Source: Pseudomonas putida (GTDB lineage Bacteria; Pseudomonadota; Gammaproteobacteria; Pseudomonadales; Pseudomonadaceae). Taken from it: 64,000 nucleotides of DNA. Where the stretch lies: positions 3,472,501-3,536,500 of the forward strand of contig CP124529.1 in NCBI GenBank assembly GCA_029953615.1, read 5' to 3'. The notes beneath the pieces are model-generated. The model did no database searches. It was not told the DNA's origin and saw only the letters and a list, made by a program, of their open reading frames with translations. Made by a program: the position numbers and the translations under genes. The first letter of the stretch is position 1, and each line of letters starts with the position of its first letter. Positions 1-64,000 of the stretch are shown here, in pieces.

Positions 1-476
1 GTTGGGTGCCGGTGGAGCACGCCGACAGCAATGCCGGCCTGCTGGCCCGCCACCTGTTCAAGGGCGCCGCGGCCAAGGCCCGTTTCGTTGGCTTGTACCA
101 GCAGGCGGAGAACCTCGACGCCGCTGCCGTAAAAGCCGACCAGGCGCTGGCCGAGCTGCCGCCGATCGATGTGCTGGTGCTGGGCATGGGTGACGATGGC
201 CATACCGCCTCGCTGTTCCCCGCCAGCCCCAACCTGGACGCCGCCCTCGACCTGGCCAACCCACGCCGTTGCCTGCCCTTGCTGGCACCGAGCGTACCGC
301 ACCAGCGCCTGTCGATGACTCGCTCGCTGCTGGCCAGTGCCGCTTTCACCGCGCTGTCCGTACAAGGGCAGGGCAAACTCGCTACCCTGCGCGCCGCGCT
401 GGCTGGCACCGACCTTTCCGAAATGCCGATTCGCGCTTTTCTTCACGCCCCCCTGGACATCTACTGGTGCCCATGA
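1..476 (+). CDS. pgl: 6-phosphogluconolactonase, 5' end cut by window
   Basis: Hydrolyses 6-phosphogluconolactone to 6-phosphogluconate in the cytoplasm, feeding the Entner-Doudoroff pathway. Only the C-terminal ~157 residues are present; the reading frame is open through the first base, so the start lies outside the window and the GTG near base 6 is not a real start. The family motif LGMGDDGHTASLFP is visible around residues 60-75 of the fragment, and the C-terminus ends IYWCP. The stop lies 17 bases before the chosen eda ATG, and an ATGA overlap at 473 offers an alternative eda start, so pgl and eda are cotranscribed. This is the usual pseudomonad zwf-pgl-eda arrangement; zwf would lie upstream. 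No anomaly seen. Confidence 0.95.
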   Translation, partial: WVPVEHADSNAGLLARHLFKGAAAKARFVGLYQQAENLDAAAVKADQALAELPPIDVLVLGMGDDGHTASLFPASPNLDAALDLANPRRCLPLLAPSVPHQRLSMTRSLLASAAFTALSVQGQGKLATLRAALAGTDLSEMPIRAFLHAPLDIYWCP

Positions 477-493
477 GCCAAGGATCCACAGTC

Positions 494-1174
494 ATGACCA
501 CCCTTGAACGCCCACAGCCCAAGCTCTCGATGGCCGACAAAGCCGCACGGATCGACGCCATTTGCAAAGAGGCGCGCATCCTGCCGGTGATCACCATCGC
601 CCGTGAGGAAGACATCCTGCCGCTGGCTGACGCCCTGGCCGCCGGCGGTATCCGTACCCTGGAAGTGACCTTGCGCTCGCAGCACGGCCTGAAGGCCATC
701 CAGGTGTTGCGCGAGCAGCGCCCGGAACTTTGCGTCGGTGCTGGCACCGTACTCGATCGCGACATGTTCGCGGCGGTTGAAGCGGCGGGTGCGCAATTCG
801 TCGTTACCCCAGGCATTACCCAGGACATTCTCGAAGCCGGTGTGGACAGCGAAATCCCGCTGCTGCCAGGCATCAGCACGCCGTCTGAAATCATGATGGG
901 CTACGCCCTTGGGTACCGTCGCTTCAAGCTGTTCCCGGCGGAAATCAGCGGCGGCGTGGCGGCGATCAAGGCTTTTGGCGGCCCATTCGGCGATATTCGT
1001 TTCTGCCCTACGGGCGGCGTGAACCCGGCCAACGTGCGCAATTACATGGCGCTGCCTAATGTGATGTGCGTGGGGGGCACCTGGATGCTCGACAGCAGCT
1101 GGATCAAGAATGGCGACTGGGCGCGGATCGAAGCCTGCAGTGCGGAGGCGATGGCGCTGCTGGACGCCAACTGA
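494..1174 (+). CDS. eda: KDPG aldolase (2-dehydro-3-deoxyphosphogluconate aldolase)
   Basis: Cleaves 2-keto-3-deoxy-6-phosphogluconate to pyruvate and glyceraldehyde 3-phosphate, the last step of the Entner-Doudoroff pathway. The 226-residue protein has the class I aldolase features: Glu57 in TLEVTLRS (general base) and Lys145 in RRFKLFPAE (Schiff base), plus the phosphate-binding PTGGVNP segment near 172-178. I chose ATG 494 because AAGGA (480-484) sits 9 bases upstream and the product starts MTTLERPQPK as in P. putida. The alternative ATG 473 overlaps the pgl stop and would add seven residues. A strong terminator follows at 1200. Confidence 0.96.
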   Translation: MTTLERPQPKLSMADKAARIDAICKEARILPVITIAREEDILPLADALAAGGIRTLEVTLRSQHGLKAIQVLREQRPELCVGAGTVLDRDMFAAVEAAGAQFVVTPGITQDILEAGVDSEIPLLPGISTPSEIMMGYALGYRRFKLFPAEISGGVAAIKAFGGPFGDIRFCPTGGVNPANVRNYMALPNVMCVGGTWMLDSSWIKNGDWARIEACSAEAMALLDAN

Positions 1175-1199
1175 ATTTGTTGTGTGCTTTACGGCTTAT

Positions 1200-1227
1200 G
1201 GGGCGCTTGGTCGGCGCCCCTTTTTTT
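1200..1227 (+). terminator. Rho-independent terminator of pgl-eda
   Basis: GGGGCGC (1200-1206), a 7-base loop, GCGCCCC (1214-1220), then seven T residues. It lies 26 bases after the eda stop. Confidence 0.9.
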
Positions 1228-1253
1228 GCCTGCAGTTTTTGCATTGCCTGTGC

Positions 1254-1350
1254 GGGCCCTTTCGCGGGCTCGCCCGCTCCCACAGGATTGCGCCGCTCTC
1301 GGGAGTTGTGCAGTACCTGTGGGAGCGGGCAAGCCCGCGAAGAGGCCGGC
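1254..1350. repeat. REP doublet (inverted pair)
   Basis: Two P. putida-type REP palindromes face each other: CTTTCGCGGGCTCGCCCGCT...CACAGG and CCTGTGGGAGCGGGC...GCCCGCGAAGAGG. They lie between the convergent eda and leuA terminators, the usual intergenic position for these elements. Confidence 0.9.
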
Positions 1351-1364
1351 ACAGGCCAACAAAA

Positions 1365-1392
1365 AAAGCCCGCATCAGACGATGCGGGCTTT
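1365..1392 (-). terminator. Rho-independent terminator of leuA
   Basis: Perfect stem AAAGCCCGCATC (1365-1376) / GATGCGGGCTTT (1381-1392) with loop AGAC. On the minus strand it is followed by seven T residues, and it lies 20 bases after the leuA stop. Confidence 0.93.
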
Positions 1393-1411
1393 CTCATTCA
1401 TCGCATACGGC

Positions 1412-3085
1412 TCAGGCCGCCTTGGCTTCCTGCTGGCTCAGCGAGCGGTTCAGTGCGCTGAACAGTGCCTTGAAGCTGGCCGTGGTGATGTTTTCATCGA
1501 TGCCTACGCCGTGTACCGGGCGGCCACCGGCCACGCGCAGTTCGATGTAAGCCGCAGCCTTGGCATTGGTACCGGCGCCAATCGCATGCTCGTTGTAGTC
1601 CATGATCTCCACGGCAATCGGCAGGCCGACCACCAGCGCTTCCAGTGCGCCGTTGCCCTTGCCGCGCCAGTGCAGGGTGGTTTCGCCTTCACCGGCAACT
1701 TCCACTTCCACGGCGCTGTGGCCGTTCTCTTCCTGCAGGCGGTGGCTGACCAGCGCGTACGGAGCGTTGGCCTGCAGGTACTCCTTGTGCAGCAGGCTGT
1801 AGATCTGCTGGGCGGTCATTTCCAGGCCCAGGCGGTCGGTTTCACCCTGTACCACCTGGCTGAATTCGATCTGCATGCGGCGTGGCAGGCTGATGCCGTA
1901 TTCCTGCTCGAGCAGGTAGGTGATGCCGCCTTTGCCCGACTGGCTGTTGACGCGGATCACCGCCTCGTAGCTGCGGCCAATGTCGGCCGGGTCGATCGGC
2001 AAGTAAGGAACTTCCCACAGCTCGCCTTCCTGCTGCTTGGCGAAGCCCTTGCGGATGGCGTCCTGGTGCGAGCCGGAGAACGCGGTGTGGACCAGGTCGC
2101 CCACATAAGGATGACGTGGGTGCACCGGCAACTGGTTGCACTCCTCGACCACCTTGCGCACGCCGTCGATGTCGGAGAAGTCCAGCAGCGGGTCGATGCC
2201 CTGGGTGTAGAGGTTCAATGCCAGGGTCACCAGGTCGACGTTACCGGTACGCTCGCCGTTGCCGAACAGGCAGCCTTCGGCGCGATCGGCACCGGCCATC
2301 AGGCCCAGCTCGGTAGCGGCGATGCCGGTGCCACGGTCGTTGTGGCAGTGCAGGCTGATGATCACGCTGTCGCGACGGCTGACGTTGCGGCAGAACCACT
2401 CGATCTGGTCGGCGTAGATGTTCGGCGTGGACACTTCCACGGTAGCCGGCAGGTTGAGGATGATCTTGTGCTCAGGCGTCGGGTTCCACACCTCGATGAC
2501 CGCGTCGCAGACTTCCTTGGCGAACTCCATCTCGGTGGCGCTGAAGGTTTCTGGCGAGTACTGGAAGGTCCACTGGGTTTCCGGCTGCTGGGCGGCGTAC
2601 TTGACGAACAGTTTGGCCGCGTTCACCGCGATGTCCTTCACGCCTTGCTTGTCCTGGTTGAAGACGATGCGGCGGAACGACGGGCTGGTGGCGTTGTACA
2701 GGTGGACGATGGCCTTCTTCGCCCCGCGCAGCGACTCGAAGGTGCGGGCGATGAGGTCTTCACGGGCCTGGGTGAGCACCTGGATGGTGGTGTCGTCCGG
2801 GATGTGGCCGTCTTCGATCAGCATGCGCACGAAGTCGAAATCGGTCTGCGAAGCGGACGGGAACGAGGCTTCGATTTCTTTCACGCCAACCTGCACCAGG
2901 GTCTTCCAGAAACGCAGCTTCTTCTCCGAATCCATTGGCTCGATCAGCGACTGGTTGCCATCACGCAGGTCGGAGCTGCACCAGATTGGCGCGGCGGTGA
3001 TGGTCTTCGACGGCCAGGTACGGTCAGGCAGGTCGATGGTCGGGAAAGCGCGGTACTTCTTCGAAGGGTCTTTGAGCATGGTCAT
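1412..3085 (-). CDS. leuA: 2-isopropylmalate synthase
   Basis: Condenses acetyl-CoA with 2-ketoisovalerate, the committed step of leucine biosynthesis. The 557-residue length and sequence match the long pseudomonad LeuA type. An N-terminal TIM barrel carries the substrate/metal segment [11 protein letters not shown] near residue 35 and the metal-binding [11 protein letters not shown] near residue 245. The C-terminal ~130 residues, with the [15 protein letters not shown] end, form the leucine-sensing LeuA dimer domain. AAGGA lies 8 bases before the [11 protein letters not shown] two codons downstream is an alternative start. Upstream at 3162-3239 is a leucine-rich short ORF suggesting leader-peptide control in addition to feedback inhibition. 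The gene is monocistronic. Confidence 0.97.
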
Positions 3086-3161
3086 GGAAGCAATCCTTTT
3101 GTGTGCGGCCGAGATCGGGCCTGCCGAGCGATAACGAGATGGAAAGGCGAGGCGACGCGAT

Positions 3162-3239
3162 TCAGCCTGGTAGTCGGGCGCTGACCAGGCAGAGGCTGCG
3201 ATGTTGTCGGAGCAGGATGAGGGTGCTGAAGGTTTTCAT
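3162..3239 (-). CDS. Candidate leucine-rich leader peptide of leuA (25 aa)
   Basis: A minus-strand ORF of 25 codons begins ATG AAA ACC TTC and reads [14 protein letters not shown], then continues to end RLPG. Six of 25 residues are leucine (positions 7, 9, 10, 16, 18, 23), including a CTC ATC CTG CTC cluster and a CTA codon, which is rare in this GC-rich genome. It ends 76 bases before the leuA ATG. AGGG and GAAGG sequences precede the start, though the GAAGG is very close. The layout resembles amino-acid biosynthetic leader peptides. I do not see a clear U-tailed attenuator hairpin between it and leuA, so any control might be translational or Rho-dependent. Function is inferred from position and composition only. 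Confidence 0.5.
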
Positions 3240-3326
3240 GCCTTCAACCCTAACCAGTGGGGTGGGGGATGGCAAGCGTTCGGGAAAAATTGAGAGAAAT
3301 GCTTAAAAAAAGCTATTAGGCGAGAT

Positions 3327-3358
3327 TTTATAGCTTCATTGAGCTGAGTGCTTGTCTA
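3327..3358 (-). promoter_or_regulatory. Possible leuA promoter
   Basis: On the minus strand TAGACA (3358-3353) and TATAAA (3332-3327) are separated by 20 bases, longer than optimal, inside an unusually AT-rich patch. An imperfect inverted repeat AAGCTAT/ATAGCTT (3310-3336) overlaps it. Transcription from here would include the leader ORF. Confidence 0.3.
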
Positions 3359-3414
3359 TTTTTGCGTGGTATTTTTCGATGGCGCAACACGGTTGAACTG
3401 ATGTCGACTGTGTT

Positions 3415-3507
3415 GGCCTCTTCGCGGGCGCGCCCGCTCCCACAGGTACAATGCAGCCTCAAGACGCAGCGCAATACCTGTGGGAGCGGGCGTGCCCGCG
3501 AAGCAGG
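3415..3507. repeat. REP doublet (inverted pair)
   Basis: Inverted REP pair with arms CTTCGCGGGCGCGCCCGCTC and GGGAGCGGGCGTGCCCGCGA around a ~35-base spacer, between leuA (divergent promoter side) and the end of the M23 peptidase gene. With the leader ORF it accounts for the 432-bp gap 3086-3517. Confidence 0.9.
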
Positions 3508-3517
3508 CACCGCGGTC

Positions 3518-4345
3518 TCAGGGCTGGAACGCCCCAATGAAAATCGCCGGATCCACCCGCGCATCGTTCAGGCTGACGTTCCAGTGCATGTGCGGCCCGG
3601 TAGCCCGCCCGGTCGAGCCCACACGCCCGACCACCTCGCCCCGGCGCAGCTGCTGCCCGACCTGCACATCGATCTTCGACATATGGCAGAACATGCTGAT
3701 AAAGCCTTGCCCATGGTCGACGAACACCGTGCGGCCATTGAAGAAGTAATCCCCCACCAGCATCACCTTGCCATTGGCCGGGGTTTTGATCGGTGTACCG
3801 GCCGGCACCGCGAAGTCCAGCCCGGCATGCGGGTTGCGCTCTTCACCATTGAAGAAGCGGCGCACGCCGAACTTGCTCGACAGCGGGCCGTTGACCGGCT
3901 TGTCGAGGATCAGGTTGCTCGGCAGGGTCGGGCTGAAGCTGCGGTAAGCCTTTATCTGCTCGGCCAGCTCGCGGTCGATGCGCTTGAGGTCGGCAGGGTT
4001 CGGGTTGACCTGGCGGGTGTTCTTCAGGGTGATGCGCTGCTCGGGGTACTTCTTGCTGCCGACCGTGAAGGGCAGGGTGCGGCCGCCCTGGTTCAGCACG
4101 GCGGTGCCGGGCTTCTGGGTCAGCGGGATGCCGACGATGGCCAGCCAGTTGTCCTGTTCCTTCACCACCAGTACCGGTTTGCCGTCGAAGCGGGCGCTGG
4201 GCGCACTGGCGGCGGGGCCGAGGTCGACCACCGCCACGCCGCCAGGTACCGGCTTGTTCAGCGTGCGGGTGATGTAGCTGGCCTGGGCGCCGCCAGCCAG
4301 CAGCAGGAGCGAAAGGGCAAGCAGGGGCGCGAGCAGGCGGGGCAT
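3518..4345 (-). CDS. Periplasmic M23 family metallopeptidase
   Basis: Predicted zinc endopeptidase acting on peptidoglycan cross-bridges in the periplasm. The 275-residue protein has a signal peptide (MPRLLAPLLALSLLLLAGGAQA, cleavage near residue 22), an N-terminal beta-rich region, and a C-terminal LytM domain. Metal ligands are visible as H173-x3-D177 (HAGLD) and H254 of the PHMHW motif, with H221 (CHM) as an active-site histidine. The catalytic set is therefore intact, unlike degenerate LytM activators such as EnvC or NlpD. The start lies 3 bases from the true end of xseA on the same strand, so the two are likely cotranscribed. Confidence 0.9.
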   Translation of the reverse strand: MPRLLAPLLALSLLLLAGGAQASYITRTLNKPVPGGVAVVDLGPAASAPSARFDGKPVLVVKEQDNWLAIVGIPLTQKPGTAVLNQGGRTLPFTVGSKKYPEQRITLKNTRQVNPNPADLKRIDRELAEQIKAYRSFSPTLPSNLILDKPVNGPLSSKFGVRRFFNGEERNPHAGLDFAVPAGTPIKTPANGKVMLVGDYFFNGRTVFVDHGQGFISMFCHMSKIDVQVGQQLRRGEVVGRVGSTGRATGPHMHWNVSLNDARVDPAIFIGAFQP

Positions 4346-4348
4346 GTG

Positions 4349-5729
4349 TCAGTCCAGAAGTGAGAGGGTGACCGGGGTCAGGTGGTTGTCTTCGACCCGC
4401 ACCAACAGCTCGCCTTCGTTCAGGCGGGCGGTCAGGCGTTGGCCATTGTGGGTCTGTTCGGCGCTGCGGATGGCCTGGCCCCGTTCATCCAGCAGGATGC
4501 CTGTAGCCGCGGGCGAGGGTGGCCAGCGGGCTGACCACCTGCAGCGTTTGCAACTGGGCCTGGAAGCGCTGGCGGCGGTCCTTGAGCACTTCGCGCATGG
4601 CCCGTGGCAGGCGCTCGGCGAGGCTGTCCAGGCGTTGGCCCAGCAGTTTCAGGGTGCGCCCCGGGTGCTGCGCGGCGAGGCGGGTGTCCAGGCGTGCCAG
4701 CAGCTGATGGCGCTGGTTGAGGTTGAGCATGAAGGCACGGCGCAGGCGCATGTCCAGGTCGTCCAGGCGCTGGGCCTGCTGGCGCAGGCGCTCGCCCGGG
4801 TGGCGCAGGCGCCGGGTCAGCGACTCCAGGCGCAGGCGGTCGTGGGTCAGGCGGTTCTGCATGCGCAGCAGCAGGCGCCGTTGCAGGCCATCCAGGCGTT
4901 GCTGCAGGCCACTGTTGTCGGGGGCCAGCAGCTCGGCCGCGGCAGAGGGCGTGGGCGCTCGCACATCGGCGACGAAGTCGCTGATCGAGACATCGGTCTC
5001 ATGGCCCACGGCACTGACAATCGGCGTGACACAGGCGGCCACGGCCCGCGCCACGGCTTCTTCGTTGAAGCACCACAGGTCTTCCAGCGAGCCGCCGCCC
5101 CGGGCCAGGATCAGTGCATCGAACCCGAGGCTGTCGGCCAGGCGGATGGCGCGCACGATTTGGGCAATGGCTTCGCGGCCCTGCACTGCGGTGGGGATCA
5201 GGTTCAGTTCCACCTGCGGGGCACGGCGACCGAACACACTGATGATGTCGCGGATCACCGCGCCGGTAGGCGAGGTGATGATGCCGATGCGCTGCGGGTG
5301 GGCCGGCAGCGGCTGCTTGCGTTCGGCGCTGAACAGCCCCTCGGCACCGAGCTTTTCCTTCAGGGCTTCGAAAGCCAGGCGAAGGGCACCATCGCCGGCC
5401 GGCTCGACGGTATCGAGAATCAGCTGGTAGTCGCCACGCCCCTCGAACAGCGAAACCTTGCCCCGTACCCGTACCGCCAGGCCGTCGCGCAGGGCCTGGC
5501 GCACCCGCGTGGCGTTCTGCCGGAACAGCGCGCAGCGCACCTGGGCGCCGCTGTCCTTGAGGGTGAAATACATATGGCCCGACGCAGGGCGGGCGAGGTT
5601 GGAAATCTCGCCTTCCACCCACACGCTGCGGAACACGTCTTCCAGCAGCACCCGGGCGCGGCCGTTGAGTTGGCTGACGGTAAGGACCTCGCGGTCCAGG
5701 CCGAGTCGTTCGAAGGGGTCTCTGATCAT
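4349..5729 (-). pseudogene. xseA: Exodeoxyribonuclease VII large subunit, frameshifted near C-terminus
   Basis: Large subunit of ExoVII, which with XseB degrades single-stranded DNA. The OB-fold ([20 protein letters not shown]) and the nuclease core with [15 protein letters not shown] and [20 protein letters not shown] are present, followed by the long coiled-coil region. The frame breaks after LATLARGY: as given it reads RHPAG and stops at 4485. Removing one C of the CC pair at 4500-4501 (plus strand) restores [16 protein letters not shown]... through NHLTPVTLSLLD to a stop at 4349-4351, giving about 459 residues, the family length. The start [10 protein letters not shown] (5729) follows family practice; ATG 5750 is an alternative in the same frame. 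This is probably a sequencing error or a very recent mutation. Confidence 0.88.
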
Positions 5730-5769
5730 GGCGGGCATCATAAAGGACATCGGCCCCGGTTGTCTGTCC

Positions 5770-5864
5770 TGGCCCTGTCGCCGGCAAGCCAGCTCCCATA
5801 GGTAGCGCGCTGGTCTGGAGCCTCACGCTATCCCTGTGGGAGCTGGCTTGCCGGCGATGAGGCC
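5770..5864. repeat. REP-like doublet, GCTGGCTTGCCGGCGA variant
   Basis: Inverted pair of a second REP type: TCGCCGGCAAGCCAGCTCCC and GGGAGCTGGCTTGCCGGCGA, separated by ~45 bases. It lies between the xseA start and the end of the LysR gene. Confidence 0.88.
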
Positions 5865-5866
5865 CT

Positions 5867-6745
5867 TCAGGTCTGCATCGCTGCCACGAACTGATGCACC
5901 ATCTGCCCCGCATCCCGGCGACAGGCCAGCGCCACGGTACTCTCACAGCCCCCCTCCAGCGCCACGAAGCTGACCGAAGCCGGCGCAATCTCACCCATGC
6001 ACGCCGGCAACAACGCCACCCCGAACCCTGCCTGAATCAGTTGCAACTGCGTGGTCTTGCGCGACAGCACCTGCGCTGCCCGCGGAAAAAAGCCTGCCTC
6101 CATGCACAACGAGGCCGACAGGTAACTCAGCCCGCCACGATCCCGGTGCGGAATGGAAATAAAGCGCTCCTCGCGCAACTGCTCAAGCTTCACCTGTGCC
6201 GCACTAGCCAATGGATGCCCAGCAGCAACCGCCAGCAGCAGTGGCTCGCTGAACAGCTCATGCAGCACCACGCCCTCATGCTGGCGTAGCACCGGCAAAC
6301 GCAGCAGGCCGATATCCAGGCGTCCGTCAGCAATATCCTCCAGTTGCGCCTCTGACGACTGTTGGGCAATTTCCAGTGAAACCTTTGGGTTGTCGCGCAA
6401 GTAGCCGCCCAGGCGAGCCAGCAGCGGGCCGGTCAGCGGCACGGTACTGGAGTGGTTCAGGCGCAGGCTGCCCCGCAACCCCTCACCAATATCGCGGGTC
6501 AGCCGCTCCGCCTGCGCCAGGTCGGCCAGCAAGCGCCGCGCCCGTTCCAGAAAGGCCTGGCCCGCCAGTGTCAGGTGCGGAAGGCGCGCGGTGCGTTCGA
6601 ACAGCGGCGTGCCCAGTTGCTGTTCCAGCTCCTTGATCTGCCGGCTCAGCGCCGACTGGGCGATGTACAGCCGCTCGGCGGCACCGCTGAAGCTGCCGCA
6701 TTCGGCGATTTCCACGAAGTAACGCAACTGGCGGATCGACGTCAT
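5867..6745 (-). CDS. LysR family transcriptional regulator
   Basis: 292 residues with an N-terminal winged helix-turn-helix (residues ~3-62, including GSFSGAAERLYIAQSALSRQ) and a C-terminal periplasmic-binding-protein-like effector domain (~90-290). It is transcribed divergently from the TSUP permease gene, and the 97-bp gap (6746-6842) probably holds the shared operator. LysR proteins commonly control the divergent neighbour, so regulation of the permease by an anionic sulfur or carboxylate ligand is a reasonable inference. The inducer cannot be read from the sequence. Confidence 0.92.
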   Translation of the reverse strand: MTSIRQLRYFVEIAECGSFSGAAERLYIAQSALSRQIKELEQQLGTPLFERTARLPHLTLAGQAFLERARRLLADLAQAERLTRDIGEGLRGSLRLNHSSTVPLTGPLLARLGGYLRDNPKVSLEIAQQSSEAQLEDIADGRLDIGLLRLPVLRQHEGVVLHELFSEPLLLAVAAGHPLASAAQVKLEQLREERFISIPHRDRGGLSYLSASLCMEAGFFPRAAQVLSRKTTQLQLIQAGFGVALLPACMGEIAPASVSFVALEGGCESTVALACRRDAGQMVHQFVAAMQT

Positions 6746-6842
6746 GTCATGCCTTTTCGAGATGGTTGTGGCGAAAAAGGCATATTAGTCGGCATGGCTC
6801 ATGGCTGGCTAACCTTTGCCTGTCTTCAAAGGAACTGCTGCC

Positions 6843-7598
6843 ATGCTTGCTCAACTGTCGTTTTCCGGCCTTGACTGGCTACCCATCCTGCTGGGTGTCG
6901 GCGTGGCCTACATCGTCTTCGGTATCGCCGGTTTCGGCACCGCACTGGTGGCCGGCCCGGTGCTTGTCCACTTCATGCCGCTGTCGCGGATCATTCCGCT
7001 GCTGGTGCTGCTGGACTTCGTCGCCGCCTTCGGCAACCTGCTGCCCTCGCGTCGTGATGTCGTGCGCGGCGAGCTGCTGCGGCTGCTGCCGTTCATGGCC
7101 ATAGGCTGCACGCTGGGCGTGGTATTTCTGCTACAGCTGAAGTCCGACCTGTTGCTGCTGCTGATGGGCCTGTTCGTCACGGCATATGCCGTGTACGGGC
7201 TGGCGGTGAAAGTGCGGCCGGCCAGTCTGTCCGGTCTCTGGGCAGTGCCAATGGGTACGGCAGGCGGGCTGTTCGGTGCCTTGTTCGGCAGTGGCGGCTT
7301 CCTTTATGCCCTGTACCTGAGCGCACGGCTGGAAGCAAAGGAACAAGTGCGTGCCACCCAGAGCGCGCTGATCAGTTGCAGTACCGTGGTGCGCCTGACG
7401 CTGTTCCTGATCGCTGGCGTCTATGCCGACCCAAGCCTGCTGCTGCTCGCCGCCTGCCTGTTGCCGGTCATGTTAGTCGGCCTCTGGGCCGGACGCAGGC
7501 TTACCCACCGGCTGTCCCGCGAAGCCTTCGTGCGCCTGGTCACCTGGCTGGTGCTGGCCAGCGGCCTGGCGTTGATCGGTCGCTACCTGAGCGCCTGA
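6843..7598 (+). CDS. TSUP (TauE/SafE) family membrane permease
   Basis: A 251-residue polytopic inner-membrane protein with about eight hydrophobic segments and the glycine-rich repeats of the sulfite exporter TauE/SafE family (FGIAGFGTALVAGPVLVHF near residue 22 and GTAGGLFGALFGSGGF near 140). Family members move sulfite, sulfoacetate or related organic anions. The ATG at 6843 was chosen because AAAGGA (6828-6833) sits 9 bases upstream; a longer frame from 6816 lacks such a site. It is divergent from the LysR gene, which likely regulates it. The substrate is unknown. Confidence 0.88.
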   Translation: MLAQLSFSGLDWLPILLGVGVAYIVFGIAGFGTALVAGPVLVHFMPLSRIIPLLVLLDFVAAFGNLLPSRRDVVRGELLRLLPFMAIGCTLGVVFLLQLKSDLLLLLMGLFVTAYAVYGLAVKVRPASLSGLWAVPMGTAGGLFGALFGSGGFLYALYLSARLEAKEQVRATQSALISCSTVVRLTLFLIAGVYADPSLLLLAACLLPVMLVGLWAGRRLTHRLSREAFVRLVTWLVLASGLALIGRYLSA

Positions 7599-7649
7599 GC
7601 AGGCGGTAGAATTGCGCCATTACCGCAGTTTTTCAGGCTTGTCCCGTTC

Positions 7650-9763
<2,114 letters not shown>

Positions 9764-9784
9764 GGCTTCAAGCAATACAAGCAT

Positions 9785-9808
9785 GCGGGGCTGTCGTGAC
9801 AGCCCCGC
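9785..9808 (+). other. guaB-guaA intercistronic hairpin
   Basis: A perfect 11-bp inverted repeat, GCGGGGCTGTC (9785-9795) / GACAGCCCCGC (9798-9808), with only GT between the arms. No T-run follows (CGTCGTTTCC), so full termination is unlikely. It may stabilise guaB mRNA or reduce read-through into guaA. Confidence 0.6.
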
Positions 9809-9841
9809 GTCGTTTCCGATTTCCACTGACGAGATTGAGTC

Positions 9842-11419
9842 ATGGCCCTCGACATTCACGCTCACCGCATCCTGATCCTCGATTTCGGTTCCCAGTACAC
9901 CCAGCTGATCGCCCGCCGCGTGCGCGAAATCGGCGTGTACTGCGAGCTGCATCCGTTCGACATGGACGATGAAGCGATCCGCGAATTCAACCCGCGCGGC
10001 ATCATCCTCGCCGGCGGCCCCGAGTCGGTCCACGAAGCCAACAGCCCACGCGCCCCGCAGGCCGTGTTCGACCTGAACGTACCGGTGCTGGGCATCTGCT
10101 ACGGCATGCAGACCATGGCCGAGCAGATGGGCGGCAAGGTCGAAGGTTCCGACCTGCGTGAATTCGGTTATGCCCGCGTTGACGTGGTCGGCAAGAGCCG
10201 CCTGCTCGACGGCATCGAAGACCACATCGACGCCGACGGCGTGCTGGGCCTGGACGTGTGGATGAGCCACGGCGACAAGGTCACCCAGATGCCGGGCAAT
10301 TTCCACGTGCTGGCCAGCACCCCGAGCTGCCCGATCGCCGGCATGTTCGACGACGCACGCGGCTACTACGGCGTGCAGTTCCACCCGGAAGTGACCCACA
10401 CCAAGCAGGGCGGTCGCATCCTGTCCCGCTTCGTGCAGGACATCTGCGGCTGTGAAGCCCTGTGGACTCCGTCCAACATCGTCGAAGACGCCATCGCCCA
10501 GGTGCGTGAGCAGGTCGGTTCGGCCAACGTCCTGCTGGGCCTGTCCGGCGGCGTCGACAGCTCTGTCGTTGCCGCACTGCTGCACCGCGCCATCGGCGAC
10601 CAGTTGACCTGCGTATTCGTCGACAACGGCCTGCTGCGCCTGCACGAAGGCGACCAGGTGATGGCCATGTTCAAGGAGAACATGGGCGTCAAGGTGATCC
10701 GCGCCGACGCTGAAAAGCAGTTCCTCGACAACCTGGCCGGCGAAGCCGACCCGGAGAAGAAGCGCAAGATCATCGGCCGCACTTTCATCGACGTGTTCGA
10801 TGCCGAAGCCAGCAAGCTGGAAAACATCCAGTTCCTCGCCCAGGGCACCATCTACCCGGACGTGATCGAGTCGGCTGGCGCCAAGAGCGGCAAGGCCCAC
10901 GTGATCAAGTCGCACCACAACGTCGGTGGCCTGCCGGAGGAAATGAACCTCAAGCTGGTCGAGCCGCTGCGTGAACTGTTCAAGGACGAAGTGCGCAAGA
11001 TCGGCCTGGAGCTGGGCCTGCCGTACGACATGGTCTACCGCCACCCGTTCCCGGGCCCGGGCCTGGGCGTGCGCATCCTGGGTGAAGTGAAGAAGGAATA
11101 CGCCGACATCCTGCGTCGTGCCGACCACATCTTCATCGAAGAACTGCGCAAGGCCGACTGGTACCACAAGACCAGCCAGGCATTCGTGGTATTCCAGCCG
11201 GTCAAGTCGGTCGGCGTCGTTGGCGACGGCCGTCGCTACGCCTGGGTCGTTGCCCTGCGTGCCGTCGAGACCGTGGACTTCATGACCGCGCGCTGGGCGC
11301 ACCTGCCGTACGAACTGCTGGAAACCGTCAGCGGCCGTATCATCAACGAAATCGACGGTATCTCGCGCGTTACCTACGACGTGTCGAGCAAGCCGCCAGC
11401 CACTATCGAGTGGGAATAA
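9842..11419 (+). CDS. guaA: GMP synthase (glutamine-hydrolysing)
   Basis: Converts XMP to GMP using ATP and glutamine. The 525 residues comprise an N-terminal class I glutamine amidotransferase with Cys86 (GICYGMQ), His181 and Glu183 (FHPEVTHT); a PP-loop ATP pyrophosphatase domain with LSGGVDSS at ~234-241; and the C-terminal dimerisation domain ending KPPATIEWE. All catalytic motifs are intact. It forms the guaBA operon with guaB and ends at a strong bidirectional hairpin. Confidence 0.97.
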
Positions 11420-11427
11420 GTTGAGCC

Positions 11428-11457
11428 ACGAGGGCGCCGCAAGGCGCCCTCGTCGTT
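11428..11457. terminator. Bidirectional terminator between guaA and the toxin-like gene
   Basis: Stem ACGAGGGCGCC (11428-11438), GCAA tetraloop, GGCGCCCTCGT (11443-11453), followed by CGTTT. It lies between two convergent genes and can serve both, though the T-tract is short. Confidence 0.75.
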
Positions 11458-11466
11458 TCTGCCAGG

Positions 11467-14403
11467 TTATCGCATGATGTAGCGCATGCCCTGGCGTACC
11501 AGTGTGGAGCGTATTTCCTGCAGGCTGGCCAAGCGACGCCCGCTGATCCATGGCCAGTCCGCCCTGTCGAGGTATAACCTGTCGCCTTCCTGAAGGACTG
11601 GCGTGTACTTCAGCAGCCCATTACGGCCGCGATTTATCAGATTTAGTTGGCCATCGATGGAATCGAACGTGAATGTGCCCGTATTGCGAAGCAGGTTTTC
11701 CAAGGGCGCGCCGGACGGGATCTGAACTGCGGTCGGTACTTGCAGGCGCAGGTCGCCCTTGAGGTTGAATACGGACAGGTCGCCTTGCGCGACCCCGGTA
11801 TACCCAGGGTCCACTTCCACGCCCCCGACCTCGCTCAGGGCGATATCTTCGACGCGCAGCCCGATTGCCCCTTGCAACTCGCTGAGGCCGGTAACACCTT
11901 TGAAAGTATTGGAGTGGGAGTTGCCCATCAAGGCAACCCATTTGCTCAGGCCGCGTGTTGCCTGGTCGGCCTCGATGATCTCGTGGGCAAAGAAGTTCAT
12001 CATCTGCTGGCGGATCACCTGCGAAGGCGCTCTTTCCCAGGCTTGTCGGTAGCTGGCCATGCAATCGATCGACTGGATGCGGATGCCTTCTTTTTGTGCG
12101 GCTTGCAGGAGGTTCAAGAAGGTGTAACGGCTGGAGGCATCGATGCCAAAACCTTTATCCAGCGCTTGCGCATAGCGCTTCAGCGCGGGTGGCATCTCAC
12201 CGCTGACATGGAACAAGTCGAGGTCGGCCTGCTGGAATTCGGTCATGAAATGCTCCAGGTACAGCACCCTGACCTTGGCTTTCTTCAGCAGTGTCATGTT
12301 GTCGATCAAAAAGGCCTTGCTGCCAACTTGAGAATGGCTTTCACCGATTACCAGGCCATCGCTGTTTTCATAGACGCTGCGGATGATCTGCTTGGCGCTT
12401 GCCTCGCGGGGTAGTCGGGGAATCTGTGGTCTTGCAGGCAATTCAGCGGAGGCCAGGTACTGTTGCGCATCCTCGGCCAGGGTGTCACGCAGCTTCCTGA
12501 ATTCGGCAAAGGCGGTATTTTGTGCTGGTTCCGGGAAGGCCATGATGCCACTGAGCAAGTGCTCTTGGCCGGGAGCGATTGCCGAGTCTCTGAGAGTGGA
12601 GCGTAAGCTGCCAGGTACTTCATAGGGCGTCGGCGGCAGTGGCTCGGATGCCGTATGCGTGCTCCTGCCCCACAGTCCGAGCAGCTTGCGCGGCAGGCCG
12701 CCACCACCCGATAGGCGTGGCCGCGCCTGCGGTTGCCAGTGACCTGCAGCGTCCCTGCTAATGGGCACGTTGCGATAGAAGGAGTAAGGATTCTCAGGGT
12801 CGATCACCACCCAAGACTTCAACTCACTGATAAAACGTACCTGATAAGGGGTGTCACTGATCAGCGCATAGAAATTGCCATCTTGAGCATGGATGCCTGC
12901 CAATTGGCCGTCGCCTGGGTTGCCATGCAGCACGACGTTGGATTCGAAAGGCGCCAGCAGCTCGGCCTGTTGCACAGGCCTGAATGGCCCTGGCACCCAG
13001 GTTTCGATCTGCTCGGGCGATGCAGGCGCCGTCTCTACCTCGAACGGGGGGCTCTCTTCGGGGGGCGCTTCAGCAACCTCGACTAGCTCATTCTTGACGT
13101 TGCTTCCCGCTGCACTGGCCAGCATTGCAGCGTTGAACAGTGTGTCTATCGCAGCGAAGATGGCGCCAATCACGCCGGCGTGACGTTCACCGGTGGTATG
13201 GCCGTTGACGGCCTGGTCGATGTTCAGGCCGATATCCACCAGCCCTGCGCCCACTGCTGCCAGGGCTACGGGCCAGTCCAGCGCCGCGAGTGGGCTGAAG
13301 ACCTTGCCGAAGGCCTTGAGATAACCGATCCATAACTGCTTGCGCAGGTCATCATTGGAACGCAAGGCGAAGTTGGCGTCATCGGTCATGCGCTGGCGCG
13401 CGGCGTCACGCAGGTGGCTGAAGGCATCCCCGGGCAAGCTCTTGTCCAGCTGGTTGAGGCAGTGATGATCGTCACCTCCCCAATTGAAGAACAACAGGTC
13501 AATCATGTGATTCAGCCCGGTGCTGTCCTCGCGTTCGGAACGGGACGACAGCGCAAAGTGGCTCACGAAGCGTGCCCGGTTGTCCGCTTCGTTGGTATTG
13601 TTCAGCACCCACCAGTAAAGCGCCTTGCGGTCTGCGAAGAGGTGCAGGGCATCGACTTCACCCGGTGTGTAGAGCAATTGTCGGCCATCGGGCAGTTCGA
13701 TGCGCAGGAAGTCACTGGCCACATGGCCGCCGATATCGAAGGTGCACACGCGAAAACCTGCATCGGGTCGATGTTCCTCGTTCAACTGCTTCAGTGATGG
13801 TTGACCGATGTCGTGACCGGTGAGTGCCTGAGCCACTTGGCGGGCGCAGCTGGACAGGTCACTGGTAGGGTCGGCCGCGCAGGTTTCGACAACCTTGGCA
13901 AGGAAGTTGATCTTGGCCAGCGTGCGATAGCCATCGGCGTGCTGATGCCAGAAAGCATCCAGATGCTCGTGATAAGCGCTGCTGAAGTCGATATCCCAGA
14001 AATCATCCAGCACGTCCTTGGGCGCTATGGGGATTTCATTGTGCTCGTCATACACTTCGGCGTCTGGGCCGTCGGTGTAGAAGCCACTGAGGTAGCTGAG
14101 CAGGTCGCTGTTGTCCTGATCATTGACGTCGAAACGGTGCATCACCAACTGTGGCAGCGTGTAAGACTGGAACGGCGCGTCGTGATGTTGCCATCCGCTG
14201 AACGTTCGCGGGCTGCTTTGCGCGGCCATGAAGCGATTGAGGTGGACGTGATCCGGGTCTAGCGCGGCATGGCCATGCTTCTTCAGAACGGTGATCGCGG
14301 TTTCACGGGCCATCTGCCGAAGATCCGGACAAGCGCTGACCAGTGGTCGCGCCAGGTCGCGCAGTTGTTGTTCGGCCTTAGGCACCAGTATTTGCAGCCC
14401 CAT
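11467..14403 (-). CDS. Large toxin-like protein with C-terminal EreA/ChaN-like effector domain
   Basis: A 978-residue protein with no signal peptide. The N-terminal ~560 residues are charged and helical and resemble the dermonecrotic-toxin-type modules of Pseudomonas proteins annotated as membrane-targeted effector toxins. Two hydrophobic helices follow (LDWPVALAAVGAGLVDIGL and the segment from GVIGAIFAAI), then a proline/glutamate linker. The C-terminal part has GESHS (687-691), LEHF (716-719) and GNSHS (827-831), the spaced Glu/His pattern of EreA/ChaN-type enzymes also seen in Pasteurella toxin C2-like domains. I chose ATG 14403 because GAGGT lies 7 bases upstream; the frame runs open farther only because it shadows the next gene. 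Codon use is less GC-biased than the neighbours. No secretion or immunity gene is adjacent. Function is inferred. Confidence 0.75.
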   Translation of the reverse strand: MGLQILVPKAEQQLRDLARPLVSACPDLRQMARETAITVLKKHGHAALDPDHVHLNRFMAAQSSPRTFSGWQHHDAPFQSYTLPQLVMHRFDVNDQDNSDLLSYLSGFYTDGPDAEVYDEHNEIPIAPKDVLDDFWDIDFSSAYHEHLDAFWHQHADGYRTLAKINFLAKVVETCAADPTSDLSSCARQVAQALTGHDIGQPSLKQLNEEHRPDAGFRVCTFDIGGHVASDFLRIELPDGRQLLYTPGEVDALHLFADRKALYWWVLNNTNEADNRARFVSHFALSSRSEREDSTGLNHMIDLLFFNWGGDDHHCLNQLDKSLPGDAFSHLRDAARQRMTDDANFALRSNDDLRKQLWIGYLKAFGKVFSPLAALDWPVALAAVGAGLVDIGLNIDQAVNGHTTGERHAGVIGAIFAAIDTLFNAAMLASAAGSNVKNELVEVAEAPPEESPPFEVETAPASPEQIETWVPGPFRPVQQAELLAPFESNVVLHGNPGDGQLAGIHAQDGNFYALISDTPYQVRFISELKSWVVIDPENPYSFYRNVPISRDAAGHWQPQARPRLSGGGGLPRKLLGLWGRSTHTASEPLPPTPYEVPGSLRSTLRDSAIAPGQEHLLSGIMAFPEPAQNTAFAEFRKLRDTLAEDAQQYLASAELPARPQIPRLPREASAKQIIRSVYENSDGLVIGESHSQVGSKAFLIDNMTLLKKAKVRVLYLEHFMTEFQQADLDLFHVSGEMPPALKRYAQALDKGFGIDASSRYTFLNLLQAAQKEGIRIQSIDCMASYRQAWERAPSQVIRQQMMNFFAHEIIEADQATRGLSKWVALMGNSHSNTFKGVTGLSELQGAIGLRVEDIALSEVGGVEVDPGYTGVAQGDLSVFNLKGDLRLQVPTAVQIPSGAPLENLLRNTGTFTFDSIDGQLNLINRGRNGLLKYTPVLQEGDRLYLDRADWPWISGRRLASLQEIRSTLVRQGMRYIMR

Positions 14404-14604
14404 GAACGCTACCTCGTTGTGATTGAGCGTTCGAGCCTGGTCGAACCGCGTCCGCAGGGTGCGGTAGTTATCTACGCATTTATCCGGCACGTGCCGTAAT
14501 AACACTTCACTTAAACTTTCCCATTTGCAGGTGTATCGTATTCGCCCTTCATCGCCAGCCACTGCTGGCAGCTTGATTGCGCAGAACACGAGGTACCCGC
14601 ACCG

Positions 14605-15987
14605 ATGTCCTTCACCCGTCGACAAATGCTCAAGGGCCTGACCGGCCTGGTTGTGGTTGGCCTGGGCGCCGGTGGCGCGGCGCGTTACTGGCTGGGCAAG
14701 GTCGAAGACAACAACGCCGGCCATGACTACGAGCTGATCGCAGCGCCCCTGGACGTCGAGCTGGTGCCGGGCTTCAAGACCGAGGCCTGGGCCTTCGGCC
14801 CGTCGGCACCGGGTACCGAATTGCGCGTGCGCCAGGGTACCTGGCTGCGGGTGCGCTTCATCAACCACCTGCCGGTCGAAACCACCATCCACTGGCACGG
14901 CATTCGCCTGCCGCTGGAAATGGACGGCGTGCCTTATGTGTCGCAGCTACCGGTCAAGCCGGGCGAGTACTTCGACTACAAGTTCCGCGTGCCAGACGCG
15001 GGCAGCTACTGGTACCACCCGCATGTCAGCAGTTCCGAGGAGCTGGGCCGTGGCCTGGTCGGCCCGCTGATCGTCGAGGAGCGCGAACCGACCGGCTTCC
15101 AGCATGAGCGCACGCTGAGCCTGAAAAACTGGCACGTCGACGAGCAGGGGGCCTGGCTGCCGTTCAGCATTCCGCGTGAGGCGGCGCGCAATGGCACCGC
15201 CGGGCGCCTGATCACCATCAATGGCCAGGCCGATTCGGTCACCGAGCTGCCAGCCGGCCAAGTAGTGCGGGTGCGCCTGCTGAACCTCGATAACACCTGG
15301 ACCTACCGCATCAATCTCAAGGGCAACTGCGAGGCCAGAATCTATGCTCTGGACGGCAACCCGGTAACCCCACGCCCATTGGACGATGACTACTGGCTCG
15401 GCCCAGGCATGCGTATCTGCCTGGCTATCCGTATTCCCGAGGCGGGGGAGGAGATCTCGCTGCGCGACGGTTTCGTGCGCCTGGGCACCCTGCGTTCGGT
15501 GGCCAGCAACGACGCGCCGAGCGACTGGCCGCCGGCTTTGCCGCCCAACCCGATCGCCGAGCCGGACCTGGAGAATGCCGAAAAGCTCAACTTCAATTTC
15601 GAGTGGGCGGCGAAAGTTTCGGTCACTACGGATCAGGACAGGCCGTCGAGCATGTGGCAGATCAACGGCCAGGCTTGGGATATCACCGACAAGACCTGCG
15701 CCGAGCGGCCGATCGCCACGCTGAAGAAGGGTAAGAGCTACATCTTCGAGCTGAAGAACATGACCCAGTACCAACACCCGATTCACCTGCACGGCATGAG
15801 CTTCAAGGTGATCGGCTCCAACCGCCATGACATCAAGGAGCCCTGGTTCACCGATACCTACCTGCTGGGCAGGAACGAGCGCGCCCAGGTGGCACTGGTG
15901 GCGGATAACCCGGGCACCTGGATGTTCCACTGCCACGTCATCGACCACATGGAAACCGGCCTGATGGCCGCGATCGCGGTGGTCTGA
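14605..15987 (+). CDS. Tat-exported multicopper oxidase
   Basis: Periplasmic copper oxidase of the laccase/CueO/CopA class, probably oxidising Cu(I) or phenolic substrates with reduction of O2 to water. The 460-residue protein starts with a twin-arginine signal (TRRQMLKG at residues 4-11). Copper ligands are visible as HWH (96-98), HPH (138-140), HPIHLHG near 391-397 and HCHVIDHMETGLM near 443-455. The residue in the axial type 1 copper position is Leu rather than the Met of CueO. GAGGT lies 10 bases before the ATG. Its TGA overlaps the tadA ATG (TGATG), so the two are translationally coupled. It is divergent from the toxin-like gene across a 201-bp AT-richer gap (14404-14604). Confidence 0.93.
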   Translation: MSFTRRQMLKGLTGLVVVGLGAGGAARYWLGKVEDNNAGHDYELIAAPLDVELVPGFKTEAWAFGPSAPGTELRVRQGTWLRVRFINHLPVETTIHWHGIRLPLEMDGVPYVSQLPVKPGEYFDYKFRVPDAGSYWYHPHVSSSEELGRGLVGPLIVEEREPTGFQHERTLSLKNWHVDEQGAWLPFSIPREAARNGTAGRLITINGQADSVTELPAGQVVRVRLLNLDNTWTYRINLKGNCEARIYALDGNPVTPRPLDDDYWLGPGMRICLAIRIPEAGEEISLRDGFVRLGTLRSVASNDAPSDWPPALPPNPIAEPDLENAEKLNFNFEWAAKVSVTTDQDRPSSMWQINGQAWDITDKTCAERPIATLKKGKSYIFELKNMTQYQHPIHLHGMSFKVIGSNRHDIKEPWFTDTYLLGRNERAQVALVADNPGTWMFHCHVIDHMETGLMAAIAVV

Positions 15988-16466
15988 TGCGACCGCAGAT
16001 CATCGATCGCAGCCGCGATCAGGAATTCATGCGCCTGGCCCTGGCCCTGGCCGCCGAAGGTGCGGCCATGGGCGAGGTGCCGGTGGGCGCGGTGCTGGTG
16101 CAGCATGGGCAGGTGATCGGGCAGGGCTTCAACCGGCCGATCATCGACAGTGACCCTAGCGCACACGCCGAAATGGTAGCCATCCGCGCGGCGGCGAAAT
16201 CCGCCAGTAACTACCGGCTACCCGGCAGCACCCTGTACGTGACCCTGGAGCCGTGTAGCATGTGTGCGGGGTTGATCGTGCATTCGCGGGTGATGCGGGT
16301 AGTGTTCGGCGCGCTGGAGCCCAAGGCGGGGATCGTGCAGAGCCAGGGGCAGTTCTTCGGGCAGGGCTTCCTGAACCACCGCGTGCTGGTGGAGGGCGGG
16401 GTGCTGGCGGAGGAGTGCGGGCAGATCCTCAGTGACTTCTTCAAGGCTCGCAGGGCCAAGTCTTAA
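15987..16466 (+). CDS. tadA: tRNA-specific adenosine deaminase
   Basis: Deaminates A34 to inosine in the anticodon of tRNA-Arg(ACG). The 159-residue protein carries the cytidine-deaminase-fold zinc site: His60 and the proton shuttle Glu62 in AHAEM, with Cys90 and Cys93 in EPCSMC. The length is typical. Its ATG overlaps the stop of the multicopper oxidase, an operon arrangement with no obvious functional link. Confidence 0.95.
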   Translation: MRPQIIDRSRDQEFMRLALALAAEGAAMGEVPVGAVLVQHGQVIGQGFNRPIIDSDPSAHAEMVAIRAAAKSASNYRLPGSTLYVTLEPCSMCAGLIVHSRVMRVVFGALEPKAGIVQSQGQFFGQGFLNHRVLVEGGVLAEECGQILSDFFKARRAKS

Positions 16467-16471
16467 CCTGT

Positions 16472-16572
16472 ACCGGCCTCTTCGCGGGCATGCCCGCTCC
16501 CACAGGAATATCACTCCCCTCAGGCCTGTGGTGTAGCTGTGGGAGCGGGCGTGCCCGCGAAGGGGCCGGGGC
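16472..16572. repeat. REP doublet (inverted pair)
   Basis: Inverted arms CCGGCCTCTTCGCGGGCATG...CACAGG and CTGTGGGAGCGGGCGTGCCC...AAGGGGCCGG between the convergent tadA and mltF genes. No other terminator is visible here. Confidence 0.9.
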
Positions 16573-16576
16573 AGGC

Positions 16577-18082
<1,506 letters not shown>

Positions 18083-18207
18083 TTAGCTTGTCTGGTAGCG
18101 CTTTATGTGCAATGGCGGCCCAGGCCGCTACAGGGCGAGCGAAGCAGGTGTATTTTTTTGACCCGAAAGTCCGGTTCCGCCGCCCGGCAGCCGTGGCTTA
18201 GAGCGGG

Positions 18208-18236
18208 TGCCGAAACCCTTCGAATTAGGCTAGAAT
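18208..18236 (+). promoter_or_regulatory. Possible purL promoter
   Basis: TAGAAT (18231-18236) is preceded at 17 bases by a weak -35, TGCCGA (18208-18213). It lies 42 bases before the purL ATG. The rest of the gap 18035-18278 shows no gene. Confidence 0.4.
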
Positions 18237-18278
18237 GCACGGCCTCTAAGCACACCCCTTCCTGAGGCTGTCCCGACG

Positions 18279-21200
18279 ATGTTGATCCTGCGCGGCGCTC
18301 CTGCCCTTTCTGCCTTTCGCCACGGTAAATTACTCGAGCAACTGAGCCAGAAAGTCCCCGCTGTTACTGGTTTGTATGCCGAATTCGCCCACTTCGCCGA
18401 TGTCGACGGCGAGCTGACCGCCGACCAGCAGCAGGTGCTGGGCCGTCTGCTCAAGTACGGCCCGAGCGTGCCGGTACAGGAGCCGAGCGGCCGCCTGTTC
18501 CTGGTCGTGCCGCGCCTGGGCACCATTTCGCCCTGGGCCAGCAAGGCCAGCGACATCGCCCACAACTGCGGCCTGCAGTCGATCCAGCGCCTGGAGCGCG
18601 GTATCGCCTACTACGTGGCCGGCAGCCTGAGCGAAGCCGACGCCGAACTGATCGCCGCCGAGTTGCACGACCGCATGACCCAGCGCGTGCTCGGCCAGCT
18701 GGAGCAGGCCGCTGACCTGTTCAGCCATGCCCAGCCCAAGCCGATGACTTCGGTGGACATCCTCGCCGGTGGCCGTGACGCCCTGGCCAAGGCCAACGTC
18801 GACCTGGGCCTGGCCCTGGCCGAAGACGAGATCGACTACCTGGTCAACGCCTTCCAGGGTCTCAAGCGCAACCCGAACGACATCGAACTGATGATGTTCG
18901 CCCAGGCCAACTCCGAGCACTGCCGCCACAAGATCTTCAACGCCAGTTGGGACATCGACGGCCAGGCTCAGGAAAAGAGCCTGTTCGGCATGATCAAGAA
19001 CACCTACCAGATGCACAACGAAGGTGTGCTGTCGGCGTACAAGGACAACGCCTCGGTGATCGTCGGCAACGTTGCCGGCCGTTTCTTCCCGAACCCTGAA
19101 ACCCGCCAGTACGGCGCGGTGCAGGAGCCGGTGCACATCCTGATGAAGGTCGAGACGCACAACCACCCGACCGCCATCGCCCCGTTCTCCGGTGCCTCCA
19201 CCGGCTCCGGCGGCGAAATCCGCGACGAAGGCGCGACCGGACGTGGCGCCAAGCCCAAGGCTGGCCTGACCGGCTTCACCGTATCCAACCTGCGTATCCC
19301 GGGCTTCGAACAGCCATGGGAGCAGGCCTACGGCAAGCCTGAACGCATCGTCGACGCCCTCGACATCATGATCGAAGGCCCACTGGGCGGCGCCGCGTTC
19401 AACAACGAGTTCGGTCGCCCGGCCCTGACCGGTTACTTCCGTACCTTCGAGCAGGCCATCAACACCCCGCACGGTGAAGAAGTGCGCGGCTACCACAAGC
19501 CGATCATGCTGGCCGGTGGCATGGGCAATATCCGTGAAGACCACGTGCAGAAGGGCGAAATCACCGTCGGCGCCAAGCTGATCGTACTCGGCGGCCCGGC
19601 CATGCTGATCGGCCTGGGTGGCGGCGCCGCTTCGTCGGTGGCCACCGGTGCCAGCTCGGCAGACCTCGACTTCGCCTCGGTACAGCGTGAAAACCCGGAA
19701 ATGGAGCGCCGTTGCCAAGAGGTCATCGACCGTTGCTGGCAGCTGGGCGACGCCAACCCGATCGCCTTCATCCACGACGTTGGCGCGGGCGGTATCTCCA
19801 ACGCCTTCCCTGAACTGGTCAACGACGGTGGCCGTGGCGGCCGCTTCGAGCTGCGCAACGTGCCCAACGACGAGCCGGGCATGGCCCCGCACGAAATCTG
19901 GAGTAACGAATCGCAAGAGCGTTACGTGCTGGCCGTCAGCGCCGTCGACTTCGAGCGTTTCAAGGCTATCTGTGAACGTGAGCGTTGCCCGTTCGCCGTG
20001 GTCGGTGAAGCGACTGAAGAGCAGCACCTGACCGTAAGCGACAGCCACTTCGGTAACACCCCGGTGGACATGCCACTGGACGTGCTGCTGGGCAAGCCGC
20101 CGCGCATGCACCGTTCGGTAACCCGCGAAGCCGAGCTGGGCGATGACTTCGACCCGAGCAAGCTGGACCTGGATAACGCCGTTCAGCGCGTCCTCAGCCA
20201 CCCGGCTGTGGCCAGCAAAAGCTTCCTGATCACTATCGGCGACCGCACCATCACCGGCCTGGTAGCTCGTGACCAAATGGTTGGCCCGTGGCAGGTACCG
20301 GTGGCCGACTGCGCCGTCACCGCCACCAGCTTCGACGTCTATACCGGTGAAGCCATGGCCATGGGTGAGCGTACCCCGCTGGCCCTGCTGGATGCCCCGG
20401 CGTCCGGCCGCATGGCAATCGGCGAGACCATCACCAACCTGGCCGCTGCGCGCATCGAAAAGCTGTCCGACATCAAACTGTCGGCCAACTGGATGTCCGC
20501 CGCTGGCCACCCGGGTGAAGACGCGCGCCTGTACGACACCGTCAAGGCTGTCGGCATGGAGCTGTGCCCGGAGCTGGGTATTACCATTCCGGTCGGCAAA
20601 GACTCGATGTCGATGAAGACCAAGTGGAGCGACGAGGGCGTCGAGAAGAGCGTCACCTCGCCAATGTCGCTGATCATCACCGGCTTCGCTCCGGTCACCG
20701 ACATCCGCAAGACCCTGACCCCGCAACTGCGCATGGACAAGGGCGAGACCGATCTGATCCTGATCGACCTGGGCCGTGGCAAGAACCGCATGGGCGCCTC
20801 GATCCTGGCCCAGACCTACGGCAAGATCGCTGCCCAGGCACCGGACGTCGACGACGCCGAAGACCTGAAGGCTTTCTTCGCCGTGATCCAGGGCCTGAAC
20901 GCCGACGGTCACCTGCTGGCCTACCACGACCGCTCCGACGGCGGCCTGGTCACCACTGTGCTGGAAATGGCCTTTGCCGGCCACTGCGGCCTCGACCTGC
21001 ACCTCGATCCGCTGACCGACAGCAAGGGTGACGTGCCGGCCATCCTCTTCAACGAAGAGCTGGGCGCGGTCATCCAGGTTCGTCAGGATGCCACCCCGGA
21101 CGTGCTGGCACAGTTCAGCGCCGCTGGCCTGGGTGAAGGCTGCGTTGCGGTGATCGGCAAGCCGGTCAACAACGGTGAAGTGTCCATCAGCCTGAACGGC

Positions 21201-22178
21201 GAAGTGCTGTTCGACGACGACCGCCGCATGCTGCAGCGCCAGTGGGCCGAAACCAGCTACCAGATCCAGCGCCTGCGTGACAACGCTGACTGCGCTGACC
21301 AGGAGTTCGACCTGCTGCTCGAGGAAGACAACCCGGGCCTGTCGGTAAAGCTGGGCTTCGACGTCAACGACGACATCGCCGCGCCGTACATCAAGAAGGG
21401 TGTGCGCCCGCAAGTGGCCATCCTGCGCGAGCAGGGCGTCAACGGCCAGGTCGAGATGGCAGCCGCCTTCGACCGCGCCGGCTTCGCCGCCATCGACGTG
21501 CACATGAGCGACATCCTCGCCGGCCGTGTCGACTTCGAAGCCTTCAAGGGCCTGGTCGCCTGCGGTGGTTTCTCCTACGGTGACGTGCTGGGTGCCGGTG
21601 AAGGCTGGGCCAAGTCGGCGCTGTTCAACAGCCGCGCCCGCGACGCCTTCCAGGCTTTCTTCGAGCGTACCGACAGCTTCGCCCTGGGCGTGTGCAACGG
21701 TTGCCAGATGATGTCCAACCTGCACGAGCTGATCCCGGGCACCGAGCACTGGCCGCACTTCGTGCGCAACCGTTCGGAGCAGTTCGAGGCGCGCGTGGCC
21801 ATGGTCGAGGTGCAGAAGTCCAACTCGATCTTCCTGCAAGGCATGGCCGGTTCGCGCATGCCGATCGCCATCGCTCACGGTGAAGGCCATGCCGAATTCG
21901 CCAGCGAAGAGGCACTGCTGGCTGCGGACATGTCCGGCTGCGTGGCCCTGCGCTACGTCGACAACCACGGCAAGGTCACCGAAGCCTATCCGGCCAACCC
22001 GAACGGCTCGCCGCGTGGTATCACCGGCCTCACCAGCCGCGATGGCCGCGTGACCATCATGATGCCGCACCCGGAGCGTATGTTCCGCGCCGTGCAGAAC
22101 TCCTGGCGCCCGGACGAGTGGCAGGAAGACGCCGCGCTGATGCGTATGTTCCGTAATGCACGGGTGTGGGTGAACTAA
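18279..22178 (+). CDS. purL: Phosphoribosylformylglycinamidine synthase
   Basis: Large single-chain FGAM synthase that makes FGAM from FGAR, glutamine and ATP in purine synthesis. The 1299 residues give an N-terminal PurS-like domain, two AIRS-like ATP domains ([25 protein letters not shown] region at ~290-320; [11 protein letters not shown] near 450) and a C-terminal glutaminase with the nucleophile in GVCNGCQMM and the HGEGHAEF segment. Length and motifs are those of the gamma-proteobacterial enzyme. It is followed after 3 bases by a YqfO-like gene. Confidence 0.97.
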
Positions 22179-22181
22179 GGC

Positions 22182-22493
22182 GTGTACAAGCTCGCCTTCT
22201 TCGTCCCCGCCAGCCATGTCGAAGTGGTCAAGGCCGCTGTGTTCGCCGCAGGTGGCGGGCGCATCGGCGGCTATGACCACTGCGCCTGGCAGACGCTGGG
22301 CCAGGGCCAGTTTCGCCCGCTGGACGGCAGCCAGCCGTACCTCGGGCAAACCGGTCAGGTCGAGGTGGTGGAGGAGTGGAAGGTGGAGCTGGTGGTGGCT
22401 GACGACCTGATTGCCCAGGTCGTCGCTGCGCTCAAGCAGAGCCACCCGTATGAAACGCCGGCCTACGAAGTCTGGCGGCTCGCCGAATTCTAG
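22182..22493 (+). CDS. YqfO/NIF3-insert-like small protein
   Basis: A 103-residue protein starting at GTG, 3 bases after the purL stop. It matches the small CutA/PII-like alpha-beta module inserted in YqfO (NIF3-type) proteins: hydrophobic strand YKLAFFVPASHVEVVKAAVF, then GAGRIGxYxxC-like GGGRIGGYDHCAW, and the C-terminal SHPYETPAYEVWRL. In pseudomonads it is free-standing. The role is unknown; metal or nucleotide sensing is possible by fold. The purL-downstream position suggests cotranscription. Confidence 0.85.
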   Translation: MYKLAFFVPASHVEVVKAAVFAAGGGRIGGYDHCAWQTLGQGQFRPLDGSQPYLGQTGQVEVVEEWKVELVVADDLIAQVVAALKQSHPYETPAYEVWRLAEF

Positions 22494-22503
22494 ACCGCAT
22501 CAA

Positions 22504-22598
22504 GGCAATTCGCGGGCAAGCCCGCTCCCACAGGTACTGCACAGCTCTCAAGCATTGTGCAGTACCTGTGGGAGCGGGCTTGCCCGCGAAGAGGCCGG
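22504..22598. repeat. REP doublet (inverted pair)
   Basis: Inverted arms AATTCGCGGGCAAGCCCGCT and AGCGGGCTTGCCCGCGAAGA around GTACTGCACAG...CTGTGCAGTAC-like spacers, which extend the pairing. It lies between the convergent YqfO-like gene and tatC. Confidence 0.9.
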
Positions 22599-22599
22599 A

Positions 22600-23358
22600 T
22601 CACCCAACCACAATCTCTTTGGTTTGCCCGGGCCGCTTCAACATCCCACAAGCCAGCAGCCCCACCTCGAACAGCACCCACATCGGCACCGCCAGCATCG
22701 TCTGTGAAAACACATCCGGCGGCGTCAGAATCATCCCCACCACAAAGCAGCCGACGATCACGTAGGGCCTGCTGCGTCGCAACGTAGCCACATCGGCCAA
22801 CCCCACCCAGACCACGATAAACGTTGCCACCGGGATCTCGAACGCCAGCCCGAATGCCAGAAACAGCGCCAGGATAAAGTCCAGGTACTGGCTGATATCA
22901 GTCATCATCGCCACACCCTCTGGTGTCACGCTGGCAAAGAAGCCGAACATCATCGGGAACACCAGGTAGAACGCGAAGGCCATGCCGGCATAGAACAGCA
23001 CAATGCTCGACACCAGTAGCGGCAGGGCAATGCGCCGTTCACGGCGGTACAGCCCCGGCGCCAGAAAGCCCCAGGCCTGGTGCAGCAACAGCGGCATGGC
23101 GATGAACAACGCGCACATCGCGGTCAGCTTGAACGGGGTCAGAAACGGCGAGGTGACGCTGGTGGCGATCATGCTCGCGCCTTCCGGCAAAAAGCGCCGC
23201 AGCGGTTCGGAAACAAGCGTGTACAGCGTCTGGGCGAAGGGGAACAGGCCGGCGAACACCAGCGCCAGCACAGCCAGGCAGCGCACCAGACGCTTGCGCA
23301 GGTCGCGCAGGTGTTCGGTCAGCGGCATGCTCGCCGCCGGGTCCATGGCAATACTCAT
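22600..23358 (-). CDS. tatC: Sec-independent translocase TatC (tat-1 copy)
   Basis: Polytopic receptor subunit of the Tat pathway, which exports folded proteins with twin-arginine signals. The 252 residues show the N-terminal cytoplasmic HLRDLRKRL motif (residues 15-23), six hydrophobic segments, the [12 protein letters not shown] loop (~97-108), and the conserved F/E segment [12 protein letters not shown]. Its ATG overlaps the tatB stop by 4 bases. The gene sits beside phoX-like and xcp genes, matching the P. putida tat-1 cluster reported to be induced by low phosphate and able to export UxpB; a second general Tat cluster is expected elsewhere. Confidence 0.95.
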
Positions 23359-23645
23359 GAGGCGTTTTCCTTGGGCAGCGCGACCGTGGCCGCATCATTG
23401 GCCGGCTCCGCAGTCAGGCTGATGCCCTGGCGGATCTCCTGTTCCAGGCGCTGCAACGGCGCGCTGTCGAGGTTAGGCAACTCGATCTCGCGCTCCACCT
23501 GCGTGCGCAGGGCGTGCATGGCCCGGCGTGCCTGACCCAGGCCGCGCCCGAGGGTGCGTGCCGCCACCGGCAAGCGCTCCGGGCCCAGCACCAGCAAGGC
23601 GACGATGCCGACCAGCAGCAACTCGCTGAAACCTACCTCGAACAT
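23355..23645 (-). CDS. tatB: Tat translocase subunit TatB
   Basis: A 96-residue single-span protein: hydrophobic helix [21 protein letters not shown] (from residue 3, written here without its first three residues), the hinge GPERLP typical of TatB, then an amphipathic helix and a charged C-terminal tail. The N-terminal MFEVGFSE carries the acidic residue that marks TatB. It overlaps tatC by 4 bases and tatA by 1 base (TCAT), so the three are translationally coupled. Confidence 0.93.
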
Positions 23646-23878
23646 CAGGCCTGCCGGTCCGCTTGTGGCTGTTGCGTGGCCTGGCCGGTCAGCGGGGCCT
23701 GTTGTTGCACCTGTGCCTGGCCTGGGGCGTTGGTGTCCGTGTCACCGCCCATCGACTTGCGAAAACCCTGGATTGCCTCGCCCACATCGCTGCCCAGGCC
23801 CTTGAGGCGCTTGGTACCAAACAGCAGGAATACGATCAGCAGTACGATCACCAGTTGCCAGATTCCAATGCCACCCAT
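23645..23878 (-). CDS. tatA: Tat translocase subunit TatA
   Basis: A 77-residue pore-forming subunit: one membrane helix ([15 protein letters not shown]), hinge [16 protein letters not shown], an amphipathic helix and a Gln-rich tail. The start at 23878 ([10 protein letters not shown]) is fixed by AGGAG 8 bases upstream; the open frame extends to 23944 but would add an untypical 22-residue leader. It is the first gene of the minus-strand tatABC operon, divergent from gspK, with Pho-box-like repeats in the 144-bp gap. Confidence 0.94.
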
Positions 23879-23931
23879 TGCGACCACTCCTGTAAGGTCA
23901 TGAAAAGGAAAGGCAATCCTGCCTCGCGTAG

Positions 23932-23949
23932 ATGACGTGCACATGACGA
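23932..23949 (-). promoter_or_regulatory. Candidate Pho box for tatABC
   Basis: Plus-strand ATGACGT-GCAC-ATGACGA is a 7-4-7 direct repeat matching the reverse complement of the PhoB consensus CTGTCAT-N4-CTGTCAT, oriented toward tatA 54 bases away. Published work reports low-phosphate induction of P. putida tat-1. Confidence 0.6.
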
Positions 23950-23956
23950 ACGGTCA

Positions 23957-23974
23957 CTGCCATCTACCTGCAAC
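23957..23974 (+). promoter_or_regulatory. Candidate Pho box for gspK (xcpX)
   Basis: CTGCCAT-CTAC-CTGCAAC, a 7-4-7 repeat related to CTGTCAT-N4-CTGTCAT, pointing toward xcpX (ATG at 24023). It is back to back with the tatA box, with 7 bases between them. Confidence 0.5.
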
Positions 23975-24022
23975 ACCGGACGTGTTGACTGGCGTTTTGT
24001 TCAGCGATGGAGGCACGCACGG

Positions 24023-24988
24023 ATGGGTGGCAGGCAACAGCAGGGCGCGGCCCTGCTGATGGTGATGGTGGTGCTGGCGATGCTGGCGGCGGGCATGGCC
24101 TGGCTGGTGGAAGACGGCCGGCGCCAGGTCGATGATGTGCGCCTGTTGCACCAGCGGGTTCAGGCGCGAGCGATGGAGCAGGCAGGCCTGGCCTATGCCG
24201 AACAGGCCCTGCGTGACCCCAGCTGGCGGCTTAGCCCGCTGTTCTGGCAGGCCTTGCGCGGGCAGCCTCTGAGCTACGATTTTGGCGCTGGTCAGGCGCA
24301 GTTGCGGGTGCGCGACCAGCACACCTGTTTCAACGTCAATGCGCTGCTCGGCGCTGACGGCGAGCGTGCTGAGCGCCAGTTGCGTTACCTGCTGGGTGAC
24401 GACATGGCTGCCGAGCGGCTGGTCGATGCCTTGGCCGACTGGCTCGACGCCGACAGCGATGCCCGCCTGCAAGGTGCCGAAAGTGCCCAGTACCTGCGCC
24501 AGCAGCCACCACGGTTGGCGGCCAACCAGCCGATGCTCGATACCAGCGAACTAAACCTGTTGCTGGAGCAGGATGCCAGCCGCCAGGCACGCTACCCGAT
24601 GCTGTGTGCGTTGCCGCAGACCACTGGCTGGCGGCTGAATGCAAATGCCCTGGGACTGGAGCACCTGCCGCTGCTGGAGGCGCTGTACGAAGGGCGTTAC
24701 CCACGCTCGTTGCTCAGCCGTATCATCAGCGGCCGGCCGGCGTCGGGGTATTTGGATGCGGCCGCTCTGCGCCAGGCGCTGGGAGCGGTGGATGACGAAA
24801 CCTTCGAACGGCTGAGCGAAGGGCTGCTACTGAACAGCGGGTATTTCCTGTTGCAGTTGTCGTTCGCGGAGGAGGGGCGGGTGATACGCAGCGAGTTCCA
24901 GGTGGAAGCGCTGGGGGTGGTGCAATGGCATGCCCGGGTGCCGGCGCAGCAGGTGCGGGTGCGGAGTCGGGAGCCGATGGTGTGGTAG
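24023..24988 (+). CDS. xcpX: Type II secretion minor pseudopilin GspK (XcpX)
   Basis: The tip pseudopilin of the type II secretion system, working with GspI and GspJ. In 321 residues, a short prepilin leader MGGRQQQG precedes the hydrophobic helix AALLMVMVVLAMLAAGMAWL; the family lacks the usual Glu5, and Met stands there. The large globular domain follows, with the NVNALLGADGE and calcium-site-like regions. GGAGG lies 9 bases before the ATG. It is unusual in being separated from the rest of the xcp genes by uxpB and transcribed from its own divergent promoter region. It ends convergently with uxpB across a REP doublet. Confidence 0.93.
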   Translation: MGGRQQQGAALLMVMVVLAMLAAGMAWLVEDGRRQVDDVRLLHQRVQARAMEQAGLAYAEQALRDPSWRLSPLFWQALRGQPLSYDFGAGQAQLRVRDQHTCFNVNALLGADGERAERQLRYLLGDDMAAERLVDALADWLDADSDARLQGAESAQYLRQQPPRLAANQPMLDTSELNLLLEQDASRQARYPMLCALPQTTGWRLNANALGLEHLPLLEALYEGRYPRSLLSRIISGRPASGYLDAAALRQALGAVDDETFERLSEGLLLNSGYFLLQLSFAEEGRVIRSEFQVEALGVVQWHARVPAQQVRVRSREPMVW

Positions 24989-24999
24989 GGCTTGAGATT

Positions 25000-25122
25000 G
25001 CCGGGGCTGCTTTGCAGCCCAATCGCCGGCAAGCCAGCTCCCACAGGGATACCAGAGCCCGCAGAATCTGTGACACCCCTGTGGGAGCTGGCTTGCCGGC
25101 GAAAGGGCCGCAAAGCGGCCCT
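25000..25122. repeat. REP-like doublet, GCTGGCTTGCCGGCGA variant
   Basis: Inverted arms ATCGCCGGCAAGCCAGCTCC and GGAGCTGGCTTGCCGGCGAA, flanked by small GGGCTGCTTTGCAGCCC and GGGCCGCAAAGCGGCCC hairpins, between the convergent xcpX and uxpB genes. No other terminator is seen for either gene. Confidence 0.88.
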
Positions 25123-25136
25123 CGTGCGCAGCTCGA

Positions 25137-27198
25137 TCAGACGGTGCCAATCTCCCCGCCATCAATCCGCTGGATCACTACCGTCGCAGCCCGGGGTCTT
25201 ACCGTGGTGCCTGCCGGAGTGGCATCGGTAGCTTTGTCGGTATACGGCCAGTTGTCCGGGTGCTGGATGTTGACGAACAGTGTCTTGTTGTCGGGGGTGA
25301 AGGTAATCCCGGTCACCTCGCAGCCATTCGGCCCGACGAAGAAGCGTCGCAGGTCCACCTGGTTCTGGGCATTCACCGGCACCTGCTTGCCGCTGGCATC
25401 CACCAGATTGGTGGGGATCACTGCCAGCAGCTGGTCGTTGGTGTAGTCGGTCACGCTGCTCTCGCCGTTGTCAGTCTCGAACCACAGCACGCCACGGCTA
25501 TCGAAGCTCATGCCGTCGGGGCTTGCGAACTGGTTCAGTTCGGTCAGGCCGGAGCGGTTGATGTCGGCGGTGCCGGCCGCATTGGCGCCGAACACGAAGA
25601 TGTCCCAGGTGAAGCTCAACTGGTCGTCGCTGTCGTGCCAGCGGATGATGTGGCCGTGACGGTTCGGGCCGCGCGGGTTGGCTGCGTCGACCTTTTCCGG
25701 GGTGCGCGCGCTGTTGTTGGTCAGGGTCAGGTAGACGTCGCCGTTGAGCGGGTTGACCGTGGTCCATTCCGGGCGGTCCATCGGCGTCGCGCCCACGGCA
25801 TCGGCAGCACCACGGGTGTTGAGGATGATGCCCGGCAGGTCGCCATACAATGCGCCCAGGGTGCTGCCGCCAGTGGTGGCGGTGGCCACGTCCAGCAGTA
25901 GCCATACACCAGTGCCGTCGGCATTGAAGCGGGCCACGTACAGCTTGCCCTGGTCGAGGTACTTGGCACCGGTGGCCAGGCGGTCGGCCGGGTTGGCGTC
26001 GGCGGCGTCCCACACGGCGGTGGACACCCACTTGTACAGGTACTCGTTATTCGAGTCGTCACCCATGTACCACACCAGCGGCTTGCCGGCGACGGGCAGG
26101 CCTGGGGCGCAGCCTTCGTGGCGGAAACGGCCCAGCGCGGTGCGCTTGGTGGCCAGGGTGTTGCTGTTGTACGGGTCGATTTCGACGATGTAGCCGTAGG
26201 TGCTGGCTTCGTTGCGGTAGTCGTCGGTGGCGCTGGCGCCTTTGACGGTGACGTCGAAACGGGCGAACTCGTCGGCCACTTCGCTGCTGTCACCGGCTGC
26301 GGTTTCCCACTTGTACTGGCCGCTGGAGGTGCCCACGCCGATACGGCGCTGGTCTTCGGGGCGGGTGCCCTTGTTGACGAAGATGCCTGGCCAGTTCTCT
26401 TCACAGGTCAGGTAGGTGCCCCACGGGGTGTAGCCGTTGCCGCAGTTGTTGTTGGTGCCACGGCAGTGGGTGCCGGCGGTGGAGTACTTGGTCTTGACGT
26501 GGGTCGGTACCCCGCAGCGGGCCGGTGATTTCCATGCGCGAGGCGGTAGTGAAGCGGCGGTTGAGCGGGTCGTTGTCGACCACCTGCCAGCGGCCACCGA
26601 TTTTCTGCAGGCGCACCACGCCGGCGCCGTGGGCGTTGATTTCCTTGCGCACTTCCTCGACCGGGCGCTTGCCGTTGACATCGGTGGTCGGGCCGGCCGG
26701 GTGCAGGGCGGCGGTGTCGATGTACTCGAAGTTGATCGCCAGCAGGCCGTCTTCGGAGCTGCCGTTGATGGGGAAGAAGTGCATGCCGTCATGGTGCATG
26801 CCCATGGCGTTGGCCTGGTCGGTCGAGGTGTTGCTGCCGTCGGACTTCCACGGGTTGCCGTTGCTGTTGATCGGCGTGCCCCAAGGCGCCAGCACATAGG
26901 CGCTGTAGCCGGCGGCAACTACGCAGGCGTCGGTGCGCGAGCCGGGGATGGACTGGAAGCCCAGTGCCAGTTTCGGCACTTCCGGTTCAGTCACGGGCGG
27001 CTCGGTGACCGGATCATCGTGATCGGAACCACCACCGTCGAAGCAGCCTGTCAGGCCGGTACCGGCAATCATGGCGATGGCGGCGCCCAGGCTGCCGCGT
27101 ATCACGCTGCGGCGGCTCAGGTAGGCGTCCATGACGTTGGCCATCGGCAGGTTGCCGCTTTGGTTCCGGTCCAGGTTGTCGCCGGTATCTCGACTCAT
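25137..27198 (-). pseudogene. uxpB: PhoX family phosphatase (UxpB type), frameshifted
   Basis: PhoX enzymes are Ca/Fe-dependent alkaline phosphatases that release phosphate from organic esters. The N-terminus has a Tat motif SRRSVIRG (28-35) and lipobox LTGC with Cys52, as in P. putida UxpB, a Tat-exported lipoprotein moved outward by Xcp. The body holds CEENWPGIFVNKG, the RFRHEGCAPG region, and PDGMSFDSRGVLWFETDNGES near the C-terminus. The frame breaks after MEITGPLRGTD; removing one G of the GGG run 26501-26503 (plus strand) joins ...RGTD to HVKTKYSTAGTH and gives 686 residues. AAGGA lies 7 bases before the ATG at 27198. One extra base in a run suggests sequence error. Confidence 0.88.
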
Positions 27199-27337
27199 CA
27201 GGGTGTCCTTATGTTGGCTGAGTTGGAGGAAACCGCGACTTTAGTGCGCAAATATGATGATTCCTTGGCAGAAATGTTAAGGAGGGTTTAAAACAACTCG
27301 CTCTTAGAAGTGTGCCCTACAGAACAATTTGGAATGG

Positions 27338-27366
27338 CTGTCGGATTTCTGCCATCAAACTGTAAT
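27338..27366 (+). promoter_or_regulatory. Three-repeat Pho box upstream of uxpA-xcp operon
   Basis: CTGTCGG-ATTT-CTGCCAT-CAAA-CTGTAAT: three 7-mers with an exact 11-bp period, each close to the PhoB half-site CTGTCAT. It points at uxpA and the whole xcpP-N operon. In the same gap a weaker minus-strand match (27254-27271) might serve uxpB. Confidence 0.7.
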
Positions 27367-27410
27367 GCCAACGCCGCAACATCCGGATCCCGGAGTGAAC
27401 ATGGATAAGG

Positions 27411-29063
27411 ATGGCAGGTTCGATGGCAAGCAGTGTGCACAGGCGCGAAGTGATTGGCTGGATGGGTGTCGGTGCCTTGGCACCGTTGCTCGGCGCCTGC
27501 TCCGCCTTTCCTGGGCAGCAGGGCGGCAGCGCCCACCTCGACCTGCTGTACGTGGCCGATACCCTTGATGCCCGCCAGCCTGGCCAGGCCGTGGTGCCGG
27601 CCACCCGCCTGGGGCCGGTCAGCCACCTGGGCCGTGCCCCATGGATGACCGGCAGCAGCGCCAGTATCGCCGACCCACGGCTGGCGCCACTGCTCGATGC
27701 CAGCCAGGCTGCATCTGCCCAACTGGGCGGCTATGCGGTGCTGGCGGCGTTGCTGGAGCAATTGCGCGGCGAGGCTGGGGCGGGCAACAGCCTGACCCTG
27801 GAAAACGGCCAAGGCTGGAATGGCAGCGGCCTGGCCTACCTGACTCAGGGCGAAAGCGGCTTGCAAGGCAGCCAGCTGCTGGGCATCGAAGCGCGGGTCA
27901 GCAGCGATGAGCGCGTGCTGTGGCCACAGCGCAGCCTGGCGCTCTATCGCCAGGCTACCGCCGTTACCCTGGGCGCCGGGCTGGCGGACACGCAACGTCA
28001 GGCTTTGGGCCTGGATGCCTTGCACTTCTTCGAACGTGGCGGCGCACGTATTGCCGTGGTCGGCGTGACCGACCCCTATGCCCAGGACCAGAAAGCCTCG
28101 CTTAAACAGTGGTATCAGTCGTTGCAGCCGGTATTCGAACAGGCCCGGCGCGAGGCCGACCTGGTGGTGGCCATGGCCGATGTCGGTACCGGGCCGGGCC
28201 TGTGGCTGGCCGAGCGGGTGCCACAGATCGACGTGCTGCTGTGCGCTCGTGGCCAGGACCTGTGGCCGGCGCCGGTCGAGGTGAGCCAGGCCAGCGGCCG
28301 CCGCGTACCGGTGCTGTTCGCCGGTTGTCGGGGCAGCGGCGCCTTCCGCCTGCGCTGCCAGCGCGTGGCCGGGCGGTGGCAGTTCGATGGGCGTTTCTAT
28401 CCGGCCTTCGAGCAACAGCTGGCACCCGCCGCGCAGCAGCGTGTCGGGGCATTGCAGGCAGAACTGCGCCAGCAGCGTGCCGGCCACGCGGCCTGGCTCG
28501 ATCAACCGCTGGCCCGCGCGCCCCAGGCGCTGTGGCGCCGAGACACCCGAGGCGGCAGCTGGGACCGCCTGCTGCATCAGGCCTTGGCCGCGGACAGCAG
28601 CATGCCGGTGCTGCTGCCGGGCCTGCGTTACGACTACCCGCTGCCCGCCGGGGCGGCCATTACCCGCGAACACTTGATCAGCCTTACCGGTGGCTACCCG
28701 GCACCGGTGGTCGAAGCGCCGGCCCGGCAGGTCGAGCAGGTTCTGGAAAACGCAGCGGAGCAACTGTTCGGCGACCCACTGCTGCTGGACAACAGCCAGG
28801 ACCTGCCGCGCTGGCAGGGCCAGGCCTGGCGTGTCAGCTACAGCCCGCAAGGCAAGCGCATCAGTGGCCTGGAGCCGGTGCAGGGCCTGTGCCGCACCTT
28901 TGGCCTGCAATTCGAGACCCAGGCCGGCGAGCCACTGTGGCAACGGGTTGAAGCCTGGCTCGCGCGCCAGCCGAGCGACTGGCAACTGGCGCCGCTGCAA
29001 CTGCCCGAAGTGCGCTACGTGCAGGGGCACCCGGGCTGGCACCCAAGGCAGCTGGCCTCGTGA
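27411..29063 (+). CDS. uxpA: SoxB-like Tat lipoprotein (UxpA type), metal ligands missing
   Basis: A 550-residue relative of the SoxB/5'-nucleotidase metallophosphoesterases. The N-terminus has a twin-arginine motif (RREVIGW, from residue 11) and lipobox LLGAC (Cys30). The two-domain layout matches SoxB through RLRGEAGAGNSL-like text, WNGSG, LLGIEA, and the C-terminal substrate domain with RGGSWDRLLHQAL and NAAEQLFGDP. Expected ligands are altered: DTH to DTL, GGD to NGQ, GHWE to SSDE, SHNG to ADVG, GHTHD to ARGQD. Catalysis is therefore doubtful. The start is uncertain: ATG 27401 has the best ribosome site (GGAG, 5 bases) but is out of frame by one base, so the gene may carry a small frameshift. 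It is the first gene of the xcp operon. Confidence 0.8.
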   Translation: MAGSMASSVHRREVIGWMGVGALAPLLGACSAFPGQQGGSAHLDLLYVADTLDARQPGQAVVPATRLGPVSHLGRAPWMTGSSASIADPRLAPLLDASQAASAQLGGYAVLAALLEQLRGEAGAGNSLTLENGQGWNGSGLAYLTQGESGLQGSQLLGIEARVSSDERVLWPQRSLALYRQATAVTLGAGLADTQRQALGLDALHFFERGGARIAVVGVTDPYAQDQKASLKQWYQSLQPVFEQARREADLVVAMADVGTGPGLWLAERVPQIDVLLCARGQDLWPAPVEVSQASGRRVPVLFAGCRGSGAFRLRCQRVAGRWQFDGRFYPAFEQQLAPAAQQRVGALQAELRQQRAGHAAWLDQPLARAPQALWRRDTRGGSWDRLLHQALAADSSMPVLLPGLRYDYPLPAGAAITREHLISLTGGYPAPVVEAPARQVEQVLENAAEQLFGDPLLLDNSQDLPRWQGQAWRVSYSPQGKRISGLEPVQGLCRTFGLQFETQAGEPLWQRVEAWLARQPSDWQLAPLQLPEVRYVQGHPGWHPRQLAS

Positions 29064-29485
29064 TGCTCGCCTCGCGCCTGCTCACGGGTGCTGGCCTGAC
29101 CCTGGCCGGTTGGCTAGCCGCGCAGTGCGTGCTGCAACTGGGCCGCCAGCCGCAACCGGCCATTGCGCCTGCAGCTGCCGACAAACCGCTGCCGGGCTTG
29201 ATGGTCGGCCACTGGCAGGTGCCCGTCGACGACGGTGCCATCACCATCACCCGCCTGCCGCTGCATTACCTCGGCGGCCTCAAGGCCCGGCCGCTGGCCT
29301 CCAGCGTGGTGGTGCTGCGCTTTGGCGAGCAGGTGCGCACCCTGGCCCGCGGCCAGCGCCTGGCGCCAGGGATAGTGCTGCAGGACATCGACAGCGATGG
29401 CCTGATTTTCAACAACCAGGGGCGGCGTGAACGCCTGCCCTGGCCGCCACGCCCCGCCGTGACCGGCTTCAAGCGGCAAGGATGA
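29063..29485 (+). CDS. xcpP: Type II secretion inner-membrane protein GspC (XcpP)
   Basis: Links the inner-membrane platform to the outer-membrane secretin. The 140-residue protein has an N-terminal membrane helix (LLTGAGLTLAGWLAAQCVLQL) and an HR-type domain (roughly 55-125, LHYLGGLKARPLASSVVVL...GLIFNNQGRRERL). It is short, ending before the PDZ or coiled-coil domain of larger GspC proteins. ATG 29063 overlaps the uxpA stop (TGATG). It lies next to xcpQ, as always in gsp operons. Confidence 0.88.
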   Translation: MLASRLLTGAGLTLAGWLAAQCVLQLGRQPQPAIAPAAADKPLPGLMVGHWQVPVDDGAITITRLPLHYLGGLKARPLASSVVVLRFGEQVRTLARGQRLAPGIVLQDIDSDGLIFNNQGRRERLPWPPRPAVTGFKRQG

Positions 29486-29488
29486 ACG

Positions 29489-31253
29489 ATGCCTGTCAGA
29501 TAATTGCGTAGCGGCCGCGCTGAGCCTGGCGCTGTCCATGGCCTGTGCCGAAGAGCCGGTGTTCGACGACAACGGCACGCCGATGTACGAGGTGAACTTC
29601 GTCGACACCGACCTGGGCGAGTTCATCGACAGCGTGTCGCGCATCACCGGCACCACCTTCATCGTCGACCCCCGGGTCAAGGGCAAGGTCACCGTGCGCA
29701 CCGTCGACCTGCATGACGCCGACGCGATCTACGATATTTTCCTGGCCCAGCTGCGCGCCCAGGGCTATGCCACGGTCGACCTGCCCAATGGCAGCGTGAA
29801 GATCGTTCCCGACCAGGCCGCTCGCCTGGAGCCTGTGCCGGTGGAGGCGGGAGGGCAGCAGGGGGAGGGCAGCGACAGCGTGGCTACTCGGGTATTCAAC
29901 GTGCGCAACGCCGCCAGCGAGCAGGTGCTGGGCATTCTCAAGCCCCTGATCGACCCACGGGTCGGTGTGATCACACCTTATCCGGCGGCGCACCAGTTGG
30001 TGGTTACCGACTGGCGCAGCAACCTGGAACGTATCGACAGCTTGCTGCGTCAGCTCGACCGCCCCCAGGAGGCGCCAGGCAGTGGCAGTACCCAGGTCAT
30101 CTACCTGCGCCATGCCAATGCCGGCGAAGTGGTCAAGGTGTTGCGCGGGCTCAGCCAGGAAGGCATGGCGCCCTCCGAAGGCGCGGGCGAAGGCGAGGGC
30201 AAGGACCGGCCCGTGGTGGCTGTTGCCGGAGGCTCGGGCATCCGCCTGGAATACGAAGAAGGCACCAATGCCGTGGTCATGGTCGGCCCCGACAGCGAGC
30301 TGGCCGCTTACCGCGCCATCGTCGAGCAGTTGGACATCCGCCGTGCCCAGGTTGTGGTCGAAGCGATCATCGCCGAGGTCTCCGACAGCAGCGCCCAGGA
30401 ACTGGGCGTGCAGTGGTTGTTCGCCGACGAGAAGTTCGGTGCCGGCATCGTCAATTTCGGCAGCAACGGGGTGAACATCGCCAGCATCGCCGGGGCCGCT
30501 GCCAGTGGCGACAACGAGGCCCTCAGCGACCTGTTGTCCAGCACCACCGGCGCAATGGCGGGTATCGGCCATTTCGGTGGCGGTTTCAACTTCGCCATGC
30601 TGGTTAACGCGCTGAAGGGCAAGAGCGGCTTCAACCTGCTGTCCACACCCACCCTGCTGACCCTGGACAACGCCGAGGCGTCGATCTTGGTTGGCCAGGA
30701 AGTGCCCTTCGTCACCGGATCGGTGACGCAGAACAACGCCAACCCGTACCAGACCATCGAGCGCAAGGAAGTCGGGGTGAAGCTGCGCATCAAGCCGCAG
30801 ATCAACATCGACAACAGCGTGCGCCTGGACATCGTCCAGGAAGTGTCGTCGATTGCCGACACCACGGCTGCCAGCGACGTGATCACCAACAAGCGCGAGA
30901 TCAAGACCAAGGTCATGGTCGAGGACAACGGCTTGGTGATCCTCGGCGGCCTGATCAGCGACGAACTGAGCACCAGCGACCAGCGCGTACCGCTGCTAGG
31001 CGATATCCCTTACCTGGGCCGGCTGTTCCGCTCCGACGCCACGAAGAACACCAAGCAGAACCTGATGGTGTTCATTCGCCCGCGCATCCTGCGTGACGGG
31101 CCGAGCCTGGCCGGGCTCAGCGAAGCCAAGTACCGCACCTTGCAGCAGACCACGCCACTGCAGTTGCCTGACCTGGCTGAGGCGCAAGGCGCTACGCCAC
31201 TGCTGCAGGTGTTCCCCTCCAGCCGTGCACGGCTGGAAGGTGGTAACTGGTGA
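29489..31253 (+). CDS. xcpQ: Type II secretion secretin GspD (XcpQ), probable frameshift in signal peptide
   Basis: Forms the outer-membrane secretin channel. N0 and N1-N3 domains (from [20 protein letters not shown]) lead to the secretin core with [20 protein letters not shown] and [15 protein letters not shown] near the C-terminus. The open frame starts only at ATG 29538, inside the signal peptide. ATG 29489 has AAGGA 6 bases upstream but reads MPVR and stops. Removing one base of TAATT (29501-29505) gives [20 protein letters not shown] followed by EEPVF, a normal signal peptide, and a 587-residue protein. I annotate that extent; as written, translation would begin at 29538 and lack a signal. 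Confidence 0.85.
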
Positions 31254-32701
31254 TGCTGCCTTATCGCCAGGCACGCCAGAGCGGGGTGGCCATGGCACCG
31301 GCGGAGCACGGCTGGCAGCTGTGGCTGCGGCCCGACGCCGACAGCGCCCAGTTGCAGGAACTGCTGCGTGTGCACGGTCAGCCCAGCCTGGTCGAATACC
31401 TGGAGCCTGCGCTGTTCGACGAACGCCTCGGCCAGCTGTACCAGGCCGGCGATGCTGCCACCGAGGCGCTGATCGAAGGCATCGGCGACCAGGTCGACCT
31501 GGACAGCCTGATGAGCGAAATGCCGCGCATCGAGGACCTGCTGGAAAGCGACGACGAAGCCCCGGTGATCCGCCTGATCAACGGTCTGTTCGGCCAGGCC
31601 CTGCGCCTGCGTGCTTCGGACATCCATATCGAAACCTTCGAGCAGAGCCTGGTGGTGCGCCTGCGGGTCGATGGTCACCTGCGCGAAGTGTTGCGCCCAC
31701 CGCGCGCGCTGTCCGCCATGCTGGTGTCGCGGATCAAGGTCATGGCCCGTCTGGACATCGCCGAAAAGCGCCAGCCCCAGGATGGCCGTATCACCCTGCG
31801 CGCGGCGGGGCGCGAAGTGGATGTGCGGGTCTCGACCCTGCCCGGCATCCACGGCGAACGGGTGGTGATGCGCGTGCTCGACAAGCAGGCCAGCCTGCTG
31901 GCGCTGGGCAACCTGGGCATGCCGGCGGCGGTGCTGCACGGCCTGCGCAGTTGCCTGGCGCGGCCCAACGGCATCGTGCTGTCCACGGGGCCGACCGGTT
32001 CGGGCAAGACTACGACCTTGTATGCCAGCCTCAACAGCCTCAACGACGGCAGCCGCAACATCCTCACTGTCGAGGACCCGGTGGAATACGCTATCGCCGG
32101 CATCGGCCAGACCGCCATCAACCCGCGCGCCGGGCTGACCTTCGCCAGCGGCCTGCGCGCCATCCTGCGCCAGGACCCGGACGTGATCATGCTCGGCGAA
32201 ATCCGCGATCAGGAGACCGCTCAGATCGCCGTACAGGCCAGCCTCACCGGCCACCTGGTGTTGTCCACCCTGCACACCAACAGTGCGGTGGGCGCGGTGA
32301 CCCGCCTGCGCGATATGGGCATCGAACCGTTCCTGATCGCCTCGTGCCTGCGCGGCGTGCTGGCCCAGCGCCTGGTGCGGCGCTTGTGCAGTTGTGCCGT
32401 GGCGCACCCGCTGCAGCAGGCGGAACGCGACCTGTGGCCCGAACTGGCGGCGCTGGGCAGCAGCTACCACGCGGTGGGCTGCGAGCAGTGCCAGGGCAGC
32501 GGTTATGTCGGGCGCCTGGGCCTGTATGAATTCATCGAACTGGACGCCGGGCTGATCGGCCTTTTGTATGACGGTGCCAGTGAACTGGCCATGCAGGACT
32601 ACCTGGGCGCACGTCGGCAGAGCCTGGTGGCGATGGCCAGCGACTGCCTGGCTCGTGGCGAGACCAGCCTGGCCGAAGTACTGCGCGTGGTGCAGGGCTG
32701 A
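31253..32701 (+). CDS. xcpR: Type II secretion ATPase GspE (XcpR)
   Basis: Cytoplasmic hexameric ATPase that drives pseudopilus assembly. The 482-residue protein has an N-terminal GspL-binding domain, then the RecA-like core with Walker [11 protein letters not shown] (246-255), the Asp box [13 protein letters not shown], Walker [13 protein letters not shown] and His box TLHTNSA. A zinc-binding cysteine motif follows but in variant form: CSC and CEQC, where CxxC...CxxC is usual. ATG 31253 overlaps the xcpQ stop (TGATG). Confidence 0.95.
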
Positions 32702-32704
32702 GCC

Positions 32705-33907
32705 ATGCCGACCTATCGCTACCAGGCCGTCGACCTCGCCGGCAAGCCCCACAAGGCCAGCTTGCAGGCCGACAGTGAACGTCATGCCCGTCAGTTGTTG
32801 CGTGAGCAGGGCCTGTTCGCCCGCCGCTTGCAGCGTCACGAAGCCGGCACCCGGCAACCCCGGCGCCAACGTCTGAGCCGCCCCCAGTTGTGCGAACTGA
32901 CCCGCCAGCTGGCCACCCTGACCGGTGCCGGTATCCCGCTGGTCGACGCCCTGGCTACCCTGGAACGGCAACTGCGCCAGCCCGCCCTGCACGGTGTGCT
33001 GGTGGCCTTGCGCGGTTCGCTGGCCGAAGGCCTGGGCCTGGCGCGCAGCCTGGCGCGTCAGGGGGCACCGTTTACCGGCCTGTACTGCGCGCTGGTCGAG
33101 GCCGGCGAGCGGTCCGGGCGCCTGGCCCAGGTGCTGACCCGCCTTGCCGACCACCTGGAACAGGTGCAACGACAGCAGCACAAGGCACGTACCGCGCTGA
33201 TCTACCCCACCGTGTTGATGGCGGTGTCACTTGCCGTGGTGGTCGGCCTGATGACCTTCGTCGTGCCCAAGCTCACCGAACAATTTGCCCACGCCGGGCA
33301 AAGCCTGCCGCTGATTACTTCGTTGCTGATCGGTCTCAGCCAGGGGCTGGTGCACGCCGGCCCCTGGCTGTTGGGGCTGGCGCTGTTACTTGGTGTGGTC
33401 GGTGGCTGGTTACTGCGCAAACCGCACTGGTGCCTGCGCCGTGACCAGGTGCTGCTACGCCTGCCGCGCATCGGCAGTTTGCTGCAGGTGCTGGAAAGCG
33501 CACGCCTGGCACGCAGCCTGGCGATCCTCAGCGGCAGCGGCGTGGCCCTGCTCGAAGCCCTGCAAGTGGCCACCGAAACCGTCGGCAACCGGCGCATCCG
33601 CCTGGCCATGGAGCAGGTGCGCCAGCAGGTGCAGGGCGGCACCAGCCTGCACCGCGCGCTGGATGCCAGCCAGCAATTCCCGCCGCTGCTGGTGAACATG
33701 GTCGGCAGCGGCGAGGCCAGCGGGACACTGGCCGACATGCTCGAGCGCGTGGCCGACGACCAGGAGCGCGGCTTCGCCCGCCAGGTCGATACCGCCATGG
33801 CGCTGTTCGAACCCCTGATGATCCTGGTGATGGGCGCCGTGGTGCTGTTCATCGTGCTGGCGGTGCTGCTGCCGATCATGCAACTCAACCAGGGCCTGCA
33901 ACTGTGA
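32705..33907 (+). CDS. xcpS: Type II secretion inner-membrane platform protein GspF (XcpS)
   Basis: Polytopic platform protein. The 400-residue protein starts MPTYRYQAVDLAGKPHKASL and has two repeated cytoplasmic T2SSF domains (about 70-190 and 270-390), each with the GxGxPLxxAL-type motif (TGAGIPLVDALATLE; SGSGVALLEALQVA), and three membrane segments (~168-190, ~218-240, ~370-395). It follows xcpR by 3 bases and overlaps the upstream leader region of xcpT. Confidence 0.95.
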   Translation: MPTYRYQAVDLAGKPHKASLQADSERHARQLLREQGLFARRLQRHEAGTRQPRRQRLSRPQLCELTRQLATLTGAGIPLVDALATLERQLRQPALHGVLVALRGSLAEGLGLARSLARQGAPFTGLYCALVEAGERSGRLAQVLTRLADHLEQVQRQQHKARTALIYPTVLMAVSLAVVVGLMTFVVPKLTEQFAHAGQSLPLITSLLIGLSQGLVHAGPWLLGLALLLGVVGGWLLRKPHWCLRRDQVLLRLPRIGSLLQVLESARLARSLAILSGSGVALLEALQVATETVGNRRIRLAMEQVRQQVQGGTSLHRALDASQQFPPLLVNMVGSGEASGTLADMLERVADDQERGFARQVDTAMALFEPLMILVMGAVVLFIVLAVLLPIMQLNQGLQL

Positions 33908-33924
33908 CGACAAGGAGTACTGCC

Positions 33925-34359
33925 ATGCAGCATCGACGTAACCGCCAGCGCGGCTTCACCCTCATGGAAATCATGGTGGTGATCTTCATCATCGGTCTGC
34001 TGATCGCCGTGGTCGCGCCCAGCGTGCTGGGCAACCAGGACAAGGCCATGAAGCAAAAGGTGATGGCCGACCTGGCCACCCTGGAGCAGGCGCTGGACAT
34101 GTACCGCCTGGACAACCTGCGCTTCCCCAGCAGCGAGCAGGGCCTGGCCGCGCTGGTGAAAAAGCCGGCACAGGAACCGCTGCCACGGGCCTGGCGCAGC
34201 GACGGCTACGTGCGCCGCCTGCCGGAAGACCCCTGGGGCACCCCGTATCAGTACCGCATGCCCGGCGAACATGGCCGGGTCGATGTATACTCGCTGGGCG
34301 CCGACGGGCAGCCGGGCGGTGAAGGCCAGGATGCCGACCTTGGTAACTGGGAGCTGTAA
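33925..34359 (+). CDS. xcpT: Type II secretion major pseudopilin GspG (XcpT)
   Basis: Major subunit of the pseudopilus. The 144-residue precursor has leader MQHRRNRQRG, cleaved by prepilin peptidase (encoded elsewhere) before FTLMEIMVVIFIIGLLIAVV, with the conserved Glu5 present. The C-terminal calcium-loop region PEDPWGTPYQY...DVYSLGADGQPGGEG is complete. ATG 33925 was chosen for the AGGAG site 8 bases upstream rather than the GTG at 33904. Confidence 0.96.
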   Translation: MQHRRNRQRGFTLMEIMVVIFIIGLLIAVVAPSVLGNQDKAMKQKVMADLATLEQALDMYRLDNLRFPSSEQGLAALVKKPAQEPLPRAWRSDGYVRRLPEDPWGTPYQYRMPGEHGRVDVYSLGADGQPGGEGQDADLGNWEL

Positions 34360-34362
34360 CGG

Positions 34363-34794
34363 GTGCGCTGTCAGCGGGGCTTCAGCCTGATCGAGCTGCT
34401 GGTGGTGCTGGCCATTGCCGGGCTGATGACCGGGCTGGCGGTGGCCGGGTTGGGCAACGGCCAGGCCGGCGTCGACCAGGCCCTGCAGCGGCTGGCGGCA
34501 GAGACCCGTGGCCAGGCCGCACTGGCCCGGCATGCTGGGCAATTGCGCGGGCTGCGCTGGAATGGCCAGCGCCCGGAGTTTGTGCGCCGCGAGGGCGATG
34601 GCTGGGTAACCGAAGCGGTCGCGCTTGGCGACTGGCCCAAGGGCTTGCACCCGGACTGGCCAGCCAGCCCGCAGCCGCGCCTGTTGTTCACGCCGCATGG
34701 CTGGGCACAGCCGGGCAATGTGCGCTGGCGCTGGGGCGATGGCAGCCAGCAATGGGCGTGGGACCGTGATGGCCGCTTGCAGGTGGCGCCATGA
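34363..34794 (+). CDS. xcpU: Type II secretion minor pseudopilin GspH (XcpU)
   Basis: A 143-residue precursor starting at GTG 34363. The very short leader MRCQRG precedes FSLIELLVVLAIAGLMTGLA with Glu5 intact; the C-terminal beta domain contains the RxxWxxxRPEFV-like segment LRWNGQRPEFVRR and ends with a Trp-rich stretch. Its stop overlaps the xcpV ATG (ATGA). Confidence 0.92.
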   Translation: MRCQRGFSLIELLVVLAIAGLMTGLAVAGLGNGQAGVDQALQRLAAETRGQAALARHAGQLRGLRWNGQRPEFVRREGDGWVTEAVALGDWPKGLHPDWPASPQPRLLFTPHGWAQPGNVRWRWGDGSQQWAWDRDGRLQVAP

Positions 34795-35159
34795 AGCAGG
34801 GGCAGCGGGGTTTCACCTTGCTGGAAGTGACCGTGGCACTGGCGATTGCCGCTGTTCTGGCGGTTATCACCAGCCAGGTCCTGCGCCAGCGCTTGGCGGT
34901 GCAGCACAACCTGCAACAGCACCGCCTTGGCCTGCTGTGCGCTCGCGAACTGCAAACCCGCTTCGCCGTCGAGCAGTACTGGCCTGCCGAAAACCAGGTG
35001 GACGGTGAGCTGAGCCAGGGCGGCCAGCGCTGCCATTGGCAATTGCAGTTGCGCCGCACAGGTGTGCGCGACCTGCGCCGTGGCGAACTGCGACTGTTCG
35101 CCGACCGCGACCAGCGCCTGCCGCTAGGCCAGTACACCGTATTCCTGGAGCGCCCATGA
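34791..35159 (+). CDS. xcpV: Type II secretion minor pseudopilin GspI (XcpV)
   Basis: A 122-residue precursor with leader MKQGQRG and mature start FTLLEVTVALAIAAVLAVIT (Glu5 present). GspI nucleates the GspI-J-K tip complex. It overlaps xcpU by 4 bases. Its stop originally overlapped an ATG that now belongs to a broken first copy of the xcpW start (see the repeat at 35144). Confidence 0.92.
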   Translation: MKQGQRGFTLLEVTVALAIAAVLAVITSQVLRQRLAVQHNLQQHRLGLLCARELQTRFAVEQYWPAENQVDGELSQGGQRCHWQLQLRRTGVRDLRRGELRLFADRDQRLPLGQYTVFLERP

Positions 35160-35531
35160 GTTACAGAAATCGTGAAGCTTGTGCCGTCCCTGTGGGAGCG
35201 GGCATGCCCGCGAAGCAGGCGACTCGTTGGATGGCACCGGCTTCGCCGGTGTTCGCGGGCGCGCCCGCTCCCACAGGGAGGGCGTATACCCGCCAGCCCG
35301 GTATCCTGCCCACGAAACAGCGCCAGGCCGGCCTGCCCCTGGAGCGGTCATGAGTTACAGAGATCGTGATGCTTGCGCGGTCTCTGTGGGAGCGGGCATG
35401 CCCGCGAAGCAGGCGACTCGGTGTATGGCACCGGCTTCGCCGGTGTTCGCGGGCGCGCCCGCTCCCACAAAGAGGGCGCATACCCGTCAGCTCTGGACCC
35501 AGCCCAGCAAACACCGCCAGGCCGGCCTCAC
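35144..35531 (+). repeat. 194-bp tandem duplication carrying a REP doublet
   Basis: Two units with exact 194-bp period (CCTGGAGCG at 35144 and 35338; ATGAGTTACAG at 35156 and 35350; TGTGGGAGCGGGCATGCCCG at 35191 and 35385). Each unit contains the end-of-xcpV ribosome site, an ATG, an inverted REP pair with a central GGCACCGGCTTCGCCGGTG hairpin, and the start of the xcpW pilin helix region. The copies differ at a modest number of positions, so the duplication is not brand new. Confidence 0.88.
35156..35353 (+). pseudogene. Truncated first copy of xcpW 5' end (65 aa)
   Basis: Starts at the ATG overlapping the xcpV stop and reads MSYRNREACAVPVGAG through translated REP sequence to KQRQAGLPLERS, then stops. 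It is the first unit of the tandem duplication: the text matches the second unit up to the prepilin cleavage region, where the recombination joint (ACCCTG joined to CTGGAGCG) cuts off the pilin helix. It overlaps the real xcpW start (ATGA), so it may still be translated and coupled to it. Confidence 0.7.
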
Positions 35532-36096
35532 CCTGATCGAGTTGATGGTTGCCCTGGCCCTGACCGCCATCCTCGGCATCCTGCTCGCCGCCCTGGTCAA
35601 CGGCTGGCTCAAGGTCCGCGAACGCCTGCAAGTCACCACCCAGCAAACCTCGGTACTGGACTTCTGCCTGGCCCTGGAGCGCCGCTTCGACAGCCCGGTG
35701 CTGCGCCGCGTCTACGACCAGCGCCTGCCGCTGGCCAGCCGCTGGCTGGACTGGCAACCCGCCAGCAACCAGTTGCAGTGGGTCGCCAGCACCGGCCTGC
35801 CGGAGGCTGAGGGCGGTTCGCGCCTGCAACGCCAGCGCCTGCGCTTCGAGGCCCGCGAGCAGCGCCTGCTGCTGGAAAGCTCGGCCGACCTGTACGCCGC
35901 CGCCGCTCCACGCTGGGTCCAGCGCGAGCGGCTCGACCGGGTCAGTGCCATGAATGTTCTGTATTACCAGGGCGGCCGCTGGCTGGCCTGGCCTTCCGAC
36001 CAACCGGCGCACCCCGGCCGTGGCGTGCGTCTGGAACTGCAGCGTGACGGAGCACCCTATGTTTGCACCTTCGCCCTCCCGTGGGGGCGCTCATGA
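35350..36096 (+). CDS. xcpW: Type II secretion minor pseudopilin GspJ (XcpW) with REP-derived leader
   Basis: A tip-complex pseudopilin. From ATG 35350 (GGAG 5 bases upstream) the 248-residue product has a 59-residue leader, MSYRDRDACAVSVGAG... to KHRQAG, before LTLIELMVALALTAILGILL. Most of that leader is REP DNA read in frame. Normal GspJ leaders are under ~15 residues. No ATG, GTG or TTG lies close to the cleavage site in frame, so a shorter standard leader cannot be made here except from GTG or ATG codons within the REP. The mature domain (VLDFCLALERRFDSPVLRRV... to CTFALPWGRS) is complete. It overlaps xcpY (ATGA). Confidence 0.85.
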   Translation: MSYRDRDACAVSVGAGMPAKQATRCMAPASPVFAGAPAPTKRAHTRQLWTQPSKHRQAGLTLIELMVALALTAILGILLAALVNGWLKVRERLQVTTQQTSVLDFCLALERRFDSPVLRRVYDQRLPLASRWLDWQPASNQLQWVASTGLPEAEGGSRLQRQRLRFEAREQRLLLESSADLYAAAAPRWVQRERLDRVSAMNVLYYQGGRWLAWPSDQPAHPGRGVRLELQRDGAPYVCTFALPWGRS

Positions 36097-37169
36097 AGCT
36101 TGAATGGAAGCGGCGCACCCCGGCCCGATCGTGGCTGCTGCTGCGCCCGGGGCCGGTCTGGCACTGGGCGCTGGTTGAGGGCGGTTCTGTGCAAAGTGCA
36201 GGGCAGGGCGAGCCACCGGGCAACCTGCAGGCCCGTGTTGCGCTGATCCTGCCTGGCGAAGCCTGCAGCCATTTCCATGTGCCGGCTCCGCCCGGGCTCA
36301 AGCGCGAGGAGTGGCCGCTGCTGCTCGAAGACCGCTTGTTGCAGGCCACCGGCGAAGTGGCTTGCGCTTGCCTGGCCCGTGAACCCGGGCACCTTCGCCT
36401 GTTGGTGGTGGCCCGTGAGCAGCTGGACGCGTGGCGTGAGCAATGTGTTGCATGGGGTTTGCAGGTGGAGCGTTGCTGGGCAGAGTTGCAGTTACTGCCA
36501 ACGCCGGAGGTAGGCAGCACCTGGAACTGGCAGCGTGCTACCGACCTGTCCTTGTACAAGGGGGTAACCGAGGACGGCCAGGAGCACTGGTTGGCTTGGC
36601 CGGTTGCGCTGGGTAGTGTGCCGCAGCAACCCTGGGCATCACTGCAAAAGCTGCCGTCTAGCGGCGACTGGCCAAGTACCTTGGCACCACTCGACTCAGT
36701 GCCTGGCCTGTTCGAGCGCACCCGCAAAATGCGCTCGATGCCGGTATTGTCCCGCCAGCATCAGCGTCTGTTTGCCGCTTGCCTGCTACTGGCGGCAGTT
36801 TGGGGTGGCCTATGGTTGACCCAGCAATGGCGCCAGGCGCAACTCTGGCGCAGCCAGGTCATCGCCGTGACCGGCGAACAGAGCAGCCCCCGGCATGCCG
36901 CGCAGGCCCTCAAGCGCCTGCGTGAAAACGAACTGCAACAGCAACTGCGCACGCGTCAGCTGGAGGACCTGCAAACCCGCTTGCAGGCTTGGCTGCGTAA
37001 CAATTCCGGCTGGCGCCTGCAAGCGGTGCGCTTCGATGGCCAGCGGTGGCACTTGCGCCTGGAGGGGGAGGGCAGTACGCCGCCATGGCAGGACATGGCG
37101 GCTGCAGCAGGCGCCACTGTGCAGGTTCAAGCTGCCCAAGTGATCTTCGACCTGGGGGCCGCCTCATGA
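36093..37169 (+). CDS. xcpY: Type II secretion inner-membrane protein GspL (XcpY)
   Basis: Binds the GspE ATPase in the cytoplasm and GspM in the membrane. The 358-residue protein starts MKLEWKRRTPARSW (ATG 36093, overlapping xcpW). An actin-like cytoplasmic domain of about 220 residues, one membrane helix (LFAACLLLAAVWGGLWL), and a periplasmic ferredoxin-like domain ending VIFDLGAAS can be seen. Sequence is divergent from enterobacterial GspL, but order and topology fit. Confidence 0.88.
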   Translation: MKLEWKRRTPARSWLLLRPGPVWHWALVEGGSVQSAGQGEPPGNLQARVALILPGEACSHFHVPAPPGLKREEWPLLLEDRLLQATGEVACACLAREPGHLRLLVVAREQLDAWREQCVAWGLQVERCWAELQLLPTPEVGSTWNWQRATDLSLYKGVTEDGQEHWLAWPVALGSVPQQPWASLQKLPSSGDWPSTLAPLDSVPGLFERTRKMRSMPVLSRQHQRLFAACLLLAAVWGGLWLTQQWRQAQLWRSQVIAVTGEQSSPRHAAQALKRLRENELQQQLRTRQLEDLQTRLQAWLRNNSGWRLQAVRFDGQRWHLRLEGEGSTPPWQDMAAAAGATVQVQAAQVIFDLGAAS

Positions 37170-37552
37170 ACCTCGATTGGCTACAGCGTCATCGCCTGAT
37201 GTTCGCTTGGGCACTGATTGCCCTGTTGCTGGGCTTCCTGGCCCTGCGTACAGGCATTGCTCAGTGGCGTGAGCTAAGCCAGTGGCGCGGGCTGGCCGAA
37301 CAGGCCGCCAGCCTGCAAGGCGGCCCGGGGTTGAACCTGGAGCGGCTACGCCAGTCGGCCCAGGCGCGACAGATTGAACTGGCCGAGGTCGATGCGCAGG
37401 GCAAGGTCTGGCAGTTGCATGGGCAGGTGGCCGACGAGCGAGTGCTGCAAGGCTGGTTGCAAAGCCTGCGTGCAGAAGGTGCACAGCTATTGCAATGGGG
37501 GCTGGAGCAGGATGGCAAGGGCCTGCGCTTCAACCTGGTGATGCAGCCATGA
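37166..37552 (+). CDS. xcpZ: Type II secretion inner-membrane protein GspM (XcpZ)
   Basis: A 128-residue bitopic protein: short cytoplasmic N-terminus MNLDWLQRHR, one membrane helix (LMFAWALIALLLGFLALRTG), and a small periplasmic ferredoxin-like domain. It partners GspL. ATG 37166 overlaps the xcpY stop by 4 bases, and its own stop overlaps gspN. Confidence 0.88.
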   Translation: MNLDWLQRHRLMFAWALIALLLGFLALRTGIAQWRELSQWRGLAEQAASLQGGPGLNLERLRQSAQARQIELAEVDAQGKVWQLHGQVADERVLQGWLQSLRAEGAQLLQWGLEQDGKGLRFNLVMQP

Positions 37553-38208
37553 GCCGCAAGGGCATGGCGTGGGTTGTGTTGGTGTTCGTGGTGTCGGTAT
37601 TGGTTGAGCTTCCGGCCAATTGGGTGGTGCGTGCGTTCGGCCTGCCAATGCGGGACGCCAGTGGCAGCCTGTGGCAAGGCCAGGCTCGACAGTTGGGCCC
37701 GGTCGGGCCTTTGCACTGGACGGTGCAGCCTTGGCGCTTGCAGGCGAACGCCCAGCTGGGCTTCCAGGGCCAGGCCTGGCAGTTGCGTGCCGAAGGCTGG
37801 CCTTGGCGCTGGCGGGCTGAGGCATCAGCGGTAGGCGCCCAGACGACAGCGCTGAGCGATTACCGTCTTGCGGGTCAGTGGCAGGGGACATTGCGGCTTC
37901 AGGGGGCTGGGCGCCAATGCCACGCCAGCGAAGGCCGCGTCACGGTGACCGACCTTGCCCTGAGCGAACCATGGTCACTGGGGTTGGGGCATGGCTGGCT
38001 GGAGTTGGACTGCCGCGGCGGCTGGCGCTTGCGAGGGCAGTTGGCACAGCAGCGGCAGCATCAGGTGGCAGTGGATGCTGATTTGCTCGCACGACGGGCG
38101 CAGGTAGTGTTTGAGTTGCAGCCTGAGGCGGAGTTGACGCCTTTGCTGCGCGGCGCACAGTGGCTTGGGCCGCAGGCTTTAACAGGGCGACGGGAGCTGC
38201 GCTGGTAG
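37549..38208 (+). CDS. gspN: Type II secretion protein GspN
   Basis: A 219-residue protein with an N-terminal membrane anchor (GMAWVVLVFVVSVLVELPANWVV) and a periplasmic beta-rich domain with the GSLWQGQARQL segment (GTLWxG-type) characteristic of GspN. GspN is present in only some type II systems and is often dispensable. It is the last gene of the operon; no prepilin peptidase gene (xcpA/pilD) follows, so that function must lie elsewhere. A large hairpin with a T-tract lies 53 bases downstream. Confidence 0.85.
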   Translation: MSRKGMAWVVLVFVVSVLVELPANWVVRAFGLPMRDASGSLWQGQARQLGPVGPLHWTVQPWRLQANAQLGFQGQAWQLRAEGWPWRWRAEASAVGAQTTALSDYRLAGQWQGTLRLQGAGRQCHASEGRVTVTDLALSEPWSLGLGHGWLELDCRGGWRLRGQLAQQRQHQVAVDADLLARRAQVVFELQPEAELTPLLRGAQWLGPQALTGRRELRW

Positions 38209-38260
38209 ATCCGTCTACCAACAACAAGCTTGTTGTAACAGGTACTGCGTTTGCCTATTG

Positions 38261-38292
38261 GGCAGCAGCAATATTGCTGCTGCCGACCTTTT
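38261..38292 (+). terminator. Terminator of the xcp operon
   Basis: A perfect 24-base palindrome (38261-38284), arms GGCAGCAGCA / TGCTGCTGCC with an ATAT centre, followed by GACCTTTTCC. A separate 16-base palindrome, ACAACAAGCTTGTTGT (38221-38236), precedes it. The rest of the gap to 38439 holds a GGGTGAA-TGAA-TTCACCC hairpin and no gene I can support. Confidence 0.75.
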
Positions 38293-38439
38293 CCTACAGA
38301 ACCTTCTGTTTTTGGTCTCGGGTGAATGAATTCACCCTGGTCCGTCGCGGTAGACTTGAATTATTGCTCTGGTCCACTCAGAGTTTGACCCTACGGGCAG
38401 CTGTCCATGTGCCCTGATATTTGCAATTGAGGATGATCC

Positions 38440-38640
38440 ATGCCGACACGCCGTCCTGTCCCTCCCTTCGACCCCGCTACCGAGTTGGCGCAGTTGCACG
38501 CCGACGTAGCAGCTTTCCATGCAGAAATGCGCCAGACGGTGCGTGCCAACCCGATAAAACTTTGGTTGCCGTTCACCCTTGGGGCTGGGTTGGCGCTGAT
38601 GGTGTTTGCTTTGGTCACCCTCTTGCCACGCCTGAGCTAA
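38440..38640 (+). CDS. Small single-span membrane protein, unknown function
   Basis: A 66-residue protein: MPTRRPVPPFDPATELAQLHADVAAFHAEM, a short helix with regular hydrophobic spacing, then one membrane helix (LWLPFTLGAGLALMVFALVTLL, about residues 41-62). AGGA lies 6-9 bases before the ATG. It is free-standing between the xcp terminator and the L,D-transpeptidase gene. The soluble N-terminal helix could be an oligomerisation segment. I do not recognise a family. Confidence 0.65.
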   Translation: MPTRRPVPPFDPATELAQLHADVAAFHAEMRQTVRANPIKLWLPFTLGAGLALMVFALVTLLPRLS

Positions 38641-38693
38641 TTGCCCTCAACGCCTACGCGCTGCCGGGCCTGCAATAGCTTTCTGTTACGCCC

Positions 38694-39248
38694 TCAAGGC
38701 CGAATCTCGATCAACGTCCCATCCCGCACCAGGTCCCACACTTCCTGCATGTCGCGGTTACGCATGGCAATACAGCCATCCGTCCAGTCCAGGGTATGGA
38801 AGTACCACTCCGGGTACTCGTCGTTGATTGGCGTGCCATGGATCATGATCATGCTGCCGGCGCTCACCCCTTCACGGGTGGCACGGGCAGCATCGTTGAT
38901 GTTCGGGTAGTTGATGTGCATGGCCAGGTTGAAACGGTCGCTCTGCTTGCGCCAGTCCAGCCAGTACAGGCCCTCGGGGGTTTTCTTGTCGCCTTCGCGC
39001 TCCTTGGCGCCCTTTGGCTGTTTGCCCAGCGAGATGCGGTAGGTTTTCAGCGGTTCGCCGCGGCTGATCAGCTGCAGGCGGCGTTCGGACTTGATGACCA
39101 GCACCTTGTCGATCAGCGGCTGCATGGCCTGCTGCGAAGGCGAGGGTGTTTGCACTGCCGGCTGGGGCTTGCGGATGATGGTCTCGGTGAAGGCCGCCTG
39201 GGACACCGAGGTAACGCAAAGGCAGAAAAGGGCAAACAACCAGCGCAT
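38694..39248 (-). CDS. Periplasmic L,D-transpeptidase (YkuD family)
   Basis: Predicted to form 3-3 cross-links in peptidoglycan or attach proteins to it. In 184 residues there is a signal peptide (MRWLFALFCLCVTSVSQA), then the YkuD domain: KVLVIKSERRLQLISRGEPLKTYRISLG, the HGT motif (IMIHGTPIN) and the catalytic Cys in TDGCIAMRNRDM. The active-site residues are intact. The product is of the short single-domain type without a LysM motif. Confidence 0.9.
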   Translation of the reverse strand: MRWLFALFCLCVTSVSQAAFTETIIRKPQPAVQTPSPSQQAMQPLIDKVLVIKSERRLQLISRGEPLKTYRISLGKQPKGAKEREGDKKTPEGLYWLDWRKQSDRFNLAMHINYPNINDAARATREGVSAGSMIMIHGTPINDEYPEWYFHTLDWTDGCIAMRNRDMQEVWDLVRDGTLIEIRP

Positions 39249-39270
39249 GTAACGGTATCCCTGAAAGCTT

Positions 39271-39822
39271 CTAGGTAGTGGTAGTGACGTTCATCGGCGG
39301 CAGGTACTCATGGCCTATGGGGTAGTGCTGCCCGATGCGGTCGTGATAGTAGCATTCTAGTGTGCGAGTGACGGTGCGGAAAGCCAGCTCGCCCCACGGT
39401 ATCTCATGTTCTTCGAACAGCCGCACCTCCAGGCTTTCGACGCCGACAGCGAAATCAAGGTCTGCCAGCTCGGCGCGGAAGAACACATGCACCTGGTTGA
39501 TGTGCGGCAGGTCGAATAGCTGGTACAGGCTCATGCTGCCAACCCGGGCGCAGGCTTCCTCGACGGTTTCGCGACGGGCGGCCTGGTCGAGGGTTTCGCC
39601 GTTTTCCATGAAGCCGGCAGGCAAGGTCCAGAAACCGCGGCGTGGCTCGATGGCGCGCCGGCACAGCAGCACCTGGCTGCCCCAGGTCGGCAATACGCCG
39701 GCGACGATGTTGGGGTTCTGGTAATGGACGATCCGGCAAGAGCCGCAGACATACCGCAAGCGGCTGTCACCCTCGGGGATCTGCTGAGTGACCGGCTGGC
39801 CGCAGGCGCTGCAGTATTTCAT
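39271..39822 (-). CDS. Zinc-ribbon Nudix hydrolase
   Basis: 183 residues, starting MKYCSACGQPVTQQIPEGD. An N-terminal zinc ribbon (CSAC ... CGSC) precedes a Nudix domain with the box GFMENGETLDQAARRETVEEA, followed by the beta strands of the fold. It resembles pseudomonad Nudix proteins related to NAD pyrophosphatases or ADP-ribose hydrolases, but the substrate cannot be read from sequence. The upstream extension to 40338 is an antisense shadow of the next gene and was rejected. Confidence 0.88.
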   Translation of the reverse strand: MKYCSACGQPVTQQIPEGDSRLRYVCGSCRIVHYQNPNIVAGVLPTWGSQVLLCRRAIEPRRGFWTLPAGFMENGETLDQAARRETVEEACARVGSMSLYQLFDLPHINQVHVFFRAELADLDFAVGVESLEVRLFEEHEIPWGELAFRTVTRTLECYYHDRIGQHYPIGHEYLPPMNVTTTT

Positions 39823-39946
39823 GTAGGGTTCCCTTTGCTCAGGTTTATCTTGGCGCGACAGTCGGTTTGCCGCAAGCGCACAGGGCTTGGGTGCTTCGCA
39901 CCTTTGGTGCATCATGCAAGGCAGGCCTTGGATACGAGCGTGCGCA

Positions 39947-40546
39947 ATGCTGGACGAGCTACTTCGCCGAATGAGCAAACACCAACCCGCATCACTGGAA
40001 ACCGACCGACGGTTCCCCGAAGCGGCGGTACTTTTGCCCATTACCCGCAGCGAAGCGCCCGAACTGGTCCTGACCTTGCGCGCCAAGGGCCTGTCCACCC
40101 ATGGCGGCGAAGTGGCCTTTCCTGGCGGCCGCCGCGACCCGGAAGACCCGGACCTGGTGTTCACCGCCCTGCGCGAAGCCGAAGAAGAAATCGGCCTGCC
40201 GCCAGGCCTGGTGGAAGTGATCGGCCCGCTCAGCCCGTTGATTTCGCTGCATGGCCTGAAAGTGACGCCATTCGTCGGGCTTATCCCCGATTTTGTCGAA
40301 TACCGCGCCAATGATGCCGAGATCGCGGCAGTATTCACCGTGCCGCTGGAGTTCTTCCGCCAGGACCCGCGCGACCATACCCACCGTATCGATTACCAGG
40401 GGCGCAGCTGGTACGTCCCTAGCTATCGGTATGGCGAATACAAGATCTGGGGGTTGTCGGCGATCATGATCGTCGAACTGGTCAATCTGTTGTTCGATGC
40501 CGGCATCAGCCTGCACCAGCCCCCGGAGCGTTACATCGAAAACTGA
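39947..40546 (+). CDS. CoA pyrophosphatase-like Nudix hydrolase
   Basis: A 199-residue protein from ATG 39947 (MLDELLRRMSKHQ). The UPF0035/CoA-type signature LTLRAKGLSTHGGEVAFPGG lies directly before the Nudix box (GRRDPEDPDLVFTALREAEEEIGL), which is diagnostic of NudL/PCD1-type enzymes that cleave CoA to 3',5'-ADP and phosphopantetheine. It is divergent from the zinc-ribbon Nudix gene. AUG codons farther upstream (39887) lack support. Confidence 0.9.
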   Translation: MLDELLRRMSKHQPASLETDRRFPEAAVLLPITRSEAPELVLTLRAKGLSTHGGEVAFPGGRRDPEDPDLVFTALREAEEEIGLPPGLVEVIGPLSPLISLHGLKVTPFVGLIPDFVEYRANDAEIAAVFTVPLEFFRQDPRDHTHRIDYQGRSWYVPSYRYGEYKIWGLSAIMIVELVNLLFDAGISLHQPPERYIEN

Positions 40547-40589
40547 GCGGGGCCACCCCGTCGTCTGCATTGCAGCCTGAGGAGCAAGC

Positions 40590-41114
40590 ATGAAATACCG
40601 CCTGGGTGACCTGCGGGTCGAGAGCCACCCCACCAGTTGGGCCGCACCCAACGCGACGCTGATCGGCAATGTGCGCCTGCAGGCCAATGCCAGCGTGTGG
40701 TTTGGCGCGGTGCTGCGCGGGGACAACGAGCTGATCGACATTGGCGAGGGCAGCAACGTTCAGGATGGCACGGTGATGCACACCGACATGGGCTCGCCGC
40801 TGACCTTGGGCAAGGGAGTGACCGTTGGTCACAACGCCATGCTGCATGGCTGCACGGTGGGCGACTACAGCCTGGTTGGTATCAACGCGGTCATCCTCAA
40901 TGGCGCACGCATCGGCAAGCACTGCATCATCGGCGCCAATGCGCTGATTGCAGAAGGCAAGGAGATCCCCGACGGTTCGCTGGTAATGGGCTCGCCGGGC
41001 AAGGTGGTGCGCGAGCTGACCGAGCAGCAGAAACGCATGCTTGAAGCCAGCGCCGCGCACTATGTGCATAATGCCCAGCGATATGCCCAGGAGCTGGTGG
41101 TTGACGATGAGTGA
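40590..41114 (+). CDS. Gamma-carbonic anhydrase family protein
   Basis: A 174-residue left-handed beta-helix protein with hexapeptide repeats. The three zinc-ligand histidines of the gamma class are present: His64 (VMHTDMG), His81 and His86 (GHNAMLHG). Proteins of this YrdA/CaiE-like type often show weak or no anhydrase activity. AGGAG lies 6 bases before the ATG. It overlaps the DUF1289 gene by 8 bases. Confidence 0.9.
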
Positions 41115-41307
41115 TGTGGTAGAGCGTCCGGTGGCCTCGCCGTGCGTGAGCATTTGTGCGCTGGACGAGCAGGATATCTGCACCGGCTGCCAGCGAACCG
41201 TGGCCGAGATCGGCCGCTGGGGGCGGATGGACAATGACGAGCGCCGGGCGGTGCTCAAGCGCTGCCATGAACGGGCAGTGGCTGCCGGCCTCATCCTCCA
41301 GGCCTGA
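41107..41307 (+). CDS. DUF1289 small cysteine-rich protein
   Basis: 66 residues starting [22 protein letters not shown]. The four-cysteine pattern CVSIC...CTGC plus a Trp-containing GRWGRMD segment is that of DUF1289 (YdhL-like), a possible small metal-binding protein. It overlaps the carbonic anhydrase-like gene and is surely cotranscribed with it. Role unknown. Confidence 0.88.
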
Positions 41308-41315
41308 CGCATTCC

Positions 41316-41403
41316 CTGTGGGAGCGGGCGTGCCCGCGAAGCAGCCACTGCGCTCCATGGCACCGGCTTTGCCGGTGTTCGCGGGCACGCCCGCTCCCAC
41401 AGG
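41316..41403. repeat. REP doublet with central hairpin
   Basis: Arms CTGTGGGAGCGGGCGTGCCC and GGGCACGCCCGCTCCCACAG enclose GGCACCGGCTTTGCCGGTG, the same composite layout as the units invading xcpW. Confidence 0.88.
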
Positions 41404-41483
41404 TACAGCGACAGCCCCCGAAGCGGGTTTACCCGCGAACGGCCCAGCGGTAATCTGTGCCGCTTGCTCAAAGACAGCCCGCC

Positions 41484-41951
41484 ATGTTCTATCTGATTGC
41501 CTACATCAGCAGCGTAGTGCTGATCAACTACGCCTTCTCCAGCGCGCCACACCTGGACATCATCTGGTCCGCCTGGGGCGGCCTGGTGTTCATCCTGCGC
41601 GACATGGTGCAGACCCGCTTCGGCCATGGCGCCCTGGTCGCCATGCTGGTGGCGCTGGTGCTGTCCTATGTCACCTCGGAACCGGCTATCGCCCTGGCGA
41701 GTGCCACTGCGTTCTTCATTTCCGAGCTGATCGACTGGCTGGTGTTCAGCATCACCCGTCGACCGCTGCGCGATCGGCTGTGGCTGAGTTCGGCGCTTAG
41801 CATCCCGGTAGACACCTTCATCTTCTTCGGCATGATCGGTGCCCTGACCCCGGCCGTGATCGGCACCGCCATGGCTTCGAAATTCGCCGGTGTCACCGCC
41901 GTGTGGCTGGCCATGGCATTTCGCGCCCGGCGGGCCGCCGTAGCGGGTTGA
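41484..41951 (+). CDS. VUT family transporter-like membrane protein
   Basis: A 155-residue protein with about five hydrophobic segments starting MFYLIAYISSVVLINYAF. The WGGLVFILRDMVQTRFGHGA stretch and the later SELIDWLVFSITRR segment are typical of the VUT/YhhQ group (queuosine-precursor or vitamin uptake). It is shorter than YhhQ. No preQ1 riboswitch was seen upstream. The start ATG 41484 lacks a strong ribosome site, but no better one is present. Confidence 0.78.
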   Translation: MFYLIAYISSVVLINYAFSSAPHLDIIWSAWGGLVFILRDMVQTRFGHGALVAMLVALVLSYVTSEPAIALASATAFFISELIDWLVFSITRRPLRDRLWLSSALSIPVDTFIFFGMIGALTPAVIGTAMASKFAGVTAVWLAMAFRARRAAVAG

Positions 41952-42027
41952 TGGTGTAGAATAGCGGTCCTTTTTCAGCGGGCGGCGCCAAGCCTGGTGC
42001 GGCCCCGGACGCCTTCGAGGACCTGAA

Positions 42028-43209
42028 ATGACCCGTATCGGAACCCCCTTGTCGCCCACCGCGACCCGTGTACTGCTCTGCGGCTGTGGCGAGCTGGGCA
42101 AGGAAGTGGTGATCGAGCTGCAGCGCCTGGGCGTCGAAGTGATCGCCGTCGACCGTTACGCCAATGCCCCGGCAATGCAGGTGGCGCACCGCAGCCACGT
42201 GGTCAACATGCTCGATGGCGTAGCCCTGCGCGCCGTGATCGAGGCCGAGAAGCCGCACTACATCGTCCCTGAAATCGAAGCCATCGCCACCGCCACCCTG
42301 GTCGAGCTGGAAAACGAAGGTTTCAACGTGGTGCCGACCGCCCGCGCCACCCAGCTGACCATGAACCGTGAAGGCATCCGCCGCCTGGCCGCCGAAGAGC
42401 TGGAGCTGCCAACCTCGCCGTACCACTTTGCCGACACCTTTGAGGACTTCGCCAAGGGCGTGGCCGACGTCGGTTACCCGTGCGTGGTCAAGCCAGTAAT
42501 GAGCTCGTCGGGCAAAGGCCAGAGCCTGCTGCGCAGCGATGCCGACCTGCAGAAGGCATGGGACTACGCCCAGGAAGGCGGCCGCGCCGGCAAGGGCCGG
42601 GTGATCGTCGAGGGCTTTATCGACTTCGAATACGAAATTACCCTGCTGACCGTGCGCCACGTTGGCGGCACCACCTTCCTTGAGCCGGTCGGCCACCGCC
42701 AGGAGAAAGGCGATTACCAGGAATCCTGGCAGCCGCAGGCCATGAGCGCGAAGGCCCTGGCCGAATCGCAGCGCGTGGCCAAGGCAGTCACCGATGCCCT
42801 GGGCGGTCGCGGCCTGTTTGGTGTTGAGCTGTTCGTGAAGGGCGACCAGGTGTGGTTCAGCGAAGTCTCGCCACGCCCGCATGACACCGGCCTGGTGACC
42901 CTGATTTCCCAGGACCTGTCGCAGTTTGCCCTGCATGCCCGCGCCATTCTCGGCCTGCCGATTCCGGCGGTGCGCCAGTTCGGCCCGTCGGCTTCGGCGG
43001 TGATCTTGCCAGAGGGGCAGTCGCAGCAGACCAGCTTTGCCAACCTGGGCGCGGCGCTGAGCGAGCCGGATACCGCCATTCGCCTGTTCGGCAAGCCGGA
43101 AATCAACGGTACCCGTCGCATGGGCGTGTGCCTGGCACGTGACGAGTCGGTCGAAGCGGCGCGGGCCAAGGCGACCCGTGCATCGCAGGCGGTCAAGGTC
43201 GAGTTCTGA
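42028..43209 (+). CDS. purT: Formate-dependent GAR transformylase
   Basis: An ATP-grasp enzyme that makes formyl-GAR from formate, ATP and GAR, the folate-independent third step of purine synthesis. The 393 residues start [19 protein letters not shown] (pre-ATP-grasp Rossmann domain), followed by the ATP-grasp core with [15 protein letters not shown] and [15 protein letters not shown]. The sequence is complete. The upstream 76 bases contain a TAGAAT at 41957 as a possible -10, but I see no riboswitch. Confidence 0.97.
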
Positions 43210-43215
43210 TCCGAT

Positions 43216-43318
43216 CGGGGCTGCGTTGCAGCCCTTCGCGGGCACGCCCGCTCCCACAGGTTTCGGCGCTACCCCTGTGGGAGCGGGCGTGCCCGCGAAG
43301 GGCCGCAACGCGGCCCCC
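43216..43318. repeat. REP doublet (inverted pair)
   Basis: Arms CTTCGCGGGCACGCCCGCTC and GAGCGGGCGTGCCCGCGAAG with flanking GGGGCTGC...GCAGCCC and GGGCCGC...GCGGCCC hairpins, between the convergent purT and MFS genes. Confidence 0.9.
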
Positions 43319-43324
43319 ATTACT

Positions 43325-44626
43325 TTACAGCTGCGTATTGCGGGTCTCTTTCAGGCACAGCACGGCAATCAGGCTGATCACCGCCGCCGCCGACACATAA
43401 CCCCCTACCCAGCTCAACCCACCCATGCTCACCAGCTTCTGGGCAAAGAACGGTGCCGCCGAGGCGCCGACGATGCCACCCAGGTTATACGCCGCCGAAG
43501 CGCCGGTGTAACGCACGTGGGTCGGGAACAGTTCAGGCAGCAAGGCCCCCATCGGCGCAAAGGTCACGCCCATCAGGAACAGCTCGATGGCCAGGAACAA
43601 CGCCACCCCTGCAGTCGACCCCGAAGTCAGCAGCGGCTCCATGGTAAAGCCTGATGCCACCGCCAGCAGGCCGCCGACGATCAGCACCGGTTTGCGCCCG
43701 TAGCGGTCGCTGAGCCAGGCCGACAGGGGGGTGGCCAGGGCCATGAACACCACCGCGAAGCACAGCAGGCCCAGGAACGTTTCGCGGCTATAGCCCAGCG
43801 TGGTCACGCCGTAGCTCAGCGAGAACACTGTGGAGATGTAGAACAGCGCGTAGCACACCACCATCGCCGCTGCGCCCAGCAGGGTAGGCAGCCAGTATCT
43901 GGAAAACAGGTCGACCACCGGCATTTTCACCCGCTCGTGGCGGGCGACGGCCTTGGCGAATACCGGGCTTTCTTCCAGCTTCAGGCGTACATACAGGCCC
44001 ACCAGTACCAGCGCGGCGCTGAGCAGGAACGGTATGCGCCAGCCCCACTCGCGGAACTGCTCGTCGCTGAGCACCAAGGCAAGGGTCAGGAACAGGCCGT
44101 TGGCGGCCAGGAAGCCGATCGACGGGCCCAGCTGCGGGAACATGCCGAACCAGGCGCGCTTGCCTTCCGGCGCGTTCTCGGTGGCCAGCAAAGCCGCGCC
44201 ACCCCATTCGCCTCCCAGGCCCAGGCCTTGGCCAAAGCGCAACAGGCAGAGGATGATCGGCGCCCATACGCCAATGCTGTCGTAGCCCGGCAGCACGCCG
44301 ATGGCGGTGGTGGACACGCCCATCAGCAGCAGCGAGGCGACCAGGGTCGACTTGCGGCCGATACGGTCGCCAAAGTGGCCGAACAGCGCCGAGCCCAGCG
44401 GGCGGGCAAGAAAGGCGATGCCGAAGGTGAGGAAGGCCGCCAGCATCTGCGCGGTGCCCGACCCGGACGGGAAGAACACCGGGCCGATCACCAGGGCAGC
44501 GGCGGTGGCATAGACGTAGAAATCGTAGAACTCGATGGCGGTGCCGATGAAGCTGGCGGTGGCTACCCGCGCGGGCGAGTTGACCGGCGCGGCAGGCGCT
44601 TCGGCATAGGTGCTGCTGGTTGTCAT
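43325..44626 (-). CDS. MFS transporter, metabolite:H+ symporter (MHS) family
   Basis: A 433-residue protein with 12 predicted membrane segments. FGHFGDRIGRKSTLV after helix 2 and WLSDRYGRKPVLIVGG after helix 8 are the two MFS motif A copies, and EWGGAALLATENAPEGKR is typical of the MHS (shikimate / alpha-ketoglutarate / proline-betaine) group. The start MTTSSTYAEAP (ATG 44626) is supported by AGGGA 8 bases upstream. The 260-bp gap 44627-44886 upstream holds its promoter region and nothing else I can support. Substrate unknown. Confidence 0.9.
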   Translation of the reverse strand: MTTSSTYAEAPAAPVNSPARVATASFIGTAIEFYDFYVYATAAALVIGPVFFPSGSGTAQMLAAFLTFGIAFLARPLGSALFGHFGDRIGRKSTLVASLLLMGVSTTAIGVLPGYDSIGVWAPIILCLLRFGQGLGLGGEWGGAALLATENAPEGKRAWFGMFPQLGPSIGFLAANGLFLTLALVLSDEQFREWGWRIPFLLSAALVLVGLYVRLKLEESPVFAKAVARHERVKMPVVDLFSRYWLPTLLGAAAMVVCYALFYISTVFSLSYGVTTLGYSRETFLGLLCFAVVFMALATPLSAWLSDRYGRKPVLIVGGLLAVASGFTMEPLLTSGSTAGVALFLAIELFLMGVTFAPMGALLPELFPTHVRYTGASAAYNLGGIVGASAAPFFAQKLVSMGGLSWVGGYVSAAAVISLIAVLCLKETRNTQL

Positions 44627-44886
44627 TAAGTAGGTCCCTAACAGTCTGGTCCGGCTCCATGGGCGTGCGAGGCAATAAGGCAAGCACCGCTGCGTGGACG
44701 CGGGAGCGTTTTGTTATTGTGCGCGCCCGACTGACGATAGCCCAAGGGGGATAGGGGCGGGGCGGGCGCTGTTCGGGGTGTTGAAGCAGGACCGCAGGGC
44801 GTGTCAGTGGAGCGGACTGGCCGTGGAGCGCCGGGTGCGGGTAGCAGGCGGGACGGCGGGGCTGGGTAAGCGTAACCCGAGTATAG

Positions 44887-46092
44887 CTATCGGGTCACGG
44901 TCCACACCAGTACCTTGCTGGCACAATTGTCCTCTGTTTCGAGGATTTCCAGGCGATAGCGGCCGATCTTCAGGCAAACAGCGCTTTCCGGGATGCTTTC
45001 CAGCGCTTCGGTGACCAGCCCGTTGAGGGTTTTCGGCCCGCCGTCGCAGGGCAGGTGCCAGCCCAGGGTGCGGTTGATTTCGCGCAGCGAAGCGGTGCCG
45101 TCGATGACGAAGGTGCCATCGGGCTGCGGGTGCACGTGGGGGTTGTCCAGGCTCTGTTCATCCTCGAACTCGCCAACGATCTCTTCGAGGATGTCTTCCA
45201 GGGTTACGATGCCCAGCACTTCGCCGTACTCGTCCACCACCACGCCCAGGCGGCGCTGCTGCTTGTGGAAGTTCAGCAGCTGCATTTGCAGGGGGGTGCT
45301 CTCAGGCACGAAATAAGGCTCGTAGCAGGCGCCGAGCAGCGTTTCCAGGGTGAGTTCGGCCTTGGGCAGCAGGTGGCTGATCAGCTTGGTGTTGAGGATC
45401 GCTTCAACCTGGTTGATGTCGCTGTGGTACACCGGCAGACGGGTGTGGCGGCTGACGATCAGTTGCTCGATGATGCGCTCGACAGGCTCGTCGAGGCTGA
45501 TGCCGTCCACTTCGTTGCGCGGTACCAGGATGTCGTTGACGGTCATCTTGTTCAGTGACTGCAGGCCGTCCAGCAAGCCGTGGCGCGGTGCTTCGTGCTC
45601 CTCGTCCTCGTCGAACTCGTCGGCTTCCTGCGGGTGCAGGGCCACGGCCGTGGGTTGCACGCGGAACGGCCGCAGGATCAGCTTGGCGATGCCATCCAGC
45701 AAGCAGGCCAGCGGTTGCAGCAGGGCGAGGGGGACTTTCAGCAGGCTGGCGCCGAGGCTGGCGAACGCCTGCGGATTGCGCCGGGCCAGGCGCCGCGGCA
45801 GGTATTCGGCAAACACCAGCAGGACCAGGGTGGCGGCCAAGCCGGCCAGCCAGAAGCCGTGCTCGCCACTATGGCGCTGGCCGACCAGGCATGCCAGGCC
45901 CAGCACCAGCAACTTGCCCAGGCTGGCGCACAGCACCAGGGCCTGGGCCGGCAATACAGGCTGGCCGTCCTCGCCGGCGCGCAACGCGCCATTGAGTTGC
46001 AGGCGGGCGGCATCCACCGCGGTGAACAGCGCTGACCACAACAGCGCCAATGCCAGGGTGCCGAATAGCGGTGCGTACGGCAGGGTATCCAT
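44887..46092 (-). CDS. CorC/HlyC-type CBS-domain membrane protein
   Basis: A 401-residue CNNM/CorB-like protein. An N-terminal membrane region with hydrophobic segments (APLFGTLALALLWSALF and following) precedes a CBS pair (~185-310, NDILVPRNEVDGI and GVVVDEYGEVLGIVTLEDILEEIVGE) and a C-terminal CorC_HlyC domain. Family members are linked to Mg/Co efflux or magnesium homeostasis. Its start lies 9 bases after the stop of the CcsA-like gene on the same strand, so they form an operon. Confidence 0.9.
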   Translation of the reverse strand: MDTLPYAPLFGTLALALLWSALFTAVDAARLQLNGALRAGEDGQPVLPAQALVLCASLGKLLVLGLACLVGQRHSGEHGFWLAGLAATLVLLVFAEYLPRRLARRNPQAFASLGASLLKVPLALLQPLACLLDGIAKLILRPFRVQPTAVALHPQEADEFDEDEEHEAPRHGLLDGLQSLNKMTVNDILVPRNEVDGISLDEPVERIIEQLIVSRHTRLPVYHSDINQVEAILNTKLISHLLPKAELTLETLLGACYEPYFVPESTPLQMQLLNFHKQQRRLGVVVDEYGEVLGIVTLEDILEEIVGEFEDEQSLDNPHVHPQPDGTFVIDGTASLREINRTLGWHLPCDGGPKTLNGLVTEALESIPESAVCLKIGRYRLEILETEDNCASKVLVWTVTR

Positions 46093-46101
46093 GGGTGGCC
46101 G

Positions 46102-46911
46102 TCAGATATGCAGGATGAATTCGCGAACCAGCTTGCTGCCGAAATAGGCCAGCATCAGCAGGCAGAAACCGGCCAGCGTCCAGCGGATGGCCTTGTGGCC
46201 ACGCCAGCCCAGGCGGCTGCGGCCCCACAGCAGCACGCTGAACACCACCCAGGCGACACAGGCCAGCAGGGTTTTGTGTACCAGATGCTGGGCAAACAAG
46301 TTGTCGAGGAACAGCCAGCCGGAGATCAGCGACAGCGACAGCAGGCACCAGCCGGCCCAGAGGAAGCCGAACAACAGGCTTTCCATGGTTTGCAGCGGCG
46401 GGAAGTTGCGAATCAGCCCGGACGGGTGCTTGTTCTTCAGCTGGCGGTCCTGCAGCAGCAACAGCAGTGCCTGGAACACCGCGATGGTGAACAGCCCGTA
46501 GGCCAGGATCGACAGCAGGATATGCGCGAGGATGCCCGGCTCTTCGTTTACCAGCGGCACTGTGCCGGGGGGCGCGAACTGGGCCAGCAGCGCGGTCACC
46601 GCGCCCAGCGGGAACAGCAGCACCAGCAGGTTTTCCACGGGTATGCGCAAGCAGGCCAGCAGGGTCAGGGCGATGACGGCCACGGCGATCAGGCTGGCGG
46701 CACTGAAGAAGTCCAGGCTCAGGCCCAGCGGGGTGATCAGCTGGAAGAACAGCGCACCGGCCTGGGCGAGCACCGCGAAGGCACCCAGCAGGGCAAGCAA
46801 GCGCTTGTCGGCCTTGCGGTTCTGGGCAAGATAAGAGCCCTGGTAGATGGCCGCGGCTATATATAGGCCGGCGGCGATCAGGTTGGGGATGAGGCTGGGT
46901 GAGGAGAACAT
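46102..46911 (-). CDS. CcsA/YpjD-type inner-membrane protein
   Basis: A 269-residue protein with eight hydrophobic segments, of the cytochrome c assembly CcsA superfamily (YpjD type), encoded divergently from ffh in many gamma-proteobacteria. EEPGILAHILLSILAYGLFTIA and HKTLLACVAWVVFSVLL carry histidines that could bind heme, but the WWD motif of true CcsA/CcmC is not seen. A role in cytochrome c assembly is therefore not established. Cotranscribed with the CorC-like gene. Confidence 0.88.
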   Translation of the reverse strand: MFSSPSLIPNLIAAGLYIAAAIYQGSYLAQNRKADKRLLALLGAFAVLAQAGALFFQLITPLGLSLDFFSAASLIAVAVIALTLLACLRIPVENLLVLLFPLGAVTALLAQFAPPGTVPLVNEEPGILAHILLSILAYGLFTIAVFQALLLLLQDRQLKNKHPSGLIRNFPPLQTMESLLFGFLWAGWCLLSLSLISGWLFLDNLFAQHLVHKTLLACVAWVVFSVLLWGRSRLGWRGHKAIRWTLAGFCLLMLAYFGSKLVREFILHI

Positions 46912-47016
46912 AAGTCCTGGTTGGCGAGCCTTAAAGAGACGGAGTTTGGCATAGATCGCGCTGGTCTAGGAAGACTGGCAGACCGCGGGCGGCATTCGCG
47001 AAAGGTGGTGCAGACC

Positions 47017-47050
47017 CTGTGGGAGCGGGTTCACCCGCGAAGAGGCCGGC
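47017..47050. repeat. Solitary REP element
   Basis: A single copy, CTGTGGGAGCGGGTTCACCC followed by GCGAAGAGGCCGG, in the 287-bp gap before ffh. No inverted partner is present. Confidence 0.85.
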
Positions 47051-47085
47051 ACAGCCACCGAATATCTACCAGGCCGCCAGCAAGG

Positions 47086-47114
47086 TGTGCGCCGCCGCCG
47101 CACTTCGCTATAAT
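47086..47114 (+). promoter_or_regulatory. Promoter of ffh (-10 clear, -35 weak)
   Basis: A perfect TATAAT at 47109-47114, 85 bases before the ffh ATG; the sequence 17 bases upstream (TGTGCG) is a poor -35. Confidence 0.5.
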
Positions 47115-47198
47115 CGCCGCCTTGCTGTGCCTGGCGGGTATGCATTCCCGCTGGGCGCCTGACAAACCTCGGCTTTTACTGGGCCTGAAAGGATCACC

Positions 47199-48575
47199 AT
47201 GTTCGAAAACCTGACCGACCGCCTGTCACAGACGCTGCGCCATGTCACCGGCAAGGCCAAGCTGACCGAAGACAACATCAAGGACACGCTGCGCGAAGTG
47301 CGCATGGCCCTGCTCGAGGCCGACGTTGCCCTGCCGGTGGTCAAGGATTTCGTCAACAGCGTCAAGGACCGTGCAGTCGGCACTGAAGTGTCGCGCAGCC
47401 TGACTCCGGGCCAGGCGTTCGTGAAGATCGTCCAGGCCGAGCTGGAAAGCCTGATGGGCGCGGCCAACGAAGACCTCGCGCTGAACGCCGCCCCGCCCGC
47501 CGTGGTGCTGATGGCCGGCCTGCAGGGTGCCGGCAAGACCACCACTGCCGGCAAGCTGGCGCGCTTCCTCAAGGAGCGCAAGAAAAAGAGCGTGATGGTG
47601 GTGTCCGCCGACGTCTACCGCCCGGCGGCGATCAAGCAGCTGGAAACCCTGGCCAACGACATCGGTGTCACCTTCTTCCCCTCCGATATCAGCCAGAAGC
47701 CCGTGGCCATCGCCGAAGCGGCCATTCGTGAAGCCAAGCTGAAGTTCATCGACGTGGTCATCGTCGATACCGCCGGCCGCCTGCACATCGACGCCGACAT
47801 GATGGACGAGATCAAGGCGTTGCATGCCGCGGTCAAGCCGATCGAGACCCTGTTCGTGGTCGACGCCATGACCGGCCAGGACGCCGCCAACACCGCCAAG
47901 GCGTTTGGCGAGGCGCTGCCGCTGACCGGCGTGGTGCTGACCAAGGTCGACGGCGACGCCCGTGGCGGTGCCGCGCTGTCGGTGCGTGCCATCACCGGCA
48001 AGCCGATCAAGTTCATCGGTATGGGCGAGAAGACCGAAGCCCTCGAACCGTTCCACCCCGACCGCGTCGCCTCGCGCATCCTCGGTATGGGTGACGTGCT
48101 CAGCCTGATCGAACAGGCCGAGCAGAACATCGACAAGGCCAAGGCCGACAAGCTGGCCAAGAAGCTGAAGAAGGGCAAGGGCTTCGATCTCGAAGACTTC
48201 CGCGACCAGCTGCAGCAGATGAAGAACATGGGCGGCCTCGGCGGCCTGATGGACAAGCTGCCGAGCATCGGCGGGGTCAACCTGTCGCAGATGGGCAATG
48301 CCCAGGGCGCCGCCGAAAAGCAGTTCAAGCAGATGGAAGCGATCATCAACTCCATGACCCCGGCCGAGCGCCGTGATCCAGAGTTGATCAGCGGCTCGCG
48401 CAAGCGCCGTATCGCCATCGGCTCCGGCACCCAGGTGCAGGACGTCGGCCGCCTGATCAAGCAGCACAAGCAAATGCAGAAGATGATGAAGAAATTCTCC
48501 GCCAAGGGCGGCATGGCCAAGATGATGCGCGGCCTGGGCGGGATGCTGCCGGGCGGCGGCATGCCGAAGCTGTAA
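47199..48575 (+). CDS. ffh: Signal recognition particle protein Ffh
   Basis: GTPase that with 4.5S RNA targets inner-membrane proteins to FtsY and SecYEG. In 458 residues, the N domain ([20 protein letters not shown]...) precedes the G domain with [15 protein letters not shown] (~107-121), DTAGRLH and [10 protein letters not shown]; the C-terminal methionine-rich M domain ends [17 protein letters not shown]. All GTPase motifs are present. AAAGGA lies 7 bases before the ATG. Followed by two hairpins and the rpsP operon. Confidence 0.97.
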
Positions 48576-48585
48576 CCTCTATTCC

Positions 48586-48636
48586 GGGTGCCTGCCGTTT
48601 GTCCGGCAGGTACCCAGAACCCCCGCTGTGGCGGGG
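48586..48636 (+). terminator. Two hairpins after ffh
   Basis: GGGTGCCTGCCG (48586-48597) pairs with CGGCAGGTACCC (48604-48615), with one G-U; CCCCGC (48621-48626) pairs with GCGGGG (48631-48636) across TGTG. Neither has a U-tract, so termination may be partial. Confidence 0.5.
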
Positions 48637-48707
48637 CAATGGCCGCGGATTTCGCGGCTCAACCGGCAGATCTGGACGGCGGGGCAGGGCCTTGCCGAAA
48701 AAGTCAT

Positions 48708-48736
48708 TTGCAAATGTCCGTGTATTCCCCGAGAAT
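48708..48736 (+). promoter_or_regulatory. Candidate promoter of the rpsP operon
   Basis: TTGCAA (48708-48713), 17-base spacer, GAGAAT (48731-48736), giving a ~90-base leader before rpsP. Confidence 0.45.
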
Positions 48737-48834
48737 ATGCGGCCTTTTGGGCACCCGTGTGCCTATTTGGCATTCAGATTTGCAGTACCAGCTGCTGTAT
48801 CAACTGCAGCACCGACTATAGGAACGATGTTCAC

Positions 48835-49086
48835 ATGGTAACCATTCGTCTGGCCCGTGGCGGCTCGAAAAAGCGCCCATTCTACCACCTGACCGTGACC
48901 AACTCGCGTAACGCCCGTGACGGCCGTTTCGTTGAGCGCGTAGGTTTCTTCAACCCGATCGCTGCTGGCGCCGAAGTCAAGCTGTCGGTCAACCAAGAGC
49001 GCGTCAACTACTGGCTGAGCCAGGGTGCACAGCCGTCTGAGCGCGTTGCTCAGCTGCTGAAGGACGCTGCCAAGGCTGCTGCCTGA
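48835..49086 (+). CDS. rpsP: 30S ribosomal protein S16
   Basis: 83 residues, [19 protein letters not shown]..., a component of the 30S subunit needed for assembly. The AGGA site (48820-48823) lies 11 bases before the ATG. First gene of the rpsP-rimM-trmD-rplS operon, in the order conserved across gamma-proteobacteria. Confidence 0.97.
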
Positions 49087-49091
49087 GTAGT

Positions 49092-49629
49092 ATGAACGCG
49101 ACGCCAGAAAAGGCTGACGACCTCATCGTCGTTGGCAAGATTTTTTCGGTTCACGGCGTTCGCGGCGAGGTGAAGGTGTATTCCTTTACCGATCCGATTG
49201 AAAACCTGTTGGATTATCCGCGCTGGACGCTTCGGCACGAAGGCAAGGTAAAGCAGGTCGAGCTGGTCAACGGTCGTGGCTCCCAGAAGGGCCTGGTCGT
49301 GAAGCTGAAAGGCCTCGATGATCGCGATGAAGCCCGTCTTCTGAGCGGTTACGAAATCTGCATTGCGCGGAGCCTTTTGCCCAACCTGGCTGCTGACGAG
49401 TACTACTGGTACCAGTTGGTGGGCCTGAAGGTCATCAACCAGGACGAACAGCTGTTCGGCAAGGTCGATCACCTGTTGGAGACCGGTGCGAACGATGTAC
49501 TTGGTGGTCAAGCCCTGCGCAGGCAGCCTGGATGATCGCGAGCGTCTGTTGCCCTATACGGCGCAATGTGTGCTCGACATCGACCTGGAAGCAGGCGTGA
49601 TGCGGGTTGAATGGGACGCGGACTTCTAA
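49092..49629 (+). pseudogene. rimM: 16S rRNA processing protein RimM, frameshifted
   Basis: Assists maturation of the 30S head and binds S19. The N-terminal barrel (LIVVGKIFSVHGVRGEVKVYSF) and PRC-barrel region (DEYYWYQLVGLKVIN) are intact. After LLETGANDV the frame runs into LGGQALRRQPG and stops at 49535. Removing one T of TT at 49501-49502 gives NDVLVVKPCAGSLDDRERLL... ending MRVEWDADF with a stop at 49627-49629, 178 residues, the normal size, and 3 bases before trmD. RimM loss slows growth strongly, so an error in the sequence is more likely than a true mutation. Confidence 0.9.
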
Positions 49630-49632
49630 ACG

Positions 49633-50385
49633 ATGGGTAACCTTCGCGTAGACGTCATCACGTTGTTCCCCGAGATGTTCTCGGCCATCACGGAGTACGG
49701 CATTACCAGCCGCGCGGTGAAACAGGGGTTGCTTCAGGTGACTTGCTGGAACCCGCGGGACTACACCTCAGATCGTCACCATACGGTGGATGATCGGCCG
49801 TTTGGCGGTGGTCCGGGCATGGTGATGAAAATCAAGCCTCTGGAAGACGCCCTGGTTAGCGCCAGGCAAGCGACCGGAGCAGCGGCGAAGGTGATCTACC
49901 TTTCGCCACAAGGCCGCAAGCTGACTCAGCAGGCGGTCAAAGGCCTGGCCGAACAGGAATCGTTGATCCTGATCGCCGGTCGTTATGAAGGCATCGACGA
50001 GCGCTTTATCGAGGCTCATGTCGATGAGGAGTGGTCGATTGGCGACTATGTGCTTTCCGGTGGCGAGCTGCCGGCCATGGTACTGATCGATGCGGTTACA
50101 CGGCTGCTGCCCGGAGCTTTAGGGCATGTGGACTCGGCGGAAGAAGATTCCTTCACCGACGGTCTGCTCGACTGCCCGCACTACACCCGGCCTGAGGTGT
50201 ATGCGGATCAGCGTGTTCCCGACGTGTTGCTAAGTGGCAACCATGCACACATCCGGCGTTGGAGAATGAAGCAGTCCCTTGGTAGGACCTTCGAACGACG
50301 CGCCGATCTTCTGGAAAGTCGCTCGCTTTCTGGAGAAGAGAAGAAGCTGCTCGAGGAATATCTCCGCGAGCGGGACGATAGTTAA
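49633..50385 (+). CDS. trmD: tRNA (guanine37-N1)-methyltransferase
   Basis: Methylates G37 next to the anticodon using AdoMet, preventing +1 frameshifting. The 250 residues begin [16 protein letters not shown] and contain the trefoil-knot motifs [29 protein letters not shown] and [20 protein letters not shown]. Complete. Fourth-base spacing from the true rimM stop supports cotranslation in the operon. Confidence 0.97.
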
Positions 50386-50427
50386 ACGTATCGATGGTGG
50401 ATCACGTATCCATCTTAGGAGCACAGC

Positions 50428-50778
50428 ATGACCAACAAGATCATCCAGCAGCTCGAAGCCGAGCAGATGAGCAAGGAAATCCCGACCTTCGCACCAGGCG
50501 ACACCGTTGTCGTTCAGGTTAAAGTGAAGGAAGGTGAGCGTTCCCGTCTGCAGGCGTTCGAAGGCGTCGTTATCGCCAAGCGTAACCGCGGTCTGAACAG
50601 CGCCTTCACCGTGCGCAAGATCTCCAGCGGCGTTGGCGTAGAGCGTACCTTCCAGACCTACAGCCCGCAAATCGACAGCCTGGCCGTGAAACGTCGTGGT
50701 GACGTGCGTAAAGCCAAGCTGTACTACCTGCGCGATCTGTCCGGCAAAGCCGCTCGCATCAAGGAAAAACTGTCCTGA
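50428..50778 (+). CDS. rplS: 50S ribosomal protein L19
   Basis: 116 residues ([21 protein letters not shown]...), a protein at the 30S-50S interface. AGGAG lies 7 bases before the ATG. The last gene of the rpsP operon, ended by the terminator at 50815. Confidence 0.97.
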
Positions 50779-50814
50779 GTGCAGTTTGCCCGGTGGCCAA
50801 GGCCGCCTAGCGAG

Positions 50815-50842
50815 AAAAAAGCAGCCTTCGGGCTGCTTTTTT
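50815..50842 (+). terminator. Terminator of the rpsP operon
   Basis: AAAAAAGCAGCC / GGCTGCTTTTTT with a TTCG tetraloop, a classic bidirectional Rho-independent terminator. Confidence 0.95.
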
Positions 50843-50871
50843 GCTTTTTGCCCCCCGAAAATGTGATTGCC

Positions 50872-51279
50872 ATGACTACCCGAGACCAGGAAATCCAGCG
50901 CCGCACCGAGTTGTCGGTGACCCGCGTGACCAAGGCGGTGTTCCCCAACACCACCAACCACCACAACACCTTGTTCGGCGGCACCGCCCTGGCGTGGATG
51001 GACGAGGTGTCGTTCATCGCCGCCACACGTTTCTGCCGCCTGCCGCTGGTGACCGTGTCCACCGACCGCATCGACTTCAAGCACCCGATCCCGGCGGGTT
51101 CGATCGTCGAACTGGTGGGTTCGGTCATAAAGGTAGGTAACACCAGCTTGCAGGTGCAGGTGGATGTGTTCGTCGAGAACATGTACCTGGATGGGCGCGA
51201 GCGGGCGATCCACGGGGTGTTCAGCTTCGTTGCCATCGACGAGGACAAGCGCCCGGTGCCTGTTTTGCCGCAGATCTGA
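50872..51279 (+). CDS. Acyl-CoA thioesterase, HotDog fold (YciA-like)
   Basis: A 135-residue cytoplasmic protein starting MTTRDQEIQRRTELSVTRVTKAVFP. The HotDog signature NTLFGGTALAWMDEVSFIAATRF (catalytic Asp in WMDE) and the RIDFKHPIPAGSIVEL strand are those of the ACOT/YciA family, which hydrolyse short to long acyl-CoAs. The frame is open back into the rplS terminator, but ATG 50872 gives the family start. Confidence 0.92.
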   Translation: MTTRDQEIQRRTELSVTRVTKAVFPNTTNHHNTLFGGTALAWMDEVSFIAATRFCRLPLVTVSTDRIDFKHPIPAGSIVELVGSVIKVGNTSLQVQVDVFVENMYLDGRERAIHGVFSFVAIDEDKRPVPVLPQI

Positions 51280-51287
51280 TTACTCCT

Positions 51288-51390
51288 GTACTGGCCCTAT
51301 CGCCGGCAAGCCAGCTCCCACAGGTACTGCACAGTATTCATGCCTGTGGGGTTCCTGTGGGGGCTGGCTTGCCGGCGATAGGGCCAGTAC
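51288..51390. repeat. REP-like doublet, GCTGGCTTGCCGGCGA variant
   Basis: Near-perfect long inverted repeat: ACTGGCCCTATCGCCGGCAA...CCAGCTCCCACAGG against CCTGTGGGGGCTGGCTTGCC...GATAGGGCCAGT. Confidence 0.9.
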
Positions 51391-51450
51391 AGACAACCCC
51401 CAAGCTGCTGTGAAACACTAGCCCCACCTTCAACACCCAGCAGCCCCCGA

Positions 51451-52347
51451 ATGCCCGCCCTAGACCACCCCCTGATCGACCAGTTCCTCGACGCCCTGTG
51501 GCTCGAAAAGGGCCTGTCCGACAACACCCGCGTGTCCTACCGCAGCGACCTGGCCCTGTTCAACGGCTGGTTGCAGGAACACGGCGTCAGCTTGCCCGAC
51601 GCCGGCCGCGAGCTGATTCTCGACCACCTGGCCTGGCGCCTCGACCAAGGCTACAAGCCACGCTCCACGGCACGCTTCCTGTCCGGCTTGCGCGGCTTTT
51701 TCCGCTACCTGCTGCGGGAAAAACGGGTAGCCATCGACCCGACCCTGCAGGTCGAGATGCCGCAACTGGGCAAGCCACTGCCCAAGTCGTTGTCCGAAGC
51801 TGACGTCGAAGCGTTGTTGCAGGCCCCGGACCTGGGCGAAGCCATCGGCCAGCGTGATCGCGCCATGCTCGAAGTGCTCTACGCCTGCGGCCTGCGAGTC
51901 ACCGAGCTGGTCAGCCTGGCCCTTGACCAGGTCAACTTGCGCCAGGGTGTGCTGCGAGTGATGGGCAAGGGCAGCAAGGAGCGCCTGGTGCCCATGGGGG
52001 AAGAGGCGGTGCTGTGGTTGCAGCGCTACCTGCGCGATGGCCGCGCCGAACTGCTCAATGGCCGCCCCAGCGACGTCTTGTTTCCCAGCCTGCGCGGTGA
52101 GCAGATGACCCGCCAGACCTTCTGGCATCGCATCAAGCACCATGCCCGGGTCGCCGGCATCGACAAACCGCTGTCGCCGCATACCCTGCGCCATGCCTTC
52201 GCCACTCATCTGCTAAACCATGGTGCCGACCTGCGTGTGGTGCAGATGCTGCTGGGTCACAGTGACTTGTCAACCACACAGATCTACACCCATGTCGCCA
52301 AGGCCCGCCTGCAGCAACTGCATGCCCAGCACCACCCGCGTGGATGA
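51451..52347 (+). CDS. xerD: Site-specific tyrosine recombinase XerD
   Basis: With XerC resolves chromosome dimers at dif, activated by FtsK. The 298-residue protein has an N-terminal SAM-like DNA-binding domain and the catalytic core with Arg149 (GLRVTEL), Lys173 (GKGSKER), His244 and Arg247 (SPHTLRHAFATH), His270 (LLGHSD) and the nucleophile Tyr279 (TQIYTHV). All six are intact. A housekeeping copy beside dsbC, not a mobile-element integrase. Confidence 0.96.
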   Translation: MPALDHPLIDQFLDALWLEKGLSDNTRVSYRSDLALFNGWLQEHGVSLPDAGRELILDHLAWRLDQGYKPRSTARFLSGLRGFFRYLLREKRVAIDPTLQVEMPQLGKPLPKSLSEADVEALLQAPDLGEAIGQRDRAMLEVLYACGLRVTELVSLALDQVNLRQGVLRVMGKGSKERLVPMGEEAVLWLQRYLRDGRAELLNGRPSDVLFPSLRGEQMTRQTFWHRIKHHARVAGIDKPLSPHTLRHAFATHLLNHGADLRVVQMLLGHSDLSTTQIYTHVAKARLQQLHAQHHPRG

Positions 52348-52500
52348 ATGTTTTTCATGTTCCGCCGACTGGTCCTTGCAAGGCCCTTCACCGGCGGTGT
52401 GATGTGGTAGGCTTGGGCGGTTTGCACCAAGGGCCGCACGGTCACCGCGTATTTTCCGCAAGTGACGCCCTCCGGCCCCTGTCCGCCTTCAGGAGTTCCC

Positions 52501-53244
52501 ATGCGCGTGACCCAGTTTTTCGCCGCCGCCGCGTTGGCGCTGGCCAGTACCTTTGCCGTTGCCGCGGCAACCGACAGCAATACCGCTGCCGAGCAGGCTA
52601 TCCGTAAGTCGTTGCAGAACCTCGAGCTTGAAGTGCCCGTCGAAAGCGTGGCCAGCAGCCCGGTCAGCGGCCTGTATGAAGTCAAGCTGCAGGGCGGCCG
52701 TGTGCTGTATGCCAGCGGCGACGGCCAGTTCGTGATGCAGGGCTACCTGTTCCAGATCCAGGACGGCAAGCCGGTCAACCTCACCGAGAAGACCGAGCGC
52801 CTGGGCATTGCCAAGCTCATCAACGGCATTCCAGCTGCCGAGATGGTGGTTTATCCTGCCAAGGGCGAGACCAAATCGCACATTACCGTGTTTACCGACA
52901 CCACCTGCCCGTACTGCCACAAGCTGCACGCCGAAGTGCCCGAACTCAACCGCCGCGGTATCGAAGTGCGCTATGTCGCCTTCCCGCGCCAGGGCCTCGG
53001 TTCGCCGGGTGACCAGCAGTTGCAGGCCGTCTGGTGTTCCAGCGACCGCCGTGCGGCGATGGACAAGATGGTCGAGGGTGAGGAAATCAAGGCCGCCAAG
53101 TGCGCCAACCCGGTCAGCAAGCAGTTCCAGCTGGGCCAGTCGATCGGCGTCAACGGCACGCCGGCGATCGTCCTTGAAAGCGGCCAGGTCATTCCGGGCT
53201 ACCAGCCGGCGCCACAGGTCGCCAAGCTGGCACTGGCCAAATAA
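52501..53244 (+). CDS. dsbC: Thiol:disulfide interchange protein DsbC
   Basis: Periplasmic disulfide isomerase. The 247-residue protein has a signal peptide (MRVTQFFAAAALALASTFAVAAA), the N-terminal dimerisation domain, and a thioredoxin domain with CPYC in DTTCPYCHKLH and the cis-Pro loop NGTPAIV. Conserved second cysteine pair is also present (VWCSSDR...AAKCAN). AGGAG lies 6 bases before ATG 52501. The xerD-dsbC-hom-thrC order is standard in Pseudomonas. Confidence 0.96.
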   Translation: MRVTQFFAAAALALASTFAVAAATDSNTAAEQAIRKSLQNLELEVPVESVASSPVSGLYEVKLQGGRVLYASGDGQFVMQGYLFQIQDGKPVNLTEKTERLGIAKLINGIPAAEMVVYPAKGETKSHITVFTDTTCPYCHKLHAEVPELNRRGIEVRYVAFPRQGLGSPGDQQLQAVWCSSDRRAAMDKMVEGEEIKAAKCANPVSKQFQLGQSIGVNGTPAIVLESGQVIPGYQPAPQVAKLALAK

Positions 53245-53327
53245 TCCAATTCAGTACGCCGTCGTCATGGGGTGACGGCATGTTTCACGGTCGGCATAGG
53301 TGCCGGCCGTACAATGGGGAGTTCACA

Positions 53328-54632
53328 GTGAAACCGGTCAAAGTAGGCATCTGTGGGTTGGGGACCGTCGGTGGCGGAACCTTCAATGTACTTCAGCGCA
53401 ACGCCGAGGAGATCGCCCGCCGTGCCGGGCGCGGTATTGAAGTGGCACAGATTGCCATGCGCTCGCAGAACCCGAACTGCCAGATTACCGGTACCCCCAT
53501 TACCGCTGATGTGTTCGAAGTTGCGAGCAACCCGGAGATCGACATTGTCATCGAACTGATCGGTGGCTACACCGTGGCCCGCGACCTGGTGCTCAAGGCC
53601 ATCGAAAACGGCAAGCACGTGGTCACCGCCAACAAGGCGCTGATTGCCGTGCACGGCAATGAAATCTTCGCCAAGGCCCGCGAGAAGGGCGTGATCGTTG
53701 CCTTCGAAGCGGCTGTGGCCGGTGGCATCCCGGTGATCAAGGCCATCCGCGAAGGCCTGTCGGCCAACCACATCAACTGGCTGGCCGGTATCATCAACGG
53801 CACCGGCAACTTCATCCTCACCGAAATGCGTGAGAAGGGCCGTGCCTTCCCGGACGTGCTGGCCGAAGCCCAGGCGCTGGGTTACGCCGAAGCCGACCCG
53901 ACGTTTGACGTTGAAGGCATCGATGCCGCGCACAAGCTGACCATTCTCGCCTCTATCGCTTTCGGCATCCCGCTGCAATTCGACAAGGCCTACACCGAAG
54001 GCATCACTCAGCTGACCACTGCTGACGTGAATTACGCCGAGGCCCTGGGCTACCGCATCAAGCACCTGGGCGTGGCCCGCCGTACTGCCGAAGGTATCGA
54101 GCTGCGCGTTCACCCTACGCTGATCCCGGCCGACCGCCTGATCGCCAACGTCAATGGCGTGATGAACGCCGTCATGGTCAACGGCGATGCTGCCGGCTCC
54201 ACCCTGTACTACGGCGCGGGTGCCGGCATGGAGCCTACCGCTTCGTCGGTGGTCGGCGACCTGGTCGATGTGGTCCGCGCCATGACCTCCGACCCGGAAA
54301 ACCGCGTGCCGCACCTGGCCTTCCAGCCGGATTCGCTGTCGGCCCACCCGATCCTGCCGATCGAAGCCTGCGAAAGCGCCTACTACCTGCGCATCCAGGC
54401 CAAGGATCACCCGGGCGTATTGGCCCAGGTGGCCAGCATCCTCTCGGAGCGTGGCATCAACATCGAGTCGATCATGCAGAAGGAAGCCGAGGAGCAGGAC
54501 GGCCTGGTGCCGATGATCCTGCTGACCCACCGCGTGGTCGAGCAGCGCATCAACGACGCTATCGTCGCCCTGGAAGCCTTGCAGGACGTGGTCGGCAAGG
54601 TCGTGCGCATTCGCGTCGAACAGCTCAACTAA
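53328..54632 (+). CDS. hom: Homoserine dehydrogenase
   Basis: Reduces aspartate semialdehyde to homoserine in threonine and methionine synthesis. The 434-residue protein starts at GTG 53328 (MKPVKVGICGLGTVGGG, the Rossmann motif), with GGGGAG-type site 8 bases upstream. The frame is open to ATG 53280, but that extension adds non-family residues. The catalytic domain and C-terminal ACT domain (HPGVLAQVASILSERGINIES), the site of threonine feedback, are complete. Followed 58 bases later by thrC. Confidence 0.95.
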   Translation: MKPVKVGICGLGTVGGGTFNVLQRNAEEIARRAGRGIEVAQIAMRSQNPNCQITGTPITADVFEVASNPEIDIVIELIGGYTVARDLVLKAIENGKHVVTANKALIAVHGNEIFAKAREKGVIVAFEAAVAGGIPVIKAIREGLSANHINWLAGIINGTGNFILTEMREKGRAFPDVLAEAQALGYAEADPTFDVEGIDAAHKLTILASIAFGIPLQFDKAYTEGITQLTTADVNYAEALGYRIKHLGVARRTAEGIELRVHPTLIPADRLIANVNGVMNAVMVNGDAAGSTLYYGAGAGMEPTASSVVGDLVDVVRAMTSDPENRVPHLAFQPDSLSAHPILPIEACESAYYLRIQAKDHPGVLAQVASILSERGINIESIMQKEAEEQDGLVPMILLTHRVVEQRINDAIVALEALQDVVGKVVRIRVEQLN

Positions 54633-54690
54633 CAATAGTGCCGGCAGGCCGCCAGCGCGGCCCCGGCCCCAGCATCGAAGGTTTGCACCC

Positions 54691-56100
54691 ATGCGCTATA
54701 TCAGTACCCGCGGCCAGGCACCGGCCCTGAATTTCGAAGACGTCCTGCTGGCTGGCCTGGCCAGCGACGGCGGCCTGTACGTCCCGGAAAACCTGCCACG
54801 CTTCACCCAGGAAGAAATCGCCTCGTGGGCCGGCCTGCCGTACCACGAACTGGCCTTCCGGGTGATGCGCCCGTTCGTCGAAGGCAGTATCGCCGACGCC
54901 GACTTCAAGAAGATCCTCGAAGAAACCTACGGCGAGTTCGCCCACGCCGCAGTTGCCCCGCTGCGTCAGCTGAACAGCAACGAGTGGGTACTGGAGCTGT
55001 TCCACGGCCCGACCCTGGCGTTCAAGGACTTCGCCCTGCAACTGCTCGGTCGCCTGCTCGATCACGTACTGGCCAAGCGCAACGAGCGCGTGGTGATCAT
55101 CGGCGCCACCAGCGGTGATACCGGTTCTGCCGCCATCGAAGGCTGCCGCCGTTGCGACAACGTCGACATCTTCATCCTGCACCCGCATCAGCGCGTGTCG
55201 GAAGTGCAGCGCCGGCAGATGACTACCATCTTCGGTGACAACATCCACAACATCGCCATCGAAGGCAACTTCGACGACTGCCAGGAAATGGTCAAGGCCA
55301 GCTTCGCCGACCAGTCGTTCCTCAAGGGCACCCGCCTGGTTGCCGTCAACTCGATCAACTGGGCGCGGATCATGGCCCAGATCGTCTATTACTTCCACGC
55401 GGCCCTGCAGCTGGGTGGCCCGGCGCGTTCCGTGGCGTTTTCGGTGCCGACCGGCAATTTCGGCGACATCTTTGCCGGCTACCTGGCACGTAACATGGGC
55501 CTGCCGGTCAGCCAGCTGATCGTCGCCACCAACCGCAATGACATCCTGCACCGCTTCATGAGCGGCAACCAGTACGTCAAGGAAACCCTGCACGCGACCC
55601 TGTCGCCGTCGATGGACATCATGGTCTCGTCCAACTTCGAGCGCCTGCTGTTCGACCTGCACGGCCGCAACGGCGGCGCCATTGCCGAGCTGATGGCCAA
55701 CTTCAAGCAAGGTGGCGGCTTCAGCGTCGAGCAAGACCGCTGGACCGAAGCGCGCAAGCTGTTCGACTCGCTGGCAGTGAGCGATGAGCAAACCTGCGAG
55801 ACGATCGCCGAAGTGTTCGCCGCTACCGGTGAGGTGCTGGACCCGCACACTGCAATTGGCGTCAAGGCCGCCCGCGAGTGCCGCCGCAGCCTGGACACGC
55901 CGATGGTGGTGCTGGGTACCGCGCACCCGGTCAAGTTCCCGGAAGCGGTGGAGAAGGCCGGTGTAGGCAAGGCGCTGGAGCTGCCGGCGCACCTCAGCGA
56001 CCTGTTCAGCCGTGAAGAGCGTTGCACGGTGCTGGCCAATGACCTGAAGGCTGTGCAGGGCTTTGTCAGCCAGCATGGTAATCGCGGCAAGCCGCTGTAA
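54691..56100 (+). CDS. thrC: Threonine synthase
   Basis: A PLP enzyme converting phosphohomoserine to threonine. The 469 residues start MRYISTRGQAPALNFEDVLLAGLASDGGLYVPE; the PLP lysine lies in GPTLAFKDFALQ, and the phosphate-binding and ATSGDTGSAAIEG loops are present. The class is the longer ThrC group. Pairs with hom in one operon. Confidence 0.97.
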   Translation: MRYISTRGQAPALNFEDVLLAGLASDGGLYVPENLPRFTQEEIASWAGLPYHELAFRVMRPFVEGSIADADFKKILEETYGEFAHAAVAPLRQLNSNEWVLELFHGPTLAFKDFALQLLGRLLDHVLAKRNERVVIIGATSGDTGSAAIEGCRRCDNVDIFILHPHQRVSEVQRRQMTTIFGDNIHNIAIEGNFDDCQEMVKASFADQSFLKGTRLVAVNSINWARIMAQIVYYFHAALQLGGPARSVAFSVPTGNFGDIFAGYLARNMGLPVSQLIVATNRNDILHRFMSGNQYVKETLHATLSPSMDIMVSSNFERLLFDLHGRNGGAIAELMANFKQGGGFSVEQDRWTEARKLFDSLAVSDEQTCETIAEVFAATGEVLDPHTAIGVKAARECRRSLDTPMVVLGTAHPVKFPEAVEKAGVGKALELPAHLSDLFSREERCTVLANDLKAVQGFVSQHGNRGKPL

Positions 56101-56119
56101 ATATCGGGGCCGCTCTGCG

Positions 56120-56146
56120 GCCCATCGCCGAACCGCGGCGATGGGC
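56120..56146 (+). terminator. Hairpin after thrC
   Basis: GCCCATCGCCG (56120-56130) / CGGCGATGGGC (56136-56146) with a 5-base loop, inside a larger GGGGCCGC...GCAGCCC symmetrical block. No U-tract. Confidence 0.55.
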
Positions 56147-56257
56147 TGCAAAGCAGCCCTGCTTCCCCGACTCTTCCCAGTGCTGCATCAGAAAAGTCCT
56201 ATTCAGATAGCCCAGCGCCAAGACTAAATTAGCCGGTCCTCCAACCAGGAGCGGCTC

Positions 56258-56674
56258 ATGCACCAGCCCTACGTGTTGATTCACCAGGCTCGCCCATCCC
56301 ATCAGATCCTCCTGCACCAGGCCCTCAACGCCCAGGGCATCTTCCATGTGCGCATCAGCGAAACCGGCGCGGATCTCGATGCCTGCCTGAATGGCGATCA
56401 CTGCCCCGATCTGCTGATCCTTGATCATGCCATGCCAACCCGGGCCGGACTTGCCGTGCTCAAGCAGCAGCGAACACGCGCTTTGCTGTTCGTGGGCCAG
56501 GCCACCCCAAAACGCCGCAACCTGGCCCAAGAGGCCAGAAGCCGCGGGCTGTGGGTGCTCGCCGAGCTGCCCTGGCCGCTGTCGATGCCACGCCTGCAGC
56601 GTGCCCTGCAAGCCATACAGGTGCGCCCCGGGCGGCGTATTCAAACTGTCACATCTGCCCAGCATGCTCACTGA
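56258..56674 (+). CDS. Degenerate response-regulator receiver-like protein
   Basis: 138 residues with the alpha/beta pattern of a CheY-like receiver and an Asp at the phosphorylation position (Asp56 in LLILDHAMP). The acidic pair expected near the end of strand 1 is absent (YVLIHQARPSHQ) and the conserved Lys after strand 5 is not seen (VLAELPWPLSM). It may therefore act without normal phosphotransfer. There is no DNA-binding output domain, and no kinase gene is adjacent. AGGAGC lies just before the ATG. Confidence 0.75.
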   Translation: MHQPYVLIHQARPSHQILLHQALNAQGIFHVRISETGADLDACLNGDHCPDLLILDHAMPTRAGLAVLKQQRTRALLFVGQATPKRRNLAQEARSRGLWVLAELPWPLSMPRLQRALQAIQVRPGRRIQTVTSAQHAH

Positions 56675-56753
56675 AGCGGGCGCGGTGTAACGAACTTTCC
56701 GCTGCGTCTGTTGGTCAGTTCCTCTATACCCCACCACGCAGCGAGTGATCCGG

Positions 56754-57035
56754 ATGGAAAGAATCTGCAGACTGCTCAACGAAGCCCTGACACCCTATCA
56801 GGCCCACCTCGGCATCGCCGATGCCCAGGGTAATCGCCAACTGACCGTTCACGACAGCCTCACCGGCATCACCCTGCGGCGCACGGTCAGCGAGCGCCAG
56901 TTGCAGGAACAACGCCTGTTGATCGACCTTGTGGATGGCCTGCACCGTGACCTGCAGATTGCCGAAGGGCGTTTGCAGCCCTGTGTGATCGCAGCCCTGC
57001 AGCAGCGCCAGCAACCCCACGGAACCTTTGCCTGA
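56754..57035 (+). CDS. DUF3509 family protein
   Basis: A 93-residue protein, MERICRLLNEALTPYQAHLGIADAQGNRQLTV..., matching the Pseudomonas DUF3509 family as I recall it: a small soluble alpha/beta protein of unknown function present in several copies per genome. The start ATG 56754 follows a weak GATCCGG site. Terminator at 57128. Confidence 0.82.
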   Translation: MERICRLLNEALTPYQAHLGIADAQGNRQLTVHDSLTGITLRRTVSERQLQEQRLLIDLVDGLHRDLQIAEGRLQPCVIAALQQRQQPHGTFA

Positions 57036-57127
57036 GTGGCTTATCAGAAACAGTAAGGGCAGCCAGCCAGTGCTTTGCTCCGGCGCTGGCAAGGCTGTCA
57101 CGGGAAGCCCCAAGGGCTTTCGCTTGG

Positions 57128-57167
57128 CCCCGGGCGTGTTTCCCCAGCGTCCGGGGTTTCTTTTTTT
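57128..57167 (+). terminator. Rho-independent terminator after the DUF3509 gene
   Basis: CCCCGG (57128-57133) and CCGGGG (57151-57156) with short inner pairing, followed by TTTCTTTTTTT. Confidence 0.8.
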
Positions 57168-57186
57168 GCTGGCTGGCACATATCCT

Positions 57187-57303
57187 TGTGGAGCGGCCTT
57201 GTGTCGCGATGGGCCGCAAAGCGGCCCCGGCAATCTTCGCTGCGAAGCTGAAAATGTGGGGGCCGCTACGCGCCCCATCGCGACACAAGGCCGCTCCTAC
57301 AGG
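57187..57303. repeat. Long inverted repeat, GGAGCGGCCTTGTGTCGCGA type
   Basis: Outer arms GGAGCGGCCTTGTGTCGCGA and TCGCGACACAAGGCCGCTCC with inner GGGCCGC/GCGGCCC blocks. The same family recurs at 63675-63794. It fills the space between the terminator and the end of the convergent gene. Confidence 0.9.
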
Positions 57304-57314
57304 TGCCGGGCAGG

Positions 57315-58190
57315 CTAGTGGTCTTCGAAGAAGCGCTTGCTCTCTTCCAGGTAGCTTTCCTGCAATGCCGGGTCCAGCCAGCGTGCATACAACGCCGGCA
57401 GCACATTGCGGCGCAGGGCAGGCAGCAGCTGGTCGATGTGCGCAATCGCTTCACGCCCCGACTCACTGTTCGAACAGCCTACATGCAGGAACTGGTAGCG
57501 GTTCACACCCTGTACAGGATGAAACCGGTAATCGGCCAGTGTTCCACCCTGCTGCTCGACCAGGTAGCGCACTTCGGGCCAGTAGCCGAGCACCATACGC
57601 AGGCGCCCCAGCTGTTGCATCTGCAACAGGTTGGCGGTGGCGTCGTTGCCATAGTGGCGGCTGAGCGCGGTGTCGGGCAACTGGCGCAGGATGGCGTCGA
57701 TCTGCGTGCCATAGCTGCGCTCGGCGACAACCCCCAGCTTCAGCGGGGTCTTGCTCAGCAGGCCATGCAGGTCCACCTGCTGGTCATCGAGGTAAGGCGC
57801 CACCAGCGCCTCGCTGTCCTTGCGCAGCACCAGGCCGCCACTGAGCACGCCCAAAGAGGGTGTGGAAAAGCGCACATACTCGGCGCGCTCCGGTGTCCAC
57901 AGCAGGGTCGGGTCACAGGTGAAACTTTTCGGATCCTGCAGCATCTGGATGCCGCGGGCGCGGTTGACCCGCACGATGCTGTGGTCGTACTCGGGCATCT
58001 GCCCGATCAGCAGCGGCAACAGCTGGTCGATAACCCCTTGGCCGGTTCCCGGTCCTTCGAAAATGGTGAACGGCGGCAGGTCACGCACCAGCCAGAAGAT
58101 GCGCTCCTTGGCGCTGGCAGGCTGCAGCAGCAACGCCGGCAGCAGCCCGCACAGCAGGGCCAGGTAACGTACGCAACGGGCCGCGCGCAT
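57315..58190 (-). CDS. Periplasmic solute-binding-like protein (TIGR02285 type)
   Basis: A 291-residue exported protein, start MRAARCVRYLALLCGLLPALLL (ATG 58190), signal cleavage near residue 28 (PASA-KE). The mature part resembles type 3 solute-binding domains: LVRDLPPFTIFEGPGTGQGVIDQ, ending FFEDH. TIGR02285 proteins are common in Pseudomonas and have no known ligand. No permease gene is adjacent. It begins 20 bases after the stop of the CoA-transferase gene on the same strand, so the two may share a transcript. Confidence 0.82.
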   Translation of the reverse strand: MRAARCVRYLALLCGLLPALLLQPASAKERIFWLVRDLPPFTIFEGPGTGQGVIDQLLPLLIGQMPEYDHSIVRVNRARGIQMLQDPKSFTCDPTLLWTPERAEYVRFSTPSLGVLSGGLVLRKDSEALVAPYLDDQQVDLHGLLSKTPLKLGVVAERSYGTQIDAILRQLPDTALSRHYGNDATANLLQMQQLGRLRMVLGYWPEVRYLVEQQGGTLADYRFHPVQGVNRYQFLHVGCSNSESGREAIAHIDQLLPALRRNVLPALYARWLDPALQESYLEESKRFFEDH

Positions 58191-58210
58191 GGACCAGGGC
58201 CGCGCCAGGG

Positions 58211-59410
58211 TCAGACCGTGCCTGCTGCGCGCAGGCTGGCGATGGCCGCGGTGTCGTAGCCCAGGCTGCCGAGCAGCGCCTCGGTGTGTTCGCCCAGCGC
58301 CGGGCCGACCCACTCGGTGGAACCGGGGGTGTCCGAGAGCTTGGGCACGATGCCCGGCATGCGGAACGGCTTGCCGTCCGGCAGTTTGCCCTGCAGGAAC
58401 ATTTCGCGTGCCAGGTACTGCGGGTCACTGAACATGTCCTCGGCCGAATAGATGCGGCTGGCCGGTACTTCGGCGCTGTTCAGCACCTGCATCAGTTGCT
58501 CCAGCGGCAGGCTGTTGGCCCAGCGGTCGATCACCCCGTACAGCTCGTCACGGCGCAGGTCACGGCCATCGTTGGTGGCCAGGCTCGTGTCGTCGGCGAG
58601 GTCGGTGCGGCCTATGGCCTGCATGAAGCGCTTGAAGATCGCATCGCCGTTGGCGCCAATCTGCACATGCTTGCCGTCGGCGCTGGTATGGATGGAGGAG
58701 GGCGTGATGCCCGGCATGATGTTGCCGGTGCGTTCGCGGATAAAGCCGAACACATCGAACTCCGGGACCATGCTTTCCATCATGGCAAAGATCGCCTCGT
58801 ACAGGGCCACATCCACCACCTGGCCCTGGCCGCCGTTGACTTCCCGGTGCCGCAGTGCCATCAGTGCGCCGATCACCCCCCACAGGGCGGCAATCGAGTC
58901 ACCGATCGAAATGCCGGTGCGCACGGGTGGGCGGTCGTCGAAACCGGTGATGTAGCGCAGGCCACCCATCGACTCGCCCACGGCGCCGAAGCCCGGCTGG
59001 TCCTTCATCGGCCCGGTCTGGCCGAATCCCGACAGGCGCACCATTACCAGGCGCGGATTGAGTGCATGCAGCACGTCCCAACCCAGGCCGAGTTTTTCCA
59101 GCACGCCCGGGCGGAAGTTCTCGATCAGGATGTCGGCATCGGCCAGCAGGCGCTTGAGAATCTCGCGACCTTCGGGGTGCTTGAGGTTTAGGGTAAGCGA
59201 CTGCTTGTTGCGGGCCTGCACGAACCACCACAGCGAGGTGCCCTCGTACAGCTTGCGCCATTTGCGCAACGGGTCGCCGCCGTCGGGCGATTCGACCTTG
59301 ACTACCTCGGCGCCGAATTCGGCACAGATGCGCGAGGCGAACGGGCCAGCGATGAGGGTGCCGAGTTCGACAACTTTGAGGCCGGCGAGGGGTTTGCTGG
59401 GCGTAGTCAT
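58211..59410 (-). CDS. CaiB/BaiF family CoA transferase
   Basis: A family III acyl-CoA transferase of 399 residues (MTTPSKPLAGLKVVELGTLIAGP...). The catalytic Asp171 in GISIGDSIAALWG corresponds to Asp169 of formyl-CoA transferase, which carries the covalent intermediates. The interlocked-dimer fold motifs GPFASRICAEFGAEVVKVE and NFRPGVLEKLGLG are present. Which acid and CoA donor it uses cannot be told. A regulator or dehydrogenase partner is not adjacent. Confidence 0.9.
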   Translation of the reverse strand: MTTPSKPLAGLKVVELGTLIAGPFASRICAEFGAEVVKVESPDGGDPLRKWRKLYEGTSLWWFVQARNKQSLTLNLKHPEGREILKRLLADADILIENFRPGVLEKLGLGWDVLHALNPRLVMVRLSGFGQTGPMKDQPGFGAVGESMGGLRYITGFDDRPPVRTGISIGDSIAALWGVIGALMALRHREVNGGQGQVVDVALYEAIFAMMESMVPEFDVFGFIRERTGNIMPGITPSSIHTSADGKHVQIGANGDAIFKRFMQAIGRTDLADDTSLATNDGRDLRRDELYGVIDRWANSLPLEQLMQVLNSAEVPASRIYSAEDMFSDPQYLAREMFLQGKLPDGKPFRMPGIVPKLSDTPGSTEWVGPALGEHTEALLGSLGYDTAAIASLRAAGTV

Positions 59411-59542
59411 GGGGCATCCGTGGCAGCTGGGCAGAGGCGTGGTTTTATCATAGGTCCGAAGCGGCAGATACTGCTGCGGGGCAACGAAGGACAGTATCGG
59501 TTAGACTGTGCCACTTTTCTTTGCGCAAGAAGCCCGTCGACC

Positions 59543-60085
59543 ATGGCCCAGCCGTCCACTACCTACAAATTCGAACTGAACCTGACCGACCTCGACCGCG
59601 GCGTGTACGAAAACGTCCGGCAGACAATCGCCCGCCACCCTTCGGAAACCGAAGAACGCATGGCCGTGCGCCTGCTGGCCTACGCCCTTTGGTACAACGA
59701 AAACCTGTCGTTCGGCCGTGGCTTGTCCGATGTGGACGAAGCGGCGCTGTGGGAAAAGAGCCTGGACGATCGCATCCTGCACTGGATCGAAGTGGGCCAG
59801 CCGGACGCCGACCGCCTGACCTGGTGCTCGCGCCGTACCGAGCGCACCAGCCTACTGGCCTACGGCAGCCTGCGGGTATGGCAGAACAAGGTGGTAGATG
59901 CCGTCAAGGGCCTGAAGAACCTGAGCATCGCTGCCGTGCCGCAGGAGGTGCTGGAAACCCTCGCCACCGACATGCCCCGTACCATCAAGTGGGACGTGAT
60001 GATCAGCGAAGGCACCGTGTTCGTCACCGACGACCGTGGCCAGCACGAAGTGCAGCTGGAGTGGCTGCTGGGTGAGCGCGGCTGA
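59543..60085 (+). CDS. yaeQ: YaeQ family protein
   Basis: 180 residues (MAQPSTTYKFELNLTDLDRGVYE...), a PD-(D/E)XK-like fold protein; E. coli YaeQ was once proposed as an RfaH suppressor. The ATRHPSETEERMAVRLLAYALWY-type segment (written here as RHPSETEERMAVRLLAYAL) and TIKWDVMISEGTVFV are typical. The open frame to 59420 lies across the divergent promoter region and was not used. recJ begins 8 bases later. Confidence 0.92.
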   Translation: MAQPSTTYKFELNLTDLDRGVYENVRQTIARHPSETEERMAVRLLAYALWYNENLSFGRGLSDVDEAALWEKSLDDRILHWIEVGQPDADRLTWCSRRTERTSLLAYGSLRVWQNKVVDAVKGLKNLSIAAVPQEVLETLATDMPRTIKWDVMISEGTVFVTDDRGQHEVQLEWLLGERG

Positions 60086-60093
60086 ACCACCCC

Positions 60094-61803
60094 ATGCGTA
60101 TCGAACCTCGCCCGCTGCCTCCGACCCTGCCATTCCTGGGTAACCTGCCACCCTTGCTGACCCGCCTGTACGCCGCGCGCGGCGTGCAGAGCGAGGCCGA
60201 GCTGGACAAAAGCCTCGCGCGCCTGCTGCCGTACCAGCAGCTCAAGGGCATCGAGGCCGGCGTGGACCTGCTGGTCGAGGCTATCGACCAGCGCCAGCGC
60301 ATCCTCATCGTTGGTGACTTCGATGCCGACGGTGCCACTGCCAGCACTGTCGGCGTGCTGGGCCTGCGCCTGCTGGGGGCGGCCCATGTCGATTACCTTG
60401 TGCCCAACCGCTTCGAATACGGTTACGGCCTGACCCCGGAAATCGTCGAGGTGGCACTGCAACGTCAGCCGCAGTTGTTGATCACCGTGGACAACGGTAT
60501 TTCCAGCGTGGACGGTGTGGCGGCCGCCAAGGCCGCCGGGCTCAAGGTGCTGGTCACCGACCACCACCTGCCGGGCGCTGAGTTGCCCGATGCCGACGCG
60601 ATCATCAACCCCAACCAGCCGGGCTGTAGCTTTCCGAGCAAGGCGCTGGCCGGGGTAGGGGTGATCTTCTACGTGCTAATGGCGCTGCGTGCGCGCCTGC
60701 GCAGCCTGGGGCGCTACGAAACGCAGCCACAGCCGAACATCGGCGAACTGCTTGACCTGGTTGCCCTGGGCAGCGTCGCCGATGTGGTGCCATTGGATGC
60801 CAACAACCGCATCCTGGTGCACCAGGGCCTCGAACGCATTCGCGCCGGCCGCGCCCGGCCAGGGCTCAAGGCCATTCTGGAGGTGGCCCGTCGCGATCAC
60901 CGGCGCATCACCTCGACCGACCTCGGCTTCATCCTCGGCCCACGGCTGAACGCTGCCGGGCGCCTGGACGACATGAGCCTGGGTATCGAATGCCTGCTCT
61001 GTGAAGACGCGGCCCAGGCCCAGGACATGGCCCAGCAGCTGGACGACCTGAACCAGGACCGCAAGTCCATCGAACAAGGCATGCAGCGCGAGGCCCTGGC
61101 GCAGCTCAAGGACCTGCCGGTCGAGTCCATGCCCTATGGCCTGTGCCTTTTCGATGCCGACTGGCACCAAGGTGTTATCGGAATTCTGGCATCGCGCCTG
61201 AAGGAGCGTTACCACCGGCCTACCATTGCTTTCGCCAATGCTGGCGAAGGGATGCTCAAAGGGTCGGCGCGCTCGGTACCGGGGTTCCATATTCGTGATG
61301 CACTGGATGCCGTGGCGGCGCGCCACCCGCAGTTGATCAGCAAGTTCGGCGGCCACGCCATGGCCGCGGGGCTGTCGTTGCCCGAGGCCAATTTCCCGGC
61401 ATTTGCCGAGGCGTTCGACGAAGAAGTACGGCGCCAGTTGCGTGAAGAAGACCTGACCGGCCGCTTGTTGTCCGATGGCAGCCTGGCGGTGGAGGAGTTC
61501 CACCTCGACCTGGCCAAGGCCCTGCGCCATGCCGGGCCCTGGGGGCAGCACTTCCCCGAGCCGCTGTTCCATGGCGTGTTCCAGCTGGTGGAGCAGCGTG
61601 TGGTCGGTGAGCGGCACTTGAAGGTGGTGCTCAAGAGCGAATGTGGCTCGGTGCGGCTGGATGGCATTGCCTTCGGTATCGACCGCGAAGTGTGGCCGAA
61701 CCCGACGGTGCGCTGGGTGGAGTTGGCGTACAAGCTGGATGTGAACGAGTTTCGCGGTAATGAGAGTGTGCAGTTGATGATTGCGCACATGGAGCCGCGC
61801 TGA
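60094..61803 (+). CDS. recJ: Single-stranded-DNA-specific 5'-3' exonuclease RecJ
   Basis: Degrades single-stranded DNA in RecF-pathway repair and mismatch repair. The 569 residues have the DHH-family metal motifs: ILIVGDFDADGATAS, ITVDNGISS, VTDHHLPG, GSVADVVPL, then the DHHA1 domain with GRSARSVPGFHI-like text (KGSARSVPGFHIRDAL) and FGGHAMAAGLSL, and the C-terminal OB fold. Complete. Confidence 0.97.
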   Translation: MRIEPRPLPPTLPFLGNLPPLLTRLYAARGVQSEAELDKSLARLLPYQQLKGIEAGVDLLVEAIDQRQRILIVGDFDADGATASTVGVLGLRLLGAAHVDYLVPNRFEYGYGLTPEIVEVALQRQPQLLITVDNGISSVDGVAAAKAAGLKVLVTDHHLPGAELPDADAIINPNQPGCSFPSKALAGVGVIFYVLMALRARLRSLGRYETQPQPNIGELLDLVALGSVADVVPLDANNRILVHQGLERIRAGRARPGLKAILEVARRDHRRITSTDLGFILGPRLNAAGRLDDMSLGIECLLCEDAAQAQDMAQQLDDLNQDRKSIEQGMQREALAQLKDLPVESMPYGLCLFDADWHQGVIGILASRLKERYHRPTIAFANAGEGMLKGSARSVPGFHIRDALDAVAARHPQLISKFGGHAMAAGLSLPEANFPAFAEAFDEEVRRQLREEDLTGRLLSDGSLAVEEFHLDLAKALRHAGPWGQHFPEPLFHGVFQLVEQRVVGERHLKVVLKSECGSVRLDGIAFGIDREVWPNPTVRWVELAYKLDVNEFRGNESVQLMIAHMEPR

Positions 61804-61844
61804 GGGTAGATACCGCCGCTGCTGACGGCCTGGCGCTGGCCCGT

Positions 61845-62197
61845 TGTGGGAGCGGGTTCATCGAGGCGTCGAACCGCCGCGAACACCGGCGAAGCCGGTG
61901 CCATGCACCGCGTCGCCTGCTTCGCGGGTAAACCCGCTCCCACAGGGCCTGCGGCGGGCTTGAGACTTGCGCTGTACCTGTGGGAGCTGGCTTGCCGGCG
62001 ATCACCGGCGAAGCCGGTGCCATCCACCGAGTCGCTGCTTCGCGGGCATGCCCGCTCCCACAGGGCCTGCACCGGGCTCAAGGCTTGCGCTGTACCTGTG
62101 GGAGCGGGTTCATCGAGGCGTCGAACCGCCGCGAACACCGGCGAAGCCGGTGCCATGCACCAAGTCGCATTCTTCGCGGGTAAACCCGCTCCCACAA
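61845..62197. repeat. Array of three composite REP units
   Basis: Three direct-order units beginning TGTGGGAG at 61845, 61979 and 62097. Each holds two REP arms around a GGCGAAGCCGGTGCCAT hairpin. Units 1 and 3 have an expanded left arm (GCGGGTTCATCGAGGCGTCG, then AACCGCCGCGAA); unit 2 has the GCTGGCTTGCCGGCGA arm paired with a GCGGGCATGCCCGC arm, so it is a hybrid. Spacers share GGCTTGAGACTTGCGCTGTACC-like sequence. With flanks this accounts for the gap 61804-62253. Confidence 0.88.
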
Positions 62198-62253
62198 GGC
62201 TCTGCGGCGGGCTGGCTAATGTGCTCCATGTGCGATCGATGATCACATCAAAC

Positions 62254-62427
62254 TTAGCGCGCCATACCTAACTCGGCATCATCCATCAGTGCCTTGGCCA
62301 TCGCACTGAGATAGTGCGCAGCCCAGATCATCATGGGTTTCTCATCGATCAGGCCGACGATGGTCAGCTCTCGCACATAGCCCATCACTTTCGAGCCAAG
62401 CCCCCGCACCCCCACCCAAAATCCCAT
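62254..62427 (-). CDS. Small hypothetical protein (57 aa) divergent from the OYE gene
   Basis: A minus-strand ORF starting MGFWVGVRGLGSKVMGYVRE and ending MDDAELGMAR. GGAGG lies 5 bases before the ATG, an excellent ribosome site that argues for translation. The composition is amphipathic (ELTIVGLIDEKPMMIWAAHY) with no clear membrane helix or metal motif. It faces the OYE gene across a 116-bp divergent region. I do not recognise a family. Confidence 0.55.
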   Translation of the reverse strand: MGFWVGVRGLGSKVMGYVRELTIVGLIDEKPMMIWAAHYLSAMAKALMDDAELGMAR

Positions 62428-62543
62428 GGAACCTCCCCCCCAACCATTCTGGTCTAGTCTGATGTTATGACCGGACCCGGGCCAAGGACGTGCAATTGAG
62501 TGTTCGGGCCGGATCACCATTGGAGTCCTTGGGAGGTGCCCTC

Positions 62544-63650
62544 ATGAGCCTGTTGCTCGAGCCTTACACCCTGCGTCAGTTGACCCTGCCCAACCGCATA
62601 GCTGTTTCGCCGATGTGCCAGTATTCCGCTGTCGATGGCCTGGCCAACGATTGGCACCTTGTCCATTTAGGCAGCCGCGCCGTGGGTGGTGCGGGCCTGG
62701 TAATCACTGAAGCCGTGGCGGTTACCGCCGATGGCCGCATCACCGCTGAAGACCTCGGCTTGTGGGACGACGCGCAGATCGCCCCATTGCAGCGCATCAC
62801 CCGTTTCATCACCGCCCAGGGGGGCGTGCCCGGTATTCAGCTGGCTCACGCCGGGCGCAAGGCCAGCACCTATCGCCCGTGGCTGGGCAAGCAAGGCAGC
62901 GTCAAACTGGAAGAGGGCGGTTGGCAGCCGGTGGGGCCGTCGAAGATCGCCTTCGACCCGCAACACACACCGCCACGCGAGCTGACCCATGACGAGATCC
63001 AGGATGTGATCGCCGCCTTCGTCGCCTCGACCGAGCGTGCCCTGAAGGCCGGTTTCAAGGTGGTCGAAATCCACGCCGCTCATGGCTACCTGCTGCACCA
63101 GTTCCTGTCGCCGCTGAGCAACCAGCGTCGCGACGAATACGGCAGTTGCTTCGAAAACCGCATCCGCCTGACCCTGCAGGTGGTCGAGGCCGTGCGCAAG
63201 GTCTGGCCTGCCGAGTTACCGCTGTTCGTGCGTGTATCGGCCACCGACTGGGTCGAGGACGGCTGGAATCCGGATGAAACCGTCGAACTGGCGCGCCGCC
63301 TGCGTGGCTTGGGCGTCGACCTGATCGACGTGTCCTCCGGCGGCACTTCGGTCAATGCCGAAATCCCCACCGGGCCCGGCTACCAGACCCGCTTCGCCGA
63401 GCGCGTGCGCAAGGAGTCGGAAATTGCTACCGGCACCGTGGGCATGATTACCGAACCGGCCCAGGCCGAGCACATCCTGCGCACCGGCCAGGCCGACATC
63501 ATCTTCCTTGCCCGTGAACTGCTGCGCGACCCGTACTGGCCGCTGCATGCCGACGATGATCTGGGCGGCAACAAGGCCACCTGGCCAGCGCAGTACCAGC
63601 GCGCCACCAGCCGGGCCAACCCGATTCACGAGTCGGACCTGCGGGATTGA
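62544..63650 (+). CDS. NADH:flavin oxidoreductase, Old Yellow Enzyme family
   Basis: An FMN-dependent ene-reductase of 368 residues, starting MSLLLEPYTLRQLTLPNRI with GGGAGG 7 bases upstream. Features of the YqjM/XenA-like class: Cys25 in SPMCQYSAVDG tuning the flavin, IQLAHAGRKAS, the substrate-binding pair in HAAHGYLLHQFLSPLSNQR, and the phosphate-binding GQADIIFLARELLRDPYW. Such enzymes reduce enones, nitroesters or nitroaromatics; the natural substrate is unknown. XenA is a P. putida relative, but identity to a named gene cannot be asserted. Confidence 0.93.
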   Translation: MSLLLEPYTLRQLTLPNRIAVSPMCQYSAVDGLANDWHLVHLGSRAVGGAGLVITEAVAVTADGRITAEDLGLWDDAQIAPLQRITRFITAQGGVPGIQLAHAGRKASTYRPWLGKQGSVKLEEGGWQPVGPSKIAFDPQHTPPRELTHDEIQDVIAAFVASTERALKAGFKVVEIHAAHGYLLHQFLSPLSNQRRDEYGSCFENRIRLTLQVVEAVRKVWPAELPLFVRVSATDWVEDGWNPDETVELARRLRGLGVDLIDVSSGGTSVNAEIPTGPGYQTRFAERVRKESEIATGTVGMITEPAQAEHILRTGQADIIFLARELLRDPYWPLHADDDLGGNKATWPAQYQRATSRANPIHESDLRD

Positions 63651-63674
63651 CCTGACCCAAGCATTACGCGGTCG

Positions 63675-63794
63675 TTGTAGGAGCGGCCTTGTGTCGCGAA
63701 AGGGCTGCGAAGCGGCCCCAGGTTTTCAGCTCCGCCGCTGATATTGCCGGGGCCGCTTTGCGGCCCTTTCGCGACACAAGGCCGCTCCTACACA
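63675..63794. repeat. Long inverted repeat, GGAGCGGCCTTGTGTCGCGA type
   Basis: Outer arms TAGGAGCGGCCTTGTGTCGC and GCGACACAAGGCCGCTCCTA plus inner GGGCTGCGAAGCGGCCCC/GGGGCCGCTTTGCGGCCC. Second copy of the family seen at 57187. Confidence 0.9.
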
Positions 63795-63827
63795 GTATTG
63801 CACTGCCTTTGAATGCGGTGCGGTATC

Positions 63828-63928
63828 TGTGGGAGCGGGTATGCCCGCGAAGAAGGCGACTCGGTGTAGGGCACCGGCTTTGCCGGTGTTCGCGGCGGTT
63901 CGACGCCTCGATGAACCCGCTCCCACAG
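63828..63928. repeat. Composite REP doublet with expanded arm
   Basis: CTGTGGGAGCGGGTATGCCC, a central GGCACCGGCTTTGCCGGTG hairpin, then the expanded arm CGGCGGTTCGACGCCTCGATG followed by AACCCGCTCCCACAG, the inverted form of units 1 and 3 at 61845. The remaining bases 63929-64000 show nothing I can name. Confidence 0.87.
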
Positions 63929-64000
63929 AAATCGCGCAAAGTCAGGCGTTGATACTTACTCCTTTCTATTGGCTACTTCCAAATAGTCGTCCACTGCCTC

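Follow-up and report, generated by a model that had tools for sequence, protein, structure and literature searches.

The window, a 64,000-nucleotide stretch of the single-contig, 5.76-Mb Pseudomonas putida genome, contains a type II secretion operon in which a Pfam scan places D (from 29538), E, F, G, H, I (34791-35159), J (35350-36096) and L (from 36093). The products of gspD to gspI and of gspL match their Pfam families, and a ninth protein scanned (37495-38208) has no match. The xcpV (gspI) product scores 39.7 bits against the NCBIfam gspI model, just below the cut-off of 44.35. The xcpW product aligns with most of the length of TIGR01711 (gspJ) at 26.8 bits (cut-off 64.85). The gene lies between gspI and gspL, and several homologues carry PF11612. 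The protein has a class III signal, with a Gly, a hydrophobic helix, a Glu at +5 (QAG-LTLIE) and an N_methyl domain, and the genome has three matches to Peptidase_A24, the prepilin peptidase family. In 2013, Putker and colleagues reportedly found the P. putida Xcp system to be active, with secretion of phosphatases.

An absence of gspK is not supported, as a T2SSK match over the cut-off lies at 24635-24793, within a possible gene at 24023-24988. This gene is well upstream of gspD, not between gspJ and gspL, and the family match is weak in specificity (the same model matches in 8 of 14 control genomes), so it is a candidate only. A gene on the minus strand at 25137-27198, which by eye we take to be PhoX-like, seems to be split between two overlapping frames (26401-27198 and 25137-26918), perhaps due to a frameshift.

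The features at the junction of xcpV and xcpW are as follows (window coordinates; SD, Shine-Dalgarno sequence).

34791..35159, plus strand: xcpV (gspI), Pfam T2SSI and N_methyl; its 3′ end bears the SD and start of xcpW
35144..35337, plus strand: tandem unit, copy 1
35147..35150, plus strand: GGAG SD within the last xcpV codons, 5 nt ahead of the overlapping ATG
35156..35353, plus strand: copy-1 open reading frame (ORF) of 65 codons, read directly; runs from the xcpV ATGA overlap into the copy-2 ATGA
35188..35278, plus strand: REP doublet core, copy 1, a genome-wide repeat; about unit positions 33-123
35312..35314, plus strand: ACG at the position of the old short-start ATG, copy 1
35338..35531, plus strand: tandem unit, copy 2, 88% identical to copy 1
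35341..35344, plus strand: duplicated GGAG SD, copy 2
35350..36096, plus strand: xcpW (gspJ), 248 codons, with a 59-residue leader
35382..35472, plus strand: REP doublet, copy 2, an in-frame part of the leader
35506..35508, plus strand: AGC at the position of the old short-start ATG, giving SKHR-QAG in place of MKRR-QAG
35524..35526, plus strand: Gly codon ahead of the predicted prepilin peptidase cut; motif QAG-LTLIE, Pfam N_methyl
35527..36093, plus strand: mature XcpW

Two tandem units of 194 bp lie between xcpV and xcpW and differ at 12% of positions. Each unit contains, in order, the end of xcpV with GGAG, ATGA, about 30 nt, the REP doublet, about 35 nt and the pilin cleavage stub. The arms of the doublet (35183-35214 and 35252-35283) form an inverted pair that is 91% complementary. 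Searched with one unit, this genome has 117 matches when those on the opposite strand at the same places are counted. There are also three matches above the cut-off to the Y1_Tnp family, candidates for a REP-associated transposase. Copy 2 is in frame with the pilin (MSYRD...SKHR-QAG-LTLIE). In copy 1, the TGA of the 65-codon ORF overlaps the copy-2 ATG at 35350. Because it ends there, the ORF could keep translation coupled, and it is likely a coupling mini-ORF. These observations bear out the preliminary description, which was made from this sequence alone. It had proposed a REP doublet captured at the xcpW start, duplication of the start region with a 194-bp period, a first copy ending as a 65-codon ORF that overlaps xcpV and the second copy, and REP DNA read in frame into QAG-LTLIE as a 59-residue leader. 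It also raised collapse or expansion of the assembly at the repeat. Such an artefact is very unlikely given the single contig, the differences between the copies and the other copy numbers (1, 2 or 4) in related loci.

To place the locus among relatives, two same-genus searches of 199 and 398 genomes found matches, of which a few were very weak, in 33 and 61 genomes, the second set including the matches of the first. A scan of named species genomes gave 48 loci. We parsed 93 loci and removed 20 duplicates, leaving 73 non-redundant loci (L numbers). Same-genus matches with no assigned locus (79% identity or less) are outside the parsed set, and the counts are of DNA-level loci only, excluding long-leader proteins from a protein search (P numbers). 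Further sampling via relatives of G323 added a single locus, L105, judged by eye to lack a REP, and no further matching genome.

The two genes have a compact overlap in 54 of the 73 loci (ATGA in 38, GTGA in 14 and TTGA in 2) and an insert at the junction in 19. All 19 insert loci fall within the set of 49 in which the identity of mature XcpW is 76% or higher. Close REP-free kin include P. putida NBRC 14671 (96%) and P. monteilii and P. hunanensis (95%). The REP-free ancestral form that the preliminary description proposed to seek in relatives is supported by the compact loci, close kin L040, L044 and L077 among them. By eye, most inserts are a REP doublet resembling that of this strain, L014, L015, L045 and L058 have short REP-like remnants only, and L050 and L096 contain another type of palindrome. 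L013 and L043 (P. inefficax) have four REP units over 742 bp from xcpV to xcpW, the last two of which could together form a single leader of about 123 residues. The insert is therefore not a lesion of this one strain, contrary to what had been supposed. The opposite expectation, that related strains all share the same long leader, holds insofar as the insert is found across much of the clade, and fails in that the repeats, copy numbers and leaders differ.

The short start, an ATG ahead of the cleavage site, is gone in nine of the 19 insert loci. The codon at its position is AGC in L009 and L042, ACG in L011, L012 and L046, GTG in L013, ACC in L015, CTG in L045 and GTA in L092. All nine have an open long frame, seven from the xcpV ATG itself and two (L009 and L013) from a duplicated copy of it. 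The other ten still have the short ATG (L010, L014, L018, L041, L048, L050, L058, L090, L096 and L099). Read from the xcpV ATG, six of the ten stay in frame and L050, L058, L090 and L096 do not, so that every frame-breaking insert (4/4) is accompanied by a short ATG. Overall, the insert is in frame in 15 of 19 loci, with L009 and L013 counted from their duplicated starts. L090, a tree neighbor of L041 and L092, has 14 extra bases net that break the frame, and it keeps the short ATG. L058 is the reverse case, with CTG as the xcpV-overlap codon and a short ATG with a strong SD (-6.8). Either start can thus be lost, and no insert locus (0/19) has lost both. Full REP doublets are present in seven of the nine start-lost loci, covering three of the five start-loss changes described below; L015 and L045 have remnants only (by eye).

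On a tree of 49 rows built from gspH, I, J and L (2268 columns), a minimum of five changes is required for start loss, as on each of the 500 bootstrap trees examined; one of the five could be a regain in L010. Three start-lost loci have start-kept sisters (L009 with L010, L092 with L041 and L045 with L014), and a five-row start-lost clade adjoins L048 with modest support (87/62). Insert presence requires six changes (five on 4 of 500 bootstrap trees). Most of the clade has similar 5′ flanks when judged by eye, which suggests a single old insertion that was cleanly lost in L077 and L040/L044, with separate events in L050, L018 and L058/L096, although strains may also have recombined. In L018 (80% identity) and protein P0049 the REP is read in a frame other than that of this strain, which points to separate captures, and no single-frame conserved REP peptide is common to the insert loci. 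CCATGA is found behind the insert in eight of the ten start-kept loci (CCAATGA in L014 and L058) and ahead of it in all but L058. CCATGA on both sides looks like a target duplication, although part of the motif is required by both genes.

With the downstream start gone, any use of the gene requires the insert to be coding, and the parallel loss of the old start disfavors simple misannotation. In this group of soil Pseudomonas, the REP leader is most likely translated as a throw-away front end. The alternative is that the REP is a non-coding 5′ spacer, xcpW starting inside it or at a near-cognate codon in the old position, with the long ORF misannotated. Most N-terminal REPs in P. putida have been argued to be probably not coding (PMC3733652). 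In this strain there are in-frame ATG codons inside the REP at -40 (anti-SD energy -6.5) and -31 (-4.8), and the codons at the old position in L013 (GTG) and L045 (CTG) are near-cognate. The old-position codons AGC, ACC and GTA in L009, L042, L015 and L092 are, as far as known, not usable starts. The ATG at -40 is missing in L011, L012, L046, L015 and L045. The only in-frame candidates from the xcpV overlap to the pilin are a GTG (-25) in L015 and a TTG (-6) in L045, each with next to no SD. Moreover, a start within the doublet would still translate part of the REP. We consider the spacer reading unlikely. Given the in-frame starts inside the REP, the translated leader of this strain may start further downstream, still inside REP DNA.

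The SD carried by xcpV has an anti-SD energy of -5.6 in each of the 30 REP-free rows scored and in every insert row except L092 (18 of 19; L092 is at -3.3), and the duplicated copy in this strain is also at -5.6. Random positions in these loci have a mean of -3.0 and 5% reach -7.1, so this SD is good, not exceptional. L013 is an exception in having a weakened SD nearest upstream (-2.1). For the short start, the SD energy is -3.0, -6.8, -3.3 and -4.3 in the out-of-frame loci and -1.5, -2.6, -3.3, -2.4, 0 and -10.2 (L099) in the in-frame loci that keep the short ATG, with no clean split between the groups.

The preliminary description expected strong mRNA hairpins over the start. We did not find this, as the REP core begins about 30 nt downstream of each ATG and the start region is no more paired overall than in REP-free rows. 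From -15 to +12 around the upstream start, the mean unpaired fraction is 0.23-0.62 in the 19 insert rows versus 0.29-0.39 in eight REP-free rows, and no overall occlusion of the start by the mRNA was seen. The SD segment alone is slightly more paired in the start-lost rows (0.15-0.44 unpaired, versus 0.19-0.38 in the same eight).

We think it probable that xcpW kept its start at the original SD-ATGA, that a REP inserted behind it in frame, that the downstream ATG then decayed, and that the REP peptide is removed by prepilin peptidase. In the compact ancestor, the xcpW start would be the NTGA overlap, with its SD inside the final codons of xcpV. A REP, together with a little adjoining DNA, would enter directly behind SD-ATGA, leaving a CCATGA-like sequence on either side. 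Where the insert is in frame, ribosomes would still initiate at the xcpV-coupled site and translate the insert as an extended leader. Behind it, the second ATG, which mostly has a weak SD, would become redundant and be repeatedly lost. Prepilin peptidase would cut the leader after the Gly, and because the predicted cut is there, mature XcpW would be unchanged. In this strain, a later 194-bp tandem duplication would have copied the SD, start, REP and stub. We infer the order of these events, start use, coupling and leader cleavage from the sequences.

Mature XcpW is under purifying selection in the start-lost lines, where the median pairwise dN/dS is 0.099 (36 pairs), compared with 0.128 in start-kept (45 pairs) and 0.183 in REP-free rows (413 pairs), groups that differ in divergence. 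The mature part, 192 codons, is stop-free in all 19 insert rows. It had been suggested that the leader could alter or abolish XcpW production. The unusual length of the leader and the position of the start beside a repeat speak for xcpW being silenced or a pseudogene in start-lost strains. The low dN/dS, the stop-free mature codons and the Pfam matches of this strain's gspD to gspI and gspL make this very improbable, and the suggestion is unsupported.

The leader evolves differently. In seven rows of equal leader length (six start-lost rows and L041), its mean dN is 0.196 and its dS 0.312, a ratio of 0.63, and the variable sites by codon position number 18/22/28 in the leader and 18/10/85 in the mature domain. 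On these values the letters of the leader appear nearly free while its frame is held, and a strongly selected leader peptide is not supported. A related possibility is that the REP leader has been exapted, an RNA hairpin or peptide tuning XcpW dose relative to the other pseudopilins and being kept by selection. The inserts recur or persist across the clade, and six of the ten start-kept loci have them in frame. The near-neutral leader, its varying sequence among lines, the different REP frame in L018 and P0049 and the close kin that live without a leader make exaptation quite unlikely. A tentative extension of the throw-away leader, which we see as possible rather than probable, is that a cleavable prepilin leader is a sheltered landing site in which a mobile palindrome can turn coding at no cost. 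In-frame insertion behind the coupled start would make the old start redundant, repeated start loss would then lock the REP as coding (a neutral ratchet), and the leader may now set XcpW dose.

All 19 insert loci have G-LTLIE, and all nine start-lost loci retain the basic stub [KR][HR]R. The highest 19-residue hydropathy mean in the long leaders is 1.19, so there is no transmembrane-like segment. Prepilin leaders are described as variable in length and facing the cytoplasm (PMC10191384), and one review gives a span of 6-51 residues (PMC6916266). The leader here (59 residues) is longer than the range in that review, and those in the start-lost loci are 40-123 residues with the chosen starts, with possible lengths of 114 residues in L042 and 123 in L013. 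These natural variants, of about 40 to 123 residues, make the leader-length tolerance of prepilin processing testable. P0051, a 212-amino acid homologue, has 20 residues before QAG, no REP and a Thr replacing the short-start Met; it is perhaps a remnant of REP capture.

Several known systems resemble this one in part. Rickettsia palindromic elements are palindromic mobile repeats that lie in frame within protein genes (PMC10969869). The xcpW case is likewise an in-frame palindromic mobile repeat within a conserved protein gene, and differs in that it involves a Pseudomonas REP doublet, uses more than one frame, is in a part predicted to be cut off and has lost the old start in parallel. In P. 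putida, GTAG REPs are reported at intragenic and N-terminal positions, most of the N-terminal ones being judged probably not coding (PMC3733652). These share the repeat type, N-terminal position and host group with the xcpW case, in which, unlike them, the downstream start has gone. REPINs, REP doublets associated with RAYT transposases, predominantly occupy extragenic space (PMC3116915). The xcpW doublet is similarly inverted, with many genomic copies and Y1-transposase matches in the genome, and in contrast is inside the long gene frame on which xcpW seems to depend. Geobacter PilA has long and short prepilins, both of which are made (PMC6904877). There, as here, one pilin has a long and a short leader; in xcpW, the short start has disappeared from nine loci, and a mobile repeat makes up the extra leader.

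In-frame palindromic repeats are thus already known, and the parallel loss of the old start is new as far as we could search. None of the openly accessible papers listed for this subject appears from its listing to concern a REP in xcpW. Comparison with shorter homologues has been the basis for arguing over whether REPs that front Pseudomonas genes are coding or a matter of misannotation (PMC3733652). Repeated loss of the downstream start in separate lineages is a natural test, and it favors a coding REP. The case is unusual and well supported as one in which a mobile repeat became coding within an expendable portion of a conserved protein, its expression and processing being predicted. A mobile repeat may therefore become fixed in a conserved machine via the part that is thrown away.

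We also looked for other captured REPs in this genome, in 40 chosen stretches around REP matches plus the window stretch, which gave 46 scored doublets. Between 39 and 46 of the 46 are stop-free per frame in all six frames. REP doublets being almost stop-free in every frame, an in-frame landing would nearly always be readable. Three doublets besides xcpW pass a simple coding-score cut (L152, L141 and L146), and reading of L152 and L141 revealed an ordinary ATG with an SD behind the REP. The plasmid collection gave no match. About 13 REP doublets are clustered in a 1.5-kb stretch (G000:C1:5450649-5452172), and within the window there is another REP array, with a 118-bp period, at 61879-62105.
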